64,000 nt of DNA, from contig CALKGQ010000007.1 of assembly GCA_938085425.1 (NCBI GenBank), positions 1 through 64,000 of the forward strand, given 5' to 3'. The position numbers and the translations under genes were made by a program. The notes beneath the pieces were generated by a model that saw only the letters and a list, made by a program, of their open reading frames with translations, made no database searches and was not told the origin of the DNA. Below are positions 1 to 64,000 of the stretch, piece by piece (the first letter of the stretch is position 1; each line of letters starts with the position of its first letter). The DNA is from an uncultured Flavobacteriales bacterium (GTDB taxonomy: Bacteria > Bacteroidota > Bacteroidia > Flavobacteriales_D > Sanyastnellaceae).

Positions 1-1
1 G

Positions 2-106
2 CTGCGGTCCTTGAAGCTCGTCGACCAGTTCCCCCACACCGCACATGTCGAAGCTGTGGCCTTGGTGGAGAGAATTCCAGGATTTCAACCGAACTTGCCC
101 TCATGA
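2..106 (+). CDS. 23S rRNA (uracil-5-)-methyltransferase-like protein, C-terminal fragment
   Basis: Only the last 34 codons are inside the window. The peptide contains VDQFPHTAHVEAVALVER, which matches the C-terminal FPxTxHxExV signature of the RlmD/TrmA family of SAM-dependent RNA m5U methyltransferases; the conserved glutamate of this motif acts near the catalytic site in that family. The stop codon overlaps the ATG of the next gene in an ATGA, so the two are probably co-transcribed and translationally coupled. Which RNA is modified (23S U1939, U747 or tRNA U54) cannot be told from this fragment. Confidence 0.72.
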   Translation: MRSLKLVDQFPHTAHVEAVALVERIPGFQPNLPS

Positions 107-627
107 GCGCTCATCGTGACTTGGTGATGGAACACCGTGCAATCGTCCACAAGCTGGACCGAATGGCCCGTGAAATCTTGGAGGTGCACTACCAAGAGTC
201 CAACCTTTTTCTCATCGGAGTCGACGGCCAAGGCGTCGCGGTGTGCAATGCCCTTGCCGCAAGACTGCGTGCCTTGAGCAATGTCAAGGTGTCCGTCGGC
301 ACCCTCAGCATGCACAAGGACTTGCCGCTGGAACACGAGATTTCATGTGACCCAAGTGTCGAGGCATGGCGCGACGAAATTGTGATCTTGGTCGATGACG
401 TGTTGAACTCTGGCCGCACCTTGATCCATGCGGTGCGGCACATTTTGGAAGGGCAACCAAGGGAGGTGCATACCGCTGTGCTCGTCGACCGAAAGCACAG
501 GGCCTTTCCCATTCGCGCGGACCATTGTGGATTGACATTGAGCACCCACCTCAACGAACACATCGTCGTGGACTTGAGCGACGAAGACAACACCACGGTG
601 CATCTCGAGAGACCCTCGCTGGGTTGA
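103..627 (+). CDS. Phosphoribosyltransferase family protein (PyrR-like)
   Basis: 174-residue type I phosphoribosyltransferase. The PRPP-binding loop is clear at about residues 93-107 (EIVILVDDVLNSGRT), with the acidic pair followed by the SGRT phosphate loop. An N-terminal Rossmann-like strand (LFLIGVDGQGVAV) also fits the fold. Size and layout resemble PyrR, a regulator of pyrimidine genes with uracil phosphoribosyltransferase activity, but no pyrimidine operon lies next to it, so the substrate and any regulatory role are unproven. It overlaps the preceding methyltransferase gene by 4 bases and converges on aroK with about 25 bases between the stops. Confidence 0.8.
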   Translation: MSAHRDLVMEHRAIVHKLDRMAREILEVHYQESNLFLIGVDGQGVAVCNALAARLRALSNVKVSVGTLSMHKDLPLEHEISCDPSVEAWRDEIVILVDDVLNSGRTLIHAVRHILEGQPREVHTAVLVDRKHRAFPIRADHCGLTLSTHLNEHIVVDLSDEDNTTVHLERPSLG

Positions 628-652
628 CCTTACTGGGCCTGAGCCCAAGGAT

Positions 653-1186
653 TCATTCCAACCGCCACCGGATGCTGGCCAAGGCATCGTCCAAGGCTTC
701 CTCCGAGGACAAGTCTTGACGCCAAGTCACATGGGCCCCAGCGTAACATGCAGCCCGTGTCAGCAGCAACCTCTGCACGTGAGATGCCAATGCATCGCCA
801 GTTTTATGCTGAAGCAAGGGGCGACCTTGGGGCGTGCCAGACAATCTGGCCACCAGCACCTCCACGGGAGGCTGAAGCGCCACCACAAGAGAACGTCGCC
901 GCAACCACTCCATGGCCCCTTCCGCGCAAGGCGCGCCTCCACCAGTGGACAAGACAATGGGTGCATCCGGACGCAGCGCATCGGACAATGCTTCCTGTTC
1001 TGCCTCTCTGAATACCTCTTCCCCAAGTTCACTGAAAATTTGAGCGATGGGCCTGCCCAACTTCTCCTCCACCATGGCATCTGTATCGACAAATGGACGG
1101 CCCAAGCGCTGGGCCATCAGTTGACCAACAGTGGTCTTGCCAGAGCCCATAAAACCAATGAGTGAGAGGTGCAGTTCTGCCATCAT
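653..1186 (-). CDS. aroK: Shikimate kinase
   Basis: 177 residues, normal for AroK/AroL. It phosphorylates shikimate to shikimate 3-phosphate with ATP in the chorismate pathway in the cytoplasm. The Walker A loop GFMGSGKT lies at residues 11-18; the shikimate-contacting DTD (about 34-36) and the GGG stretch (STGGGAPC) are present. Its start overlaps the stop of the upstream FAH-family gene in an ATGA, so translation is probably coupled and it is the last gene of a minus-strand operon. Two consecutive ATG codons could serve as start. A DAHP synthase/chorismate mutase gene of the same pathway lies about 16 kb away. Confidence 0.95.
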   Translation of the reverse strand: MMAELHLSLIGFMGSGKTTVGQLMAQRLGRPFVDTDAMVEEKLGRPIAQIFSELGEEVFREAEQEALSDALRPDAPIVLSTGGGAPCAEGAMEWLRRRSLVVALQPPVEVLVARLSGTPQGRPLLQHKTGDALASHVQRLLLTRAACYAGAHVTWRQDLSSEEALDDALASIRWRLE

Positions 1187-1797
1187 CGAATGTTGACGGC
1201 AAACATTTCTCGGCCCTCCAATGTCCCCCTCAGACGGTCGCCAGCATGGACTGAACCCACGCCCGCAGGCGTTCCTGTGAACAACAAGTCCCCCATTTTG
1301 AGCGTCATGAATTGCGAGACCTCTGCAATCAATCGATTGACTGAAAAGAGCATGTCTCCAGAGTGTCCGTGCTGCACTTCCTGTTCATGGTTGTGCAAGG
1401 TGAACTGAAGGTCTTCGATGGGTTTCCCCAATGCCTCAAGGGAAACGAAGTCCCCCACCACGGCAGATCCATCGAAAGCCTTGGCGCGTTCCCACGGATG
1501 CCCTTTGGCCTTCAACTCGGACTGGATGTCGCGTGCGGTGAAGTCCAAACCCAATCCGACTTCGCTGTAATACCGCGGGGCATGGGCTTCGGAAATGGTC
1601 TTTCCCAAACGGTTGATTTTGACCACCAACTCCACCTCGTGGTGAACGTCCTGGGTCCATGAGGGGATGTAAAACGGATGCTTATGGCTCAAAATCGCGC
1701 TTTGGGGCTTGAGAAACACCACGGGGCGTTCCGGCACTTGGTTCCCAAGCTCCGCGGCGTGGTTCGCATAATTGCGGCCAATGCAAATGATTTTCAT
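1183..1797 (-). CDS. Fumarylacetoacetate hydrolase (FAH) family protein
   Basis: 204 residues covering the FAH catalytic domain alone. Family hallmarks seen are the N-terminal IGRNYANHAAEL and FLKPQSAIL stretches, the metal-ligand region HHEVELVVKI, and the C-terminal LLFTGTPAGVG. Members cleave C-C bonds in acylpyruvates or decarboxylate oxaloacetate using Mg2+; the size fits acylpyruvase/oxaloacetate decarboxylase types rather than true fumarylacetoacetase. It sits between the OmpA-like gene (20-base gap) and aroK (4-base overlap), so it is in the middle of an operon. The exact substrate is not determined by the sequence. Confidence 0.9.
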   Translation of the reverse strand: MKIICIGRNYANHAAELGNQVPERPVVFLKPQSAILSHKHPFYIPSWTQDVHHEVELVVKINRLGKTISEAHAPRYYSEVGLGLDFTARDIQSELKAKGHPWERAKAFDGSAVVGDFVSLEALGKPIEDLQFTLHNHEQEVQHGHSGDMLFSVNRLIAEVSQFMTLKMGDLLFTGTPAGVGSVHAGDRLRGTLEGREMFAVNIR

Positions 1798-1817
1798 GAG
1801 GAGGGTTCAGAAAGCTG

Positions 1818-3077
1818 TCAATCCCCGACAAAGAACGCCACCTCAACTCTTCTGTCCAAAGCTCCGCGGTTTTCTGCCCGTTCTTCCCCAAAATAATTGA
1901 GCACGACCCTGCTGGCCAGCACGCCACTTTCCAGCAAATGGGTTCGAACGGCTTGAGCCCGTTTCTTGGACAAGGCCAAATTGGCGGACCGGTCGCCTGT
2001 CACATCTGCATGACCTGTGCACACCACACGCAAAGCCTCATAGGCTCCAAGATATTCCATGACTTCATTGAGCTGCAGCTGGGCGGTCAGCGTCAAGCGG
2101 GCACTCCCCTCATAAAACTGCACATTGAACGAAGAAGGAAGGTTCAAGGCCTTCAGCGAGGGGTCGGACGAAGGTGCGTTCCGATCTGGAGCCCAAGCCC
2201 CTTGGGCCAGATTGTTGGCTGTGGAATCGTCCAAACGGCCAGAGCCTTCACGTTCCAGACGAGACAACCGCACATCCTGCGCCTCCAAAAGGTCCAACAC
2301 ACGCTCCATCATCGCCTGCATGGCCTGCAGCCCGGGATCCCCAGATCCTGCAGCCCGGCCGTCGTCCTGTCCCGGCCAAGAACTCTCATCCCCAGCAGGC
2401 AACAACGACATGGTCTCCAAGGAATAGTTCAGTTCAATGGGTGTCAATTCTGTGCCTGGATCGAGTGTGCTCCAATCCTCCAAGGCATCCTTGGGCAACT
2501 GTTGTTCTACCGACCCGATGCGCTGCAACAGTCCACGGTTGACAAAACGCCCCAACTCAACGCCTGCCTGGAGCAACAATTCCTGAATCCTTCCTTCCAT
2601 AAGCACGTACAGCTTCTCCTCAAAACTTCGGCTTGTGGTGGAGCGCATGCGCTCTACATCTCGGGCATCGAGTTCCTCAAAGTCCCTCAACAAATCATCG
2701 ATTTCACTTGAGAAGCCCTCGAACCGCTCCTGGCCTGCAAACGAACGAATGCGCATGATGTCGGACACCGTGCGCTGCATCTGCCTTTTCACCGCACGAG
2801 GCCCGTCCCGCCAACCGATGTCCTCTGCATCCACCTCCATTTGGCCCCTCAAGTAGACCCCGAGTGCATCCAATGCCACTTGACGTAGTTGCTCCAGCTC
2901 GGGATCGGGTGCAGTGGCATAGTAATTCACAACGAGCGTCCCCTCTTGACTTCCCATTCTCAGGGGGTCTCTTGTGCTTTGGGCCCAACCCATGGTCATG
3001 CAGCCCATGGCTGCAAGGCAGCACAGGACCGATCGAACATGCAGCGGCATGCTCGACAGATGATGGAGGGCGATCAT
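1818..3077 (-). CDS. OmpA-family peptidoglycan-binding outer membrane protein
   Basis: 419 residues. The N-terminus carries a hydrophobic signal peptide ending near GWAQ; a second Met ten residues in is an equally good start. A long hydrophilic, partly coiled-coil middle (arginine- and glutamate-rich, about residues 60-300) leads to a C-terminal OmpA-like domain (about 320-417) with the GHADVTGDRSANLALSKKRA motif that binds diaminopimelate of peptidoglycan. The last residues DRRVEVAF are typical of this domain. It therefore probably sits in the periplasm or outer membrane and tethers to the wall. It lies 28 bases downstream of the sugar transferase gene. The middle region matches nothing I recognise. 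Confidence 0.88.
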   Translation of the reverse strand: MIALHHLSSMPLHVRSVLCCLAAMGCMTMGWAQSTRDPLRMGSQEGTLVVNYYATAPDPELEQLRQVALDALGVYLRGQMEVDAEDIGWRDGPRAVKRQMQRTVSDIMRIRSFAGQERFEGFSSEIDDLLRDFEELDARDVERMRSTTSRSFEEKLYVLMEGRIQELLLQAGVELGRFVNRGLLQRIGSVEQQLPKDALEDWSTLDPGTELTPIELNYSLETMSLLPAGDESSWPGQDDGRAAGSGDPGLQAMQAMMERVLDLLEAQDVRLSRLEREGSGRLDDSTANNLAQGAWAPDRNAPSSDPSLKALNLPSSFNVQFYEGSARLTLTAQLQLNEVMEYLGAYEALRVVCTGHADVTGDRSANLALSKKRAQAVRTHLLESGVLASRVVLNYFGEERAENRGALDRRVEVAFFVGD

Positions 3078-3105
3078 GTCCCCAATTTCGGGAATATTAT
3101 GTTAA

Positions 3106-4539
3106 TTACTTGCCTTCTTGGCGAAGAACCGTCTTCACGGTGTACAAAAGGATCTTCAAATCAAGCAGAAGAGAGATGTTTTCAAGGTACATGATGTCGT
3201 ACCTCAAACGCTGCCTCATTTGGGCCACATTTTCAGCATAGCCATACTTGACTTGCCCCCAAGACGTCAGCCCCGGCCGCACCTTTTGCAGTCTCAAAAA
3301 ATGCGGACTTTGCTCGACAATTTGGTCGGCAAAGAAGGCCCTCTCCGGCCTTGGTCCCACCATCGACATCTCCCCTCTGAGCACATTCCAAAATTGAGGC
3401 AATTCATCCATTCTCGTCTGCCTCAACCGTCGGCCCACCTGGGTGATTCGAGGGTCCTCATCAGAACTCAGCTGAGGCGTCTCTCCCTCCGCATCCGTCA
3501 CCATGGTGCGGAATTTGATGATCTGAAAAGGTTGGCCATGCAGCCCAAGTCGTTCTTGACGGTAAAACACAGGGCCTTCGGAACCCCGTTTGACACGCCA
3601 CGCAATCCAAGCAAACAATGGAGACAACACCAAAAGCGCCAGTCCACTCAGCACCACATCCATCACGCGCTTCGTGGCGCGCATGCCAGGCGACCAACTT
3701 CCTCTGCTCAAATTCACCAAAGGCACCCCAAACAAGTTCGAAGACCGCACCGTGCCAGCCATGAAATCAATGGCGCCAGGCACGACAAGGAGCTCCACCC
3801 CCTGCCCCTCCAGCATGGCCATGTACCCCATCCCTGCAGAACCTGAAGGCATTGGGGTCGTCACCACCGCGCGGTCCACAGACCGCTCTGTCTCCCAAGA
3901 AGAAAGTTCGCTGGCATGGTCCTCCCCTTCCACCAATGAGATTTGCTTGACGATGTTCCACCCTTCTCTGCCCGGGGTTTTGTCCAAGTCCATCAGGAAA
4001 CGCTGATTGGCCTCCGCGTCCCCAAGCAGAATGGTGTCAAAGGCCCAAGCCCCCGACTGTACGCGATGCACAACCCTTGCCGTCCATTGGTACCTCGCCC
4101 ACAACACGAGGGTCACATGCGTCCCCAACCACACGGCCAGAGATGCATAATGGTCCACGTGGGTGCTTGTGACATCGTCCAAAAGGAGGGCGAAAAAAAG
4201 CAAGACGCCCCCCACGGCAGAACCCTGAAACACTTGTTGAATTTCCAAACCACGGTGACGCCTTCGGATGTCACTGTACATCCCCATGGACGCGTGAAGC
4301 ACCCACCAAAACATGGGCACAAGGCACAGGGCAGCCCAAAAATTTGCATCGGGGGACATGTCTACTTCCACCCCAAACCGACGCGGCTCCACCACGCCTT
4401 TCCGAAACGCGAACAACACCGACCAAGCCAAGGCGGAGGCCATGGCATCGGAAAAGGCATAGCGCCACCACCAGCGTTTCCATGGAGCATCGGCTGAAGA
4501 CGCGTCAATCGGCAAAATGGACAAATTTGAAATTGTCAA
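3106..4539 (-). CDS. Polyprenyl-phosphate sugar phosphotransferase (exopolysaccharide initiating enzyme, WbaP/WcaJ type)
   Basis: 477 residues. The C-terminal half (about 290-477) is a bacterial sugar transferase domain, with KRVMDVVLSGLALLVLSPLF (membrane re-entrant helix), the PVFYRQERLG and FQIIKFRTM motifs, and MDELPQFWNVLRGEMSMVGP. The N-terminal half has several membrane-spanning stretches and a Rossmann-like region, as in the long two-domain enzymes. It would transfer a sugar-1-phosphate to undecaprenyl phosphate, the first committed step of exopolysaccharide or O-antigen synthesis. The annotated ATG overlaps the end of the upstream lipoprotein gene by 35 bases. No further polysaccharide genes follow in this operon. 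Confidence 0.92.
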   Translation of the reverse strand: MTISNLSILPIDASSADAPWKRWWWRYAFSDAMASALAWSVLFAFRKGVVEPRRFGVEVDMSPDANFWAALCLVPMFWWVLHASMGMYSDIRRRHRGLEIQQVFQGSAVGGVLLFFALLLDDVTSTHVDHYASLAVWLGTHVTLVLWARYQWTARVVHRVQSGAWAFDTILLGDAEANQRFLMDLDKTPGREGWNIVKQISLVEGEDHASELSSWETERSVDRAVVTTPMPSGSAGMGYMAMLEGQGVELLVVPGAIDFMAGTVRSSNLFGVPLVNLSRGSWSPGMRATKRVMDVVLSGLALLVLSPLFAWIAWRVKRGSEGPVFYRQERLGLHGQPFQIIKFRTMVTDAEGETPQLSSDEDPRITQVGRRLRQTRMDELPQFWNVLRGEMSMVGPRPERAFFADQIVEQSPHFLRLQKVRPGLTSWGQVKYGYAENVAQMRQRLRYDIMYLENISLLLDLKILLYTVKTVLRQEGK

Positions 4540-5419
4540 TCCAAATGTTTCCTTCGCTGCCGTCGGCGAGGATGCTTGCGTTCAAGGAAATTTCAAACGC
4601 TTGTGCATCTGGCATGCTTGAAAGCACGGGGAACAGATCCAAATACATCTTCTTCCAAAGGCATTCGCCGTCCGCCTCACAGGTTGGGTTCAACCCCAAA
4701 ATCACAAGACGGCCAGCTTGGCTTCCCCCAAGAACGTCGAGTCCCACCAAGAATGACACATCACACTTGTAATTGAACTCCAAGTAAACCGGACGGTCAC
4801 GGGGCAAATTGTACAGTTGTTCATTCGTCGCTGCACTGAGCTGCGTTTGGGTGCTGTCCAAACGGATGTAGCCGCTCCCCCCTCCTTCGAACACTTGATC
4901 GGGCTGCGTGATTCGGATCACCTCCGCATTGCTGTTGGAACCGGCCACAAAACGATTGGCCGACTCAAAATCTTCTGCCAAAATCACCTTGGTGGTCAGC
5001 ACCCCATTGTCCACATAGCCACCGCCAAAATCGTGAACCTCGGCCGTGCTTGGGTCGCCATCCACCGTGACTTCATTCACTTCGTAAAATGGGTAGGGGC
5101 GCCGCGATGCCGCAACACCGTTGGCGCGAATGCCTGGCACGAGGACGAGGGTTTGGGGAGACCCCGAAGACAATGCGACCTTGGCGGGCAGCGGGTACAC
5201 CCCCAGAACATCTGTGGTGCTGTAGACCCATACTTCCTCCACCCGATGGGAAGCCGATCCCTGGGTGGCATCGGTGACAAGTTCATAACTGGAGACTTCA
5301 ATCACCTCTGGGGCCCCGGGATCCCATCGCGACACATCGCAACCGCACATCCCTGCGGCCACCAATGAAAGGACGGCTGCGGCTGAAAACAACCTCTGGG
5401 TTTGTGTTCCACGTAGCAT
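4505..5419 (-). CDS. Putative lipoprotein of unknown function
   Basis: The open frame extends upstream into the DksA-like gene, but the start at 5419 gives a normal lipoprotein signal: [11 protein letters not shown] then a hydrophobic stretch ending GMCGC, with the cysteine as probable lipidation site. That leaves 304 residues and a 20-base gap from the upstream stop. The mature part is beta-rich; the end ([13 protein letters not shown]) resembles the last strands of jelly-roll carbohydrate-binding domains common in Bacteroidota. No catalytic motif was recognised. Position just before a polyprenyl sugar transferase gene suggests a cell-envelope role, which is inference. Confidence 0.75.
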
Positions 5420-5439
5420 ACCACGCGAAGGTACGCGGG

Positions 5440-5769
5440 TCAAGAGCAACGAACGCAATGAATGGCTCCCGGCATCAGCATCAAACGTCCAACGGGAATG
5501 TCCTCGCCGCACCTCCTGCATTTTCCATACTTGGCCTCAAGCATGCGGTCCATTGCGGCGGCCAAGCCTTTGGCCTCCTTCTCCAACTGACGGAGGGCAG
5601 CCTCGTTCACGCTGCGGTTGTTGATGGCATCCATCCTGCTCACCCTGCCAATGGCCTCGCTGGGCGGAATGGGACGGGTGAGCTCACGGTATTCCGCAAT
5701 GCGCTCCTTCAAGGAGGTTTGCTTTTGAAGCGCCCGTTCGCGGATTTGGGCCAGCTCTTTCGACGTCAT
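5440..5769 (-). CDS. TraR/DksA-type zinc-finger regulator
   Basis: 109 residues with a coiled-coil N-terminal part (arginine/glutamate-rich, about 1-80) and a C-terminal C4 zinc finger, CRRCG followed 17 residues later by CVRC, ending at the last residue. This is the DksA/TraR fold, which inserts a coiled coil into the RNA polymerase secondary channel and adjusts transcription with ppGpp. The acidic tip residues of the coiled coil were not matched one by one. It is the first gene of a minus-strand run. A weak -7-like TACCTTGA ends four bases before the ATG. Confidence 0.88.
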
Positions 5770-5872
5770 GGAATCAAGGTACGACAGGCCCTTTGCAATC
5801 TCTCCACATCCCAGGGCTGCATTCGTTCAGAAATCCAGTGCTTTGCCAGCGCATCTCCATCTCTGCGCCCAC

Positions 5873-5880
5873 TACTTTTG
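5873..5880 (+). promoter_or_regulatory. TAnnTTTG promoter element for the transaldolase-like gene
   Basis: TACTTTTG matches the Bacteroidota -7 consensus TAnnTTTG. It lies 27 bases before the ATG at 5908, in the divergent gap between the DksA-like gene and the aldolase gene. No convincing -33 TTTG at the usual distance was found. Confidence 0.55.
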
Positions 5881-5907
5881 CCCCAACAAACGCGCAAACC
5901 AATCCCT

Positions 5908-6564
5908 ATGAAGTTCTTCATTGACACCGCCAACCTCGATCAAATTCGCGAAGCCCAATCGCTTGGCATCTTGGACGGAGTGACCACCAACCCCTCCTTG
6001 ATGGCGAAAGAAGGCATCGCTGGTGAGACTGCAGTACAAGCCCACTACAAGGCCATTTGTGACATTGTGGATGGAGACGTCAGTGCAGAGGTCATCTCCA
6101 CGGATTTTGAAGGCATGGTCCGCGAGGGCAAGGCATTGGCAGCACTCCACGAAAACATCGTCGTGAAAGTCCCCATGATCAAGGAAGGCATCAAGGCCAT
6201 CAGCCACTTCACAGAAAACGGCATCCGCACCAACTGCACCCTCATTTTCAGCGCTGGCCAAGCCTTGGTCGCTGCCAAAGCGGGTGCATCCTACGTGAGT
6301 CCATTCATCGGACGCTTGGACGACATCAGCTCCGATGGAATGGACCTGATTGAGTCCATCCGGAACATCTTTGACAACTACGATTTTGGGACGGAGATTC
6401 TCGCCGCCAGTGTCAGGGGCCCCATGCACGTCATTGAATGTGCCCAGCTAGGTGCCGACGTGATGACAGGACCCCTGAGTGCGATCGAGGGGCTGATGAA
6501 GCATCCCTTGACCGACATTGGCCTGGCGAAATTTTTGGCCGACCACGCCAAGTCGAACGGCTGA
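5908..6564 (+). CDS. fsa: Fructose-6-phosphate aldolase / transaldolase-like protein
   Basis: The frame is open further upstream, but the family start [10 protein letters not shown] lies at 5908, giving 218 residues, the length of short transaldolase (TalC/FSA) proteins. Motifs: TTNPSL at 26-31, and the Schiff-base lysine in VVKVPM (Lys87, equivalent to Lys85 of E. coli FSA). It interconverts sugar phosphates either as transaldolase in the pentose phosphate pathway or as a fructose-6-phosphate aldolase; the sequence alone does not separate the two. The YrdC-like gene follows 14 bases after its stop, so the two are probably co-transcribed. Confidence 0.93.
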
Positions 6565-6578
6565 ACCCCTCCCATTCC

Positions 6579-7205
6579 ATGTCCTTCCTTGTCAAGCTTC
6601 ACGACCACAATCCCGACGCCAGGAAGCTGCATCAAGTCGTGCAGTCCTTGGAGCGAAATGGCGTCGTGGTCTGCCCCACTGACACGGTCTACAGCTTTGC
6701 TTCCAAATTGGGAAACGCAAAGGGATTCGACCGCATTGCCCGGCTGAAGGGACTGAAGCCCGACAAGGCTCACTTTTCTTTGCTTTGTGCCGACCTGAGC
6801 GACTTGAGCCAGTATGCGCAGCACCTGAGCAACCCCTTGTTCAAAATGATGAAGCGTGTGCTTCCTGGGCCCTACACCTTCGTTCTTCCCGCAAGTGGCG
6901 AGGTCCCCAAATTGTACAGAAGTGGGAAAAAGACCATTGGCATCCGGGTCCCGGACGACCCCGTGGCCTTGGCCATTTTGAAAGAACTGGGATCGCCCTT
7001 GGTGGTGAGCAGCGTGCACGATGAAGACGAGGTCTTGGAGTACACCACCGACCCCGAGCTGATTCTGGAACGCTGGGGGCACGCCGTGGACCTCGTGGTG
7101 GATGGCGGCATGGGGAAACTCGAGGCAAGCACGGTGCTGGACTGCACCGGGGCTGAGATCAAGGTCATTCGGGAAGGATTGGGGCCTGTGGACGCGGTTC
7201 TGTGA
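6579..7205 (+). CDS. YrdC/Sua5/YciO family protein
   Basis: Start chosen at MSFLVKLHDH (6579), which gives 208 residues; the longer frame reads back through the aldolase gene. The YrdC fold is clear: VVCPTDTVYSFASKL near residues 33-47, IARLKGLKPDKAHFSLLC, LPGPYTFVLPAS, and KKTIGIRVPD. True Sua5/TsaC proteins make threonylcarbamoyl-AMP for tRNA t6A; the YciO branch is a shorter paralogue with nucleotide/RNA-binding fold and unsettled function. The sequence AHFSLLCADLSDLSQY looks closer to YciO. It is the second gene after fsa and converges on pcm with 7 bases between stops. Confidence 0.85.
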   Translation: MSFLVKLHDHNPDARKLHQVVQSLERNGVVVCPTDTVYSFASKLGNAKGFDRIARLKGLKPDKAHFSLLCADLSDLSQYAQHLSNPLFKMMKRVLPGPYTFVLPASGEVPKLYRSGKKTIGIRVPDDPVALAILKELGSPLVVSSVHDEDEVLEYTTDPELILERWGHAVDLVVDGGMGKLEASTVLDCTGAEIKVIREGLGPVDAVL

Positions 7206-7212
7206 ACTGAGG

Positions 7213-7869
7213 TCAGTCGCGTGCGCGCGCCGCAAGCATCGGCACGAACGCCGCGTCACCGTGGTCCTTTTTGGCAAACTCCTTTTCTGAAATGCGGTCG
7301 ATGGTCCACATCCGCTGGGTCTCTCCAGAACCGACGGGGATGACCATGCGCCCTCCCACTTTCAATTGGCCAAGCAAAGCCTGCGGCACATCTGGCGCAC
7401 CACAGGTGATGATGATGCCATCAAAAGGTGCAAAGACAGGCTTGCCTTTGTAGCCATCGCCGTAGTACAAGGACGGTTTCATGCCCATCGCTTTGAGCAA
7501 TGGAGCTGTGGCGTCAAAAAGGGCCTTTTGGCGTTCGATGCTGTGCACCTTGAATCCCAACGCACAAAGCACAGCGCACTGGTAGCCGCTGCCAGTGCCA
7601 ATTTCAAGCACCGACGATCCTGGAGCAAGCTGAAGCAACTCACTTTGTTTGGCAACAGTGTGGGGCTGGCTGATCGTTTGGCCTGCCGCAATGGGAAAGG
7701 CCTTGTTGCTGTACGCAAACTGAGAAAACGCCGAATCAAGAAAGAAATGGCGCGGCACGGCATCCATGGCTTCGAGGACGCGTTCACTTCGAATGCCCAT
7801 CTGACGAAGCTCTTCGAGAAGCTTGCGGCGCTGTCCTTTGTGCATGTAGGTGTCCTCCGGCAATTTCAT
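7213..7869 (-). CDS. pcm: Protein-L-isoaspartate O-methyltransferase
   Basis: 218 residues, the usual Pcm length. It methylates isoaspartyl residues in damaged proteins using SAM. Seen are the AGQTISQPHTVA pre-motif, SAM motif I VLEIGTGSGYQCAVL, the post-motif I region and the IIITCGAPDVPQALLGQL stretch (normally TaAap.iP..l). Monocistronic; its stop faces the stop of the YrdC-like gene. A variant -7 sequence TAGCTTGG ends exactly four bases before the ATG, the same spacing as the stronger leaderless promoters in this window. Confidence 0.94.
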   Translation of the reverse strand: MKLPEDTYMHKGQRRKLLEELRQMGIRSERVLEAMDAVPRHFFLDSAFSQFAYSNKAFPIAAGQTISQPHTVAKQSELLQLAPGSSVLEIGTGSGYQCAVLCALGFKVHSIERQKALFDATAPLLKAMGMKPSLYYGDGYKGKPVFAPFDGIIITCGAPDVPQALLGQLKVGGRMVIPVGSGETQRMWTIDRISEKEFAKKDHGDAAFVPMLAARARD

Positions 7870-7973
7870 GGCCCCAAGCTAATGCGTCTCGCCACGCAAG
7901 ATGTGCATGAGGTGTGGGCAATTTCCACATTGCAATGGTGAACATCCCTGCACGCCACATGTAGATTCGCACC

Positions 7974-8468
7974 ATGGTCAAACATTGGTTCAATTGCAAG
8001 GTCAGCTCGCGCTCCTTGGACAGCGAAGGAGCAGAAGTCAAGAAGCTCGAGCAATACGTGTTGGATGCCTACACCTACACAGAGGCAGAAACGAGGATGA
8101 CTCAAATTTGTGAATACGAGGGCATTCGGCCCTTTGAAATCACCCAATTGACCAAGACCAACCTCATCGAGGTCATTCGTTACCCTGAATGCGACAAGTG
8201 GTTCAGGGTCAAAGTGGCCATGACCACTTTTGACGCCGACAAAGGAACGGAGAAGGAGAGCAACCAACACATTTTGCTCAGTGCGATGGATGTCAAGGAC
8301 GCCTTCGAAAAGGTCTCTGTCCACATGAATCAACTCAGCGTGGGCTATGTGATTCCCTCCATTGCCTATCAGAAAATCGTCGAGGTCTTCCCTCAAGACG
8401 AGTGGAAGGTCGTGGACGGCCAGGAGCAGCCCAAAACAGAGGACGTCGCGCAGGAAGTGCCTGCCTAA
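7974..8468 (+). CDS. DUF4494 family protein
   Basis: 164 residues matching the small Bacteroidota-restricted DUF4494 family: W at residue 5, LDAYTYTEAETRM, FEITQLTKTNLIEVI, KWFRVKVAMTTFDADKGTEKE (first 20 typical), and SIAYQKIVEVF near the C-terminus. No enzymatic motif or signal peptide; cytoplasmic and of unknown function. A variant -7 element TAGATTCG (7962-7969) stands four bases before the ATG. It converges on the helicase gene with 9 bases between stops. Confidence 0.85.
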   Translation: MVKHWFNCKVSSRSLDSEGAEVKKLEQYVLDAYTYTEAETRMTQICEYEGIRPFEITQLTKTNLIEVIRYPECDKWFRVKVAMTTFDADKGTEKESNQHILLSAMDVKDAFEKVSVHMNQLSVGYVIPSIAYQKIVEVFPQDEWKVVDGQEQPKTEDVAQEVPA

Positions 8469-8477
8469 GTCAAAGGC

Positions 8478-10391
8478 TCACACCATCCAACTCCAGGCAC
8501 TGTCGTACGCGCCTTGAGATTGGGCAAATTCCACCAACCAACCCAAGTAAGGATCTTGGCTGAGCGTGGCACTGTCTCCAACGAGTATGCATGCATGTTT
8601 GGCCCGGGTCTGGGCCACATGAATGCGCCGACTTTCACTCAAAAAGCCCAACTCCCCGCGTTCGTTGCTACGCGTCAATGAGACCAACATGCCATCGCGC
8701 TCTTGTCCTTGAAAGCCATCCACGGTGTGGATGGTGACCCGAGCGTCAGAAGGGAGCTCTCCATCTCTGACCCGCTCTTGCCACAGGACCTTCAAGCATT
8801 CGACCTGGGCAGCATATGGAGCCACCACCCCAAGCGTCATGTTGGGATGAAGTGCAAGCCAATCCTTGGCGCGATCCAACACGAAACGGGCTTCATCTTC
8901 GTTTGATACACTCCCTCCTTCTTCGGAACGCTTTTCTTCAAATCCGCAACCTGATGTGTCCACCCAAAGCATGGGAGGGATTCCTTCCAAGGTGGCCTCC
9001 GCAATGGAGGGATGCGCTTTCAAGCGGCCGTTGTAAAAGTGTGCATTGCCAGCAGCCATGATCGCCGGATGCATCCTGTGTTGGACTTCCAACATGCACG
9101 CATGCTTTGGCACGTCCTTCATCAAACGTTCCAGCATGGTGGTGGCCAAAGGAGATCCTCCTCTGCTTTTGACAACAGGCGGCAACTGACATGGGTCCCC
9201 GCAGAGGACCACCCGCTGCGCCCTTCTCATGGGGATCAAAGTGGCTGGCGGCAGGGCCTGCGCCGCTTCGTCCACCACAGCCACATCAAAATTCAATGCC
9301 CTCAATCTTCGGTCGTCGCAGCCTACAAGGGTGGCACATACCACGTCCGCCTCACGCAAGACCCGGTCGGCCAAATACCCTTCCAACTCTTCAGCCTCCT
9401 TCCTAAGGGTGCGTGCTTCTGCACGGGCCCTTCGCCGCGCCTCTCTTTGCTCTGGCCCAAAATTTCGGACAAACTTGTCCGCATCTCGCCGTTTCTGATC
9501 GGCTTCTTTTCTGGTTTTCACCACCCGACTGAATTCCGATTGGTCCTGGACCCGAGCATCCAAGGTGCGGCTCAGCACTTCTGGCTGCACACGCATGGGA
9601 TGCCCCACACGCACAACGTTCAGGCCTTGCGCCGCCAGCCTTTCAACCAACACATCGACCGACATGTTGGAAGGCCCACTTGCCAATACTTTGTCTCCCG
9701 CTTTTGCAAGGGACGCGATGGCCGACACCAACGTTCGGGTCTTGCCTGTTCCTGGTGGGCCATGAATCAAGGACACTTTGGGACGGGACAGAATGTTTAG
9801 GGCAGCCTCTTCTTGCTGCACATTGAGGCATGGAAAGGATGCCGAGATGGCATCCTCCGCGGAGGGAACGGACCAAGAGGAAGCCACCCCCAGCCATTGG
9901 TCGCGCCATTGGATGCGTTCCCGATCCTCGACGTTGACCCAATGGCTCAAGGCATGTGCCATGGCCTGGTAACTGCGTTCATCCGCTCGGGCATCCACGG
10001 TCCAACGGACATGCTGGATGGCCACCCCCTCAGGACCTTCTCCTTCCAAAATCAATTCCATTTGAAGCCCCCGAATGCTCCGCACCCGCGCAGGCCACCG
10101 CCCAAAATCCTTGACTGCTTCATCGTCTCCTACGGGGGTCAACAACACCGCACTGCCCACACGGAATGCCCCTGGAATCCCTCCCCCTTCTCCACAAATG
10201 ACATTCCACTTGGCACCTCCAAAAGCAAAGGATGCATCGGTCACTTCCACCGGTGACCATGACATGCCCTCGGCACGCCTTTGTTTGAGGGATGACTCCG
10301 CCAAGGACGATGCCAATTTGGAGCGTTCTTCGGTTCTTTCAGCCAGCAGCGCCTCCGTCCAAGAGGTCAGGACATCCAAGGCGTTGTTCAT
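8478..10391 (-). CDS. SF1 (Upf1-like) DNA/RNA helicase
   Basis: 637 residues. Walker A GPPGTGKT at 211-218, motif II VDEAAQ, motif III VVLCGDPCQLPPVV, motif IV/V region IHTVDGFQGQERDGMLVSL and motif VI VAQTRAKHACILVGD place it in the Upf1-like (IGHMBP2/Senataxin-like) group of superfamily 1 helicases, which unwind nucleic acid 5'-3'. The N-terminal 180 residues form a beta-barrel-like region as in IGHMBP2. A coiled coil (about 295-330, rich in KRRDADK and EARRRARAEA) follows motif Ia. Such genes are common in Bacteroidota; a physiological role is not established. It is followed on the same strand by nothing and preceded by the T9SS cargo gene 12 bases away. Confidence 0.9.
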   Translation of the reverse strand: MNNALDVLTSWTEALLAERTEERSKLASSLAESSLKQRRAEGMSWSPVEVTDASFAFGGAKWNVICGEGGGIPGAFRVGSAVLLTPVGDDEAVKDFGRWPARVRSIRGLQMELILEGEGPEGVAIQHVRWTVDARADERSYQAMAHALSHWVNVEDRERIQWRDQWLGVASSWSVPSAEDAISASFPCLNVQQEEAALNILSRPKVSLIHGPPGTGKTRTLVSAIASLAKAGDKVLASGPSNMSVDVLVERLAAQGLNVVRVGHPMRVQPEVLSRTLDARVQDQSEFSRVVKTRKEADQKRRDADKFVRNFGPEQREARRRARAEARTLRKEAEELEGYLADRVLREADVVCATLVGCDDRRLRALNFDVAVVDEAAQALPPATLIPMRRAQRVVLCGDPCQLPPVVKSRGGSPLATTMLERLMKDVPKHACMLEVQHRMHPAIMAAGNAHFYNGRLKAHPSIAEATLEGIPPMLWVDTSGCGFEEKRSEEGGSVSNEDEARFVLDRAKDWLALHPNMTLGVVAPYAAQVECLKVLWQERVRDGELPSDARVTIHTVDGFQGQERDGMLVSLTRSNERGELGFLSESRRIHVAQTRAKHACILVGDSATLSQDPYLGWLVEFAQSQGAYDSAWSWMV

Positions 10392-10403
10392 CCCAAAAAG
10401 AGA

Positions 10404-12545
10404 TCAATCCACGACGTGAAAAATGCCCTCAAACACGAATGGACCTTCTCCCTCGTATTTCACAGCCTCTCCTTCGGCACTCGTGACCACCAAAGGGCCG
10501 TTCTCCACAGGAATGGTCAACACATAGTAATACACTCCGGACGAAGCTCCATCGCCAGCAGCATTCCAGAAGGCACCAGCCCCGAAGTCATCGTTTTCGT
10601 AGACAGTGGTGCCCCAGCGGTTCATGATGACCAGCTCCACATCGTCGTAGGATTCGATTCCTTGGATCCGGAACATGTCGTTTCTTCCATCCGACAGATA
10701 AGGGCTGATCACATTGGGAATGATGATTTCGCAAGTGCCAATGGTGATGGTGGCCAGCGCCTCACAAACCAAATCTCCAGAACCTCCAAAGGACTGCGAC
10801 ACAACAAGACTGAAGGTTTCTGGTCCAGTCATGCCAAAAGCCGTCACGGACTCTCCCAAGGTGTCAGACAAAAACTCCTCTGGACCCCAAGTGTACGTGA
10901 TGTTGTCGTTGGAATCAGAATTCAAATTGGCCGTCAACTCCACAGGATTGCCGCCACAGTATACCTCTGGAGTCGCCTCAATGACAGGCGAAAATGACAC
11001 GTAATCCACGTCGAAGGACAAAGAGTACTCGCACCCGAAGTTGTTCATGGCCGTTGCCGTGTAGGTTTCGACGCCCGGGTCCATGTTGGTCACGGTGAGT
11101 TCCGGACAGTTCCAAATGCCGTCCAGGAGCACGTCGTCGCCTCCAGATGGGGCCCATGATGTGCTGTCGCACAACAAGCCAAATTGCGGCGTGAACGATT
11201 GCGACACTGGATACAAGGTGTCCGCAAAGTCGATGCCCCATTCGAACACAAACCCATTGTCGGCGGCCCAGAAATCGCAAATCTCCAATTGCCACACCCC
11301 ATTCAAGGGGCATCCATCCAAGGTTCCCCATGAAGATACCGAGGCATAGGTTCCAGAGGGCAAAGTACCGCCTTCTCCCGGGGAGTCAGCCCACGTGCCA
11401 TTCGTTGCGTCGGCACTCCAGAAATAATCAAATCCCTCACCGGCTACAGGTGGCGTGTCTCCCATCACAGGGATGCCAAGCGATGTGCCTGGTCCAGGGT
11501 AAGAACTCACCAACATTTCCTGACCGTTCGGGCAAATGAACGTGACGTCCAAATCTCCCAAATATGAATGTTCCATGTTGACCATGAAATTCTCGACCCC
11601 ATCCCCTGCGTCGAGCAATACTGCGCCTGGCAGAAAGGAATTGACATTGATTTCGCTGGCGAAACACTCCCCCACATTGTCGGGGAGGGTGACCGCTTCT
11701 CCAAAGTCATTGCCCGGCTCAAGGGTGAAAGAAACCCCTTCGATGTCCAAGCTCAATTCCACTTCCTCCCCTGTGCATGCTGAAGGGACCACGCTCGTAT
11801 TCCAGTTGGGCTCTGTGCTGATGTACACAAAGTAATTGGTGGGCTGGATGCTTTCGCAACCAATCTCGTCCACCAGCGAAAGTTGAACCAATTCAATGCC
11901 AGGGGTGTCGAAAACGTGAGAGGCGTTGGGACTCTCACTCTCGAAGTCGAACGTTCCATCTGCATCAAAATCCCAATTGTACGTGGTGATTTCTGGGCCA
12001 GAAGAGATGGATCCAAAGCCGCTGAAGTCCACCTCTTCACCTGGACACACATAGAGCGGGCTTGGGTTGGAGGCATTCACAACGGGCACTGGCGGTGTGC
12101 AAGGCTGGCCGCAACCAATGACTGCGCCGAAAATCCCACCTGCATCGAGGTTCGCGCTTGAAATGAACTTGAGGGTCAGGCAACCTGATGCATTGTTTTC
12201 TGAGGCAATGTGAACGTCGCCCAAAAAACTTCCCGTGCCACTGAAGGCCAAAACAGGTGCCGCTTGGCTATCCCCGTCGTGGATTGTCATGAACGAGGCG
12301 GCGTCGAGGTCGAAGTTGATCCACTCGAGGAAAACATTGGAGCCATCCTCGGGACAAAGGGTCAATGTGAAGTCCTCCGCCGGACCAAAGCCAGCACCTC
12401 CTTCCCCACTGGAATCGTACAAGACCCCCGAGCAAGCTTCAGCATATCCATCGCTGATAAGAACTTGCGCGAAGACCTCACCCGTCATGACCAAAAAGCA
12501 AAAACCCATGACCAGGGTGACAAGAGTGCGAATGACAGATTTCAT
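10404..12545 (-). CDS. T9SS cargo protein with PKD and P-domain-like regions and gliding-motility-type C-terminal domain
   Basis: 713 residues, secreted. A signal peptide runs to about residue 26 (ends EVFAQ). Following it: a CUB-like domain (about 30-130), a PKD-type domain (about 155-245, with NYNWDFDADGTFDFES), and a proprotein-convertase-P-like domain (about 285-440, LNGVWQLEICDFWAADNG). The C-terminal about 90 residues (IIIPNVISPYLSDGRNDMF, then VIMNRWGTTVYE) form the type-B T9SS sorting signal, which directs export across the outer membrane. No protease or hydrolase site was recognised, so it is more likely structural or adhesive. Its start overlaps the stop of the small secreted protein gene in an ATGA. 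Confidence 0.88.
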   Translation of the reverse strand: MKSVIRTLVTLVMGFCFLVMTGEVFAQVLISDGYAEACSGVLYDSSGEGGAGFGPAEDFTLTLCPEDGSNVFLEWINFDLDAASFMTIHDGDSQAAPVLAFSGTGSFLGDVHIASENNASGCLTLKFISSANLDAGGIFGAVIGCGQPCTPPVPVVNASNPSPLYVCPGEEVDFSGFGSISSGPEITTYNWDFDADGTFDFESESPNASHVFDTPGIELVQLSLVDEIGCESIQPTNYFVYISTEPNWNTSVVPSACTGEEVELSLDIEGVSFTLEPGNDFGEAVTLPDNVGECFASEINVNSFLPGAVLLDAGDGVENFMVNMEHSYLGDLDVTFICPNGQEMLVSSYPGPGTSLGIPVMGDTPPVAGEGFDYFWSADATNGTWADSPGEGGTLPSGTYASVSSWGTLDGCPLNGVWQLEICDFWAADNGFVFEWGIDFADTLYPVSQSFTPQFGLLCDSTSWAPSGGDDVLLDGIWNCPELTVTNMDPGVETYTATAMNNFGCEYSLSFDVDYVSFSPVIEATPEVYCGGNPVELTANLNSDSNDNITYTWGPEEFLSDTLGESVTAFGMTGPETFSLVVSQSFGGSGDLVCEALATITIGTCEIIIPNVISPYLSDGRNDMFRIQGIESYDDVELVIMNRWGTTVYENDDFGAGAFWNAAGDGASSGVYYYVLTIPVENGPLVVTSAEGEAVKYEGEGPFVFEGIFHVVD

Positions 12546-12934
12546 TTTTGGATGTTTTTCTTGCGATTCAAAGCGATGTCAAAACGCTCCTTGGAAGGAA
12601 CCACGACATACCATCCTTCGATGGTTTGAAGCCATAAGAACTCCCCAGGAATGGGCCTGAAGTCAGAAGCCAAAATCCTTTGGGCCAAAGAGGCCTCAGA
12701 ACCTCCGGGAAGTTCTTGCCATTTTGAGACTGGCTTGCCTGGATTTTTCAAAATCCGCACGGCATCCGACACCAAAAATGCCTCTGCGCTCCAAACATCG
12801 GACGACAAAACCTCCGCCTCGGATTGGCCATAAAAAGCCATGACCTCTTGGATGCCGTCAACACTCAAGCTCGATTGCCCCATCGCGGCAGAGAGGCCCG
12901 CCAGCCATAGCATCACACCAAAAAAGCATTTCAT
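12542..12934 (-). CDS. Small secreted protein of unknown function coupled to the T9SS cargo gene
   Basis: The frame extends further upstream, but the start at 12934 yields a clean signal peptide (MKCFFGVMLWLAGLSAAMGQ) and a 130-residue protein. The mature 110 residues are hydrophilic without cysteines or a known motif, and there is no T9SS domain, so it is probably periplasmic. The 4-base overlap with the downstream 713-residue cargo gene points to translational coupling and a shared job, for instance as partner or assembly factor of that protein; this is inference. A TATCTTTG promoter element lies about 60 bases upstream. Confidence 0.7.
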   Translation of the reverse strand: MKCFFGVMLWLAGLSAAMGQSSLSVDGIQEVMAFYGQSEAEVLSSDVWSAEAFLVSDAVRILKNPGKPVSKWQELPGGSEASLAQRILASDFRPIPGEFLWLQTIEGWYVVVPSKERFDIALNRKKNIQK

Positions 12935-12994
12935 TTTGTCGAAGTTTGTCGTTGGATGTTCGTTTCGTTTCTCGCGACCCAAAAGGTCCAGTGT

Positions 12995-13002
12995 CAAAGA
13001 TA
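12995..13002 (-). promoter_or_regulatory. TAnnTTTG promoter element for the secreted-protein operon
   Basis: On the minus strand this reads TATCTTTG, an exact match to the Bacteroidota -7 consensus, 60 bases before the ATG at 12934. It would give a leader of roughly 55 bases for the two-gene secreted-protein operon. No well-placed -33 element was found. Confidence 0.5.
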
Positions 13003-13057
13003 ACCCAAACAGTTGGGGAGCAGTTGCAATGCGGTTCCCACAAAATGTCTGCACAAG

Positions 13058-13087
13058 TTTGTTCGCCAGGAAATCTGACTATCTTTG
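13058..13087 (+). promoter_or_regulatory. Promoter of the tRNA-Lys/tRNA-Leu unit
   Basis: A TTTG (13058-13061) followed after 18 bases by TATCTTTG (13080-13087) matches the two-part Bacteroidota promoter. The mature tRNA-Lys begins 21 bases after the -7 element. This is the best complete promoter in the window. Confidence 0.75.
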
Positions 13088-13108
13088 CCCCCCTTAAAGA
13101 AGGAAAAT

Positions 13109-13182
13109 GACCTGGTAGCTCAGCTGGTTAGAGCATCTCACTTTTAATGAGAGGGTCCTGGGTTCGAGTCCCAGCCGGGTCA
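13109..13182 (+). tRNA. tRNA-Lys (anticodon TTT)
   Basis: 74 bases fold into a cloverleaf. The acceptor GACCTGG pairs with CCGGGTC (one G-T). The D arm contains AGCTCAGCTGGTTAGAGC. The anticodon loop CTTTTAA is closed by a TCTCA/TGAGA stem, giving anticodon TTT, and the T arm has GGTTCGAGTCC. Discriminator base A; CCA is not encoded. It is followed 25 bases later by tRNA-Leu, with a shared promoter and terminator. Confidence 0.96.
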
Positions 13183-13207
13183 CAACGGCGCTCAAGCGTC
13201 ATGCACC

Positions 13208-13291
13208 GCCCAGGTGCTGAAATTGGTAGACAGGCATGGTTGAGGGCCATGTGTCCGTTAGGGCGTGTGGGTTCGAGTCCCACTCTGGGCA
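13208..13291 (+). tRNA. tRNA-Leu (anticodon GAG)
   Basis: 84 bases with a long variable arm as expected of leucine tRNAs. The acceptor GCCCAGG pairs with TCTGGGC; the anticodon stem CATGG/CCATG encloses TTGAGGG, so the anticodon is GAG (CUC/CUU codons). The T arm reads GGTTCGAGTCC and the discriminator is A. A hairpin with a T run follows directly. Confidence 0.95.
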
Positions 13292-13293
13292 CG

Positions 13294-13326
13294 AAAAGCG
13301 CGAGGTTCTCCTCACGCTTTTTTTTT
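13294..13326 (+). terminator. Rho-independent terminator after tRNA-Leu(GAG)
   Basis: Stem AAAGCGCGAGG (from 13295) pairs with CCTCACGCTTT across a TTCT loop, with one C-A mismatch, and runs into nine T residues (13318-13326). It ends the tRNA unit before the SulP promoter. Confidence 0.85.
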
Positions 13327-13372
13327 GTCCCAACGCCAGCCATCATCAAAACCCCGCCCAACCGCCCGGGAG

Positions 13373-13380
13373 TATCTTTG
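13373..13380 (+). promoter_or_regulatory. Leaderless-type promoter of the SulP/CstB operon
   Basis: TATCTTTG ends four bases before the SulP start codon at 13385. With the usual initiation distance the mRNA would begin at or next to the A of ATG, so the message is probably leaderless. Confidence 0.65.
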
Positions 13381-13384
13381 CACC

Positions 13385-15124
13385 ATGTCCTTGCGACGCG
13401 CCTCTGCTCCATCCAGTTTCTTGCCATTCCTCCAGTGGTTTGCAGCGTATTCTCGCTCCGACTGGAAGGGAGATTGGCGTGCAGGCTGCACAGTGGGGAT
13501 ACTTCTGGTCCCGCAAGCAATGGCGTATGCCACCATTGCAGGTCTGCCCGTGGTGTACGGCCTTTATGCAGCACTCGTTCCTCCTTTGGTGTATGGTTTT
13601 CTTGGAAACTCCCGGTCACTTGCCGTGGGACCCGTGGCGATGGACAGCCTTTTGGTGGCCGCAGGCCTGTCGGGATTGGCCGCAGTGGGGAGCGATGCCT
13701 ACATCCAATGGGCGCTTTTGCTCGCCTTGATGGTGGGGACCATGCAGTGGACCATGGGACGACTCAAAATGGGGTTTCTCATTCACTTTCTTTCACGGCC
13801 GGTCATCAGCGGCTTCACGACCGCAGCCGCGTTGTTGATTGGGGTGCATCAATTGCCGGCACTTTTGGGCATTGCTGTGGAGCGGACCGCTCGGCTGCAC
13901 GTGCTGTTGGGGGAGCTTTGGCTCCACCTTCCGTCCTTGCACATGCCTACAGCCATGCTTGGTCTGTCGAGTTTCGGACTGATGTGGGCATTGAAAAAGT
14001 GGGCTCCACAATGGCCTTCAGCACTGCTGTTGTTGGTGGCAGGCACATCTTGCTCGTGGTTTTGGGGCTGGTCTGGATTCGGGATTTTGACGGTTGGAAA
14101 TGTCCCACAAGGATTGCCCTCCTTCACGGTCCCAAGCGTTTCCTTGGGGCGCATCGAGACCCTCCTGCCCATGGCCGCAACCCTCGCCCTCGTGTCCTTC
14201 GTCGAGGCCATGGGGGTCACCAAGGCCTTGGCCACGTCCACCCCAAATGACGTGAAGCCCAACGATGAACTCAAGGCCCTGGGGTGGGCCAACTTGCTTG
14301 GTAGCTTGTTCCAGGGCTACCCGACTTCAGGCGGATTTTCCAGGTCTGCGGTGGCCCACCATGCTGGTGCGAAAACACCTGCCGCCTCCTGGGTGGCTGC
14401 TTCCGTGGTGGGGATGACGTTGCTCTTTTTGACGCCGCTTTTCCAACACCTGCCTTTTGCAGTGCTGGCCGCCATGATCATGGTGGCCGTCATGGGGCTG
14501 GTGGATGTAAAGTACCTGCGCGTTTTGTGGCAACAAGATCGGCTGGAAGCAGGCATCTTGGCCTTGACTGCCTTGGTCACTCTCTGGATCAGTCTCCCGA
14601 TGGGGATGGCCATAGGGGCCCTGGCTGGGTTGGGGGTGCTGGTCCAGCGAATGATGCAACCGCACGTGGCTGAATTGGGCAAGGTGCAAGGCGTCTACCG
14701 CAACCGCATGCGGTTTCCTGAGGCGGAGACAGATCCGGGAATCTTGATTGTCCGATACGATGGCCCCCTCACCTTTGCCAACAGAGCACATTTTGAATCT
14801 GAAATGGAGCGTCTTGTGCATGGCAAAGGCCCAACCTTGCAACTCATTGTGCTCCAGGCGGACACCATCTCGTACATCGATGCGACGTCTCGGGAAACGA
14901 TCAAGGCTTTGGTCAACCAATGGCATCAAAAAGGCTGGAAAACGAGCATTTCTGGGGCGATTGGCCCCGTTCGTGACGCCCTTGCGAAGGATGGCCTGTT
15001 GATGGCCGATCAACTTTCGTTTCAAATCAGTGTCGACCACGCTGTTCAACAATTCAACCAGCCAGGCTCTGTCCCTGACGCCGCCATGCACTTGGCCCAA
15101 CAACATTCTTCTTCAACTTCCTGA
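13385..15124 (+). CDS. SulP-family inorganic anion transporter
   Basis: The open frame starts inside the tRNA, but the ATG at 13385, four bases after a TATCTTTG, is the real start; 579 residues. SulP family traits: GCTVGILLVPQAMAYATIAG in TM1, the GLYAALVPPLVYG and SRSLAVGPVA segments, about ten to fourteen hydrophobic helices, PTSGGFSRSAV, and a C-terminal cytoplasmic STAS domain (about 455-560, with DTISYIDATSRETI). SulP proteins exchange or import sulfate, bicarbonate or other anions. The stop overlaps the start of the persulfide dioxygenase gene by one base, which suggests sulfate or sulfite movement linked to sulfide oxidation, an inference from context. Confidence 0.92.
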   Translation: MSLRRASAPSSFLPFLQWFAAYSRSDWKGDWRAGCTVGILLVPQAMAYATIAGLPVVYGLYAALVPPLVYGFLGNSRSLAVGPVAMDSLLVAAGLSGLAAVGSDAYIQWALLLALMVGTMQWTMGRLKMGFLIHFLSRPVISGFTTAAALLIGVHQLPALLGIAVERTARLHVLLGELWLHLPSLHMPTAMLGLSSFGLMWALKKWAPQWPSALLLLVAGTSCSWFWGWSGFGILTVGNVPQGLPSFTVPSVSLGRIETLLPMAATLALVSFVEAMGVTKALATSTPNDVKPNDELKALGWANLLGSLFQGYPTSGGFSRSAVAHHAGAKTPAASWVAASVVGMTLLFLTPLFQHLPFAVLAAMIMVAVMGLVDVKYLRVLWQQDRLEAGILALTALVTLWISLPMGMAIGALAGLGVLVQRMMQPHVAELGKVQGVYRNRMRFPEAETDPGILIVRYDGPLTFANRAHFESEMERLVHGKGPTLQLIVLQADTISYIDATSRETIKALVNQWHQKGWKTSISGAIGPVRDALAKDGLLMADQLSFQISVDHAVQQFNQPGSVPDAAMHLAQQHSSSTS

Positions 15125-16539
15125 TGAACATTCAACAGATTTACACGGGCTGCTTGGCCCAAGGTGCCTACTACATCGAAAGCAATGGAGAAGCTGCCAT
15201 CATCGACCCGCTGAGAGAGGTGCAACCTTACCTGGATTTGGCCCAATCCCGCGGCGCAGCCATTCGCTATGTCTTCGAGACTCATTTCCATGCGGATTTT
15301 GTCTCCGGGCATGTCACCCTCTCAGAGCGCACAGGGGCGCCGATTGTTTTTGGACCCCATGCAGAAACGACCTTCGATTCCACGGTGGCAGAGGACGGGC
15401 AAATCTTTCCCATTGGCGACATCTCGATTGAAGTGCTACACACTCCTGGGCATACGCAAGAAAGCACCACCTACTTGCTGCGAGATGCATCAGGAAAGGA
15501 ACATGCCATTTTTTCAGGGGACACGCTTTTTCTGGGAGATGTAGGCCGACCCGACTTGGCCCAAAAAGGGGAATGGACCATGGAGGACCTGGCCAAGCAA
15601 CTCTACCATAGCCTGCGGACCAAAATCATGCCGTTGCCGGACAGCACCATCGTGTATCCCGGGCACGGGGCGGGTTCTGCCTGCGGCAAGAACATGAGTT
15701 CTGAAACTGTGGGCACCTTGGGGGACCAAAAGGTCAACAACTATGCCCTTCGCGAGGACATGACGGAGGAGGAGTTCGTCAAAGAGCTCACCACAGGCCT
15801 CCTCCCTCCTCCCGGCTACTTCCCCATGAATGTGGCCATGAACAAACAGGGGTATGAGAGTTTTGAAGAGGTCCAAAAGCGCGGGGGCTTAGGATTGGAC
15901 CCCGCTGCGTTTGAATTGGCTGCCAATGAAACAGGAGCTGTGGTGCTGGACATCCGGGCCACCGATGCATTCATTGGCCAGCACATCCCGAGGTCCACGT
16001 TCATTGGTTTGGACGGCAACTTCGCGCCATGGGTGGGCGCCATGATTGTGGATGTCAAGCAGCCCATCCTCTTGGTGGGGGATGACCAAGCCCAAGTCGA
16101 CGAAGCTGTGACCCGTCTTTCACGTGTGGGCTTCGACAACACTTTGGGCCACCTTGAAGGCGGGCTCGAGGCATGGGTGAAAGCGGGCAAAGACACCGAC
16201 CACATTGAGGCCGTGGATGCAGAGGCCTTTGCCGCAGTGCGGCAAAACCATCCGGGGGTTTGCGTGCTGGACGTAAGGAAAGACGGCGAGTTTGCAGCAG
16301 AGCACGTTGACGGCGCACTGCACATCAGCTTGGCTGCCCTTGTCCAAAACATGCACCAATTGCCCAAGGACGAGCCTTTCTACATCCACTGTGCAGCCGG
16401 CTACAGAAGCTTGATCGCCCATTCCTTGCTCAAAGCGCGGGGATACCATCAAGCCATCGATGTGCTTGGGGGCTACGAAGCCATCGCAGAAACCAACGTA
16501 CCCAAGACGGATTTTGTCTGTCCGAGCACCGTTTCTTGA
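15124..16539 (+). CDS. CstB-like persulfide dioxygenase fused to two rhodanese domains
   Basis: 471 residues in three parts. The N-terminal metallo-beta-lactamase domain (1-245) has HFHADFVSGH at 54-63, LHTPGHTQES, FSGDTLFLGD and VYPGHGAGSACG, the iron-ligand set of ETHE1-type persulfide dioxygenases. A first rhodanese-like domain (about 265-360) has lost its catalytic cysteine (loop LLVGDDQ). The second (about 375-465) keeps HCAAGYRS with Cys423. This is the architecture of Staphylococcus CstB, which oxidises persulfides and makes thiosulfate. No signal peptide, so cytoplasmic. Co-transcribed with the SulP gene. Confidence 0.9.
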   Translation: MNIQQIYTGCLAQGAYYIESNGEAAIIDPLREVQPYLDLAQSRGAAIRYVFETHFHADFVSGHVTLSERTGAPIVFGPHAETTFDSTVAEDGQIFPIGDISIEVLHTPGHTQESTTYLLRDASGKEHAIFSGDTLFLGDVGRPDLAQKGEWTMEDLAKQLYHSLRTKIMPLPDSTIVYPGHGAGSACGKNMSSETVGTLGDQKVNNYALREDMTEEEFVKELTTGLLPPPGYFPMNVAMNKQGYESFEEVQKRGGLGLDPAAFELAANETGAVVLDIRATDAFIGQHIPRSTFIGLDGNFAPWVGAMIVDVKQPILLVGDDQAQVDEAVTRLSRVGFDNTLGHLEGGLEAWVKAGKDTDHIEAVDAEAFAAVRQNHPGVCVLDVRKDGEFAAEHVDGALHISLAALVQNMHQLPKDEPFYIHCAAGYRSLIAHSLLKARGYHQAIDVLGGYEAIAETNVPKTDFVCPSTVS

Positions 16540-16564
16540 CACTGCTTTTTGCCTAGACTTTCTC

Positions 16565-16572
16565 TACCTTTG
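16565..16572 (+). promoter_or_regulatory. TAnnTTTG element of tRNA-Leu(CAG)
   Basis: TACCTTTG lies 12 bases before the mature 5' end of tRNA-Leu(CAG). A -33 TTTG at ideal spacing is not obvious. Together with the terminator behind it, this tRNA appears to be transcribed alone. Confidence 0.55.
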
Positions 16573-16584
16573 ACGCCCACGTTG

Positions 16585-16666
16585 ACCCAGGTGGCGAAAT
16601 TGGTAGACGCGCAGTCTTCAGGCGGCTGTGCCTTCGGGCGTGCTGGTTCGAGTCCAGTTCTGGGTA
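16585..16666 (+). tRNA. tRNA-Leu (anticodon CAG)
   Basis: 82 bases. The acceptor ACCCAGG pairs with TCTGGGT. The anticodon stem CAGTC/GGCTG encloses TTCAGGC, giving anticodon CAG (CUG codon). A variable arm TGCCTTCGGGCG and T arm GGTTCGAGTCC are present, with discriminator A. It has its own promoter and terminator. Start could be one base earlier if a G-C extension of the acceptor is counted. Confidence 0.93.
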
Positions 16667-16675
16667 CAAAAACAG

Positions 16676-16700
16676 CCCCAGCCTCGTGCTGGGGTTTTTT
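16676..16700 (+). terminator. Rho-independent terminator after tRNA-Leu(CAG)
   Basis: CCCCAGC and GCTGGGG form a perfect 7-bp stem with a CTCGT loop and a run of six T residues (16695-16700). Confidence 0.88.
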
Positions 16701-16757
16701 GTGCCCTCGCTTTTGCCGAAGTTCACTCACCTGAACCCACAGGAAGGCATGTGGTCC

Positions 16758-16765
16758 TATTTTTG
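16758..16765 (+). promoter_or_regulatory. Leaderless-type promoter of aroG-pheA
   Basis: TATTTTTG ends five bases before the ATG at 16771. The spacing puts the expected transcription start at the start codon itself and supports that codon over the ATG at 16789. Confidence 0.62.
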
Positions 16766-16770
16766 ACGCC

Positions 16771-17898
16771 ATGGTCCAAGGCAACCAAATGAAACCCACC
16801 TCGTCCGTGCTTTCTTTGCACGGTAGGCAGCGTCCCGTGGTCATTGCGGGTCCTTGCAGCGCCGAATCCCGAACCCAAGTCCTCGAAACGGCCAACCTTT
16901 TGGCCACATCGGGAAAGGTGAGCTTCTTTCGCGCCGGGCTCTGGAAACCACGGACACGTCCCAATGCTTTTGAAGGTCTTGGAGAACGTGCTTTGCCTTG
17001 GCTGATGGAAGCGCAAAAGGCCACTGGATTGACAGCCATGACGGAGGTGGCAACACCGGAGCATGTGGAGGCGGTTTTGAGATCAGGGATGAAGGCTATC
17101 TGGATTGGGGCGCGCACGACGGTGAGTCCATTTGCTGTGCAAGCATTGGCTGAAGCTTTGCAGGGGACCGACCTTCTTGTGATGGTCAAGAACCCGATGC
17201 ATGCGGATCTCAAGTTGTGGATGGGGGCGATTGAACGGGTTGCGCGAACGACCAAAGGCGAAGTTTGTGCCCTGCACAGGGGGTTCTCCAGTTACGGCAC
17301 CAGTGAGTTCAGGAATGCCCCAATGTGGGAAATCCCCATTGCCTTGCGGGCCGAAATGCCAGACATCCCAATGTTTTGTGACCCCTCTCACATCACTGGG
17401 AATCCGGACAAGCTTCGAGACGTCTCCCAACGGGCGATGAACCTCGGCATGGAAGGACTGATGATTGAATCCCATCTTGAGCCCTCTCAAGCACTGAGCG
17501 ATGCAGAACAGCAAGTCACTCCCGACAACCTGCACCAAATGCTGGATCATCTTGAAATCCCGGTCACACATCACGTGAGTCACAGCGACAGGGAGGATTT
17601 GGAGGGACTTCGCCTTCAAATCGACAGCGTGGACGAGCAACTCATGCAGATGCTGCACAAGCGCATGGATTTGGCACGTTCCATTGGTGCGTTGAAGCAG
17701 AAAAACAAATGGTCTTTGTTGAGTGTTGCCCGCTGGAGGGAAATCATCCGGAGCAGAACCGAATGGGCGCAACATCACGGACTCAATACTGAGTTTTTGG
17801 GCAAGGTCCTTGGCTCTGTTCACGAAGAAAGCATCCGCGTTCAAGGCGACGAAGCCGACCGGAAGCGTTCGGAGAAGCCAAAAAAGAATCAGTCGTAA
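16771..17898 (+). CDS. Bifunctional 3-deoxy-7-phosphoheptulonate synthase / chorismate mutase
   Basis: 375 residues. The N-terminal DAHP synthase domain (about 15-265, type Ibeta, KDO8P-like) has VVIAGPCSAESR, the GLWKPRTRP loop, MTEVATPEHVE, and the metal/substrate region FCDPSHITGN. The C-terminal chorismate mutase domain (about 280-365, AroQ fold) has LRLQIDSVDEQLMQMLHKRM and RWREII. It performs the first step of aromatic synthesis and the chorismate to prephenate step, a fusion common in Bacteroidota where the mutase part can also serve as the allosteric feedback sensor. The start was chosen from the promoter spacing; Met at 16789 is the alternative. Confidence 0.95.
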   Translation: MVQGNQMKPTSSVLSLHGRQRPVVIAGPCSAESRTQVLETANLLATSGKVSFFRAGLWKPRTRPNAFEGLGERALPWLMEAQKATGLTAMTEVATPEHVEAVLRSGMKAIWIGARTTVSPFAVQALAEALQGTDLLVMVKNPMHADLKLWMGAIERVARTTKGEVCALHRGFSSYGTSEFRNAPMWEIPIALRAEMPDIPMFCDPSHITGNPDKLRDVSQRAMNLGMEGLMIESHLEPSQALSDAEQQVTPDNLHQMLDHLEIPVTHHVSHSDREDLEGLRLQIDSVDEQLMQMLHKRMDLARSIGALKQKNKWSLLSVARWREIIRSRTEWAQHHGLNTEFLGKVLGSVHEESIRVQGDEADRKRSEKPKKNQS

Positions 17899-18002
17899 AG
17901 GACTGCTTTTCATAGGGATTAAACCTTCCCGCCCTTTTTTTTCCTGCCCACTTGTAACCTTTTCCTCTTCACCCGGGTATAGGGTCTTGGTTTTGGTTAA
18001 CC

Positions 18003-18068
18003 GCGCTTTCAAAGCGCACGAATCAGGCGATTTGGTGAAGGGGCTCCTCAAACGTGAGGGCCCCTTTT
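18003..18068. terminator. Two hairpins between convergent aroG-pheA and DUF983 genes
   Basis: A short perfect palindrome GCGCTTTCAAAGCGC (18003-18017) is followed by a larger hairpin, AAGGGGCTCCTCA / TGAGGGCCCCTT with an AACG loop and TTTT tail (18038-18067). The second is a plausible terminator for the plus-strand gene; it lies about 140 bases after its stop. In reverse the AAAA side gives only a weak minus-strand signal. Confidence 0.55.
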
Positions 18069-18092
18069 ATCATGTCCGAAGTTTGGGGATGC

Positions 18093-18476
18093 TCACCCTG
18101 TGAACAAGGCAATCCAGAGGGAGCGCGAGAGGCGATAAAGCAGCGGCAACAACCCCAGCAACAAAGCGATGCCCAAGCCCAAATACAGTTCAGCGTGGGT
18201 GAACATTCCAAACTCGATCCACCCCCACGCATCGAAACAGAGCAACGCCACCAGAAGTGCCACCCAAAGGGCAACGGTCAAGGCGTAGCTGACGTAAGCC
18301 GCCCCAAAATAAAACCCTGGCTCCCGCAAGAAGTCCTCCCCACAAGCGGAACAATTGGGGTGCATTTCTGCAATGTCCTTCAACCGGTAGGCGTTGGGCT
18401 GGACAAACAAATCCCCTTTGCCACATTTTGGACAGCGGAACCGAAGGAGACTGTTCATTTTTTCTCTGAACGTCAT
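18093..18476 (-). CDS. DUF983 family membrane protein
   Basis: Start at 18476 overlaps the stop of the upstream glycosyltransferase gene in an ATGA; 127 residues. Two CxxC pairs, CPKCGKG and CSACGEDF, form a likely zinc knuckle at the N-terminus. Two hydrophobic helices follow (about 55-80 and 90-115). This is the DUF983 pattern, small inner-membrane proteins of unknown function. It is the last gene of the purB-ABC-glycosyltransferase run. Confidence 0.85.
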   Translation of the reverse strand: MTFREKMNSLLRFRCPKCGKGDLFVQPNAYRLKDIAEMHPNCSACGEDFLREPGFYFGAAYVSYALTVALWVALLVALLCFDAWGWIEFGMFTHAELYLGLGIALLLGLLPLLYRLSRSLWIALFTG

Positions 18477-19363
18477 GAAGAGGAGGAAGGTCGCCGAAGC
18501 CTCTTGTAATTGGCATAATTGGGATTGATGCCGATTCGTTTCAGCTGGTTCTTCAAGCGTTCCTTCAGCGTCCATGTGTTGAGAGAAGGATCAAAGCTGA
18601 AATGCCAATTCATGGCCGCCACTCTAGTTTGCATGACTTTGGGATGACTGCCTTCGAAGCGGTTCAAGGAACGAATGTGATCCTCATAAACAAAGGCATC
18701 TGGACCCACGAGACGGGATTGCACCCAATCGTCATCATGCCACAATTTGTTGAATTGAATCTGCTTGTCTTGCATGACCTTCGGTGGCTTCACCCATCCA
18801 TAATGGTGAATGTGGGCATCCAGCTCCACAACACGCAGGAGCTCATTCGCCCGAATCCGAAATCCTTGGGCATCTCGAAAAGAACGAATGGAGGGATCCG
18901 CCCTGACCACCCTCACTTCGTTTCCATACCAGCGGTCAGATGCCCCCACAAAATCGTACGAGCCATAAAAATGTCGGTACGGGAACAAAAACCCATCCAC
19001 CTCTTCATCATGGAGATGCCTTTGCATGGCTTGTCGCACCGCCTTATGGTCCTTTTCATGCATCACTTCGTCCCCTTGGATGTAAACCGCCCAATCTGCA
19101 TCAGGGGAAATGGCTGCAAAAGCCTTGTCTGTTTCCGCAGCAAGCACCCTTCCTCCTTCTCGCAGAGTCTCATCCCAAATGGTGTCTACGATTTTCACTT
19201 TTGGAGATTTGATCGATTCCACAAGTTCGCGGGTTCCATCTGTTCCTTTCCCCACTGCCACAATCACTTCATCGCACAAGGGCAAGATGCTCTCAATGGC
19301 CTCCACGATGGGGTAATCGAACCGAATGGCCTGACGGATGAAGGTGAACCCTGAGACAAACAT
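18473..19363 (-). CDS. Family 2-type glycosyltransferase
   Basis: 296 residues with start at 19363, seven bases after the ABC exporter stop; the longer frame overlaps that gene. N-terminal FTFIRQAIRFDYPIVEAI and ILPLCDEVIVAVGKGTDGTRE match the nucleotide-sugar-binding half of GT2-like enzymes, with WAVYIQGDEVMHEKD giving an acidic metal/sugar motif (xDE rather than classic DxD). The C-terminal end is basic. No membrane segments. It probably adds sugar to an envelope polymer or lipid; the neighbouring MsbA-like exporter supports a lipid-linked substrate, which is inference. Confidence 0.82.
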   Translation of the reverse strand: MFVSGFTFIRQAIRFDYPIVEAIESILPLCDEVIVAVGKGTDGTRELVESIKSPKVKIVDTIWDETLREGGRVLAAETDKAFAAISPDADWAVYIQGDEVMHEKDHKAVRQAMQRHLHDEEVDGFLFPYRHFYGSYDFVGASDRWYGNEVRVVRADPSIRSFRDAQGFRIRANELLRVVELDAHIHHYGWVKPPKVMQDKQIQFNKLWHDDDWVQSRLVGPDAFVYEDHIRSLNRFEGSHPKVMQTRVAAMNWHFSFDPSLNTWTLKERLKNQLKRIGINPNYANYKRLRRPSSSS

Positions 19364-19370
19364 GGTTCCG

Positions 19371-21179
19371 TCAGCCTTGTTGGATGTGGTGAAGTTCTGC
19401 GTACTTCCCATCCAAGGACAAAAGCATCGCATGGGTTCCTTCTTCAGCCACCCGCCCCTGGTCCATGACCACGATGCGGTCGGCATCGCGGATGGTCGAC
19501 ATGCGGTGCGCAATGACCAACACTGTCATCCCTTCCATGGAACGGCCAAGGGCATCCTGCACCATGGATTCTGATGCCGCATCGAGCGCCGAAGTCGCCT
19601 CGTCCAAGATCAACACCTCGGCGTCTCGGTAAAGCGCTCGGGCCAAAGCCACCCTTTGACGCTGACCGCCGCTCAGCTTCCCGCCTCCATCCCCAACTTC
19701 GGAATCCAGTCCAAGGGGCAGGTTTTCTGCAAATTCCATCACATGCGCCGCTCGGGCAGCCCACAGCAGTCGGTCACGGTCGACTGGCACATCGGCCAGC
19801 GCAATGTTGGAGGCAATGGTGCCATGGAACAGAAGGGCATCCTGGGTCACGACTGCCAAGCGGTCACGCCAGGCAGCCCCACTCACCTCGCGCAGGTCTT
19901 GGTCATCGATGCACACAAGGCCCTGATCGGGCGTGGCGAACTTGCTCAGTAGATGGGCGACGGTGGTTTTGCCCGCTCCTGAAGCCCCAACCAAGGCCAC
20001 CACCTCCCCTCGTTTCAGCGTCAGGTCCAAGCCAGAGAGCGCCGGTGCACTTTGGCTGGGATAACTGTACTCCACGCCTCTGAATGCAATTTGAGCCCAG
20101 GATGCCGGAAGCTCCTGCAGCAAGCCTGCCTCGTCCATCTCCACTTCACCAAACAAGGACTCCAACCTCTCCAAGGATGCGACGCCTTTGGACACACGGA
20201 AGTACCCATCTGACAGGGATCGTGCAGGTGGGATGATTTGAGAAAACACCACCAAGTAACCGATGAACCAATCTCCTGACAAGGCTGAATCGCCGGCCAA
20301 CACCAACGTTCCGCCGTACGCCAGCAACATGGACATCACAGAAAGTGACACCACCTCGCTCATCGGGGACGACATGGACTCGCGGCGGTGCATGCGCCTC
20401 ATGGCCTTGAAGTGTTCCTCGTTGCGGAACTGGTACGCCTCTTTGAAAAAAGGCTCTGCGTTGAAGGCCTTGACGATGCGCATTCCTGCCAAGGATTCTT
20501 CGAGCACTGAAACAAGTTGTCCAAGCTCTTCCTTGCCTCGTTGGGCGTGACGTTTCAACCTCTTCGACCAACGGCTGATCAAAACACCGGTCACGGGCAA
20601 GAGGATGAACGCAAAGAGCGTCAGCTTCCAACTGAGGACCAACAAGGTGGTCAAACTGACCAAAATCATCAAAGGCGATTTGAGCATGGCTTCAATCGAC
20701 CCGATGACAGAGTGCTCCACCTCCATCAAATCGTGCGTGAATCGGCTCATCACGTCACCCTTCTTCGATTCCGTGAACCACGCCATGGGCATGGACAACA
20801 AGCGTCCATATAGTGACTGTCGCAAGTCCCGGCTCACCCCTGTCCGAATGCCCGACATGGCATAAAGTGCAGCATACTGCACGGCATTTTTCAGTACAGC
20901 CAGCACCACCATGGCCAAGCAAAGCATGCCCAAAGCCCAAGCGGATCCTTCGGCCTGAACAATGGCGTCAAACCACTGGTTGATGGCCGCCAACCCCCCT
21001 GAACCTTCCAACGGCGCGGAAGACGGCTTTCCTCTTCCAAAGAGCACTCGCAGGAAGGGAACCACGGACAAAAAAGTGAACAAAGAGAGAACAGCACTCA
21101 ACCCATGGAGCACCAAAATGACCAGCACCTGTCCGCGCTGTTGTTTCACCAAAGGCAAAAGGGTCCTGATGGACCTCAT
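19371..21179 (-). CDS. ABC exporter (MsbA-like), fused permease and ATPase
   Basis: 602 residues. Six transmembrane helices occupy about 1-320 (with the coupling region GVSRDLRQSLYGRLLSMPMA). The ATPase follows (about 350-600): Walker A VGASGAGKTT, Q-loop VVTQDALLF, signature LSGGQRQRVALARAL, Walker B VLILDEATSALD, and the switch histidine in VLVIAHRMSTI. Half-size exporter that dimerises; MsbA-like members flip lipid A core, others export peptides or drugs. Its start overlaps purB by 4 bases and the glycosyltransferase follows, so lipid or glycolipid export is the best guess. Confidence 0.93.
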   Translation of the reverse strand: MRSIRTLLPLVKQQRGQVLVILVLHGLSAVLSLFTFLSVVPFLRVLFGRGKPSSAPLEGSGGLAAINQWFDAIVQAEGSAWALGMLCLAMVVLAVLKNAVQYAALYAMSGIRTGVSRDLRQSLYGRLLSMPMAWFTESKKGDVMSRFTHDLMEVEHSVIGSIEAMLKSPLMILVSLTTLLVLSWKLTLFAFILLPVTGVLISRWSKRLKRHAQRGKEELGQLVSVLEESLAGMRIVKAFNAEPFFKEAYQFRNEEHFKAMRRMHRRESMSSPMSEVVSLSVMSMLLAYGGTLVLAGDSALSGDWFIGYLVVFSQIIPPARSLSDGYFRVSKGVASLERLESLFGEVEMDEAGLLQELPASWAQIAFRGVEYSYPSQSAPALSGLDLTLKRGEVVALVGASGAGKTTVAHLLSKFATPDQGLVCIDDQDLREVSGAAWRDRLAVVTQDALLFHGTIASNIALADVPVDRDRLLWAARAAHVMEFAENLPLGLDSEVGDGGGKLSGGQRQRVALARALYRDAEVLILDEATSALDAASESMVQDALGRSMEGMTVLVIAHRMSTIRDADRIVVMDQGRVAEEGTHAMLLSLDGKYAELHHIQQG

Positions 21180-22528
21180 CCGCGGACGAGTTCAGAAGCG
21201 AATCCCAAATAATTCGCTGGCGTAATGTTGCTCAACTCTCTCTTGACTTCATCAGAGACCTCCAGGCCTTGGATGAAATCATGCATGACTTCCTGGTTGA
21301 TTTTTCCGTTGGTGCGGGTCAAGGCCTTCAACGCCTCGTACGGCTTGGGATAGGATTCACGCCGCAAAATGGTTTGGATGGCTTCTGCCACAATCGCCCA
21401 ATTGTCCTCCAGATCGGCGGCCAGCTTGTCGCCATTCAACACCAGCTTTGCGAGCCCCTTGCGCGTGGCTTTCATGGCCACAACACTGTGGGCCAAAGGC
21501 ACACCTAGGTTCCTCATCACCGTGCTGTCCGTCAAGTCGCGCTGCAGCCGAGAGATTGGCAGCTTGGCAGCAAAATGTGCCAACAAGGCGTTCGCCACCC
21601 CCAAATTCCCTTCGCTGTTTTCAAAGTCGATAGGGTTGACTTTGTGGGGCATGGCCGAAGACCCCACTTCACCTTCCACAATCCTTTGCTTGAAGTAATC
21701 CATGGAGATGTAGGTCCACATGTCTTTGTCCAAATCCATCAAAACCGTATGGATGCGCCGAAGGGCATCGCACCAGGCAGCCAAGTGGTCGTAGGGTTCG
21801 ATTTGGGTGGTCACAGGCGTTCGGGTGAGGCCCAAGGTGCCTTCGACGAAGGACTGGCCAAAGGATGGCCAGTCGACATCAGGATACGCCACTCGGTGGG
21901 CATTGAATTGTCCGGTCGCGCCACCAAACTTCGCAGCATACACGGCCCCATCTAGGGCCTTGCGTTGGCCCCGCAATCGGTCCACAAAGACTTGCAGCTC
22001 TTTGCCCAAGGTCACAGGCGACGCTGGTTGCCCGTGGGTTCTGGCGAGCATGGGAACCTCCTTCCATTCTTTCGCCAATGCTGCGACATCGTTTGTCGTT
22101 GCCTCCAACAACGGCAGCACCACTTCCTCCGTGGCACGCTTCAAGGACAAAGGAATGGCGGTGTTGTTGACGTCTTGTGATGTCAAACCAAAATGGACAA
22201 ATTCTTTCCATTGGCCCACGCCCAAACGGTCCATGGCATCTTTCACGAAATACTCCACAGCTTTGACGTCGTGGTTGGTCACCTTTTCTTGGTCCTTGAC
22301 CCACTGCGCATCGGCCTCAGAAAACTGGCGATGCACCTCCCTCAGCGCCTCCTTCTGTTCCTTTGGAAAATCTGCCAATTGCGGCAGAGGCATGGCCACA
22401 AGTTGCAAGAAATACTCAATTTCAACCTCCACGCGGTGCTGAATCAGTCCTTGTTCAGACAGCCACTTGGCGAGAGGCTCAGTGTGACGTCGGTAACGGC
22501 CATCGACGGGAGAAAGGGCGTGCAGCAT
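21176..22528 (-). CDS. purB: Adenylosuccinate lyase
   Basis: 450 residues from MLHALSPVDGRYRR, the family N-terminus; the longer frame reads into the divergent promoter. Signature GSSAMPHKVNPIDFEN marks the fumarase/aspartase superfamily; the catalytic His in TRTHGQPASPVTLGKE and the HFGLTSQDVNNTA segment are present. The enzyme removes fumarate from SAICAR and adenylosuccinate in purine synthesis. It opens a four-gene run. A TACCTTTG promoter lies 17 bases upstream, facing the promoter of the MBL gene. Confidence 0.96.
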   Translation of the reverse strand: MLHALSPVDGRYRRHTEPLAKWLSEQGLIQHRVEVEIEYFLQLVAMPLPQLADFPKEQKEALREVHRQFSEADAQWVKDQEKVTNHDVKAVEYFVKDAMDRLGVGQWKEFVHFGLTSQDVNNTAIPLSLKRATEEVVLPLLEATTNDVAALAKEWKEVPMLARTHGQPASPVTLGKELQVFVDRLRGQRKALDGAVYAAKFGGATGQFNAHRVAYPDVDWPSFGQSFVEGTLGLTRTPVTTQIEPYDHLAAWCDALRRIHTVLMDLDKDMWTYISMDYFKQRIVEGEVGSSAMPHKVNPIDFENSEGNLGVANALLAHFAAKLPISRLQRDLTDSTVMRNLGVPLAHSVVAMKATRKGLAKLVLNGDKLAADLEDNWAIVAEAIQTILRRESYPKPYEALKALTRTNGKINQEVMHDFIQGLEVSDEVKRELSNITPANYLGFASELVRG

Positions 22529-22545
22529 GTTGGGGATTCTAGACC

Positions 22546-22582
22546 CAAAGGTACTGAACTCATCCACGCATTGGTACCTTTC
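22546..22582. promoter_or_regulatory. Divergent purB / MBL hydrolase promoter pair with mirrored -7 elements
   Basis: CAAAGGTA (22546-22553; TACCTTTG on the minus strand) serves purB, and TACCTTTC (22575-22582) on the plus strand ends four bases before the MBL start codon. The two halves AAAGGTAC and GTACCTTT are exact inverted repeats about 20 bases apart, so the divergent promoters are nearly symmetric. Confidence 0.6.
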
Positions 22583-22586
22583 GGCC

Positions 22587-23453
22587 ATGCGCTTTCACAC
22601 GGTCCATACAGGGAATTTCAAGTTGGATGGTGGGGCCATGTTTGGGGTGGTTCCCAAGCAACTTTGGTCCCGTACCAATCCTGCCGACAACTTGAACCTC
22701 TGCACATGGGCCATGAGGTCGCTCCTCGTAGAGGTCGGCAGCAGAAGGGTGCTCATCGATTGTGGCATTGGTCAGAAACAATCCGAGAAGTTCTTCAGCC
22801 ATTACCACCTCCACGGGGACCACAGCCTGGACCAAGGATTGGCCTCAGCGGGCTGTTCCAGAGAAGACATCACAGATGTGTTTCTCACCCACTTGCACTT
22901 CGACCACGTCGGCGGTGCCGTCGAAAGGCTGCCCAACGGCCAACTCCGGCCCACCTTTCCCAACGCCACGTATTGGTCCAACGCCGACCACTGGCAGTGG
23001 GCCATGGCCCCCAACCCTAGAGAAAAAGCCTCATTCTTGGCTGAAAACCTGGCCCCGCTCGCCCAATCTGGTCAACTCAAAATGATCCCAAGACATGGCC
23101 GCACCGTCTCCAACGCCATGGGGATTGAAGGCTGGGATATTTTTTTCGCAGACGGCCACACAGAAAGCCAAATGATCCCGCTGCTGCGCCACCCCAACGG
23201 AACCACCACAGCCTTCATGGCCGACTTGCTCCCTAGCACGGGACACATCCCATTGGCCTACGTCATGGGCTACGACACGCGACCTTTGCTCACCCTTGAA
23301 GAAAAGGAACTCTTCTTGGACAAGGCCGCCAAAGAAGAGTGGATCCTTTTTCTGGAACACGACGCACAACACGCTGCGTGCACTGTCCGTTCAACAGAAA
23401 AAGGCGTGCGCCTAGGGGAAGCGGCCCCCACTTGGGAAGCATTGTGCCGCTGA
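22587..23453 (+). CDS. MBL-fold metallo-hydrolase
   Basis: 288 residues from MRFHTVHTGNF. The metallo-beta-lactamase core has THLHFDHVGG (His102, His104, Asp106, His107), an upstream LLVEVGSRRVLIDCGIG strand, FADGHTES (third His) and a late LFLEHDAQHA. Two zinc or iron ions are expected. The layout resembles the AHL-lactonase-like branch of the superfamily, but that branch includes many unrelated hydrolases, so the substrate is unknown. Likely a leaderless mRNA. Convergent with pyrD. Confidence 0.85.
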   Translation: MRFHTVHTGNFKLDGGAMFGVVPKQLWSRTNPADNLNLCTWAMRSLLVEVGSRRVLIDCGIGQKQSEKFFSHYHLHGDHSLDQGLASAGCSREDITDVFLTHLHFDHVGGAVERLPNGQLRPTFPNATYWSNADHWQWAMAPNPREKASFLAENLAPLAQSGQLKMIPRHGRTVSNAMGIEGWDIFFADGHTESQMIPLLRHPNGTTTAFMADLLPSTGHIPLAYVMGYDTRPLLTLEEKELFLDKAAKEEWILFLEHDAQHAACTVRSTEKGVRLGEAAPTWEALCR

Positions 23454-23468
23454 TTGCTCAGGGAGGCT

Positions 23469-24524
23469 TCAAGCGATGCCTCTTACGATGCGCGCGGCCA
23501 AGCCCGGGCCTTCGTAAATCATGCCTGAGTAGACCTGCACAAGACAAGCTCCAGCATCCATTTTTTCACTTGCCGCCTCAGGACCATCAATCCCTCCCAC
23601 ACCAATGATGGGGAACTGCCCATCGCTTTTCTTTTGCAGATACGCCACAACCTCTGTGGCCCTTCGACGCAGCGGTGCGCCACTGACTCCGCCTGAACCC
23701 ATGGCCTGCACTTCCTCTTCTGGAGTGGTCAATCCTTCGCGAGAGATGGTGGTGTTGGTGGCCACCACCCCATCGACGCCCTCTGACAACACAATGTCCA
23801 CAATGTCGTCGAGCTGACCGTCGGTCAAATCTGGGGCAATTTTCAAAAACACAGGCCGGGCTCCGGGATGACCTGCGTTGCGTTTCACCACTGCTCGGAG
23901 GAGCATCGTCAACGGCTCCTTGTCTTGCAACTCCCTGAGGCCCGGTGTGTTGGGGGAACTCACGTTGACCACGAAATAATCCACATGGGCATGCAAAGCG
24001 TCCACGCAGGTGAGGTAATCCTCCACGGCTTTGTCGTTGGGGGTGATCTTGTTCTTCCCGATGTTTCCTCCCACCACCAGTCCTTTGGGACGACGGATCA
24101 ACCTCCCCGTTGCCGGGACCAATCCATCGTTGTTGAAGCCCATGCGGTTGAGGATGCCTTGGTCTGCGAGCAAACGGAACAGTCGCGGCTTGGGGTTGCC
24201 TGATTGTGCGCGTGGGGTGAGGGTTCCAATTTCCACAAACCCAAAACCCAACATGGCCAATGCATCCAACCAACGGGCGTCCTTGTCAAAGCCTGCAGCC
24301 AATCCCACTGGGTTTGGAAAGAAGAGCCCAGCCACTTCCACTCCCTTGCCTTTGTTGCGCCTGCGCGACAAGCGTCTCATGCAAAACGGCACGCCTGGGA
24401 CACGTGAGGCCACGGTCAACAAGTCCATCGCTGCGTAGTGCGCACGCTCCGGAGACATGAGGAAAAACAGGGGTTTCAGCAGTTTTCGATACACGACGTA
24501 AAAGTAATTCCTACGCCCAACCAT
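23469..24524 (-). CDS. pyrD: Dihydroorotate dehydrogenase (quinone)
   Basis: 351 residues from MVGRRNYFYVVYRKLLKPLFF, a membrane-associating N-terminus typical of class 2 enzymes; an upstream extension is possible but adds nothing conserved. FMN-binding and catalytic segments: PVGLAAGFDKDA, GFGFVEIGTLTP, RMGFNNDG, VVNVSSPNTPGLRELQ with the catalytic serine, FLKIAPDLTD, and VATNTTISREGL. It oxidises dihydroorotate to orotate and passes electrons to quinone in pyrimidine synthesis. Confidence 0.95.
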   Translation of the reverse strand: MVGRRNYFYVVYRKLLKPLFFLMSPERAHYAAMDLLTVASRVPGVPFCMRRLSRRRNKGKGVEVAGLFFPNPVGLAAGFDKDARWLDALAMLGFGFVEIGTLTPRAQSGNPKPRLFRLLADQGILNRMGFNNDGLVPATGRLIRRPKGLVVGGNIGKNKITPNDKAVEDYLTCVDALHAHVDYFVVNVSSPNTPGLRELQDKEPLTMLLRAVVKRNAGHPGARPVFLKIAPDLTDGQLDDIVDIVLSEGVDGVVATNTTISREGLTTPEEEVQAMGSGGVSGAPLRRRATEVVAYLQKKSDGQFPIIGVGGIDGPEAASEKMDAGACLVQVYSGMIYEGPGLAARIVRGIA

Positions 24525-24595
24525 GCCCACTTTTTGTGGAAAACCCTGTTGATAGCGTTCATGACAAGTCATGTCGGACGCTGAAAACGACCCTT

Positions 24596-24603
24596 TAGCT
24601 TTG
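24596..24603 (+). promoter_or_regulatory. TAnnTTTG element before the unknown gene at 24614
   Basis: TAGCTTTG ends ten bases before the ATG at 24614 and is followed by AAGG two bases before the start, one of the few Shine-Dalgarno-like sequences in the window. Confidence 0.5.
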
Positions 24604-24613
24604 AATCCCAAGG

Positions 24614-25192
24614 ATGAAGAACCTGGGACTACTCAGCTGGCTATCAAAGAAGAAACTCACCGACGAACAGGTGGCGAATATTTTCGTCAACACCTCGTTC
24701 GAGACGGTGGAGAGCGGCTGGCCTCAAGTGGCAGAATTTCTGAATGCGGCCCCTGAATTCGAGACTCCTCCGCAACTGAGCACAGAAGACTACGGGAAGT
24801 TCCTGATGATTGTTGTCGCGGCCAACCTCAGCCTCATTCCCAAGCACTTTGACAATGGGGTCGACCGTGCCATCATCCAAAGGTGTTGCGCCAAGTTTGG
24901 CTTTGCGCTCGGACTCCCCCCGGATTCGTTTGCGCGAAAGATCAAGGAGTTCCGCAGTTTCATGAAGGAAATCAATCGGCCCAGCAAAAACACCTTGACC
25001 GCCATGACACGCGCCGTTTGTTACAAATACGGTGTCATTGCCAACCAAGAGCCGTACTTCCGCGACATGAATGTCCCCAACCCCATCCTTCAAAAGAACC
25101 TCCGCGAGGTCATGGAGCACTTCCTTTGGGATTGGGACGACTTTGTGGACCAGTACCGTGTGGTGCAAACCACAGAAGAGGACGCCCTCTGA
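24614..25192 (+). CDS. Conserved-looking protein of unknown function (192 aa)
   Basis: Soluble, mostly helical protein of 192 residues without signal peptide, cofactor motif or membrane helix. Notable stretches are KKLTDEQVANIFVNTSFETV, MIVVAANLSLIPKHFDNGVD, and a Trp/Asp-rich end (HFLWDWDDFVDQYRVV). It has two adjacent cysteines (RCCAKFG) but no metal-site spacing. Sits alone between divergent pyrD and convergent smpB (stops adjoin at 25192/25193). I do not recognise the family. Confidence 0.75.
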   Translation: MKNLGLLSWLSKKKLTDEQVANIFVNTSFETVESGWPQVAEFLNAAPEFETPPQLSTEDYGKFLMIVVAANLSLIPKHFDNGVDRAIIQRCCAKFGFALGLPPDSFARKIKEFRSFMKEINRPSKNTLTAMTRAVCYKYGVIANQEPYFRDMNVPNPILQKNLREVMEHFLWDWDDFVDQYRVVQTTEEDAL

Positions 25193-25633
25193 TCAATCCA
25201 CCAACCGAGACAAATCCCGGGCTTGGTCCTTGTCCTTGAGGGATTGTCGCTTGTCGTGCAACTTCTTTCCCTTCGCCACTGAAAAGCGCAACTTGGCATA
25301 GCCGCTCTCTGCCACAAAAAGCAAGGTGGGCACAAGGGTAACCCCCACATCCTTCACCTTCTTCTCCAATTTCTTCAATTCCGTCCTTTGCAGCAGAAGC
25401 TTTCGTTTCCTGCGCGTGTCTTGGGGCATGTACCCTGCATTCGCATATTCGGCCACATACATGTTGAACACCCAAAGCTCCCCATGGTCGAAGCGACAAT
25501 AGGATTCTCCGATGCTTGCCTTGCCCGCCCGGATGGATTTGATTTCCGAGCCCGAAAGCACAAGGCCAGCCGTGAAATCATCCGTCAGGAAATACGTGTA
25601 AGACGCTTTCTTGTTTTTGATGTGAACGGCCAT
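25193..25633 (-). CDS. smpB: SsrA-binding protein
   Basis: 146 residues, the usual length. SmpB binds tmRNA and carries it into stalled ribosomes. Family features: KNKKASYTYFLTDDFTAGLVL, GSEIKSIRAGKASI, SYCRFDHGELWVFNM, and the basic end KKLHDKRQSLKDKDQARDL that forms a helix in the ribosomal decoding channel. A TAACTTTG element stands four bases before the ATG, so the mRNA is probably leaderless. Confidence 0.97.
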   Translation of the reverse strand: MAVHIKNKKASYTYFLTDDFTAGLVLSGSEIKSIRAGKASIGESYCRFDHGELWVFNMYVAEYANAGYMPQDTRRKRKLLLQRTELKKLEKKVKDVGVTLVPTLLFVAESGYAKLRFSVAKGKKLHDKRQSLKDKDQARDLSRLVD

Positions 25634-25637
25634 GGCA

Positions 25638-25645
25638 CAAAGTTA
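25638..25645 (-). promoter_or_regulatory. Leaderless-type promoter of smpB
   Basis: Minus strand TAACTTTG, four bases (TGCC) before the smpB ATG at 25633. Exact -7 consensus. Confidence 0.62.
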
Positions 25646-25692
25646 CACCCGAGGGTTTTGGAAGGGCACATGTCTTGGCGGAACTTGGCTGC

Positions 25693-26700
25693 ATGACACA
25701 TCAAGCTTTGAAAGACCTGCCCAAGGTGGAACTTCATTGCCATCTCGAATTGGCCTTCAGGAAGAAAACACTTCAGCGATGGGCGGTGGAAGCGGGCATG
25801 GGCATGGAGAAAGACAACGACTTTGCACAAGGCTTCCTGATCACAGAACCCATGGCGGACTTGCCGTCGGTGTTGCACAAGTTCCTCAACACAAGGGACC
25901 TGTTGGACTCGGCCGCCAAAGTGGAACAGTTGACGTTTGAAACATGCGAAGACATGTTTCTGGTGAGCAATGTCCGGGTCCTTGAACTGCGTTTTGCCCC
26001 TTCCTTTTTGTTGGATGCGCATCCCCACATGAAAGCCGACGATTTGTTGCACGCCATTCTGCGCGGCGTGGCCCGAGCCGAGGCCCAATACCCCATGGCC
26101 GTTGGGCTTTTGGGATTGCTCCAGCGGATCAAATCCGTCGAAGACAATGCTTGGTGGTGCGATTGGATTTTGGAACGCAAGCAACACTTTGTTGGTATGG
26201 ACCTCGCGGACGACGAGGTGGCCTTCCCAGCATCTCCCTTTGCCCCGTTGTTCCAAAAGGCCAAGGCCCAAGGCCTCGGGATCACAGTGCATGCCGGCGA
26301 ACCAAATGTGAAAGGCGCAGCCCGCAACATCTTGGTGGCCCTCGACGAATTGGGCGCGGACCGCATCGGTCACGGCGTCCAAGCCATCCACGACCTTGAA
26401 GTGGTGGGCAGGCTCGTGGACGATGCCATTCCACTGGAACTCTGCCCATGGAGCAATGTGCTGACCCAGGCTGTTCCCTCTCTGCACGCTCACCCCTTCA
26501 AAGCATTGATGGAGGCAGGGGTCCGCACCACCCTGAACACCGACGACCCTGGCGTGATGGACATCTCCATGATGGACGAGTGCAAGAACGCCACACAACA
26601 TTTGGGATTGACCCTCGAGGATTTGCAGCAATGCAACGATTGGGCCAAAGAAGCGTCCTTCATTCCCGCAAACCGCATCCAAAACATTTGGCCCTCATGA
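25693..26700 (+). CDS. Adenosine deaminase family protein
   Basis: Start taken as the ATG at 25693 (335 residues); a TTG six codons upstream is the alternative. Metal and catalytic motifs of the adenosine/AMP deaminase family: KVELHCHLE, VGLLGLLQR, VHAGEP, DRIGHGVQA, and LNTDDPGV. It would hydrolyse adenosine (or adenine, or a modified nucleoside) to the inosine-type product in purine salvage. The stop overlaps the start of the secreted arylsulfotransferase-like gene in an ATGA, an odd pairing of a cytoplasmic salvage enzyme with a secreted protein. Confidence 0.88.
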   Translation: MTHQALKDLPKVELHCHLELAFRKKTLQRWAVEAGMGMEKDNDFAQGFLITEPMADLPSVLHKFLNTRDLLDSAAKVEQLTFETCEDMFLVSNVRVLELRFAPSFLLDAHPHMKADDLLHAILRGVARAEAQYPMAVGLLGLLQRIKSVEDNAWWCDWILERKQHFVGMDLADDEVAFPASPFAPLFQKAKAQGLGITVHAGEPNVKGAARNILVALDELGADRIGHGVQAIHDLEVVGRLVDDAIPLELCPWSNVLTQAVPSLHAHPFKALMEAGVRTTLNTDDPGVMDISMMDECKNATQHLGLTLEDLQQCNDWAKEASFIPANRIQNIWPS

Positions 26701-28379
26701 CCCACTTTTCGACCTCCCTCCTTTTTGCCAGCCTGCTGTTCTGCGTCGCCTGGAGCACCTGGGGCCAGACCCAAACTGTTGGGACCTTTGTCAACACTGA
26801 GGAGGCGTGGCCTGGCTACACCTTGCTCGACCCCATGGGCACTGGCAACACCTACCTCATTGATGCATGCGGTCAAGTCGTCCAAAGTTGGTCCTCCGAA
26901 TACAACAGTGGCGGCGCATGCTACCTCTTGGACGACGGAAGCCTTCTCCGAGGGTGCCGCATCAATGGTGCATTTGCCGGAGGCGGTGTGGGTGGGCGCT
27001 TGGAGCAACGGTCGTGGGAAGGTGATCTCGTCTGGAGTTTGGATTTTGCCAATGACAGCATGCACCATCACCACGATGTAGCCTGGATGCCCAATGGCCA
27101 TGTCTTGGTCTTGGCGTGGGAGTCTCGCTCCGCACAGGAAGCAGCAGCAGCAGGAAGGGTCAACCCTCAATTGATGTGGCCTGAATCCATCACAGAGATT
27201 CAACCCACCTTGCCGGCAGGAGGAGAAGTGGTTTGGGAGTGGCACGCATGGGACCACTTGGTCCAAAATGCAGACGCCACCCTGGACCATTACGGAGAGC
27301 CATCCGACCATCCTGAACTGCTGGATGTGAACCATGCTGCGGTGGGCGGAGGAGGTGGCCCAGGAGGGGCCAACAGTGGCGATTGGATGCACGCCAACGC
27401 TGTGAATTACAATGCCGATTTGGACCAAATCGCGGTGAGCTCGCGCCGGTTCAACGAGGTTTGGATCTTGGACCACAACACCACCACAGAAGAAGCCCAA
27501 GGCGCTCAAGGCGACTTGCTGTACCGTTTTGGCAACCCGGCCGCTTATGGCTTGGGAGACGAGGACGACCAGGTGTTGTTTGGCCAACACGACGTGCAAT
27601 GGGTTCCGGCGGGACACCCCGATGCAGGAAGCTTGGTGGTCTACAACAATGGAGACGGCCGCCCAGGATGCAACTGCTCTTCCATCGATGTTTGGTCTCC
27701 ACCTGTCAACGGAGAAGGAAGCTACGAGTGGATGGCTGGCATGCCCTTTGGTCCAGAATCCTTGGATTGGAGCTATCCAGAAGTCCAGACGCCGACCTTC
27801 TTCAGCCCCAACATCAGCGGGGTCCAACCCCTGCCCAACGGCAATTATTTGATTTGTGAAGGCGCCGAAGGACACCTTTTTGAAGTCACCCAAGAAGGGA
27901 ATGTTGTTTGGGATTACATCAATCCTGAAGGCAATTTTGGAGCTGTGCCGCAAGGAAGCAACCCCAACCAAAACAGCGTTTTTAGGGCCTACCGCTACGG
28001 CATGGAACACCCTGCATTTGAGGGCAAGGTATTGGTCCCTGGCGACCCCGTCCAAGGTCCTGACGACCTGGACTGCATCCTCATGGGCGACACCGGCACC
28101 TCAGCCATCTCCCCGATTGCGACCGCAGGCCTTGCCCCCTCCCTCGCTCCATTTCCAAACCCAGCAAGAAACATGGTCCAATGGGAGTCTCCTTCTGACG
28201 GCACTTGGTCCCTCGTCAATGCCCAAGGCCAATCCATGATGACTGGCACCTCTTCCACTGGGTCCATGGAGTTCTTGGAAGTGGGGCATCTGCCCCGCGG
28301 ATTGTGGACACTGGTCTTTCAGCCGGAGAGCCAGACTTGGCAAAGGACCGCATCTCGTCTAATTTTGGTCCCTCATTGA
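26697..28379 (+). CDS. Secreted arylsulfotransferase-like beta-propeller protein 1 (T9SS cargo)
   Basis: 560 residues. Signal peptide 1-23 (ends TWGQ), a six-bladed-propeller body (about 30-480) and a T9SS type-A sorting domain from about 480 (FPNPARNMVQW). The body resembles arylsulfate sulfotransferase (ASST): HHHDVAWMPNG (His near 126), MHANAVNYN (His232, Asn234), SSR with Arg250, and GQHDVQWVP (His298). The H-x-N-(15)-R spacing equals His356/Asn358/Arg374 of E. coli ASST as I recall it. A cysteine cluster CNCSS follows. ASST moves sulfate between phenols without PAPS; the natural donor and acceptor here are unknown. Coupled to the adenosine deaminase gene by a 4-base overlap. Confidence 0.82.
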   Translation: MTHFSTSLLFASLLFCVAWSTWGQTQTVGTFVNTEEAWPGYTLLDPMGTGNTYLIDACGQVVQSWSSEYNSGGACYLLDDGSLLRGCRINGAFAGGGVGGRLEQRSWEGDLVWSLDFANDSMHHHHDVAWMPNGHVLVLAWESRSAQEAAAAGRVNPQLMWPESITEIQPTLPAGGEVVWEWHAWDHLVQNADATLDHYGEPSDHPELLDVNHAAVGGGGGPGGANSGDWMHANAVNYNADLDQIAVSSRRFNEVWILDHNTTTEEAQGAQGDLLYRFGNPAAYGLGDEDDQVLFGQHDVQWVPAGHPDAGSLVVYNNGDGRPGCNCSSIDVWSPPVNGEGSYEWMAGMPFGPESLDWSYPEVQTPTFFSPNISGVQPLPNGNYLICEGAEGHLFEVTQEGNVVWDYINPEGNFGAVPQGSNPNQNSVFRAYRYGMEHPAFEGKVLVPGDPVQGPDDLDCILMGDTGTSAISPIATAGLAPSLAPFPNPARNMVQWESPSDGTWSLVNAQGQSMMTGTSSTGSMEFLEVGHLPRGLWTLVFQPESQTWQRTASRLILVPH

Positions 28380-28427
28380 CCCATCCTACACTTGGTACTT
28401 ACAACTGACACCTTACACACCTATTTT

Positions 28428-30374
28428 ATGAAATACATTTCTCTTTTGACCGCGCTGTGCTTTGCCCAAGTAGCATTGGCCCAAAACACCATTGGCACGA
28501 TGGCGTACACCCCTGATGCCGTGGACGACGGCTACACCCTCCTTTATCCCCACAACCAACCCAACGTTTACTTGGTGGACCTTTGCGGGGAGGTGGTGCA
28601 CACGTGGAACAACGATGCAGGCTTCCGGCCCGGAAATGTTGCCTACCTCCAGGAAAATGGAGACCTGGTGTTCACCTACCGTCCACAGGTATTTGCCAAC
28701 GACGCGATTTGGGCAGGTGGTGGCGGACAAACTGTGGAACGCCGAACTTGGGACAACGAAGTTCTTTGGTCGTATTCCCTGAACGACAGCACCGCGCGCT
28801 TTCACCATGACATCGAAGTCAAGGACGATGGACATGTCTTTGCCATTGCATGGGAGCACTTCTCTGCAGACGAAGCCCTGGCAGCAGGACGCGACACCAT
28901 GCTCATCCCAGAGGAAGGCCTCTGGTCAGACATGATCCTTGAATTGGCGCCGAATGATTCGGGAAGTGCGGACATCGTCTGGGAATGGCATGCATGGGAC
29001 CACTTGGTGCAAGGTTTTGACAGCACCAAAGCCAACTTCGGCACCGTCAGCGAAGACCCCACCCTCATCGACCTCAACCATGGCACGCCCAGCTCACAGG
29101 CGAGCGATTGGCTGCACATCAATGCCATTGATTTCAATCCTTACTTCGGGCATTTGATGGTCAGCGTCCCCACATTCAACGAGCTTTGGATCATCGATTA
29201 CAACAACATCGATCCTGGAACGCTCTTGTGGCGTTGGGGCAACCCAGCAGCATATGGCATGGGTTCCGAAGAGGACCAGCAGCTATACTACCAACACGAC
29301 TGCCACTGGGTCTTTGACCACGTTACCGTGGGGAATCCTGACTTCGGGAAAATTGCCGTCTTCAACAACAGGGTGCCTGCAGGGGAAGACCAGTTGTTGA
29401 GCTCCGTGCACCTCCTCAATCCTGCCTACACGGACTATGACAACACGTATGCCGCGGATGAGACCACTGGACAATACTTCCCAACTGGGTTTGACTGGTC
29501 GTACACCGCGACGGACTCCATCTACTCCTCAGGGCTTTCATCCTTTCAGCGATTGGACAATGGGAACAGCCTCATCTGCTATGGCCGTTGGGGGGACACC
29601 CGCGAGGTCACACCTGAAGGGGAATTGGCGTGGCGTTACAAAACCCCTTTTGTGAATGCTGGTGGAACAGCGATTCCCGTGGCACAGGGCACCCTGCCCA
29701 CCATCAACCAAAACCTCACCTTTCGCGCACACCGCTACCCTGCCGACTATGCCGGGTTTGACAATGCGGCGTTGACGCCCCAAGGGGCGATTGAATTGGA
29801 GCCCATGCCTGTCCTTGCTTGCGGCGTTTTGGGATGCACTGACCCCATGGCTTGCAATTATGACAGCCTTGCCACCATTGCCATGGACGAATCCTGCATT
29901 TTCTTGGAACTGGAGGTCTTTGTCTTCTCCGGAAGCACTGCTGTCCCAGATCCAACAGGTGGACAAGGAGGCTTTTCTTTTGCCTGGTTCATGGAAGGTG
30001 ACTCTTTGGCCTTTGCCACAGACAACTCTTTGGACAGCCTCGCGGCAGGTGCTTATACGGTCACGGTGACGGACAGTTTGGGTTGTATGGCCAGTGCCGA
30101 TTTTGACATTGACGTGGTCGACGCCGTCGAAGGATTGGATTGGGATTGGACCCTTTTCCCCAACCCCGCTTCCCAGAGCCTCCGCATTCATGGTCATGCA
30201 CACCGCCAAGGGGTCTTCACCATTTGGTCCGCCACGGGCCAACCTGTGTCGACCCACTTGGATTCAGGGTCGGACCTCAACCTTGACCTCTCCGGACTCC
30301 CAACAGGGATGTACATCCTTCATTGGAAAGGTGATCAAGGACAACATCAACAACGGTTCCAGATTGTCAGGTGA
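28428..30374 (+). CDS. Secreted arylsulfotransferase-like protein 2, with active-site Arg replaced
   Basis: 648 residues, paralogue of the preceding gene and 48 bases downstream. Signal peptide 1-19 (ALAQ), propeller with FHHDIEV, EWHAWDHLVQG (identical to gene 1 for most of its length), DWLHINAID (His230, Asn232) and YQHDCHWV (His290). Where gene 1 has SSRRFNE, this one has SVPTFNE: Pro248 stands in place of the conserved arginine. After the propeller come one Cys-bounded module (LGCTDPMACNYDSLAT, then DESC), an Ig-like stretch, and a type-A T9SS domain (FPNPASQSLRIHG). It may be non-catalytic or use a changed mechanism. Confidence 0.82.
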   Translation: MKYISLLTALCFAQVALAQNTIGTMAYTPDAVDDGYTLLYPHNQPNVYLVDLCGEVVHTWNNDAGFRPGNVAYLQENGDLVFTYRPQVFANDAIWAGGGGQTVERRTWDNEVLWSYSLNDSTARFHHDIEVKDDGHVFAIAWEHFSADEALAAGRDTMLIPEEGLWSDMILELAPNDSGSADIVWEWHAWDHLVQGFDSTKANFGTVSEDPTLIDLNHGTPSSQASDWLHINAIDFNPYFGHLMVSVPTFNELWIIDYNNIDPGTLLWRWGNPAAYGMGSEEDQQLYYQHDCHWVFDHVTVGNPDFGKIAVFNNRVPAGEDQLLSSVHLLNPAYTDYDNTYAADETTGQYFPTGFDWSYTATDSIYSSGLSSFQRLDNGNSLICYGRWGDTREVTPEGELAWRYKTPFVNAGGTAIPVAQGTLPTINQNLTFRAHRYPADYAGFDNAALTPQGAIELEPMPVLACGVLGCTDPMACNYDSLATIAMDESCIFLELEVFVFSGSTAVPDPTGGQGGFSFAWFMEGDSLAFATDNSLDSLAAGAYTVTVTDSLGCMASADFDIDVVDAVEGLDWDWTLFPNPASQSLRIHGHAHRQGVFTIWSATGQPVSTHLDSGSDLNLDLSGLPTGMYILHWKGDQGQHQQRFQIVR

Positions 30375-30395
30375 TTCTGTCAGCATCGGAAAAGG

Positions 30396-30430
30396 AAAGC
30401 CCAAGCCGTAACCGGTTTGGGCTTTTTTTT
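30396..30430 (+). terminator. Rho-independent terminator after arylsulfotransferase-like gene 2
   Basis: AAAGCCCAAGCCG and CGGTTTGGGCTTT pair across a short TAAC loop and the T run extends to 30430. It starts 22 bases after the stop codon. Confidence 0.85.
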
Positions 30431-30457
30431 GGTCCGTGAGCGGTTACCTTGCATCTC

Positions 30458-31237
30458 ATGAATCGCACCATTGTCTCGTCGGAGAAAGACGGCATATTGA
30501 CGTTGACCCTCCACCGCCCCGAAGTCTTCAACAGCTTCAACCAGAGCATGGGAAGGGCCTTTCAAGAAGCATTGGACGACGCCTCCCAACGCGTTTCTGT
30601 TCGTTGTGTGGTGATCCGAGGGGAAGGCAAGGCGTTTTGCGCCGGTCAAGACCTCAAAGAAGTGACTTCCGAAGCCTCCCCAGGGTTCAAGGTGATTGTG
30701 GAGGAGACTTACAACCGGAGCATCCGTCGCATTTGCAGCATGGAAAAGCCTGTCATTGCCGCGGTGAATGGGGTGGCAGCGGGAGCAGGAGCCAACATCG
30801 CCCTGGCATGTGATTTCGTCGTGGCCAAGGAATCCGCCAAGTTCATCCAAGCTTTTGCCAACATTGGCTTGATCCCCGACAGTGGAGGCACCTATTGGCT
30901 GCCCCGCCTTGTGGGCATGGCACGCGCCAAAGAACTCACCATGTTGGGCGCCCCTCTCACCGCAAGCGAGGCGCATCAGATGGGCTTGATCCATCGTTCA
31001 GTCGCGGAGGACCAGTGGGAGGATGAAGTGCACACCCTGGCCATGCGCTTGGCCCAGATGCCCACCAAAGGACTTGGGTGGACCAAACGTGCACTGCACG
31101 AGAGCATGGGCAACACCCTTCAAGAGCAACTCTCTTTGGAATTGGACCTTCAGTTCCAAGCGGCGGAAACAAACGATTACGCCGAAGGCGTGCAAGCGTT
31201 CTTGGACAAGCGTCGTCCCAAATTCACTGGAACATGA
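30458..31237 (+). CDS. Enoyl-CoA hydratase/isomerase family protein (PaaG-like)
   Basis: 259 residues from the ATG at 30458; an upstream TTG in frame is rejected. Crotonase fold with oxyanion-hole segments GEGKAFCAGQDLKEV (about residue 60) and NGVAAGAGANIALACD. The IGLIPDSGGTYWLPRLVGMA stretch with Asp is like PaaG (ring-1,2-epoxyphenylacetyl-CoA isomerase) rather than the Glu-Glu pair of standard hydratases. No other phenylacetate genes are present, so a beta-oxidation or aromatic role is open. The stop overlaps the following DUF551-like gene. TACCTTGC five bases upstream is a weak -7 match. Confidence 0.88.
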   Translation: MNRTIVSSEKDGILTLTLHRPEVFNSFNQSMGRAFQEALDDASQRVSVRCVVIRGEGKAFCAGQDLKEVTSEASPGFKVIVEETYNRSIRRICSMEKPVIAAVNGVAAGAGANIALACDFVVAKESAKFIQAFANIGLIPDSGGTYWLPRLVGMARAKELTMLGAPLTASEAHQMGLIHRSVAEDQWEDEVHTLAMRLAQMPTKGLGWTKRALHESMGNTLQEQLSLELDLQFQAAETNDYAEGVQAFLDKRRPKFTGT

Positions 31238-31518
31238 ACGCACATTGGATCGATGTGCAGGTAGAACTGCCCGAGGACGACCAAAGGGTGCTGGGATACA
31301 TCCCGGACAACAAGGTGTTTTTGCCTGGAAGAGGTCTTGAGTTCGAGCTGCGCGAAGTGGTCGTTTTGCGGTTTTGCCTGAACTTTTACAAAGACAAGCC
31401 TGACAAGTTGAAGAAACACGGCCTCCACTTTTGGGCTGGAGAGGGAAACAGCAACCACTTCTTCAACGATGTGACCCATTGGCGCCCGATGCCCTCAGGA
31501 CCTGAGGGAGAGCCTTGA
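31234..31518 (+). CDS. Small DUF551-like protein
   Basis: 94 residues, start overlapping the upstream stop in an ATGA. The N-terminal WIDVQVELPEDDQRVLGYIP and C-terminal VTHWRPMPSGPEGEP match the two ends of the DUF551 family (WxxV...LPxxGxxVLxY ... ITHWMPLPxPP), otherwise known mainly from phage and plasmid genes. No signal peptide. The role with an enoyl-CoA hydratase is unknown. Convergent with the third arylsulfotransferase-like gene, 17 bases between stops. Confidence 0.7.
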   Translation: MNAHWIDVQVELPEDDQRVLGYIPDNKVFLPGRGLEFELREVVVLRFCLNFYKDKPDKLKKHGLHFWAGEGNSNHFFNDVTHWRPMPSGPEGEP

Positions 31519-31535
31519 CTGCACCTGCGAGGCAT

Positions 31536-33410
31536 TCAGTCGCAAACGCTGCCAATGTTGGCCAACAAAACGAGCAAATCGCCAATCCCAACCGTGCCGT
31601 CCTCATCCAAATCTCCTGGGCAAGGCGCAGCAAGTACAAAGGCGCAACTGCCATCATCAGAGGTGGCACTGGGGACAAAGTTGGTCGCTGAAGGATAGGT
31701 GCACCCAGCCAAAGAGAAGCCCTCGCACTCCCCTCCTTCTTGTGCCCATGGATTGTAAGCCACATCCATGGGGTCCAGACATCCAAGACAAGGTGCCAGT
31801 TCGTTGTAACAAAAAGAGCCCAGATCAACCGCTCCACCGCCTTCCTCCAACACCACCTCACGGACCAAATCCTCTACGGTACCATCTGGATGCACAAACG
31901 CATAGAAATGAGGTCCTTGGGTCAGAAAAACCTTGAATTGAGCCGCTTCCCACCCCACTGTTTCAGGAGACAACGGCACGGAATTGATGACTTCACCAGT
32001 GCTGGAGAGCCTCGCGTATCCCGCTTGAGACGGGTCCACATCTCCTGACCCTGCGACTTGGGCAAAGTCCACGCGTGTCGTGACGGCATAAATGCAACTG
32101 TTGTCAGGGTAAAGCGCCTCTGGCTCATAGTTCTCCGCAGTATCATCCAGGCAACCAAATGCTTCACTTGCCTCCAAAACACAATCCGTCTCATGCAGTA
32201 CGTGCGTGGAGGTTGAAGCATTCCACGCCTCTTCGTCGGTGCAACCTGAGAGCATTCCCAACGGATATTTTCTGGCACGGTACACATTCATGCTGGTGCC
32301 AAACTTCACTTCCCATGCGATGTCCCCGGCAGCGGTCACTTCTGTGACCCGTGCGCCTTGTCCACCGCCGCTGGTGCCCCAAGCAATCAAGGTGTTCCCA
32401 TTGTCCAGACGCTCAGCACTGCCCTGGGTGGGGCCATACACCCCATCGGGGTGGGCAAACTGCCACACACGGGTCGCAGTGAAATCCAAAGTGTCCAACT
32501 CCAACTCCAACACACGTGACGTGACCTCTCCTTCTGGATCGAAGACGTGGTTGTCGAACAACAAAAGGCGACCTTGTCCCAGGTCGTGGACATCATGCTG
32601 GACCACAAAGCCTTCCCAAATGGGATCGTCCAAAATGAAATCTGAATCTGCCCCTCCCAACTTCCAGTGAATGGACCAATCTTCCGGTCGAAGTCGGACA
32701 ATCTGGTTTCGATTTCTCATGCTCAGCAAGAGGCCCCCATGGGCATCCACTTGGACGGCATTCCAATGAAGCGCATCCACTGTATTGAAGGACAAATTGT
32801 CCAACAGAGGGTCCAGAGGCATCTCTTCTTCCCCACTCCATTGGCGCAAAATGGTCTCATCTGGGGCCATGTGCAGGAGCCTTGGATTCAGCAAGGTGGC
32901 ATCGCTGGAACCTCCAAATTCAGAGAGGTCCGTCGGGATTTGCTCCAGCGAAACCACGAGATAGCTCCCGTCGTCGAAGAGGTGAACGTCGTGGTAATCG
33001 TCGTCGGGTTCCAACGTTTGGGTCAGGGTGTCTAGCACATTCCAATTTCGGTCAACCACAGTCCATTTGCGGAGGGTGTAGTCGTACCAAACGAATTCAC
33101 CTTCATTCCAAGGTTTCATGTAGAAGCCTCTGTAGGGTGTTTGTTCCGCCCAAGTGAGCTGGGCGGAGTCATTCAGCAAGGCGGCAAACATGGACGTCGG
33201 TCCCTGCACCAAAGACAGAAGAACGTCCCCCTCCTGCACCTCCAATCCCGCTGGATTTCCTTCGTCGTCCATTCCTCCGGCAGGAACAAGGACGGTCAAA
33301 TCCACCTGATCGAGTGCATCTTGGGCATGGGACCACATCGGACACGTCCAAAAACAACATCCGGCGACGACGAGGGTCCATTGAGAGAAGAAAGAAGCTG
33401 ACTTTTTCAC
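31536..33410 (-). CDS. Secreted arylsulfotransferase-like protein 3 with Cys-bounded modules and dockerin-like end
   Basis: The open frame extends far upstream, but the signal peptide MKKSASFFSQWTLVV begins at a GTG at 33410 (624 residues); ATG is absent nearby. The propeller keeps DDYHDVHLF (His140), LHWNAVQV (His215, Asn217), SMRNRNQI (Arg232) and VQHDVHDLG (His272), so all putative active residues are retained. Four Cys-bounded modules follow (about 395-590, such as GCLDDTAENYEPEA and GCTYPSATNFVPSA). The C-terminus GDLDEDGTVGIGDLLVLL is a single EF-hand/dockerin-like turn and there is no typical T9SS type-A or -B domain, unlike its two paralogues. Confidence 0.8.
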   Translation of the reverse strand: MKKSASFFSQWTLVVAGCCFWTCPMWSHAQDALDQVDLTVLVPAGGMDDEGNPAGLEVQEGDVLLSLVQGPTSMFAALLNDSAQLTWAEQTPYRGFYMKPWNEGEFVWYDYTLRKWTVVDRNWNVLDTLTQTLEPDDDYHDVHLFDDGSYLVVSLEQIPTDLSEFGGSSDATLLNPRLLHMAPDETILRQWSGEEEMPLDPLLDNLSFNTVDALHWNAVQVDAHGGLLLSMRNRNQIVRLRPEDWSIHWKLGGADSDFILDDPIWEGFVVQHDVHDLGQGRLLLFDNHVFDPEGEVTSRVLELELDTLDFTATRVWQFAHPDGVYGPTQGSAERLDNGNTLIAWGTSGGGQGARVTEVTAAGDIAWEVKFGTSMNVYRARKYPLGMLSGCTDEEAWNASTSTHVLHETDCVLEASEAFGCLDDTAENYEPEALYPDNSCIYAVTTRVDFAQVAGSGDVDPSQAGYARLSSTGEVINSVPLSPETVGWEAAQFKVFLTQGPHFYAFVHPDGTVEDLVREVVLEEGGGAVDLGSFCYNELAPCLGCLDPMDVAYNPWAQEGGECEGFSLAGCTYPSATNFVPSATSDDGSCAFVLAAPCPGDLDEDGTVGIGDLLVLLANIGSVCD

Positions 33411-33441
33411 CAACCCAAGATACGGAATGCCACTGAAATGG

Positions 33442-34158
33442 CTATGTGACGAATTGAGCCACCGCCGCCATTCCTGCAGTTTCCGTGCGCAGCCGATGTT
33501 CCCCCAAGTGCACGGGCTGGGCACCAACTGCGACCATTTGCCCGACTTCATCAAGCGTGAAATCCCCTTCAGGACCAATGGCCAACCAAGCCTGCCCCTT
33601 GTCGATTTGCCATTGCTTCCAATCCACGCGTTCTGGCAAACCTTGCATCTCAGGAATGCAATGTGCAACCGCTCCATGACCTTGCCCAAGGGCTTCTGCA
33701 TGGCCAAGAAAGACGCTCAATTCCACAGCCTTCTGCAAAGAGGGCTTCCACAGCCGCTGGCTTTGCTTTGTGGCGGCCACCAACACTTTTTCCCAACGCT
33801 CGTGCTTGTCGATCCGACGCTCGCTTCTCGACGTCCAGACCGGCCAAATGGACTCCACCCCGAGCTCTGTGGCCTTTTCCAAGAGCCATTCGAAACGGTC
33901 GTTGCTCTTGGTGGGGGCGACCACCAGCATCAATCCCTTGGGCCTTTCAGCCTCATGGATGTCGAGGCTTTCGACGCTCACCGACGCCTTTCGCTTGCCC
34001 ACCTCCAACAATTGTCCCACGGCTGAAGACCCCATTCCATTGATGAGCCGCACGTCATCCCCAGCTTTCATGCGGAGCACCCTCGACACATGAACCGCCT
34101 CATCTTCAGACAGAGACTGGACACCAATCTGCAAGGATGGATGAAAACATGAATGCAT
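33442..34158 (-). CDS. rsmE: 16S rRNA (uracil1498-N3)-methyltransferase
   Basis: 238 residues, typical RsmE (SPOUT/trefoil-knot) length. Motifs: N-terminal PUA-like VSRVLRMKAGDDVRLINGMG, KSNDRFEWLLEKATELGVESI, and the SAM-binding C-terminal stretch WLAIGPEGDFTLDEV followed by LGEHRLRTETAGMAAVAQ. It methylates U1498 of 16S rRNA. A TATTTTTG element stands four bases before the ATG, which suggests a leaderless mRNA. Confidence 0.96.
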   Translation of the reverse strand: MHSCFHPSLQIGVQSLSEDEAVHVSRVLRMKAGDDVRLINGMGSSAVGQLLEVGKRKASVSVESLDIHEAERPKGLMLVVAPTKSNDRFEWLLEKATELGVESIWPVWTSRSERRIDKHERWEKVLVAATKQSQRLWKPSLQKAVELSVFLGHAEALGQGHGAVAHCIPEMQGLPERVDWKQWQIDKGQAWLAIGPEGDFTLDEVGQMVAVGAQPVHLGEHRLRTETAGMAAVAQFVT

Positions 34159-34162
34159 GTCA

Positions 34163-34170
34163 CAAAAATA
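34163..34170 (-). promoter_or_regulatory. Leaderless-type promoter of rsmE
   Basis: Minus strand TATTTTTG, four bases (TGAC) before the rsmE ATG at 34158. Exact -7 consensus. Confidence 0.6.
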
Positions 34171-34199
34171 CGCGGTCCCAGCATCACATGCTGGAATCC

Positions 34200-35846
34200 T
34201 CAGTCTTTCAAGACCCCTGTCACCTCAGACACACGCAAGGCACCTCGCTTCATGTCGTCTGTTGCACTGTCGGCAAATTTCTTGAAGTTGCTCTCGAACC
34301 TTTGGGCCAAATCCAGCGCAGCAAGATCGTACGCTTCGGGATTGGACCATGTGGACCGCACATCCCATACTCCGTCGGGAACACCCTCACACGACGCAGG
34401 TACTTGGAGACCAAACACCGGGTCCACCCGCATCTCTACCCTGTCCAAACCACCGTTGATTGCAGCGTGGATCATGGCACGGGTGTGGGGCAATTTCATG
34501 CGGTGACCCACACCATACCCGCCCCCAGTCCAACCCGTGTTCACCAACCACATGCGAACCCCATGTTGGGTCACTCGGTCGCCAAGCATTTGTGCGTATT
34601 CCGTGGCATGCAAGGGGAGGAATGGCGCCCCAAAGCAAGCCGAAAAGGTCGTTTGAGGTTCAACCACACCGGCCTCGGTGCCCGCCACCTTCGCGGTGTA
34701 ACCTGACAAAAAGTGGTACATGGCCTGGTCCTTGGTCAACTTGGACAAAGGAGGCAACACGCCAAACGCGTCACAAGTCAAGAAGAAAATGTCGGAGGGG
34801 TGGCCTCCCATTCCCGTTTTCACCGCACCTGGGATGTGGTGCAGCGGATAGCTTACCCTTGTGTTGGGCGTGATGCTGTCGTCTCCGTAATCAGGGGTGA
34901 CTTCATCGGGTTGGAAGCCGATGTTTTCCAGCATGGCGCCAAAACGAATGGCCTGCCATATCTCGGGCTCCTTTTCTTCGCTCAAATCAATGGTCTTGGC
35001 GTAACACCCCCCTTCCATATTGAACACACCTGACGCATTCCAGCCATGCTCGTCGTCTCCAATCAACCGCCGGTTGGCGTCGCTGCTCAGTGTGGTCTTT
35101 CCAGTACCCGAAAGACCAAAGAACACCGCCACATCGTCGTCCTTCCCCATGTTGGCCGAGCAATGCATTGGCAGGGTGCTATGTTGTTCTGGGAGCAGGA
35201 AATTCATCACAGAAAACATGCCTTTTTTGATTTCTCCAGTATATCCCGAGCCGACCACAAGGATGGTACGAGACTCGAAATCGATGGCACTGACATTGGA
35301 TTGGCGACAACCATGCTTGGCTGGATCGGCTTTGAAGCTTGGGACACAAAGCACATGCCATTGAGGTTCAAACACCCAGCGCTCCCCCTCGGACAACCTC
35401 ACAAACATGTTGTCCACAAACAAACTGGACCACGCCTTTTCAGTCACCACCCGCACCGCAATGCGAGATGTTTCATCATGGCCAACTGCGGCATCTTTCA
35501 CAAAAACGCTTTTGCCTGCCAAGTGCGATTGCACATCTGCAAGCAGGGTTTGAAAGTGCGCTGTGGACAAAGGCTGGTTGATGTCTCCCCAGTCCACACG
35601 GGACGAGGTGTGTTCGTTGCGCACCAGGAATCGGTCTTTGGGCGACCGCCCTGTGAAGGTTCCGGTGGCGATGGCCAGGGCTCCTGAAGAGGAGAGTACG
35701 CCCTCGCCGCGAAGCAACGTTTGCAGAATGAGTTTGGCAGGAGGAAGATTCCAGTGGGCTCTGCCCACTGCTTCCAGTCCGATGGCGTCCAACCGCGCAT
35801 CGAAGGGGGTGTTTCCAACGTGTTTCATGTTCGGAGGTTTGATCAT
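34200..35846 (-). CDS. pckA: Phosphoenolpyruvate carboxykinase (ATP)
   Basis: 548 residues, the usual size. Kinase-1a loop FFGLSGTGKTTLSSD, kinase-2-like LIGDDEHGW, the FNMEGGCYAKTIDL motif and FLSGYTAKVAGTE are all present. It converts oxaloacetate and ATP to PEP and CO2 for gluconeogenesis. A TAATTTTG element lies 13 bases before the ATG. A second in-frame Met six codons later is possible. It shares a divergent region with the fasciclin gene. Confidence 0.97.
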   Translation of the reverse strand: MIKPPNMKHVGNTPFDARLDAIGLEAVGRAHWNLPPAKLILQTLLRGEGVLSSSGALAIATGTFTGRSPKDRFLVRNEHTSSRVDWGDINQPLSTAHFQTLLADVQSHLAGKSVFVKDAAVGHDETSRIAVRVVTEKAWSSLFVDNMFVRLSEGERWVFEPQWHVLCVPSFKADPAKHGCRQSNVSAIDFESRTILVVGSGYTGEIKKGMFSVMNFLLPEQHSTLPMHCSANMGKDDDVAVFFGLSGTGKTTLSSDANRRLIGDDEHGWNASGVFNMEGGCYAKTIDLSEEKEPEIWQAIRFGAMLENIGFQPDEVTPDYGDDSITPNTRVSYPLHHIPGAVKTGMGGHPSDIFFLTCDAFGVLPPLSKLTKDQAMYHFLSGYTAKVAGTEAGVVEPQTTFSACFGAPFLPLHATEYAQMLGDRVTQHGVRMWLVNTGWTGGGYGVGHRMKLPHTRAMIHAAINGGLDRVEMRVDPVFGLQVPASCEGVPDGVWDVRSTWSNPEAYDLAALDLAQRFESNFKKFADSATDDMKRGALRVSEVTGVLKD

Positions 35847-35859
35847 TGCATCCTCGTGT

Positions 35860-35867
35860 CAAAATTA
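35860..35867 (-). promoter_or_regulatory. TAnnTTTG promoter element of pckA
   Basis: Minus strand TAATTTTG, 13 bases before the pckA ATG at 35846, giving a leader of under 10 bases. Confidence 0.55.
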
Positions 35868-35933
35868 CACGACATATCAGAGGGTCGGTGGTTGGGTTTG
35901 TCCACAATTCATCCACGGCCCCATGCCATGGTG

Positions 35934-35941
35934 TAACTTTG
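35934..35941 (+). promoter_or_regulatory. Leaderless-type promoter of the fasciclin lipoprotein gene
   Basis: TAACTTTG ends four bases (GTCC) before the ATG at 35946. Exact -7 consensus. Confidence 0.62.
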
Positions 35942-35945
35942 GTCC

Positions 35946-36557
35946 ATGACGCACCATCTTCCTCTTCTCAAAATGTGGACCCTTTTGACCATGTCCATGT
36001 TGATGTTGAACTGCGCCTCTGACCCCGGCGAAGCCACGACAAAGGATCCGCTTGCCAAGTTGAGTCCTTCCGCACGGGAACGCATGGAGGACAAGAAGGA
36101 ACAACAACTGCAAGAAGCAGCCATGGCCCAAGTCACAGAGGAGAATTTGCTGAGCCCCTATCGGTATGTCACCAGCACATCACGCTACAGTGTCTTTGCA
36201 GACATCTTGAAAGCATCGACCCACAGCAAGGCTGTTCATGCGCAAGGTGTGACCCTCTTGGCCCCTACAAACGAGGCTTTCGAAGCCATGTCGAATTGGA
36301 AGATGTTGATGAGAAAAGGCGGACAGGCAGAAATCGACGAATTCATCGCACATCATGTCATTCCGGGGTCCATGACCTATGACCAATTCAAATCGGAGTC
36401 TGGCCACGTCTGTCTCTCTGGTGAATCCATGACCATTGATACCCGAGGAGGCATCACCTTCAATGGCGCCCATGTGCGCAGTGGGCATATCATGACCCAA
36501 AATGGAAGCGTCATTGGCATGGACAACATCGTTCACTTGCCCCTTTCAGTGCGTTGA
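35946..36557 (+). CDS. Fasciclin-domain lipoprotein
   Basis: 203 residues. The signal peptide ends MLMLNC; Cys20 or so is the probable lipid-modified residue, so it is membrane-anchored. A charged linker leads to one FAS1 domain (about 75-203): YSVFADILKAS, VTLLAPTNEAFEAM (the H1 motif), FIAHHVIPG, and a final GSVIGMDNIVHLP in place of the usual H2 motif NGVIHVID. FAS1 domains mediate adhesion or small-molecule binding. The VCBS-repeat gene follows 97 bases later. Confidence 0.88.
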   Translation: MTHHLPLLKMWTLLTMSMLMLNCASDPGEATTKDPLAKLSPSARERMEDKKEQQLQEAAMAQVTEENLLSPYRYVTSTSRYSVFADILKASTHSKAVHAQGVTLLAPTNEAFEAMSNWKMLMRKGGQAEIDEFIAHHVIPGSMTYDQFKSESGHVCLSGESMTIDTRGGITFNGAHVRSGHIMTQNGSVIGMDNIVHLPLSVR

Positions 36558-36654
36558 AGATTCGATTCCTACATCGCAACGTGCAACGGAATCCTTCAAA
36601 TCCGAGTTTTGCAGTCCTGGTTCTCAAGACTCCATCACCAACAACTCCATCATC

Positions 36655-38952
36655 ATGAGCAACCGTACCTCTTTTCAACCATGGCCACATGGTCTTTGGT
36701 TGGTCTTGACCATGGGGTGGGGTCTTCTGGGAACAGCCCAAACGCTCCCAACCTCCTGGACGCACGCCGAATGGACCGTAAGCATTGCCAACGACACGCT
36801 TCCACATGCCTGGGCGGGAGGCTTGACGGCACCGCAGTGGTCACCATTTGACGCGGACCTCGATGGGGACGATGACTTGTTTGCCTTCGACAGGGATGGC
36901 AGCAGAATCCTTGTGTTCGAACGCACCACTGGAGAGGTCGGGACGGATGACGATTGGGTCCTTCGATGGGATTGGACCGAGGATTGGCCGGCAATGGTCG
37001 ACTGGTGCCTTCTGCGGGACTACAACTGCGATGGAAAGGCAGACATCTTCACGAGTTTTCAAAATGGCATTCGGGTGCACACCAACATCACACAGCCAGG
37101 AGAAGCACCATCCTTTGACCCTTCTCCCATCGCCTTGTCGGCTGCGTTTGATTTCGGCAACGGTTCTGACGACCTGCCAGTGATTTGCATCGGCATGGAT
37201 TTGCCCGCAATTCTCGACCACGACGACGATGGGGATCTCGACATCATCACCTTCACCGAAACGGCCACCACGCTCTACCGCTTTCAGGGCCAAACCCCTT
37301 GCGGTCTCGACCTCGTTTGCACCAACCGCTGCTACGGCATGCTCGAAGAAGCAGCCGAAAACAACGATCTTTTCATTGGGCCTGAATTTGAGTGTTCATT
37401 CAACGTCGCAGAGCCAAGAACAGGCCTTCATGCAGGCGGGTCAATCACTTCACTCCAACTTGAGCCAGGAGGCCCTAAAGATTTGATTATAAGTGATGTT
37501 ACATACCCCTCAACCCTTGGGATTGTACTGGAAAACGGTGGATCTGGCCTCGACAGTGCTGTGTTCGTTGACCCATCTTTTCCAGAGGCACTGTATGGGG
37601 ACCAGGCCCTGAACTTGCCACGCTTTCCTGCCGCTTTTCACCTTGACGTCGACCAAGATGGGGTGCGTGATTTGCTGTTTTCTCCCAACACCCCACTGGA
37701 GACCAACGACGACGCCGGTGTCCATTTTTTCCGAAACGAAGGAACCGAAGGTGCACCATCTTGGGCCTTCCAAGACAGCGCGTTCCTGCAGCGGAACATG
37801 GTGGATGTGGGACGCGGGGCCTACCCCATTTTCGCAGACTTCGACGCCGATGGGTTGATGGACTTGGCCATCGCCAACAAAGAGAGGTATGAAGGCATTG
37901 ACCAAACCCCTGCAGCCATTGCGAGTTTCCGCAATGTCGGGAGCGCCACCGCGCCCTCATTCGAACGGATCAACGACGATTGGATTCCCCTTTCAAGCTA
38001 CCAAATCGAAAGTCCCTACCCCGCATTTGGCGACCTCGATGGCGACGGCGACTTGGACGCGATCGTGGGGGATGAATTGGGGCGGTTCCACCAATTCGAC
38101 AACGTAGCGGGTCCTGGGGAGTGGCCGGTTTTTGTGCTGGCCGACTTGTCCATCTCCGAAGACGGTGGCTCTGAGGCCTTGGACGTCGGTCAATTTGCCA
38201 CGCCTCAACTCCTCGACATGGACGGCGACGGAGACCTCGACATGGTGGTGGGAGAAATGAATGGCTACCTCACCTTGATCGAGCAATCCTCTCTTGGAAC
38301 GTGGTCCATTTACGACTCCCCCATCCACGGCGAGACTTGGGGCGGGATTGCCGTCGACAATTTGCTGGGCATCAATGGATGGAGCGTTCCTGCGCTAACC
38401 GAAACAGACGATGGACTGAGGGTCTTGGTGGCCAACGAAACAGGAACAGTTCAGGATTTTGGCTTGGCCACAGGAAATTGGGATGCGGACCTGCCCCTCC
38501 AAGCAGATGACATCTTGGACTCAAGCCACGGCTACAGAGCAGCATCGGCGTGGCACGATCTCGATGGAGATGGCCTTCTGGACGGTTTGTTGGGCATCCA
38601 AAATGGTGGGCTTCTCGCCTTTCAGGGGGCGTCCACATCGTCTGCGGCTCCTTGGGTGGAGGCTCTCCCCTCCGCCTTGGATTGGCAGCTCTCCCCCAAC
38701 CCTGGAAGCGATGCGCTGAACTGGACGTCCCTCCAACCTTGGACAGGTGTCTTGGAAGTTTGGAATGCCCTTGGAGCATGCATCCACCGCGAGGAAGTGG
38801 TCGCCGCAAAGGGTGGCCACATCAACCCATCTGCATGGCCCACGGGCCTGTATGTGGTCCGGCCCATGATCGAGCGCACAAACGTTGTGGTCGGCCACGA
38901 AAAAAGAGCCCTCGTTGGAGCTCCTTTGACTTGGGTCAAGCTTCAGCGTTGA
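36655..38952 (+). CDS. Secreted VCBS/FG-GAP repeat beta-propeller protein
   Basis: 765 residues from MSNRTSFQPW, which starts a signal peptide ending GTAQ (about 1-27). About eight Ca-binding DxDxDGxxD loops are spread along the body, for example DLDGDDDLFAF, DHDDDGDLDIITF, DFDADGLMDLAI, DLDGDGDLDAIVGDE, DMDGDGDLDMVVG and DLDGDGLLDG, the FG-GAP/VCBS pattern of surface adhesins. A type-A T9SS-like domain begins near LSPNPGSDALNW; a further tail (about 25 residues) after it is unusual. Probably exported and surface-exposed; ligand unknown. Confidence 0.87.
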   Translation: MSNRTSFQPWPHGLWLVLTMGWGLLGTAQTLPTSWTHAEWTVSIANDTLPHAWAGGLTAPQWSPFDADLDGDDDLFAFDRDGSRILVFERTTGEVGTDDDWVLRWDWTEDWPAMVDWCLLRDYNCDGKADIFTSFQNGIRVHTNITQPGEAPSFDPSPIALSAAFDFGNGSDDLPVICIGMDLPAILDHDDDGDLDIITFTETATTLYRFQGQTPCGLDLVCTNRCYGMLEEAAENNDLFIGPEFECSFNVAEPRTGLHAGGSITSLQLEPGGPKDLIISDVTYPSTLGIVLENGGSGLDSAVFVDPSFPEALYGDQALNLPRFPAAFHLDVDQDGVRDLLFSPNTPLETNDDAGVHFFRNEGTEGAPSWAFQDSAFLQRNMVDVGRGAYPIFADFDADGLMDLAIANKERYEGIDQTPAAIASFRNVGSATAPSFERINDDWIPLSSYQIESPYPAFGDLDGDGDLDAIVGDELGRFHQFDNVAGPGEWPVFVLADLSISEDGGSEALDVGQFATPQLLDMDGDGDLDMVVGEMNGYLTLIEQSSLGTWSIYDSPIHGETWGGIAVDNLLGINGWSVPALTETDDGLRVLVANETGTVQDFGLATGNWDADLPLQADDILDSSHGYRAASAWHDLDGDGLLDGLLGIQNGGLLAFQGASTSSAAPWVEALPSALDWQLSPNPGSDALNWTSLQPWTGVLEVWNALGACIHREEVVAAKGGHINPSAWPTGLYVVRPMIERTNVVVGHEKRALVGAPLTWVKLQR

Positions 38953-38979
38953 CCCTTCTCTTGCATTGCGGACAAATGG

Positions 38980-39912
38980 TCAGAGGCTGAGTCCGTCCAG
39001 CACTCCTTTCACATCGCGCACCGCTGCCTCACTTGTGCGAAGCAATTCTTTTTCATCGTCGTTGAGGTCCAATTCAATGATCCGTTCAATGCCATTCTTG
39101 CCGAGGATGACAGGGACACCGAGGTAAAGATCATTGACACCATATTCACCCTGCAACCATGCGCAGCAAGGGAACACACGCCGTTGATCGCGCACAATGG
39201 CCTCCACCATTTGGGCTGCAGCGGCACCTGGGGCATACCATGCCGAGGTGCCCAGGAGGTTCACGATCTCTCCTCCACCCTTTTTTGTTCGGTTGACAAT
39301 GGCTTCGAGTTTGTCTGCGGCGATCATCTCCGTCACCGGAATCCCTCCGACCGTCGTGTAACGCGGGAGAGGCACCATGGTGTCACCGTGGCCGCCCATC
39401 AACACCGCCTGGATGTCTTTGGGGCTCACGTTGAGTTCCTCTGCCAAGAATGCACGGTAGCGGGCCGTGTCCAAAATGCCGGCCATGCCAAAGACCCGCT
39501 TGCTGTCGATGTTCGCCGTCAAGAAAGCGCAGTACGTCATCACGTCCAATGGGTTCGACACGATGACCAAAATCGCCTCCGGGCTGTGCTTCATGACGTT
39601 CTCCGTCACAGTCTTCACAATGCCTGCATTGGTGGCAATGAGGTCGTCACGGCTCATGCCCGGTTTGCGTGGCAATCCGCTGGTGATCACCACCACATCT
39701 GAACCTGCCGTCTTGCTGTAATCGTTCGTGGAACCCACTGTTCGGGTGTCGTACAGATTGATGGGTGCCGTCTCCCAAATGTCCAAGGCTTTGCCCTCGG
39801 CAAATCCATCTTTGATGTCCAGCAGGACCACTTCGTTCGCGACTTCGCGCGTGGCCAAAACATTTGCACAAGTGGCGCCTACATTTCCCGCGCCGACAAC
39901 AGTTACTTTCAT
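38980..39912 (-). CDS. mdh: Malate dehydrogenase
   Basis: 310 residues from MKVTVVGAGNVGATCA (NAD-binding GxGxxG); the longer frame is rejected. Motifs of the LDH-like MDH group: ITSGLPRKPGMSRDDL with substrate arginines, VSNPLDVMTY, and the catalytic His in LMGGHGDTMVPLPRYT. It interconverts malate and oxaloacetate in the TCA cycle; with pckA about 5 kb away it feeds gluconeogenesis. A TACTTTTG element lies 20 bases upstream. Confidence 0.97.
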   Translation of the reverse strand: MKVTVVGAGNVGATCANVLATREVANEVVLLDIKDGFAEGKALDIWETAPINLYDTRTVGSTNDYSKTAGSDVVVITSGLPRKPGMSRDDLIATNAGIVKTVTENVMKHSPEAILVIVSNPLDVMTYCAFLTANIDSKRVFGMAGILDTARYRAFLAEELNVSPKDIQAVLMGGHGDTMVPLPRYTTVGGIPVTEMIAADKLEAIVNRTKKGGGEIVNLLGTSAWYAPGAAAAQMVEAIVRDQRRVFPCCAWLQGEYGVNDLYLGVPVILGKNGIERIIELDLNDDEKELLRTSEAAVRDVKGVLDGLSL

Positions 39913-39932
39913 GATTCCAGGGTTTGCGATGC

Positions 39933-39940
39933 CAAAAGTA
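39933..39940 (-). promoter_or_regulatory. TAnnTTTG promoter element of mdh
   Basis: Minus strand TACTTTTG, 20 bases before the mdh ATG at 39912. Confidence 0.55.
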
Positions 39941-39985
39941 CCCAATCGTCCCCCCAACCTCCGCAGCGCGATGCATCTTTGTTCC

Positions 39986-41125
39986 ATGAATTTCTCCTCT
40001 TCGAAGAAGGTCAAGTGCAATGCGTTGTTTGTCGCATTGTGCTGCAGCCCAGGGATGCTTCCAATGCTGGCCCAACCTGCAGCCCCCTTTGACAAACCAC
40101 TTGATGCCTCCAATGCTTGGCCCACTGGGACTTTTGGCGAGGATTACAACCTTGCGGATGCCAAGGGCTTACGCCAAGGGCCTTGGGTGCGTGTGTACCC
40201 CAATGGGGAGCTTTATTACGTTGGCGCATTCGAGCACGGACAACCTGTCGGCGACTGGTGGTACTTCCGTGAAAACGGGTCGGCCATCAGCCGTATTGTC
40301 CACACCGAGGACGGCCTGCAATCGGATGCTTCCATGTTTGCATCTGATGGCCGGTTGACGGCTTCAGGAGGCTACCGTCACTTGGAACTTCAACTCAAAG
40401 CTGAAGCCCAAGAAGAACGACCGGCTCCACCGCTTCGCCAGGGGGGATGGTCTTTGTTTGGGGCCCAAGGAGAGCTGACCGCATTGGTCCACTACGATGG
40501 GGGCATCCGGCACGGCCTAGAAGAACGTTACTTGCCGAGTGGCCAAATTTTCGAGCAGGGTCATTACCTCCAAGGGGAGAGAGATGGGACGTGGACGTCT
40601 TGGAACGACAATGGGTTGGTCCGGCAGGTGCTGACCTACCGGGAGGGCACTCTAGATGGGCCTTTCAAGGCCTACTATGGTGGTGGACAACGACTGAGTG
40701 AAGGTGCGTACTTCGAAGGGGTTGAAGAAGGCAGCTGGAAGTTTTATCTCGAAGACGGGAGGCTTCAGCACATCCACCGTTACCGAGACGGCCGGTTGCT
40801 GGAAACCACTCGGTTCAACGGGACCTTCACAGAATGGTTCGGAGACGAGCGTCCTGCCAGCGAGTTCATCTACAAAGACAAAATGCTGGATGGGCCTTTT
40901 CGCGAATGGCACGATTGCGGCGGGTTTGAGATGGAGACCTTTGTCGATCCTCAACTTGGGGAAGAGATGCAGCGGCGCGTGATGAAAGGCGTCCAAATTT
41001 CACGAGAAGGCGAGTATGTCAAAGGCACATTGGACGGTCCGGTTTATCACTACAACCAACAGGGTCGCCTGACCAAAACAGAGCATTTCAACATGGGGAC
41101 GCTGGAGCAAACGGACATTCATTGA
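39986..41125 (+). CDS. Secreted MORN/YwqK-like repeat protein
   Basis: 379 residues from MNFSSSKKVKCN, giving a signal peptide ending MLAQ; an ATG five codons earlier is an alternative. The body consists of repeats of the form G.W..Y..NG.l...g.y..G...G.W..Y (YPNGELYYVGAFEHGQPVGD, EERYLPSGQIFEQGHYLQGE and others, about seven), the MORN_2/YwqK-type repeat of Bacteroidota. The family is often labelled antitoxin-like by automatic annotation, but no toxin partner is present here. A CATCTTTG, one base off the -7 consensus, ends five bases before the chosen start. Confidence 0.8.
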   Translation: MNFSSSKKVKCNALFVALCCSPGMLPMLAQPAAPFDKPLDASNAWPTGTFGEDYNLADAKGLRQGPWVRVYPNGELYYVGAFEHGQPVGDWWYFRENGSAISRIVHTEDGLQSDASMFASDGRLTASGGYRHLELQLKAEAQEERPAPPLRQGGWSLFGAQGELTALVHYDGGIRHGLEERYLPSGQIFEQGHYLQGERDGTWTSWNDNGLVRQVLTYREGTLDGPFKAYYGGGQRLSEGAYFEGVEEGSWKFYLEDGRLQHIHRYRDGRLLETTRFNGTFTEWFGDERPASEFIYKDKMLDGPFREWHDCGGFEMETFVDPQLGEEMQRRVMKGVQISREGEYVKGTLDGPVYHYNQQGRLTKTEHFNMGTLEQTDIH

Positions 41126-41177
41126 GCCTCGCTGCTTGCATTTTGGTACGTGACATTGAAAGTGCCATCCCTTTTGA

Positions 41178-42464
41178 TCAATAACCGTACTTGTCCCGCC
41201 AGAGTGCCCGCAACAACTCGCGGGTGGCTTGCTCCTTGGGATTGTTGCCCGGTTGATAAAAGACGGTCCCTTCCATGCCCTTGGGCAAGCATTCTTGGCC
41301 ACTGAATTGTCCCTGGGCATCATGGTCGTAGGCATATCCCTTTCCGTAGCCTTGCTCTTTCATCCAACCCGTTGGGGCATTTCTGAGGGCCATGGGCACC
41401 GCGGCATCGCCATGCTGCTGAACATGGGCCTGTGCTTGGCCAATGGCCTTGTAGCTGGCATTGCTTTTTGCGCTGGTGGCCAAATACACCGCGCATTGTG
41501 AAAGCACAATGCGGGCTTCTGGCCAACCAATCCGCTCCACAGCTTGGAAGGTGTTGTTGGCCAACACGAGCGCCGTGGGATTGGCATTGCCAATGTCTTC
41601 AGATGCTGAAATCAACAACCGGCGGGCGATGAACTTGGGATCCTCGCCTCCTTCCACCATGCGGGCGAGATAATAAACCGCAGCATTTGGATCGCTCGCC
41701 CGAATGCTCTTGATGAAGGCACTCACAATGTCGTAGTGCTGTTCACCCCCTTTGTCGTAGTTGGTGGGATGCGTTTGAACACGCTCCATCACCTCTTCGT
41801 TCGTGACCACACATTCGCCCTTCGCGTTGGGCTCGAGCCCGTCGACCACGAGCTCTAGGGTGTTCAACAGGCGGCGTGCGTCCCCTCCACTCGCCCGCAA
41901 CAGAGCCTCTGTGTCCTTCAGCACCACATTGTGGGCAGACATGAATTCATCTTCGGACAGGGCCCGATCCACGAGCCCCAACAACACCTCTGGGGACAAA
42001 GCCTCGAGGATGTAGGTCTGGCAACGGGAACGAAGGGCGGGAATCACTTCAAAGGAAGGATTCTCTGTTGTGGCCCCAAGCAAGGTCACCGTCCCAGCCT
42101 CCACAGCCCCCAAGAGGCTGTCTTGTTGGGACTTGGAAAACCGATGGATCTCATCGATGAAGAGCACCGCACGTCCGGCAAACATGCCATCCCGTTTGGC
42201 GGAATTCAAAATGGCACGAACGTCCTTGACACCGCTGTGGATGGCGCTGAGACTGTGGAAGGGCCTGTCCGAATCTGCCGCGATCAATCGCGCCAACGTG
42301 GTTTTGCCCACGCCAGGAGGACCCCAAAGGATCATGCTCGGCAAGGTTCCGGCCTTCATCGCCCTGCGCAATACTGCGCCCTCCCCCACCAAGTGTTCCT
42401 GCCCAACGTACCCGTTGAGCGTCTGTGGACGCATGCGCTCTGCCAATGGGGCTTTTCCTTGCAT
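41178..42464 (-). CDS. rarA: Replication-associated recombination protein A
   Basis: 428 residues from MQGKAPLAERMRPQTL. AAA+ ATPase of the RarA/MgsA/WHIP family, related to clamp-loader subunits. Motifs: GYVGQEHLVGEG, Walker A LWGPPGVGKTTLA, Walker B LFIDEIHRFSK, sensor 1 LLGATTENPSFE, arginine finger ALRSRCQ, and the C-terminal tetramerisation domain ending LPKGMEGTVFYQPG. It acts at stalled replication forks. Third gene after the PhnP-like and acyltransferase genes, with a 10-base gap. The start was chosen at the family N-terminus. Confidence 0.95.
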   Translation of the reverse strand: MQGKAPLAERMRPQTLNGYVGQEHLVGEGAVLRRAMKAGTLPSMILWGPPGVGKTTLARLIAADSDRPFHSLSAIHSGVKDVRAILNSAKRDGMFAGRAVLFIDEIHRFSKSQQDSLLGAVEAGTVTLLGATTENPSFEVIPALRSRCQTYILEALSPEVLLGLVDRALSEDEFMSAHNVVLKDTEALLRASGGDARRLLNTLELVVDGLEPNAKGECVVTNEEVMERVQTHPTNYDKGGEQHYDIVSAFIKSIRASDPNAAVYYLARMVEGGEDPKFIARRLLISASEDIGNANPTALVLANNTFQAVERIGWPEARIVLSQCAVYLATSAKSNASYKAIGQAQAHVQQHGDAAVPMALRNAPTGWMKEQGYGKGYAYDHDAQGQFSGQECLPKGMEGTVFYQPGNNPKEQATRELLRALWRDKYGY

Positions 42465-42474
42465 GGTGACGAAG

Positions 42475-43365
42475 TTAGGGCTGGCTTCTTGTGAACTTCC
42501 TCGGATGAAGCACTTGATGCGGAGGACGTCTGTGCTTCCATCGCTTGTGCGACCAAAGCCACCGGCTTGGGTCGGCTTCAATTTCTCGCTCCAGTGTTGC
42601 GAGGCAACGGTCCAACACCTCCCCTTCCTCAAGTGCAGTTTCTCCGTCGTGGATCAGTTCGTACGTCAACTCGTACTTCCAAGCCCCCTTCCGTCGAATG
42701 TTGGCATACACCACGGCCATGTCGTAAAGCTTGGTCCATTGTTCCAAGCCATAGAACACTGCCGTCTCTGTGCCCAGAAAAGTGGTCCACCAAGACTTCG
42801 ATGGATCTGCCGGACTCTGGTCAAACCCCATCACTACTGCCACAGGCTCGCCGTGACGTGCCACATTCATCCATGCCCGCCCCGCAGTCGTGCGCACCAT
42901 TTCGAGGCCAAAGCGTCCCCTTGACGCACGCATCCTCTGGTCCGCTTTGTGGTCGCTTAATTTTTTGTAGAGCGCCATCCCTCGATGGGGGACCGCCTGG
43001 TTCAGCGTCAAGGCACTCCATTCCCAATTGTTCATGTGTCCACCCGCCACCAGTACATGCTTCCCTTTTTGATGCAATTCATGCAACAACTCCGTATTCA
43101 AGTGGGGCATGCCTTCCTCCACCTCCTTCGAGGACATCGTGAACAGTTTGGCCGACTCCACCAGCAACTGCGTGAAATGCCTCTGGAATTGAAGGAAGTA
43201 CATCGCCCGCCGCAAAGCAGAAACTTTGGGAAAGGCGCGCCGCAAATTGGCCCGAACCACTTTGCCTCTGTATCCTCCCATCAGCACGGCCAGAATTGCA
43301 AGCTTCAAGGCCAACAGATTGAGGAACCATCGGGGGCAGCGGCCGAGCATGAACAGGAACTTCAT
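42475..43365 (-). CDS. Lipid A biosynthesis-type lysophospholipid acyltransferase (LpxL/HtrB-like)
   Basis: 296 residues from MKFLFMLGRCPRW; the start overlaps the upstream MBL gene's stop by 4 bases. An N-terminal membrane anchor (about 10-30) is followed by the acyltransferase HX4E motif in GGHMNNWEW, and a GFDQSPADPSKSWWTTFLG stretch. Matches the LpxL/LpxM type enzymes that add secondary acyl chains to lipid A, and related Bacteroidota acyltransferases. Inner membrane, cytoplasmic face. Confidence 0.9.
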   Translation of the reverse strand: MKFLFMLGRCPRWFLNLLALKLAILAVLMGGYRGKVVRANLRRAFPKVSALRRAMYFLQFQRHFTQLLVESAKLFTMSSKEVEEGMPHLNTELLHELHQKGKHVLVAGGHMNNWEWSALTLNQAVPHRGMALYKKLSDHKADQRMRASRGRFGLEMVRTTAGRAWMNVARHGEPVAVVMGFDQSPADPSKSWWTTFLGTETAVFYGLEQWTKLYDMAVVYANIRRKGAWKYELTYELIHDGETALEEGEVLDRCLATLEREIEADPSRWLWSHKRWKHRRPPHQVLHPRKFTRSQP

Positions 43366-44213
43366 GCCTCCCCCAAGGTTTGTCCCAACCAATCGGAATG
43401 GAGAAGGGTCCATTCCCCGTCCAAGCGTTCCAGAACCAAGCCGTCATGGGCCAGCGCCATGCCTGAGGGCAACCCTTCGTTCACTTGAATGTGGTCGCCC
43501 ATGTCATGGCTCACATGGGTGAAAAAGGTCCGTCGCGCACCAATTTGACGTGCGACATCCACAGCTTCCTGGAGGGAGAAGTGGCTGTAGTGAGGAGAAG
43601 GCCGAAGGGCATTGAGCACCAAAACCTCCAAGCCTTGAAGTCTTGCCAATGTGGCCGATGACAAATGGTTCGCATCTGTGATGTAGGCCACCTCTCCACA
43701 CCGAAAACCATGAATGGGAAGCGCGCCATGCATCACAGGCAAGGCTTCCAATGTCAAGCCCCCAGCTTCAAAGACCTCAAAGTCTTCAATCCGTCGAATG
43801 TCCACCTGAGGGACCCCGCCATGGGATCCCCCTGCAAAGGCATAATGAAAATCACGTTTCAAGGCTGCTTCCACCCGGTCGGATGCAAAGAGAGGCATGA
43901 TACTTTTCTGCAAGTAGTTGAATGGCCGCACATCGTCCATCCCTGCCAAATGGTCTTTGTGTTCGTGGGTGTACACAATGGCATCCAGGCGTGTGACTCC
44001 CTCACGCAGCATTTGGGCCCTGAAATCCGGACCTGTGTCCACCACGACACAGCTTGATTCTCCCTCCAACATCACGGAACTCCTCAGCCTGACATTGTGG
44101 GGGGCATTCGAGCTGCAAACCGCACAAGAACAACCAATGATGGGCACCCCTTGGGAGGTTCCGGTGCCCAAAAACACCAACCGCAACAATCTCTCTGCAC
44201 GACGACCGTTCAT
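43362..44213 (-). CDS. MBL-fold hydrolase (PhnP/RNase Z-like)
   Basis: 283 residues. N-terminal FLGTGTSQGVPIIGCSCAVC and HEHKDHLAGMDDVRPF (HxHxDH) match the PhnP-like phosphodiesterases; a Cys pair CSCAVC in PhnP helps bind zinc. Late motifs ITDANHLS and FFTHVSHDMG supply further ligands. No C-P lyase genes accompany it, so the substrate is more likely a cyclic phosphodiester or unknown. First gene of the PhnP-like/acyltransferase/rarA run. A variant TACCTTCG stands four bases before the ATG. Confidence 0.87.
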   Translation of the reverse strand: MNGRRAERLLRLVFLGTGTSQGVPIIGCSCAVCSSNAPHNVRLRSSVMLEGESSCVVVDTGPDFRAQMLREGVTRLDAIVYTHEHKDHLAGMDDVRPFNYLQKSIMPLFASDRVEAALKRDFHYAFAGGSHGGVPQVDIRRIEDFEVFEAGGLTLEALPVMHGALPIHGFRCGEVAYITDANHLSSATLARLQGLEVLVLNALRPSPHYSHFSLQEAVDVARQIGARRTFFTHVSHDMGDHIQVNEGLPSGMALAHDGLVLERLDGEWTLLHSDWLGQTLGEA

Positions 44214-44217
44214 GCCA

Positions 44218-44237
44218 CGAAGGTATCCTTACCTTTG
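44218..44237. promoter_or_regulatory. Mirrored divergent promoter pair for the MBL gene and the unknown 494-aa gene
   Basis: CGAAGGTA (44218-44225; TACCTTCG on minus) and TACCTTTG (44230-44237) on plus face away from each other, separated by only four bases, and are mirror images (AAGGTA TCCT TACCTT). The first is four bases from the MBL ATG; the second is 23 bases before the GTG at 44261. Confidence 0.58.
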
Positions 44238-44260
44238 ATACAAACCTCGATCGAACTGCT

Positions 44261-45745
44261 GTGGACTTGGAACGCGTCATTCTCTCGGCCAAACAAAAGG
44301 CCCTCCGGGTCAATCTCAATGCCGATTTGTACGGCACCTTTGCCGAAATCGGCGCGGGCCAGGAAGTGGTTCGCCATTTTTTTCGTGCAGGCGGAGCGTC
44401 TGGCACCATTGCCAAGACCATTTCCGCATACGACAAGGACTTCAGCGATGCGATCTACGGCAAGGAGACCAAGGGGCGCTATGTATGTGAATCGCGCATT
44501 GACAAAATGCTCGAACACGAGTACAACCTCATTGAGGAGCGGATCACACGTGACGACCATCCCACCAAACAGTACTTCGCCTTTGCCAACACGGTGGCCA
44601 CCATCAACTACCACAAGACAAGCCAAGGTCATGGTTGGTTTGGCATCAAATTTCAAACGGCTGCAGACAAGGAGCCCAATGAGATTGTGCTCCACGCAAG
44701 GTTCCACGAGCAAGACGCTCTGCTGCAACAGCAAACGACTGGCCTGCTCGGCGTGAATTTGATTTACGGAGCTTTTTTCTTTTACAAACGCCCCAAAGAA
44801 CTTCTTCAAAGCCTCTATGACAACCTAGAACGGGACCAGCTTGAGATCGACATGATCCAAATGAATGGTCCCGATTTTGAGGATGTTGACAACCGATTGC
44901 TCTCCCTGCAACTTGTCAAGCATGGCATGACTGACGCAGTGATTTTCTCACCCGATGGCCGAAACCGTCAGGCAGCGGATGTCCTCTACAAGAAGAACAT
45001 CCTGGCCATCCGAGGAAGTTTCCGTCCAGTGACAAAGGTGAACATCGACATGATCGCCAAAGGCCTCGCCATGTTCAAGGAACAGCCCAAAGTGGACCCC
45101 GACAACGTGAAGGTGTTGTTTGAAATCACCCTGAACAACCTCAGTGCTTCAGGGGACATTGATGAGCAAGACTTCCTCGACCGGGCGGATGTGTTGTGCA
45201 GCATTGGGCAAACCGTGCTGATCAGCAACTACCAGAAGTACTTCAAATTGGTGGAGTTTTTCTCGCGCCACACCAAAAAACGGATGGGTGTGATCATGGG
45301 GGCAGCCACCTTGGTCGAGATTTTCAACGAGCGCTATTACCGTGACTTGAACGGAGGGATTCTGGAAGCCTTCGGCATTCTCTTCTCACGCGATCTCCGC
45401 ATTTTGCTCTACCCTTGGAAAGATGAGGATAGCGGACAACTTTGGGACTCTGGCTCCACCCCCATCCATCCCCGTTTGAAGCCGCTCTACGATTACCTCG
45501 TATTCAACAAGCGCATCTTGGACATCGACAATTACGACCCCGATGTGCTCTCCATTTTCAGCCGTGCGGCTTTGGAATGCATCAAAAAGGACGACGATGC
45601 ATGGGTGGACATGGTGCCTGACTTTGTGGACCGCATCATCAAGGAGAACTGCCTGTTTGGCTATTGCGGCGTGAACGCCAACGATGCCTCCAAAGGAGAG
45701 GATCCCGCCAAAGCAGCTGCGCGGGCCATTGAGCAAAAGAACTGA
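44261..45745 (+). CDS. Large conserved protein of unknown function (494 aa), GTG start
   Basis: 494 residues beginning at a GTG; no ATG exists in the frame upstream to the promoter. The N-terminus (LYGTFAEIGAGQEVVRHFFR, then AGGASGTIAKTISAYD) is highly patterned, as are LTDAVIFSPDG-like VKHGMTDAVIFSPDG, RGSFRPVTKVNIDMI and VLISNYQKYFKLVEFFSRHT. No nucleotide-binding loop, metal motif, signal or membrane helix was recognised. I recall a family with this start in many phyla carrying inconsistent automatic names (TonB-dependent receptor, nicotinate-nucleotide adenylyltransferase), neither supported by anything visible here. Ends at a strong terminator shared with rpoC. Confidence 0.82.
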   Translation: MDLERVILSAKQKALRVNLNADLYGTFAEIGAGQEVVRHFFRAGGASGTIAKTISAYDKDFSDAIYGKETKGRYVCESRIDKMLEHEYNLIEERITRDDHPTKQYFAFANTVATINYHKTSQGHGWFGIKFQTAADKEPNEIVLHARFHEQDALLQQQTTGLLGVNLIYGAFFFYKRPKELLQSLYDNLERDQLEIDMIQMNGPDFEDVDNRLLSLQLVKHGMTDAVIFSPDGRNRQAADVLYKKNILAIRGSFRPVTKVNIDMIAKGLAMFKEQPKVDPDNVKVLFEITLNNLSASGDIDEQDFLDRADVLCSIGQTVLISNYQKYFKLVEFFSRHTKKRMGVIMGAATLVEIFNERYYRDLNGGILEAFGILFSRDLRILLYPWKDEDSGQLWDSGSTPIHPRLKPLYDYLVFNKRILDIDNYDPDVLSIFSRAALECIKKDDDAWVDMVPDFVDRIIKENCLFGYCGVNANDASKGEDPAKAAARAIEQKN

Positions 45746-45774
45746 CCGCCTCACCGAGCGAACAATTCGGACAC

Positions 45775-45804
45775 AAAAAAGGCACCCCAAGGGGTGCCTT
45801 TTTT
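45775..45804. terminator. Bidirectional terminator between the 494-aa gene and rpoC
   Basis: AAAAAAGGCACCCC and GGGGTGCCTTTTTT form a perfect 14-bp inverted repeat around AA, with T runs in both directions. It ends both the plus-strand gene (stop 45745) and the rpoBC operon (stop 45826). Confidence 0.93.
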
Positions 45805-45825
45805 CTTGCAGTCCTAAGATTGGTG

Positions 45826-48800
45826 TCAATCCTCTTCAGATGCCATCTCGACCAGGGCGTCGAACTCCTCTTTGTCTCCGACTTTCAAGTCGGTGAACTT
45901 CCTGGTGCCTGTTCCCGCAGGGATCAGGTGTCCCACGATCACGTTTTCCTTCAACCCAAGCAAATGATCCTGCTTGCCACTGACAGCTGCCTCGTTCAAC
46001 ACCTTGGTGGTCTCCTGGAAGGAGGCCGCAGAGATGAAGGATTTCGTCTGCAAAGAAGCGCGTGTGATGCCTTGGAGCAAGGGACGTGACGTTGCTGGAA
46101 TCGCATCGCGGCATTCCATCTTGGCCAAATCGCGTCGCACCAGGGAACTGTTCTCATCGCGCATCCGGCGCGCTGAAATCATCTGTCCCACCTTGACTTG
46201 ATCGGATCCACCGGCATCGGTCACGATGACCATGCCAAACATGCGGTCGTTTTCATTCAAGAAGTCGGCCTTTTCGGCGATTTGCTTTTCCAAGAACTGG
46301 GTGTCTCCACCGTCTTCAATCACGACCTTCTTCATCATCTGACGTACGATGACTTCAAAGTGCTTGTCGTTGATTTTCACACCTTGGAGGCGGTACACGT
46401 CCTGGATTTCATTCACGATGTACTCCTGCACCGCCGTTGGGCCCATGACATTCAAGATGTCGTTGGGCGTGATGGCACCATCCGACATTGGCATTCCTGC
46501 CTTGACGAAATCATTGTCCTGCACCAAAATGTGCTTGGACAATGGAACCATGTACTTGAATTTTTCACCTGTACGTGCTTCCACAATCACTTCGCGGTTT
46601 CCACGCTTGATCTTTCCGTAGCTGACGATGCCATCTACTTCAGACACCACAGCTGGGTTGGATGGATTCCTGGCTTCGAACAACTCTGTCACACGTGGAA
46701 GACCACCTGTGATGTCACCAGACTTTCCTGCCACACGTGGAATCTTGCAAAGAATCATTCCCTTGGCCACTTTGTCGCCTTCCTTGACTGACAAGTGGGC
46801 TCCAACAGGCATAGAATAGGTGCGAAGCACTTCTTTCTTCTTGCCCATGATCAGCACCGCAGGGTTTTTCTTCTTGTCGCGGGACTCTGTGATCACAATT
46901 TCACGGAAGCCCGTTTGCTCGTCCAACTCTTCGCGGAAGGTGAAACCTTCTTCAATGCTCTCAAAGGCAACGGTTCCCTCCTCTTCAGAGATGATCACGT
47001 TGTTGTAGGGATCCCACTCGCAGACAGAAGTATCTTTTTTGATCTTGTTTCCGTCCTTGACAAAGAGAATGGAGCCGTAAGGCAACACCGTCGTGGACAG
47101 CGCCACATTGGTTTCAGCATCCATCACCTTGAATTCGGAAGAACGAGAGACGACCACCACTTCCTTTTCGCCTTTGGCGTTGGTGCGGTCCACCGTCCTC
47201 AATTCATCGATCTCCACCACACCCGAATGTTTGGTGCGGATTTGGTTCTCGTCCGAAATCTTCGAGGCTGTACCCCCCACGTGGAAGGTACGGAGGGTCA
47301 ACTGTGTTCCCGGCTCGCCGATGGACTGGGCTGCAATGACACCTACCGCCTCGCCGGTTTGGACTGGGCGGTTGGTCGCAAGGTTTTTGCCGTAGCACTT
47401 CGCACAGACACCCTGACGCGACTCGCAAGTCAACACAGAACGCACCTCGACTTCTTGAACACCCGCCTCTTCAATGGCCTTCGCAGCATGGGGAGTGATT
47501 TGTTCTCCTTCCGCAACCAAAACCTCTTCTGTGGTGGGGTGGTAGACATCCTCGCCTGCCGTGCGGCCTTCGATTCGGTCCCCAATGCCTTCCACGATTT
47601 CGTCGTTTTGGCGCAATGGGGACACCGTCAAGCCCCGCAGGGTGTGGCAATCGTCTTCTGTGATGATGACATCTTGCGCCACATCCACCAATCGACGGGT
47701 CAAATAACCCGCATCGGCTGTCTTCAAGGCCGTGTCCGCCAGTCCTTTTCGGGCACCGTGTGTCGAAATGAAGTACTCCAAAATGGAGAGTCCCTCCTTG
47801 AAGTTCGAGAGGATGGGGTTCTCAATGATGTCCTGCCCTCCCGTCGCGGACGACTTCTGAGGCTTGGCCATCAAGCCACGCATGCCAGACAACTGACGAA
47901 TCTGCTCCTTCGATCCACGTGCACCCGAATGCATCATCATGTAAATCGAGTTGAAGCCTTGCTTGTCAGTCTCCAAACGGTCCATCAGGATGTTGGTCAA
48001 GCGAGAGTTCGTGTGCGTCCAGATGTCAATGATCTGGTTGTAACGCTCGTTGTTCGTGATCAGACCCATGTTGTAGTTGTCCATCACCTCCCCGACTTGC
48101 GCCGTGGCCTTTTCCACCAACTCTTCCTTTTCAGGTGGGATGATGACGTCGTTCAGGTTGAACGACAATCCGCCTTTGAAGGCCATGGTGAAACCAAGCT
48201 CCTTGATGTCATCCAAGAACTGAGCTGTGCGCGGAACGCCCACACTGTTCAACACGTGGGCGATGATGCCACGCAGTGATTTTTTGGTCAACAACTCGTT
48301 GATGAATCCCGCTTCAATCGGCACGTGCTCATTGAACATGACCCGACCACAAGTCGTGTCAATCATGCTGGCGTTGCCAGCGGCATCGACGTAGCGCATT
48401 TTGATGGACGCGTGGAGGTCCAAACGGCCTTCTTGATGTGCGATGCGCACCTCCTCTGGGGAGTAACAGACCATGCCCTCTCCCTTCACCACATGTTCCT
48501 TGGACGACTTGCGCTCCTTGGTGATGTAGTAAAGGCCCAACACCATGTCCTGAGAAGGAACGGCAATCGGTGCCCCATTGGCAGGGTTGAGGATGTTGTG
48601 GGAACCGAGCATCAAAAGCTGGGCTTCCAAAACGGCTGCTGATCCCAAAGGCAGGTGCACCGCCATTTGGTCTCCGTCAAAGTCAGCGTTGAATGCCGTG
48701 CAGGCAAGAGGGTGCAGCTGGAGCGCCTTGCCCTCGATCAGCTTGGGCTGGAACGCCTGGATGCCCAGTCTGTGCAGTGTTGGTGCACGGTTGAGCAACA

Positions 48801-50115
48801 CTGGGTGCCCCTTCATTACATTCTCAAGGATGTCCCAAACCACTGGCTCTTTCGCATCCACAATTTTCTTGGCGCTCTTTACGGTCTTCACCACACCCCG
48901 TTCGATCATCTTTCGGATGATGAAGGGCTTGTAAAGTTCCGCAGCCATGTTTTTCGGCATGCCGCATTCGTGGAGCTTCAAATCTGGGCCCACGACGATC
49001 ACCGAACGTGCAGAATAGTCTACACGCTTTCCGAGCAGGTTCTGACGGAAACGACCTTGCTTGCCTTTCAGGCTGTCACTCAAGGATTTGAGCGGACGAT
49101 TGCTTTCCGTTTTCACAGCACTCGACTTGCGGCTGTTGTCGAAGAGACTGTCCACAGCCTCCTGCAACATGCGCTTCTCGTTGCGCAGAATCACCTCCGG
49201 TGCCTTGATTTCCACCAAACGCTTCAAACGGTTGTTCCGGATGATGACACGGCGGTACAAGTCGTTCAAGTCAGACGTCGCAAAACGTCCACCATCAAGC
49301 GGCACCAATGGACGCAACTCAGGCGGGATCACTGGAACCACCTTGACCACCATCCACTCAGGATTGTTTTCAATGCGGCTGTTGGCATCGCGCAAAGACT
49401 CCACCACTTGCAAACGCTTGAGCTTTTCGCTCTTGCGCTGCTGAGAAGTCTCCGTGTTGGCTTCGTGACGAAGTGAATAGCTCAACTCGTCGAGCTCCAA
49501 GTTGGCCAACAAATCGTGCACGGCATCGGCACCCATTTTGGCCACAAACTTGTTGGGGTCCTTGTCGTCGAGGTACTGGTTTTCCTTGGGAAGGGTTTCC
49601 AGAATGTCCAAATACTCGTCTTCCGTGAGAAGAGAGTAGAGGTCTTTCTTGTCTCCTTCTGGCACCTCTGCAATGCCTTTGTTGATCACCACATACCGCT
49701 CGTAGTAGATGATTTGGTCTAGCTTCTTGGAAGGGATTCCGAGGAGGTAACCAATCTTGTTGGGGAGGCTCTTGAAGTACCAAATGTGCACCACAGGCAC
49801 CACCAAGTTGATGTGGCCCATGCGCTCACGACGCACCTTCTTCTCTGTGACCTCTACACCGCAACGGTCGCACACAATGCCCTTGTAGCGAATGCGCTTG
49901 TACTTTCCGCAGTGACATTCGTAGTCCTTGACTGGACCAAAAATACGCTCACAAAAGAGACCGTCACGTTCAGGCTTGTAGGTACGATAGTTGATCGTCT
50001 CGGGCTTCAGAACCTCGCCATGTGACGCTTCGAGAATACGCTCGGGGGACGCCAGTGAAATGGTGATGGTGTTGAAGTCGCTGCTCAACTCCTGGGGGTT
50101 GTTTTGTTGGAACAT
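45826..50115 (-). CDS. rpoC: RNA polymerase subunit beta'
   Basis: 1429 residues, the full Bacteroidota length. The catalytic Mg site [12 protein letters not shown] lies near residue 480; the N-terminal zinc site [20 protein letters not shown] and the C-terminal one ([13 protein letters not shown]) are intact. Start [13 protein letters not shown]. It follows rpoB by 10 bases and ends the operon at the terminator. Large open frames on the opposite strand over this gene are shadows. Confidence 0.99.
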
Positions 50116-50125
50116 GGTGGAGGGA

Positions 50126-53100
50126 TCAATCGAGTGAAACAGTCAAACCAAGGCCGCGCAATTCGTGCATCAAGACATTGAACGATTCAGGGATGCCTGG
50201 AGTTGGCATCACGTCACCTTTCACAATGGCTTCATAGGCACGGGCGCGTCCTTGGACGTCATCGGACTTTACGGTCAAAATTTCTTGCAAGATGTTGGCG
50301 GCACCGAATGCCTCGAGCGCCCATACCTCCATTTCACCAAAGCGCTGACCACCGAATTGGGCTTTACCACCCAAAGGTTGCTGCGTGATGAGAGAGTATG
50401 GACCAATGCTACGTGCGTGCATCTTGTCGTCCACCATGTGGCTCAGCTTGATCATGTAAATCACACCCACTGTCGCAGGCTGATCAAACCGCTGGCCTGT
50501 GCCACCATCGTACAAGTAGGTCACCCCGAATTCAGGGACACCCGCCTCTTCTGTCAATGCACAAATCTCACTGATCGGTGCACCGTCAAAAATGGGGGTT
50601 GCAAACTTGCGGCCAAGCTTCTCTCCGGCCCAGCCGAGGACCGTCTCGTAAATCTGGCCCAAGTTCATCCTCGAGGGTACCCCCAACGGATTCAATACAA
50701 TGTCAACAGGTGTACCGTCTTCCAAGAAAGGCATGTCTTCCTGACGCACAATCCGCGCCACGATGCCCTTGTTGCCGTGACGACCTGCCATCTTGTCCCC
50801 TACCTTGAGCTTGCGCTTCTTGGCCACGTAGACTTTGGCAAGCTTTACGATGCCAGCTGGCAACTCGTCGCCGACCGTCACCTGGAACTTCTTGCGCTTG
50901 TAAACACCAAGCAAGTCGTTGTACTTGAGGTTGTAGTTGTGGATCAGGCGAGCGGCCAAAGCACTTTGGTCTTGGTCGCGGATCCAGCCATCACCATTGA
51001 TGATGAGGTAATCCAAACTCGACAAGACTTTCATGGTGAATTTCACACCTTTCTTGACCTGCTCCTCCTTGTAGTAGTTGAACACTCCTTGGCTGACCTT
51101 GCTGCCCACAATCTTCATCAGCTTCTCCACGAGGAGCTTCTTGAGGACTGCAGCTTCCTTGTCAAACTCCTTGTCGATGCTCTCGAGAACAGCCTTGTCA
51201 CTGGCCTTGGACTTGCGGTCTTTGACGGCACGGCTGAACAATTTCTTGTCGATCACCACACCTTTGCCCGAAGGAGGCATCTTCAAAGAAGCATCCTTCA
51301 CATCGCCGGCCTTGTCGCCAAAGATGGCGCGAAGAAGCTTTTCCTCTGGACTGGGATCAGACTCTCCCTTCGGAGTGATTTTTCCAATGAGGATGTCGCC
51401 TTCTGTCACTTCAGCACCAATGCGAATCAGACCATGCTCGTCCAGGTCCTTCGTGGCTTCTTCGCTCACGTTGGGGATGTCGTTGGTCAATTCTTCCACT
51501 CCGCGCTTGGTGTCACGGACTTCCAACACGTATTCATCGACGTGCAACGAAGTGAACACATCTTCACGCACAACGCGCTCGGAAATCACAATGGCATCCT
51601 CAAAGTTGTAGCCTTGCCAGGGCATGAAGGCCACCTTCATGTTCTGGCCGAGTGCCAATTCACCTTTTTGGGTGGAGTATCCCTCCACCAAAATCTGACC
51701 TCCAATCACTTTGGCCCCCTTCTCCACCATCGGCTTCAGGTTCATGCATGTGCCCTGGTTCGTCCTGGCAAACTTGGTGAGGTTGTACACCCGCAAGTCT
51801 GTTTCGAAAGACACCAAAAGGTCATTTTCATCCATGTTGTGACGGATGTGGATCTCATTGGCATCCACATACTCCACCACACCATCACGCTCGGCCCGAA
51901 GGAGAACACGTGAATCCCTTGCAACTGGAGCCTCAACGCCCGTGCCCACAATGGGGGAGTTGGGACGCATCAAAGGCACAGCCTGACGCATCATGTTGGA
52001 CCCCATCAGAGCCCTGTTCGCGTCGTCGTGCTCCAAGAAAGGAATCAACGAAGCCGCGATGGAGGCAATTTGGTTGGGGGCCACGTCCATGTATTGAAGC
52101 TCTTCTGGCTTCACAATGGGGAAGTCGCCCTCCAAACGTGCCTTGACTGAGTCGTTCTCAAACTTGCCATCGTCCTTGATGGGCGCATTGGCTTGTGCAA
52201 TCATCGCGCTGTCCTCATCCTCCGCAGAGAGGTACACAATGCCCTCCGCATCAGTCGCCGCCTTGCCATTGGTCACCTTTCTGTAAGGCGTCTCAATGAA
52301 GCCAAGTCGGTTGACTTTGGCGTACACACACAAGCTCGAAATCAAGCCAATGTTGGGACCTTCCGGGGTCTCGATGGTGCAAAGACGGCCGTAGTGTGTG
52401 TAGTGCACATCTCGGACCTCAAAGCCCGCACGCTCACGGCTCAATCCACCTGGTCCGAGTGCGGAAATCCGACGCTTGTGCGTCACCTCACTCAGAGGGT
52501 TCGTTTGGTCCATGAACTGCGACAGCTGGTTCGTGCCAAAGAAACTGTTGATCACAGAGCTCAACGTCTTGGCGTTGATCAAGTCGGTAGGTGTGAACAC
52601 CTCGTTGTCACGCACATTCATGCGCTCACGGATGGTCCTCGCCATTCGGGCTAGCCCCACACCAAACTGAGAGTACAATTGCTCTCCCACCGTGCGGATG
52701 CGACGGTTGCTCAAGTGGTCGATGTCGTCCACATCCGTGTTGCTGTTCACCAAGTCCAACAGGGTCTTGATGATGCGGATGATGTCGTCCTTGGTCAGGG
52801 TGCGGGACTCTTCCCCGTCGATTTCGAGTTTCCGGTTGATTCGGAAACGGCCCACCTCGCCCAAGTCATAGCGCTGCTCAGAGAAGAACAGCTTGTCAAT
52901 CACACCGCGGGCAGTCTCCAAATCTGGTGGCTCCGCGTTGCGCAGTTGACGGTAGATGTACTCCACGGCCTCTTTCTCCGAGTTGGAGCTGTCTTTGTGG
53001 AGGGTGTTGTAAATGATGGTGAAATCCCCTTGGTTGATGCCCTCCTTGTGCAGGATGATGGTCTTCGACCCGGAATCCAAGATCAAGTCAATGTGTTCCT

Positions 53101-53938
53101 TCTCGAGGACCGTCTCACGCTCCAAAATCACCTCCGTACGCTCGATGGAAACCACCTCTCCTGTATCCTCTTCCACAAAGTCCTCAACCCAAGTCTTCAA
53201 TACACGCGCTGCAAGAGGGCGTCCAAGGACACGCTTCAAACCCGTCTTTGTGACTTTCACCTCATCGGCCAAGTCAAAAATCCCAAGAATGTCGCGGTCT
53301 GTCTCGTAGCCGATGCTGCGCAACAATGTGGTGACGGGCAATTTTTTCTTCCGGTCGATGTAAGCGTACATCACACCGTTGATGTCCGTCGCAAATTCAA
53401 TCCATGAGCCCTTAAAAGGGATGATCCGCGCGGAATGCAATTTGGTGCCATTGGCATGGCGGCTTTGGCCAAAGAACACGCCAGGAGAACGATGCAATTG
53501 GTTGACAATCACACGCTCGGCTCCATTGACCACAAACGAACCCTGAGGCGTCATGTAGGGAATGGTGCCCAAGTACACGTCTTGGACAATGGTTTCAAAG
53601 TCCTCGTGCTCGGGATCGGTGCAGTACAACTTCAGCTTGGCCTTCAAAGGCACGCTGTAAGTCAGGCCACGCTCCAAACACTCTTGAATGCTGTAGCGGG
53701 GCGGGTCGATGAAGTAATCAAGGAATTCGAGAACGAATTGATTACGGGTGTCCGTGATGGGGAAATTCTCACTGAACACTTTGAACAATCCCTCCGTGGT
53801 GCGATTCTCAGGATTCGTTTCCAACTGGAAGAATTCCTGGAATGAACGGAGTTGGATGTCCAGAAAGTCTGGATGCTCCAGAGGAAGGGCAACGCTACCA
53901 AAATTGGTGCGCAGGGGGTTGGGGTTGGCCAGGGTCAT
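50126..53938 (-). CDS. rpoB: RNA polymerase subunit beta
   Basis: 1270 residues from the ATG at 53938; a TTG nine codons earlier is the only upstream option. Typical segments: [19 protein letters not shown] and [13 protein letters not shown] (rifampicin-binding region, with the usual residues and no obvious resistance substitution), and C-terminal [20 protein letters not shown] and [20 protein letters not shown]. Preceded by a hairpin after rplL. Confidence 0.99.
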
Positions 53939-54028
53939 GGTCGTTTGGTCTTGGAGGAAGGACAAACAGGCAATGAAGGTTGTTCGATGGATGGCTCCTT
54001 TTTAGGAAACATCCCAAAATGCAGACAA

Positions 54029-54051
54029 GGGCGGGGACCTTCTCCCCGCCC
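54029..54051 (-). other. Intercistronic hairpin between rplL and rpoB
   Basis: On the minus strand GGGCGGGGA pairs with TCCCCGCCC across GAAGG, a perfect 9-bp GC-rich stem in the 138-base rplL-rpoB gap. No long T run follows, so it fits partial attenuation or an RNA-processing site rather than full termination. Confidence 0.65.
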
Positions 54052-54076
54052 GTGCCATCAATGCTCGGGGTTGTGC

Positions 54077-54454
54077 TTACTTAAGCTCAACCTCTGCACC
54101 AGCTTCCTCAAGTTGAGTCTTCAAGGCTTCAGCCTCATCTTTTGGAATGCCCTCCTTGATGGGGGACGGTGCGCCGTCTACGATGTCCTTGGCTTCCTTC
54201 AAGCCGAGTCCGGTGAGTTCCTTGACAAGCTTGACCACTGCGAGCTTTGAGCCGCCAGCGGCCTTCAAGATCACGTCAAACTCCGTCTTTTCTTCTCCCC
54301 CACCTTCGCCGCCACCGGCGGCAGGTCCTGCAACTGCAACAGCAGCAGCAGCGGGTTCGATACCGTACTCCTCTTTGAGGATCTCAGCGAGTTCGTTCAC
54401 CTCCTTGACAGTGAGGTTCACCAACTCTTCAGCCATAGCTTTCAAATCAGCCAT
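54077..54454 (-). CDS. rplL: 50S ribosomal protein L7/L12
   Basis: 125 residues. The N-terminal dimerisation helix, an Ala/Gly hinge (about 37-52) and the C-terminal factor-binding domain ([34 protein letters not shown]) are all standard. Forms the ribosomal stalk with L10; acidic. Sits 50 bases after rplJ. Confidence 0.98.
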
Positions 54455-54504
54455 AATGATTGGTTTGTATTGTTCTTAATTCTAGTAATGATTGAGTGTC
54501 AAGC

Positions 54505-55026
54505 TCAGCCGCGTTCTTGCAGCGCCTTGACCAGACCGGATAGGGTGTTGCCACCTGAATTCAGTGCGCCGATCACATTCTTCGCAGGAGATTGGAGCAA
54601 CGCAATCACGTCGCCAATCAATTCCTCCTTCGACTTGATCGCCGTCAGCAGTTCCAGGTTTTCATCTCCCAAATAGGTTGCTTCTTCGACGTATGCGCCT
54701 TTCAAAATCGGCATGTCGTGCTTCTTCCGGAACTCTTTCAGCACACGTGCTGGAGCATTTCCGATGTCGCCAACAAGAAGAGCAGTTTGGCCCTTGAGAA
54801 CATCATAGAGTTCCGCGTAATCGCGTCCTTCAGTGCGTTCCATGGCCTGCCGCAACAATGTGTTTTTCACCACACGGACGCGGATGTCCTTCTTGAAACA
54901 TTCACGGCGGAGGCTTGAGGTGGCATCTGAGTCCAACCCTGATGCGTCGGTCAAATACACCACGTTCTTCTCCGCAAGGATCTGAGCAAGCTCGTCGATC
55001 AATTGATCTTTTTCTGTTCGAGTCAT
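54505..55026 (-). CDS. rplJ: 50S ribosomal protein L10
   Basis: 173 residues. Stalk base protein: N-terminal rRNA-binding domain (LAQILAEKNVVYLTDASGLD, VKNTLLRQAME) and C-terminal helix for L7/L12 dimers (FLSGLVKALQERG-like GNTLSGLVKALQERG). 19 bases downstream of rplA, in the canonical L11-L1-L10-L12 order. Confidence 0.98.
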   Translation of the reverse strand: MTRTEKDQLIDELAQILAEKNVVYLTDASGLDSDATSSLRRECFKKDIRVRVVKNTLLRQAMERTEGRDYAELYDVLKGQTALLVGDIGNAPARVLKEFRKKHDMPILKGAYVEEATYLGDENLELLTAIKSKEELIGDVIALLQSPAKNVIGALNSGGNTLSGLVKALQERG

Positions 55027-55045
55027 GATGGTTCAGTTTTGCGAA

Positions 55046-55738
55046 TCAGGCTGTCGCCGTTTTCTGTTCGATTTTGATACCGGGACCCATGGTAGAGCTC
55101 ATTGCGACACTCTTCATGTAGGCACCCTTCGCAGATGAAGGCTTCAACCTCATCAACGTGGCCAAAAGCTCGGCGGCATTTTCCTCGATTTTCTTGGCGT
55201 CAAAAGACACCTTTCCAACAGAGGCATGCACAATGCCAAATTTGTCCACCTTGAAGTCGATTTTACCCGCCTTCACGTCTGTTACAGCCTTTCCAACTTC
55301 CATCGTCACTGTGCCCGATTTCGGGTTGGGCATGAGGCCACGTGGTCCGAGTACACGGCCCAACGCACCCACCTTGCCCATGACTTGGGGAGTGGTAATG
55401 ATTACATCCACATCGGTCCATCCGCCTTTGATCTTCGTCACATAGTCGTCCAATCCAACGAAATCGGCGCCAGCGTCTTTGGCCTCCTGCTCTTTGTCAG
55501 GAGTACAAAGCACCAACACACGAACTTTCTTGCCTGTCCCGTGAGGGAGGCTTACCGTACCACGAACCATTTGATTCGCCTTACGAGGATCTACGCCTAG
55601 GCGCACAGCGAGGTCTACTGTTCCATCGAACTTCGTGGTGGAGCACTCCTTCACTAGGATGGAGGCTTCCTCCAAGCTGTAAAGCTTTTCGGTGTCGATT
55701 TTGGCAGCGACCGCCTTCTGGTGTTTAGTTTGTCCCAT
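55046..55738 (-). CDS. rplA: 50S ribosomal protein L1
   Basis: 230 residues. L1 forms the mobile E-site stalk and often represses its own operon. Signature [20 protein letters not shown] and early [20 protein letters not shown] are present. 17 bases downstream of rplK. Confidence 0.98.
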
Positions 55739-55755
55739 TTTGCGCGGTTTGTGAC

Positions 55756-56193
55756 TTAGAAGGGGGCTTCTCCGATGACGTTAATGCCCATGCTTCGTGC
55801 AGTTCCTGCCACCATCCGCATTGCGGACTCGACAGAAAAGCAGTTCAAATCAGGCATCTTGTCTTCTGCAATTGCGCGTACTTGGTCCCACGAGACTTTG
55901 CCGACCTTGCTTCTGTTGGATTCGGGTGAACCCTTCTTCAGCTTGGCCGCCTCCATCAATTGGACAGCAGCCGGTGGGGTCTTGATGACAAAGTCGAACG
56001 ACTTGTCACTGTAGACCGTGATGACCGCTGGGAGCACCTTGCCCGGCTTATCTTGGGTTCTAGCATTGAATTGCTTACAGAACTCCATGATGTTCACTCC
56101 CTTTGCACCCAAGGCGGGTCCAACAGGAGGTGACGGGTTTGCCGCTCCACCGCGAATTTGCAGCTTGATTAGTCCAGCTACTTCTTTAGCCAT
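55756..56193 (-). CDS. rplK: 50S ribosomal protein L11
   Basis: 145 residues. N-terminal domain [20 protein letters not shown] binds the thiostrepton loop with 23S rRNA; the C-terminal domain ends with [10 protein letters not shown]-like [14 protein letters not shown]. Follows nusG after 88 bases, the longest gap in the secE-rplL run, where an extra promoter or L1-type regulatory site could sit; none was recognised. Confidence 0.98.
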
Positions 56194-56281
56194 TGATCAT
56201 ATATATTGAACAGTCCTCGACCCGCGCAAAGGGAAGCATTTAGGGACAATGCGTTGAGTTTCGGCTGTCTGTTCCGGTTGA

Positions 56282-56833
56282 TTAGCTCTCTTTTTCCACC
56301 TGGAGATAGCCAAGTTCCACAGGCGTCTTCCGCCCAAAGATTTTGACCATCACCTTCAATTTTTTCTTTTCTTCGTTCACATCTTCAATGTTTCCGTGGA
56401 AGCCATTGAAAGGCCCATCGGTCACCTTGACCAACTCACCCACCACATATGGGATGTTGATTTCCTCATCTGTGTCTGCCAAATCGTCCACCACACCCAA
56501 GATTCGGTTCACTTCACTTTGGCGCAACGGCATGGGATCACCACGTTTTTCTGCACCAAGGAACCCAATCACGTTGGTCACATTCCGCACGATGTGCGGG
56601 ACCTCACCCACGAGAGAAGCTTCGATGTAGACGTATCCAGGGAAGAGGTTTCTCTCCTTGGAAACCTTCTTTCCATTGCGAATGGTGAAGACTTTTTCCA
56701 TGGGAATCAACAACTGACCAACATAGTCTTGCAGCCCAGCAGCGGCAATCTCAGTTTCCACGGTCTCTTGGACGCGCTTCTCCTGGCCACTCACTGCACG
56801 GACCACATACCATTTCTTTTCGATTTCACTCAT
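56282..56833 (-). CDS. nusG: Transcription termination/antitermination factor NusG
   Basis: 183 residues. NGN domain with WYVVRAVSGQEKRVQETVE and LFPGYVYIEASL, and a C-terminal KOW domain (VKVTDGPFNGFHGNIEDVNE). Binds RNA polymerase and couples it to Rho or the ribosome. 20 bases after secE. Confidence 0.98.
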   Translation of the reverse strand: MSEIEKKWYVVRAVSGQEKRVQETVETEIAAAGLQDYVGQLLIPMEKVFTIRNGKKVSKERNLFPGYVYIEASLVGEVPHIVRNVTNVIGFLGAEKRGDPMPLRQSEVNRILGVVDDLADTDEEINIPYVVGELVKVTDGPFNGFHGNIEDVNEEKKKLKVMVKIFGRKTPVELGYLQVEKES

Positions 56834-56853
56834 GACCTAGGGTATCAGGCAGA

Positions 56854-57072
56854 TCAAAGAATTTGGTAAAGCAATCCAACCACTCCAGACCAAAGTGCAT
56901 CCGCGGCATTGACGCCGAAGACCCAATCCATGGCTGAAACGATGAATGCTATCAGAAGGCTTGCCACAAAAACCAAGACTGCAGATTCCTGCAACTCGCG
57001 CCATGAAGGCCAAGTCACTTTCGTCTGGAGCTCCTGGATGGAGGCTTGCAAGTATTGTGTGAACGAAGACAT
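56854..57072 (-). CDS. secE: Preprotein translocase subunit SecE
   Basis: 72 residues from MSSFTQYLQASIQELQTKVT; the longer frame runs into tRNA-Trp. Conserved TWPSWRELQESAVLVFVASL leads into the single transmembrane helix, as in the short bacterial SecE. Placed between tRNA-Trp and nusG as is usual. Confidence 0.95.
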   Translation of the reverse strand: MSSFTQYLQASIQELQTKVTWPSWRELQESAVLVFVASLLIAFIVSAMDWVFGVNAADALWSGVVGLLYQIL

Positions 57073-57086
57073 GTTGTCAGTTTTTG

Positions 57087-57159
57087 CACGGGCGGCAGGA
57101 CTCGAACCTGCAACCAATGGTTTTGGAGACCACTACTCTACCAATTGAGCTACGCCCGT
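57087..57159 (-). tRNA. tRNA-Trp (anticodon CCA)
   Basis: 73 bases on the minus strand. Acceptor ACGGGCG pairs with CGCCCGT, discriminator G. The anticodon loop CTCCAAA on a GTGGT/ACCAT stem gives CCA. D arm AGCTCAATTGGTAGAG and T arm GGTTCGAGTCC present. Between tuf and secE. Confidence 0.97.
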
Positions 57160-57166
57160 AGATGGA

Positions 57167-57200
57167 GGAAGAAGGAACCCTCGAAAGGGAACCTTCTTCC
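57167..57200 (-). other. Long hairpin between tuf and tRNA-Trp
   Basis: GGAAGAAGG and CCTTCTTCC (9 bp) enclose a symmetrical TT/TT internal loop, then CCCT/AGGG around a TTCG tetraloop (minus-strand reading). It lies in the 71-base gap between the tuf stop and tRNA-Trp. No T run follows; an RNase processing signal or mRNA end stabiliser is plausible. Confidence 0.65.
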
Positions 57201-57230
57201 TTGCATTGATGTGGTGTCAGAAATCTCCTA

Positions 57231-58418
57231 TCAATCGAGGATTTCTGTCACCTGGCCTGCACCTACGGTACGTCCACCCTCACGGATGGCGAAACGAAGG
57301 CCTTTGTCCATCGCGATTGGCGCAATCAGCTTCACGTCAATGGTCACGTTGTCGCCAGGCATCACCATCTCACGGCCAGCCTCCAACGAAATCTCGCCTG
57401 TCACGTCCGTGGTACGGAAGTAGAACTGAGGGCGGTACTTGTTGTGGAATGGCGTGTGACGGCCTCCTTCTTCTTTCTTCAAGATGTACACCTCACCCTT
57501 GAAGTGGGCGTGTGGCTTGATGCTGTTTGGAGCAGCGATCACCATGCCGCGGCGGATGTCCTTCTTTTCGATGCCACGGAGCAACAAACCGACATTGTCG
57601 CCTGCTTCTCCACGGTCCAAAATCTTGCGGAACATCTCCACTCCAGTGATGGTGGTCTTCAGCTTCTCTTCGGCCATGCCGATGATGTCCACTTCGTCAG
57701 CAGTGTTGATCACACCAGTCTCGATACGACCGGTGGCCACGGTGCCACGACCTGTGATGGTGAACACGTCCTCGATGGACATCAAGAAAGGCTTCTCGTT
57801 GTCGCGAGGTGGAATCTCGATCCACTTGTCCACTTCCTGCATGAGGCTCATCACGGTCTCAACCCACTTGGGCTCTCCGTTCAAAGCACCCAGGGCAGAA
57901 CCTTGGACCACAGGACCGTTGTCTCCATCGTACTCATAGAATGACAAGAGTTCGCGGATCTCCATTTCCACAAGCTCGAGGAGTTCCTCATCGTCGACCA
58001 TGTCGACTTTGTTCATGAACACCACGATGCGTGGAATGCCTACCTGACGTCCGAGCAGGATGTGCTCACGCGTCTGGGGCATGGGGCCGTCTGTTGCAGC
58101 CACCACAAGGATGGCGCCGTCCATTTGGGCAGCACCAGTCACCATGTTCTTCACGTAGTCGGCGTGACCAGGACAGTCGACGTGCGCGTAGTGGCGCTGG
58201 TCAGTCTGGTACTCCACGTGTGAAGAGTTGATGGTGATTCCGCGCTCCTTCTCTTCTGGAGCGTTGTCGATTTGGTCAAACGAGCGTGCCTCGCTAAAAC
58301 CTGCGTCGGCCATCACCTTGGTGATTGCGGCCGTGAGTGTGGTCTTGCCGTGGTCAACGTGGCCGATAGTGCCGATGTTGACGTGTGGTTTGGACCGGTC
58401 AAAAGTTTCCTTTGCCAT
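57231..58418 (-). CDS. tuf: Elongation factor Tu
   Basis: 395 residues from [16 protein letters not shown]; the longer frame reads into tRNA-Thr. G-domain motifs [26 protein letters not shown] and [11 protein letters not shown] are intact. Only one tuf gene is visible in the window. It follows four tRNA genes, forming a tRNA-tuf-tRNA operon. Confidence 0.99.
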
Positions 58419-58460
58419 GTCTGGAAGAATTAATTGATTGAATGATTTTCTTTTTGAATG

Positions 58461-58532
58461 AGCCAATGACGGGAATTGAACCCGTGACCTCTTCCTTACC
58501 AAGGAAGCGCTCTACCCCTGAGCTACATCGGC
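58461..58532 (-). tRNA. tRNA-Thr (anticodon GGT)
   Basis: 72 bases, minus strand. Acceptor GCCGATG pairs with CATTGGC (one G-T). Anticodon loop TTGGTAA on CTTCC/GGAAG gives GGT. Discriminator T (U). Confidence 0.96.
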
Positions 58533-58540
58533 TAAACTGG

Positions 58541-58613
58541 AGCGGAAGACGAGATTCGAACTCGCGACATTCAGCTTGGAAGGCTGATGCTCTACCAACT
58601 GAGCTACTTCCGC
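58541..58613 (-). tRNA. tRNA-Gly (anticodon TCC)
   Basis: 73 bases, minus strand. Acceptor GCGGAAG pairs with CTTCCGC. Anticodon loop CTTCCAA on TCAGC/GCTGA gives TCC. Discriminator T, and the next bases happen to read CCA. Confidence 0.96.
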
Positions 58614-58628
58614 TTGCACGGTCAAATG

Positions 58629-58711
58629 TGGGGGTAATAGGATTCGAACCTATTCAGTCAAAGACAACAGATTTACAGTCTGCCCCGGCTCTCCAACTCC
58701 GGCGTACCCCC
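58629..58711 (-). tRNA. tRNA-Tyr (anticodon GTA)
   Basis: 83 bases with a long variable arm, minus strand. Acceptor GGGGGTA pairs with TACCCCC, discriminator A. Anticodon loop CTGTAAA gives GTA. Confidence 0.96.
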
Positions 58712-58746
58712 CTATTATAACCCAACCGTGCGTGGTTGGTTAGGTG

Positions 58747-58819
58747 AGCCGGTGGAGGGATTCGAACCCCCGGCCAGCTGATTACAAATCAGCTGCTCTG
58801 GCCTCTGAGCTACACCGGC
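58747..58819 (-). tRNA. tRNA-Thr (anticodon TGT)
   Basis: 73 bases, minus strand. Acceptor GCCGGTG pairs with CACCGGC. Anticodon loop TTTGTAA on GCTGA/TCAGC gives TGT. First gene of the tRNA-tuf-secE-ribosomal-rpoBC array. Confidence 0.96.
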
Positions 58820-58843
58820 AACATTTCAAAGAACAGGGCAAAC

Positions 58844-58878
58844 AAAATACCCTCCCGAATTTCAGGAGGGCAAATGTA
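58844..58878 (-). terminator. Hairpin between hpf and tRNA-Thr, next to a TAnnTTTG element
   Basis: On the minus strand TACATTTG (58871-58878) is followed immediately by CCCTCC TGAAATTCG GGAGGG and TATTTTG. The hairpin with its T-rich tail is a good terminator for the xerC-hpf unit. The -7 match just before it could instead start the tRNA-tuf transcript, which would then carry this hairpin in its leader. Confidence 0.6.
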
Positions 58879-58938
58879 CGAAAGAAAAGTACGTCTGCAG
58901 TGCGTCAGTCCGCGATTTTTTTGTACCACAGAATTACG

Positions 58939-59223
58939 TCAAGCATGGACCTTCATCACCTGTCTTCGCAGGGCCTCACTCACCTCGTCCATGGCGGCTT
59001 CAAAACTCACTGCCCTTCTTTTTGCAAACAGATCCTTTCCTGGCAAGTGTGCCTTGACCTCAACCAATTTGTTGTCCCTTGCATCGCTCTTGTCCACCCG
59101 CAAAAAAACCTCACAGCTTTGCAAGTCTTGGTTGAACGTCAAAAGCTTTTCCAGCTTGGACTCTACGAAAGACAGCAGACCAGCGTCTGCATCGAAATGA
59201 ATGGAGTGAATTTGAATGCGCAT
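58939..59223 (-). CDS. hpf: Ribosome hibernation-promoting factor, short form
   Basis: 94 residues from MRIQIHSIHFDADAG; the longer frame overlaps xerC. The fold has the usual VESKLEKLLTFNQDLQSCEV and FEAAMDEVSEALRRQVMK. HPF/RaiA proteins bind the 30S decoding centre in resting cells. It follows xerC by 11 bases. No long-form C-terminal domain is present. Confidence 0.9.
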   Translation of the reverse strand: MRIQIHSIHFDADAGLLSFVESKLEKLLTFNQDLQSCEVFLRVDKSDARDNKLVEVKAHLPGKDLFAKRRAVSFEAAMDEVSEALRRQVMKVHA

Positions 59224-59234
59224 GAACAACGGGT

Positions 59235-60134
59235 TTACTCCCCCGCTGTCCGATGGTTCAGAGGTGAAGCTTTGTGAAACTCCTTCAGCTTTGCTGTCGT
59301 GTGCTGGGTGTACACCTGAGTGGAAGACAAGCTTGCGTGGCCCAAGAGGTCTTTGACCGCTGCAAGTTCTGCCCCACGGTTCAACAGGTGGGTCGCAAAC
59401 GTATGCCGAAGCACGTGAGGACTGCATTTCTGCAATGAGCTCACCTCTCCAAGGTAGTGGTTGACCCTCCGATAAACAAATGACGGATACAAGGAACTTC
59501 CTGCATCCGTCACAAACAAATCATCGTCGCCAAGTGGGCGGTCCATCACATGCTGCATGATGCTTTCCATCGTGGACGGCAAAAGAGGCAACATGCGTTC
59601 TTTCCTTCCTTTGCCAAAAACCCTTAGTTCTTTTCGTGCCCCATCGACGTCTTGCACTTTAAGGCCAATCAGCTCACTCATCCGGATGCCTGTTTCATAA
59701 AGCAAGGCAATCATGCTGCGGTCTCTTCGGCCCTTCCAGTCGGTGTCAAAAACATCTTCCGTAAAAAGCTTGCTCATCGAATGCTCAGGAACGACCTCAG
59801 GCATTCTGCGCTCCACCTTGGGCAAAACCACCGAATCAGCTGGATTGAACTCCATCATTCCCTGGCGACGGGCAAACTTGACAAAGGTCCGGTACACGCT
59901 GACTTTTCGATGGATCGTTCTAGGAGACTTGCCTTCTTGCACCATGGACACAACCCAACTTCGAATCCACTCTCCCTCCACCTTGGTCAAGTCCAGCTCT
60001 TCGTAGGTCTCCGTCATGAACTTCTTCATCTGGTTCAGATCGGAACGATAACATCGTATCGTGTGGTCTGAACCCCTGCGCTCTTTTTGCAAGTAGTCCA
60101 AGAAATGAGCGATATGTTGGATGGTTTGGTTCAA
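59235..60134 (-). CDS. xerC: Tyrosine recombinase (XerC-like)
   Basis: 299 residues. The first codon is TTG at 60134; no ATG lies near the conserved start FLDYLQKERRGSDHTIRCYR. N-terminal SAM-like core-binding domain (1-100) and catalytic domain with the Arg of ETGIRMSELI, Lys of FGKGRKERM, SPHVLRHTFATHL (His, Arg), LLGHASLSSTQVY with the His and the nucleophilic Tyr. Size and motifs match XerC/XerD used to resolve chromosome dimers at dif, and phage-type integrases are less likely as no att or cargo genes are here. A palindrome and a terminator sit just upstream. Confidence 0.9.
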   Translation of the reverse strand: MNQTIQHIAHFLDYLQKERRGSDHTIRCYRSDLNQMKKFMTETYEELDLTKVEGEWIRSWVVSMVQEGKSPRTIHRKVSVYRTFVKFARRQGMMEFNPADSVVLPKVERRMPEVVPEHSMSKLFTEDVFDTDWKGRRDRSMIALLYETGIRMSELIGLKVQDVDGARKELRVFGKGRKERMLPLLPSTMESIMQHVMDRPLGDDDLFVTDAGSSLYPSFVYRRVNHYLGEVSSLQKCSPHVLRHTFATHLLNRGAELAAVKDLLGHASLSSTQVYTQHTTAKLKEFHKASPLNHRTAGE

Positions 60135-60147
60135 AATTCAGGGCAGC

Positions 60148-60182
60148 AAAAAGGCGAAAAGCTTGCGCAATTTCGCCTTTTT
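60148..60182. terminator. Rho-independent terminator after rpsU, readable in both directions
   Basis: AAAAAGGCGAAA and TTTCGCCTTTTT form a perfect 12-bp inverted repeat around AGCTTGCGCAA. It follows the rpsU stop by 47 bases and precedes xerC by 13. Confidence 0.88.
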
Positions 60183-60183
60183 A

Positions 60184-60210
60184 GTCGACATAACCAAATA
60201 TTATGTCGAC
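60184..60210. repeat. Perfect 10-7-10 palindrome upstream of xerC
   Basis: GTCGACATAA, a seven-base spacer CCAAATA, and TTATGTCGAC form an exact inverted repeat right next to the rpsU terminator. The CATAA/TTATG inner halves look like the arms of Xer dif sites, but the spacer is seven bases instead of six. It could also be an operator; on the minus strand ATATTTG inside it is close to the -7 consensus. Confidence 0.6.
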
Positions 60211-60228
60211 GAATTATCGGATTTTATC

Positions 60229-60420
60229 TCACTCCGCCTTCAAATTCAATCCATTTTTATACACCGCCTTCTTCATCATGGCCCGGTTCAACACGCTGGG
60301 CTTGATGAATTCACGACGCGTACGAAGCTGCTTCATGGTTTTCGTCTGGTCGAACTTCTTCTTGAATTGCTTGAGGGAGCGCTCGATGTTGTCTCCTTCT
60401 TTGACTTGAATGCTGAGCAT
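60229..60420 (-). CDS. rpsU: 30S ribosomal protein S21
   Basis: 63 residues, basic, with IERSLKQFKKKFDQT and the RTRREFIKPSV stretch of S21. Assembles late on the 30S platform. Two-part features: a TATTTTTG promoter 18 bases upstream and a strong terminator downstream, so it is monocistronic. Confidence 0.95.
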   Translation of the reverse strand: MLSIQVKEGDNIERSLKQFKKKFDQTKTMKQLRTRREFIKPSVLNRAMMKKAVYKNGLNLKAE

Positions 60421-60438
60421 GTTTTCTTAATTGGGCGA

Positions 60439-60446
60439 CAAAAATA
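60439..60446 (-). promoter_or_regulatory. TAnnTTTG promoter element of rpsU
   Basis: Minus strand TATTTTTG, 18 bases before the rpsU ATG; the short leader contains AAGAAAA just before the start. Confidence 0.58.
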
Positions 60447-60463
60447 AGGCAAATCCTCGAAAA

Positions 60464-61612
60464 TCATACACTTTCCCTCAGCAACTCTCGACCAATCACC
60501 AATTTCTGGATCTCCGAGGTTCCTTCCCCAATGGTGCAAAGTTTGCTGTCTCGAAAATACTTTTCAGCTGGAAAATCTTTGGTGTAACCATATCCGCCCA
60601 AGATCTGGACGCCTTCGGTGGCCACACGGACGCATACTTCACTTGCCTCGTACTTCGCCATCGCCCCTTCTTTGGTCACAGATTTCCCTTCATTCTTCAA
60701 TGCGCAGGCCTGCAGGGTGAGCAAGTCGGCAGCCTCGATGGAAGTGGCCATGTCCGCCAGTTTGAAACCAATGGCCTGAAATCTGGCAATGGGCTGACCA
60801 AATTGCTCACGCTCCTTTGCGTAGTTCGTGGCCGTCTCCATGGCTCCTTTGGCAATGCCAAGAGACAATGAGGCGATGCTGATTCTGCCGCCGTCCAAGA
60901 TTTTCATCGCTTGAATGAAGCCTTGGCCTACCTCGCCCAGCACATGGCTCTGGGGGATACGGCATTGGTCAAACACCAATTCTGCGGTTTCACTGCATCG
61001 CATGCCCAATTTGTTCTCTTTCTTGCCGCCAGAAAAGCCAGGTGTACCGCGCTCGACCACGAAGGCTGTGATTCCCTTGCTGTCCAGGGGCTCACCTGTC
61101 CTCGCAAGAACCACGGCCAAATCTCCTGAAATGCCATGGGTGATCCAATTCTTGGTGCCATGAAGCACCCACTCCTCTCCGTCCTGCTTGGCCACACATT
61201 GCATCCTCATGGCATCGCTGCCCGTGTTGGCTTCTGTCAACCCCCAGGCACCAATCCACTCGCCCGAAGCCAGTTTGGGCAACCATTTTGATTTCTGCTC
61301 ATGGGTGCCAAAGGCCAAAATGTGGCCAGTGCACAAGCTGTTGTGCGCCGCCATAGAAAGCCCCACCGAGCCACAAACTTTGGCCAGTTCTTCGATGGCC
61401 ATTTTGTATTCGTAATACGTCAACCCCGCACCTCCATATTGCTCGGGCACCAGCATGCCCATCAATCCCATCTCCCCCATTTTGCGAAACAAGTCACGGG
61501 GGAAATGCTGACGCTCGTCCCAGTCCATGCGGTGAGGGAGAATCTCTCGCTGGGCGAAATCCCGAATGGAATCGCGCATCATTCGTTGATCTTGTGTGAG
61601 GGACAGTTGCAT
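60464..61612 (-). CDS. Acyl-CoA dehydrogenase
   Basis: 382 residues, the normal size. FAD- and CoA-contacting segments: AWGLTEANTGSDAMRMQCVA-type GLTEANTGSDA, the KNWITHG stretch, REQFGQPIARFQAIGFKLAD, QILGGYGYTKDFPAEKYFRD and TIGEGTSEIQKLVIGREL with the catalytic Glu in IGEGTSE/YGYTKD region. Short/branched-chain type. It performs the first step of fatty acid beta-oxidation, passing electrons to ETF. Last gene of a possible run after the HhH protein gene, 18 bases away. Confidence 0.95.
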   Translation of the reverse strand: MQLSLTQDQRMMRDSIRDFAQREILPHRMDWDERQHFPRDLFRKMGEMGLMGMLVPEQYGGAGLTYYEYKMAIEELAKVCGSVGLSMAAHNSLCTGHILAFGTHEQKSKWLPKLASGEWIGAWGLTEANTGSDAMRMQCVAKQDGEEWVLHGTKNWITHGISGDLAVVLARTGEPLDSKGITAFVVERGTPGFSGGKKENKLGMRCSETAELVFDQCRIPQSHVLGEVGQGFIQAMKILDGGRISIASLSLGIAKGAMETATNYAKEREQFGQPIARFQAIGFKLADMATSIEAADLLTLQACALKNEGKSVTKEGAMAKYEASEVCVRVATEGVQILGGYGYTKDFPAEKYFRDSKLCTIGEGTSEIQKLVIGRELLRESV

Positions 61613-61630
61613 GGCTTCTTTGTTGGTGGT

Positions 61631-62395
61631 TCAAAGGTCGGGAAGTTCTCTCAAGTCGTCGTCGCCCTCCTGGGGTGGACCGCAACAGTGCAAATAGGGC
61701 GTCCAATGCTGACGCATCGCAGTGTCCAACCCCAACCGCTCCCAAAGCAAATCGATGCTGGACACTCCCCTGCCCCTTGCCCTCAAAATGGCCTTGGCTG
61801 CTTTTGCTCCAAACCAAGGGTGTCGCGCCAAATCCCCGTAAGTGACCTCTTCCAAGCACATGGGCTTGACCAAAGAGCGTTCGACATTCAACATCGGCTT
61901 GATGTCCTCCACCAAGCTGGAGTCCAACCCATAGACAAGGTGCAATTGATCCACTTCGATAAAGCCACCGAGAAGGTTTTTGAAACCAAGGATTCGCTTG
62001 GAAAGTACCGGGCCAATGCCGCGAAATTTCTGCCAATCCTCCGCATCTGCGGCATTGATTTCCATGGCCTTCACCTCCTCGGTCACGTCTGCATTTGGTG
62101 ATCTCAAGGTCCCTGCCGTGGAATTGAACCTGTCTTTGTCCAGGCTGCGTTTGTCCCAGCGCCGTTTTCTGCCTCGCAAAGAAGGGCCTGGAAGTTGCTC
62201 CGCCCAACACAACAGGTCCTGCACATGGGCCCGCGGCACATCTTCCCAATGCCGCTCAGATTCAGCATCCTTCCAGGCCCTGGCACCGAGCGTCAAGGCC
62301 ACCAAAAGACATGCCCAAATCCATTCCTGGAGATGGGCATGTCTTGGACCAAAAAAAAATGCTGGCCGCTCAGTCGTAGCGTTTGATTTCTCCAC
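61631..62395 (-). CDS. Membrane-anchored helix-hairpin-helix protein
   Basis: 254 residues. One transmembrane helix at about 24-42 ([17 protein letters not shown]) places the rest in the periplasm. Then a linker and a pair of helix-hairpin-helix units: [23 protein letters not shown] and [20 protein letters not shown] plus a third weaker repeat. This resembles ComEA-type DNA-binding domains and the Bacteroidota group of membrane HhH proteins; DNA uptake is one possibility, unproven. Its start overlaps the upstream symporter stop by 26 bases. Confidence 0.82.
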
Positions 62396-63911
62396 TCTTC
62401 ACCCTCCTCATGTAATCTCCCAAATCTTCCTTGACCTCCCTTGCCATGAAGTAAAGTCCCAAAACGTTGGGAAAACACATCGCAAAAATCATGGCATCCC
62501 CAAAGTCGAAAACACTCTGGGCGCTGATGGCCGAACCCACCACTACAAAAACACAAAACAATGCCTTGTAGGTGATGTCCATCGCTTTGGTCTCCCCAAA
62601 CAAATAGGTCCATGCCTTAAGTCCATAGTAACTCCAGCTGATCATGGTGCTGAGCGCAAACAAGATGACAGCGACAGACAGCACCAATGGGAACCAAGAG
62701 AGCGTTTGGCTGAAGGCTGACGACGTCAAGCTGATGGCCTGCAACTCTCCGGCCTGGGCACTGGCCAACACGCCGGCCTGATCGTACACACCGTAGTCGG
62801 AAATGACAATCACCAAGGCCGTCATGGTGCAAATGACCACCGTGTCAATGAACGGCTCCAAGAGCGCCACCACCCCTTCACTCACAGGCTCGTCTGTCTT
62901 GGCCGCACTGTGGGCGATGGATGCAGATCCAATGCCAGCCTCGTTGGAAAACGCCGCCCGCTTGAACCCCTGAATCAGCACCCCAACGATGCCACCGTAC
63001 ATGGCGTCGCTGTTGAAGGCTCCTGAGAAAATCTTCGCAAAGGCAGCGGGGACTTCCCCAATGTTGCCCAGAATCACGGCAAGCGCCCCCAAAATGTAAA
63101 TGCCCACCATGAATGGAACCACTTTGTCGGTCACTTTGGCAATGCTCTTGATGCCGCCCAGAATGATGGCGGCAACAATGACCGCCATGATCACACCAAA
63201 GAGCCAGGCATTCCCATAAAAGAAGGACGACTCCCCTCCAGTCACAGCGATCAACTGGCTCGTGGCTTGGTTGATTTGCACCATGTTCCCTCCTCCAAAG
63301 GACCCGCCAATGCAGGCAATCGCAAACAACGCAGCAAGGACAGCACCAAGACCCTTTTTGTCTTGCTTGGCCAATCCGTCACGCAAGTAGTACATGGGAC
63401 CGCCAGAAATGCTTCCGTCGGGATTGATCCTCCGGTATTTGGTGCCCAAAGTGCACTCTACAAACTTGGAACTCATGCCCAAAAGACCTGCAACGATCAT
63501 CCAAAACGTAGCACCTGGTCCTCCGAGAGAAACGGCCACTGCCACTCCAGCAATGTTTCCGACACCAACCGTGCCCGAGAGAGCTGCAGTCAAGGCTTGA
63601 AAATGGCTGACTTCTCCTTTGTGGTTGGGGTCATCGTACTTCCCCCTGACCACGTCCAATGCGTGACGAAAAGCAGTGAAGTTCACAAACCGGTTGTACA
63701 CGGTGAACACAAGGGCGCCCACCAGGAGCCAAATCAACACAAACGGCACCTCCATCCCATTGCCCACCGGCACCGTAAAGAAAATCACCTTCATGATGGC
63801 ATTGGTGACCGGCTCCATCACGGCATTGATTTGGTCGTCGATGGAAGACTGTGCCTGGGCCAAAAGTGGGACAAGGCCGAGGACGAGAAGTGCAATTCTT
63901 TGAAGCATCAA
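62370..63911 (-). CDS. AGCS-family sodium:alanine symporter
   Basis: 513 residues with about eleven membrane helices and a cleavable-looking N-terminus (ending AQAQ). AGCS signature: [39 protein letters not shown], and [27 protein letters not shown] (first part). Later [20 protein letters not shown] is a hallmark. Imports alanine or glycine with Na+. Downstream of a truncated gene, upstream of the HhH gene. Confidence 0.95.
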
Positions 63912-63925
63912 AATGAGGATTGAAA

Positions 63926-64000
63926 TCAGACGTTGGGGGGTTGAATGCCCAAAAGGCGATTCATGGTGCGCAATTGTTCTGTGTTGCCAAGGACAAACAA
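63926..64000 (-). CDS. C-terminal end of an unidentified protein (cut by window edge)
   Basis: Only 24 codons are inside the window (ends LLGIQPPNV). The preceding [15 protein letters not shown] resembles the last strand-helix of TrkA-C domains (vlG..eql..l), so a cation transporter or antiporter is possible, but this is a guess. The stop lies 14 bases before the AGCS start, so they may be co-transcribed. Confidence 0.45.

Follow-up and report, generated by a model that had tools for sequence, protein, structure and literature searches.

Genes 1 and 2 of the window, by which we mean the whole stretch of 64,000 nucleotides analyzed here, are best explained as an old tandem pair of exported sulfotransferases with the fold of the arylsulfate sulfotransferases (ASSTs), in which the second enzyme is active, has a rebuilt pocket and uses a different donor or acceptor; we assign this reading a probability of roughly 55%. 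Gene 1 (A-type) carries the arginine that corresponds to Arg374 of the Escherichia coli enzyme, and gene 2 (B-type, or Pro-type) has proline at this position. Considering that the arginine is replaced throughout the clade to which gene 2 belongs and that every catalytic histidine is kept, gene 2 and its relatives are probably re-tooled enzymes rather than broken ones. A third ASST gene, on the opposite strand, belongs to a separate branch of the family. The coding regions and the residues discussed below are the following.

26697–28379, plus strand: gene 1, A-type ASST of 560 amino acids, the Arg-type partner in the tandem pair
27069–27077, plus strand: H125-H126-D127 of gene 1, first histidine motif, presumed counterpart of E. 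coli His252
27390–27398, plus strand: H232-A-N234 of gene 1, aligned with E. coli His356 and Asn358
27444–27446, plus strand: Arg250 of gene 1, aligned with E. coli Arg374
27585–27593, plus strand: Q297-H298-D299 of gene 1, with H298 the predicted nucleophile (E. coli His436)
27645–27662, plus strand: NNGDGR loop of gene 1, N317 to R322, with R322 corresponding to E. coli R455
28428–30374, plus strand: gene 2, B-type (Pro-type) ASST of 648 amino acids
28797–28811, plus strand: R124-F-H126-H127-D128 of gene 2
29115–29123, plus strand: H230-I-N232 of gene 2
29169–29171, plus strand: Pro248 of gene 2, in the alignment column of Arg374
29289–29300, plus strand: Y288-Q-H290-D of gene 2, with H290 the predicted nucleophile
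29364–29372, plus strand: N313-N314-R315 of gene 2, with R315 aligned with E. coli Gly452
30153–30365, plus strand: T9SS type-A sorting domain of gene 2, profile match
31536–33410, minus strand: gene 3, Cpz4-like ASST of 624 amino acids, separate branch
32988–32996, minus strand: Y139-H140-D141 of gene 3
32760–32768, minus strand: H215-W-N217 of gene 3
32715–32717, minus strand: Arg232 of gene 3, in the Arg374 column, at +17 through a one-residue gap
32592–32600, minus strand: Q271-H272-D273 of gene 3
31539–31706, minus strand: C-terminal region of gene 3 with a dockerin-like (DxDxDG...DLL) end

The window lies within a genome of 2.07 Mb that is 97.8% complete and whose named relatives are chiefly uncultured Flavobacteriales. 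All three open reading frames (26697–28379 and 28428–30374 on the plus strand, 33410–31536 on the minus strand) translate cleanly and match PF05935 and PF14269 above the Pfam curated cut-offs, confirming the suggestion of an earlier note on this DNA that three ASST-like genes lie here. By inspection, their N-termini read as signal peptides ending before a glutamine (WG-Q, LA-Q and HA-Q in genes 1–3, respectively). The same note had assigned type-A T9SS sorting domains to two of the proteins; that of gene 2 passes the curated thresholds (39.8 bits for a threshold of 23 and 37.2 for one of 27), but the tail of gene 1 falls below them (17.6 against 23 and 13.5 against 27), and we infer the export of the gene 1 protein. 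The Por_Secre_tail cut-off is exceeded at at least 35 places in the genome, indicating that T9SS cargo is common there. The gene neighbors are ordinary: an adenosine deaminase precedes the three genes, an enoyl-CoA hydratase-like gene separates gene 2 from gene 3, and SmpB, PEPCK and others lie nearby. A fourth ASST of the genome, on another contig (G000:C4:16564-18153, L067; also given as C4:16759-18045), is A-like with the arginine present and ends in a dockerin-like tail. Elsewhere in the window, 15124–16539 on the plus strand encodes a protein that joins a metallo-beta-lactamase fold to a rhodanese domain and resembles persulfide dioxygenases.

The earlier note had made the presence of a sulfotransferase fold a test of its proposal. 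The cores of genes 1 and 2 were modeled with AlphaFold2 on 55-sequence alignments, with mean pLDDT values of 92.3 and 92.0, respectively, and a Foldseek search of the whole PDB returned Cpz4, the caprazamycin sulfotransferase of Streptomyces (PDB 9KF4, 9KF6), as the first match of both models (E values of 6e-16 for one and 3e-17 for the other), followed by E. coli ASST (E about 1e-11), so that the predicted fold is that of the family. TM-scores were moderate, 0.51–0.60, as expected at 13–19% identity. Cpz4 is the best PDB match throughout, by fold for the A and B models and by sequence for gene 3 (E 2e-25), with which its His, Asn, Arg and QHD columns align; it differs in keeping the arginine that gene 2 has lost, and gene 3 has in addition a long C-terminal region with the dockerin-like end. 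The likeness to ASST of E. coli CFT073 (PDB 3ELQ, 3ETS, 3ETT, 4P04) comprises the propeller fold, the H-x-N motif, the QH nucleophile motif and the DNG/NNG loop, and gene 1 also retains Arg374 at +18 and the loop residue Arg455. The differences are an identity of 13–16% in structural alignments and, in gene 2, proline at Arg374, arginine at Gly452 and the T9SS tail.

When 68 members of the family were aligned with partial sequences of E. coli ASST and Cpz4, H232, N234, R250 and H298 of gene 1 shared columns with E. coli H356, N358, R374 and H436, which bears out the equivalences and the +18 spacing proposed in the earlier note. The H-x-N motif is present in all three genes, as claimed, and the nucleophile column holds the histidine of QHD in each. 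At the Arg374 column genes 1 and 3 keep arginine, and gene 2, together with its clade, has proline: P248 of the SVPTFNE segment stands in this column, as the note had read it, and the arginine of gene 3 at +17 likewise falls there once a one-residue gap is allowed. The claim that all three carry the HHD and QHD motifs stands for QHD, and for HHD in genes 1 and 2 only, given that the first motif of gene 3 is DYHD (DLHD in Cpz4). HHD of genes 1 and 2 and YHD of gene 3 align with the Cpz4 histidine; the E. coli fragment starts at residue 349. The Thr501 column holds Ile or Leu in genes 1 and 2 with Ser adjoining, in a region where the local alignment is uncertain. Gene 2 had also been called otherwise very similar; genes 1 and 2 share the ASST family but are just 37% identical over 475 amino acids.

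We assembled 172 A/B-type sequences with the key columns from 100 relatives and 80 named genome loci. The Arg374 column is P in 74, R in 68, H in 18 and A, K, F or N in 11, with one sequence gapped, and sharing of the proline by 74 homologues is far beyond chance. All 74 Pro-type sequences retain both flanking histidines, the nucleophile histidine and both asparagines. In a careful tree of 70 rows, all 24 B-type rows group in a single fork with support of 100/98, from which A rows are absent; its sister, L052, is also Pro-bearing. A larger quick tree places three Pro-bearing sequences outside B (L141, on a long branch, L153 and L065), implying that the proline arose a few times, with the great majority forming one clade. 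This clade extends over Flavobacteriales, many Saprospiraceae and other Bacteroidota. To judge from the sequences, the loss of the arginine is thus ancestral to a large clade and not peculiar to gene 2, so the original picture of a single copy losing its arginine was wrong in scale. That gene 2 was hit by a chance or harmful mutation is rejected, the proline being clade-wide and dN/dS being 0.03–0.10 in unsaturated B pairs within the genus, a range that indicates strong purifying selection; the corresponding values in A pairs are about 0.08–0.13, and many pairs have saturated synonymous sites.

Histidine at the Arg374 position, found in many Bacteroidota PF05935-like proteins (L139, L146, L148, L155, L158–L160 and others), constitutes a second non-Arg class, which includes proteins of the cultured genera Flavobacterium, Nonlabens and Hymenobacter. 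Such proteins (for example those from Flavobacterium paronense, Nonlabens xylanidelens and Hymenobacter negativus) share with the B-type the family, the histidines and the non-Arg site, but differ in retaining NNG and lacking the B-clade signature. In a divergent ASST-like subgroup (L114:1-4891, with three tandem copies, and L103:2129-3691), Tyr and Met occupy the first two histidine columns, and the QH column and the arginine are retained. One A-type copy (G023:C32:84952-86286, L068) is interrupted by an internal TAA stop, which may reflect gene decay or a misassembly.

The tandem arrangement recurs. Of the 64 B loci whose surroundings could be read far enough, 40 are immediately preceded by an A-type gene in the same orientation and 2 have one downstream; no adjoining A gene was found at the remaining 22. 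The tandem occurs in both Flavobacteriales and Saprospiraceae. The earlier proposal of duplication with division of labor is therefore supported for genes 1 and 2, for which separate supported clades, the recurring tandem, clade-wide active-site differences and purifying selection speak, but is not supported for gene 3.

Gene 3, a Cpz4-like ASST, stands apart and is not a third copy of the A–B duplication. It is about 23% identical to gene 2, its comparison with gene 1 gave no significant match, and it lies with Cpz4 on a branch apart from genes 1 and 2; a recent triplication of the three genes is accordingly rejected. Its orthologue lies beyond gene 2 on the opposite strand in two other genomes (G005 and G006), as in the window. 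A T9SS sorting-domain profile search of gene 3 gave no match. The EF-hand/dockerin-like end described in the earlier note is matched by no Pfam family, but similar tails end other proteins of the genome: at least 11 different proteins finish, at their very C-terminus, in the pattern DLNGDGxVxxxDLLxxLxxFGxxC-stop, often preceded by GCTYxxAxNY...DDGSC repeats (31539–31706 on the minus strand, L166, L168, L173–L175, L177, L178 and L182). This recurring end may represent an undescribed kind of tail for surface attachment or sorting.

The proline of the B-type is accompanied by other changes near the active site. An arginine follows the conserved Asn-Asn pair (E. coli N451-G452), forming NNR, in 66 of 74 Pro-type sequences compared with about 1 of 68 Arg-type sequences. 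R124, two residues before HHD, is present in 72 of the 74 Pro-type proteins. At the position of R85, an arginine that 83 of 94 non-B proteins have, B-type proteins mostly carry K, M or another residue. Across the B clade, the proline is nearly invariant along with R315, R124 and W95. A Saprospiraceae-side sub-clade nested in B (L133, L145, L149, L152) has Arg374 back, and its NNR position is occupied by F or A instead of arginine; the fork containing it has support of 100/91.

Covariation was calculated as mutual information with average-product correction. The strongest partner of the Arg/Pro site is A296/B288, two residues before the nucleophile histidine; further partners are at A372/B369 (E. 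coli 500) and A123–124/B124–125, just before HHD. The strongest columns adjoin catalytic motifs, so that the motif-side residues changed together. The pair formed with A319/B315, the NNR position, ranks 61st of 84,255 column pairs, and R315 covaries more strongly with R322 of the NNGxGR loop, present in the A-type and E. coli enzymes, so that R315 may replace R322 rather than Arg374. Independent contrasts between Arg374 and NNR number four on supported branches, with two to three concordant and essentially none discordant, and the sign test is not significant, four contrasts being too few for that. Together with R322 being the top partner of R315, this weakens the idea of a statistically independent exchange of Arg374 for Arg452. 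On our reading of the sequence patterns (I-x-L-S-S-R and I-x-V-F-N-N-R), Arg374 and the NNR position would each stand at the end of the equivalent strand, in two successive propeller blades. That the sulfate-coordinating arginine moved to the next blade in a large Bacteroidota clade, through loss of Arg374 and gain of an arginine at the Gly452 position, with a resulting change of substrate and a two-enzyme unit formed with the Arg-type partner encoded beside it, is a tentative proposal, which we consider doubtful in this full form.

Three other explanations have to be weighed against an active B enzyme with a rebuilt pocket. B-type proteins could be pseudoenzymes that bind sulfated ligands, or bind or assist the adjacent A partner, without catalysis. 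The clade-wide loss of an active-site residue listed for the characterized enzymes (PMC13426309, PMC10932419) and the recurrence of the tandem speak for this, but a non-catalytic binder has no need of the histidines and asparagines that all 74 Pro-type sequences keep, and 22 B loci lack an adjacent A gene; we regard the explanation as unlikely. A pure binding role in particular, while possible, is the less likely reading because all catalytic histidines are invariant. The coordinated replacement of pocket-motif residues would also fit a B enzyme acting on another group or in another reaction, such as sulfate-ester hydrolysis or phosphoryl transfer, and no PF00884 sulfatases were found in the 97.8% complete source genome, leaving room for another sulfate-ester enzyme. 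Against this, the nucleophile and its flanking residues are unchanged, and linkage to sulfatase loss is lacking, A–B pairs being present in genomes both with and without sulfatases, for which reason a functional tie of the pair to these enzymes is rejected; several congeners have two to five PF00884 sulfatases. A different reaction appears slightly more improbable again.

The third explanation holds that Arg374 is dispensable in Bacteroidota ASSTs, the proline being neutral drift in one clade and B doing the same job as A. The site is indeed non-Arg in 103 of 172 homologues (74 with P and 29 with H, A, K, F or N), and the latter 29 mostly carry NNG; this branch may therefore be able to do without the arginine. 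Drift, in turn, would not give the near-invariance of the proline together with R315, R124 and W95, nor the return of Arg374 in one sub-clade coinciding with the loss of R315, and we give this explanation little credence. The most likely account of the B-type is an active sulfohistidine enzyme with a remodeled anion or donor pocket.

The most economical mechanism would be an old A–B duplication after which B retained sulfohistidine chemistry and its donor/anion pocket was rebuilt. Both proteins, which share the ASST propeller fold, would be exported and would act as sulfotransferases independently of PAPS: in each, a sulfuryl group would probably pass from a sulfate ester to the QHD histidine (H298 in A, H290 in B) and from there to the acceptor. 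In B, the pocket would have been rebuilt as a unit: the equivalent of Arg374 became proline, the residue after Asn-Asn became arginine (R315), R124 came to precede the first HHD and the residue two before the catalytic histidine changed. A probable role of R315 is to help bind the sulfuryl anion, and the donor or acceptor of B is probably unlike that of its A partner.

The E. coli active-site residues His252, His356, Asn358, Arg374, His436 and Thr501 are reported to be conserved across published arylsulfotransferases, and the natural substrate of ASST is still unknown after 40 years (PMC13426309); the same five active-site residues were found in 17 Sutterella proteins (PMC10932419). The residue-conservation sets of these two studies leave the Bacteroidota branch of the A and B genes unsampled. 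A literature search that covered few subscription papers returned no paper on the Pro-type clade, and one for T9SS-linked arylsulfotransferases nothing on the A and B proteins. The Pro-type sequences form a large natural clade that lacks Arg374 yet has every histidine. Since its members often have an Arg-type partner as neighbor, this clade is a ready-made test of the role of the arginine, with the sub-clade showing the reverse exchange as a second natural comparison, and the A–B pair points to an entire, still unexplored group of exported sulfotransferases in Bacteroidota.
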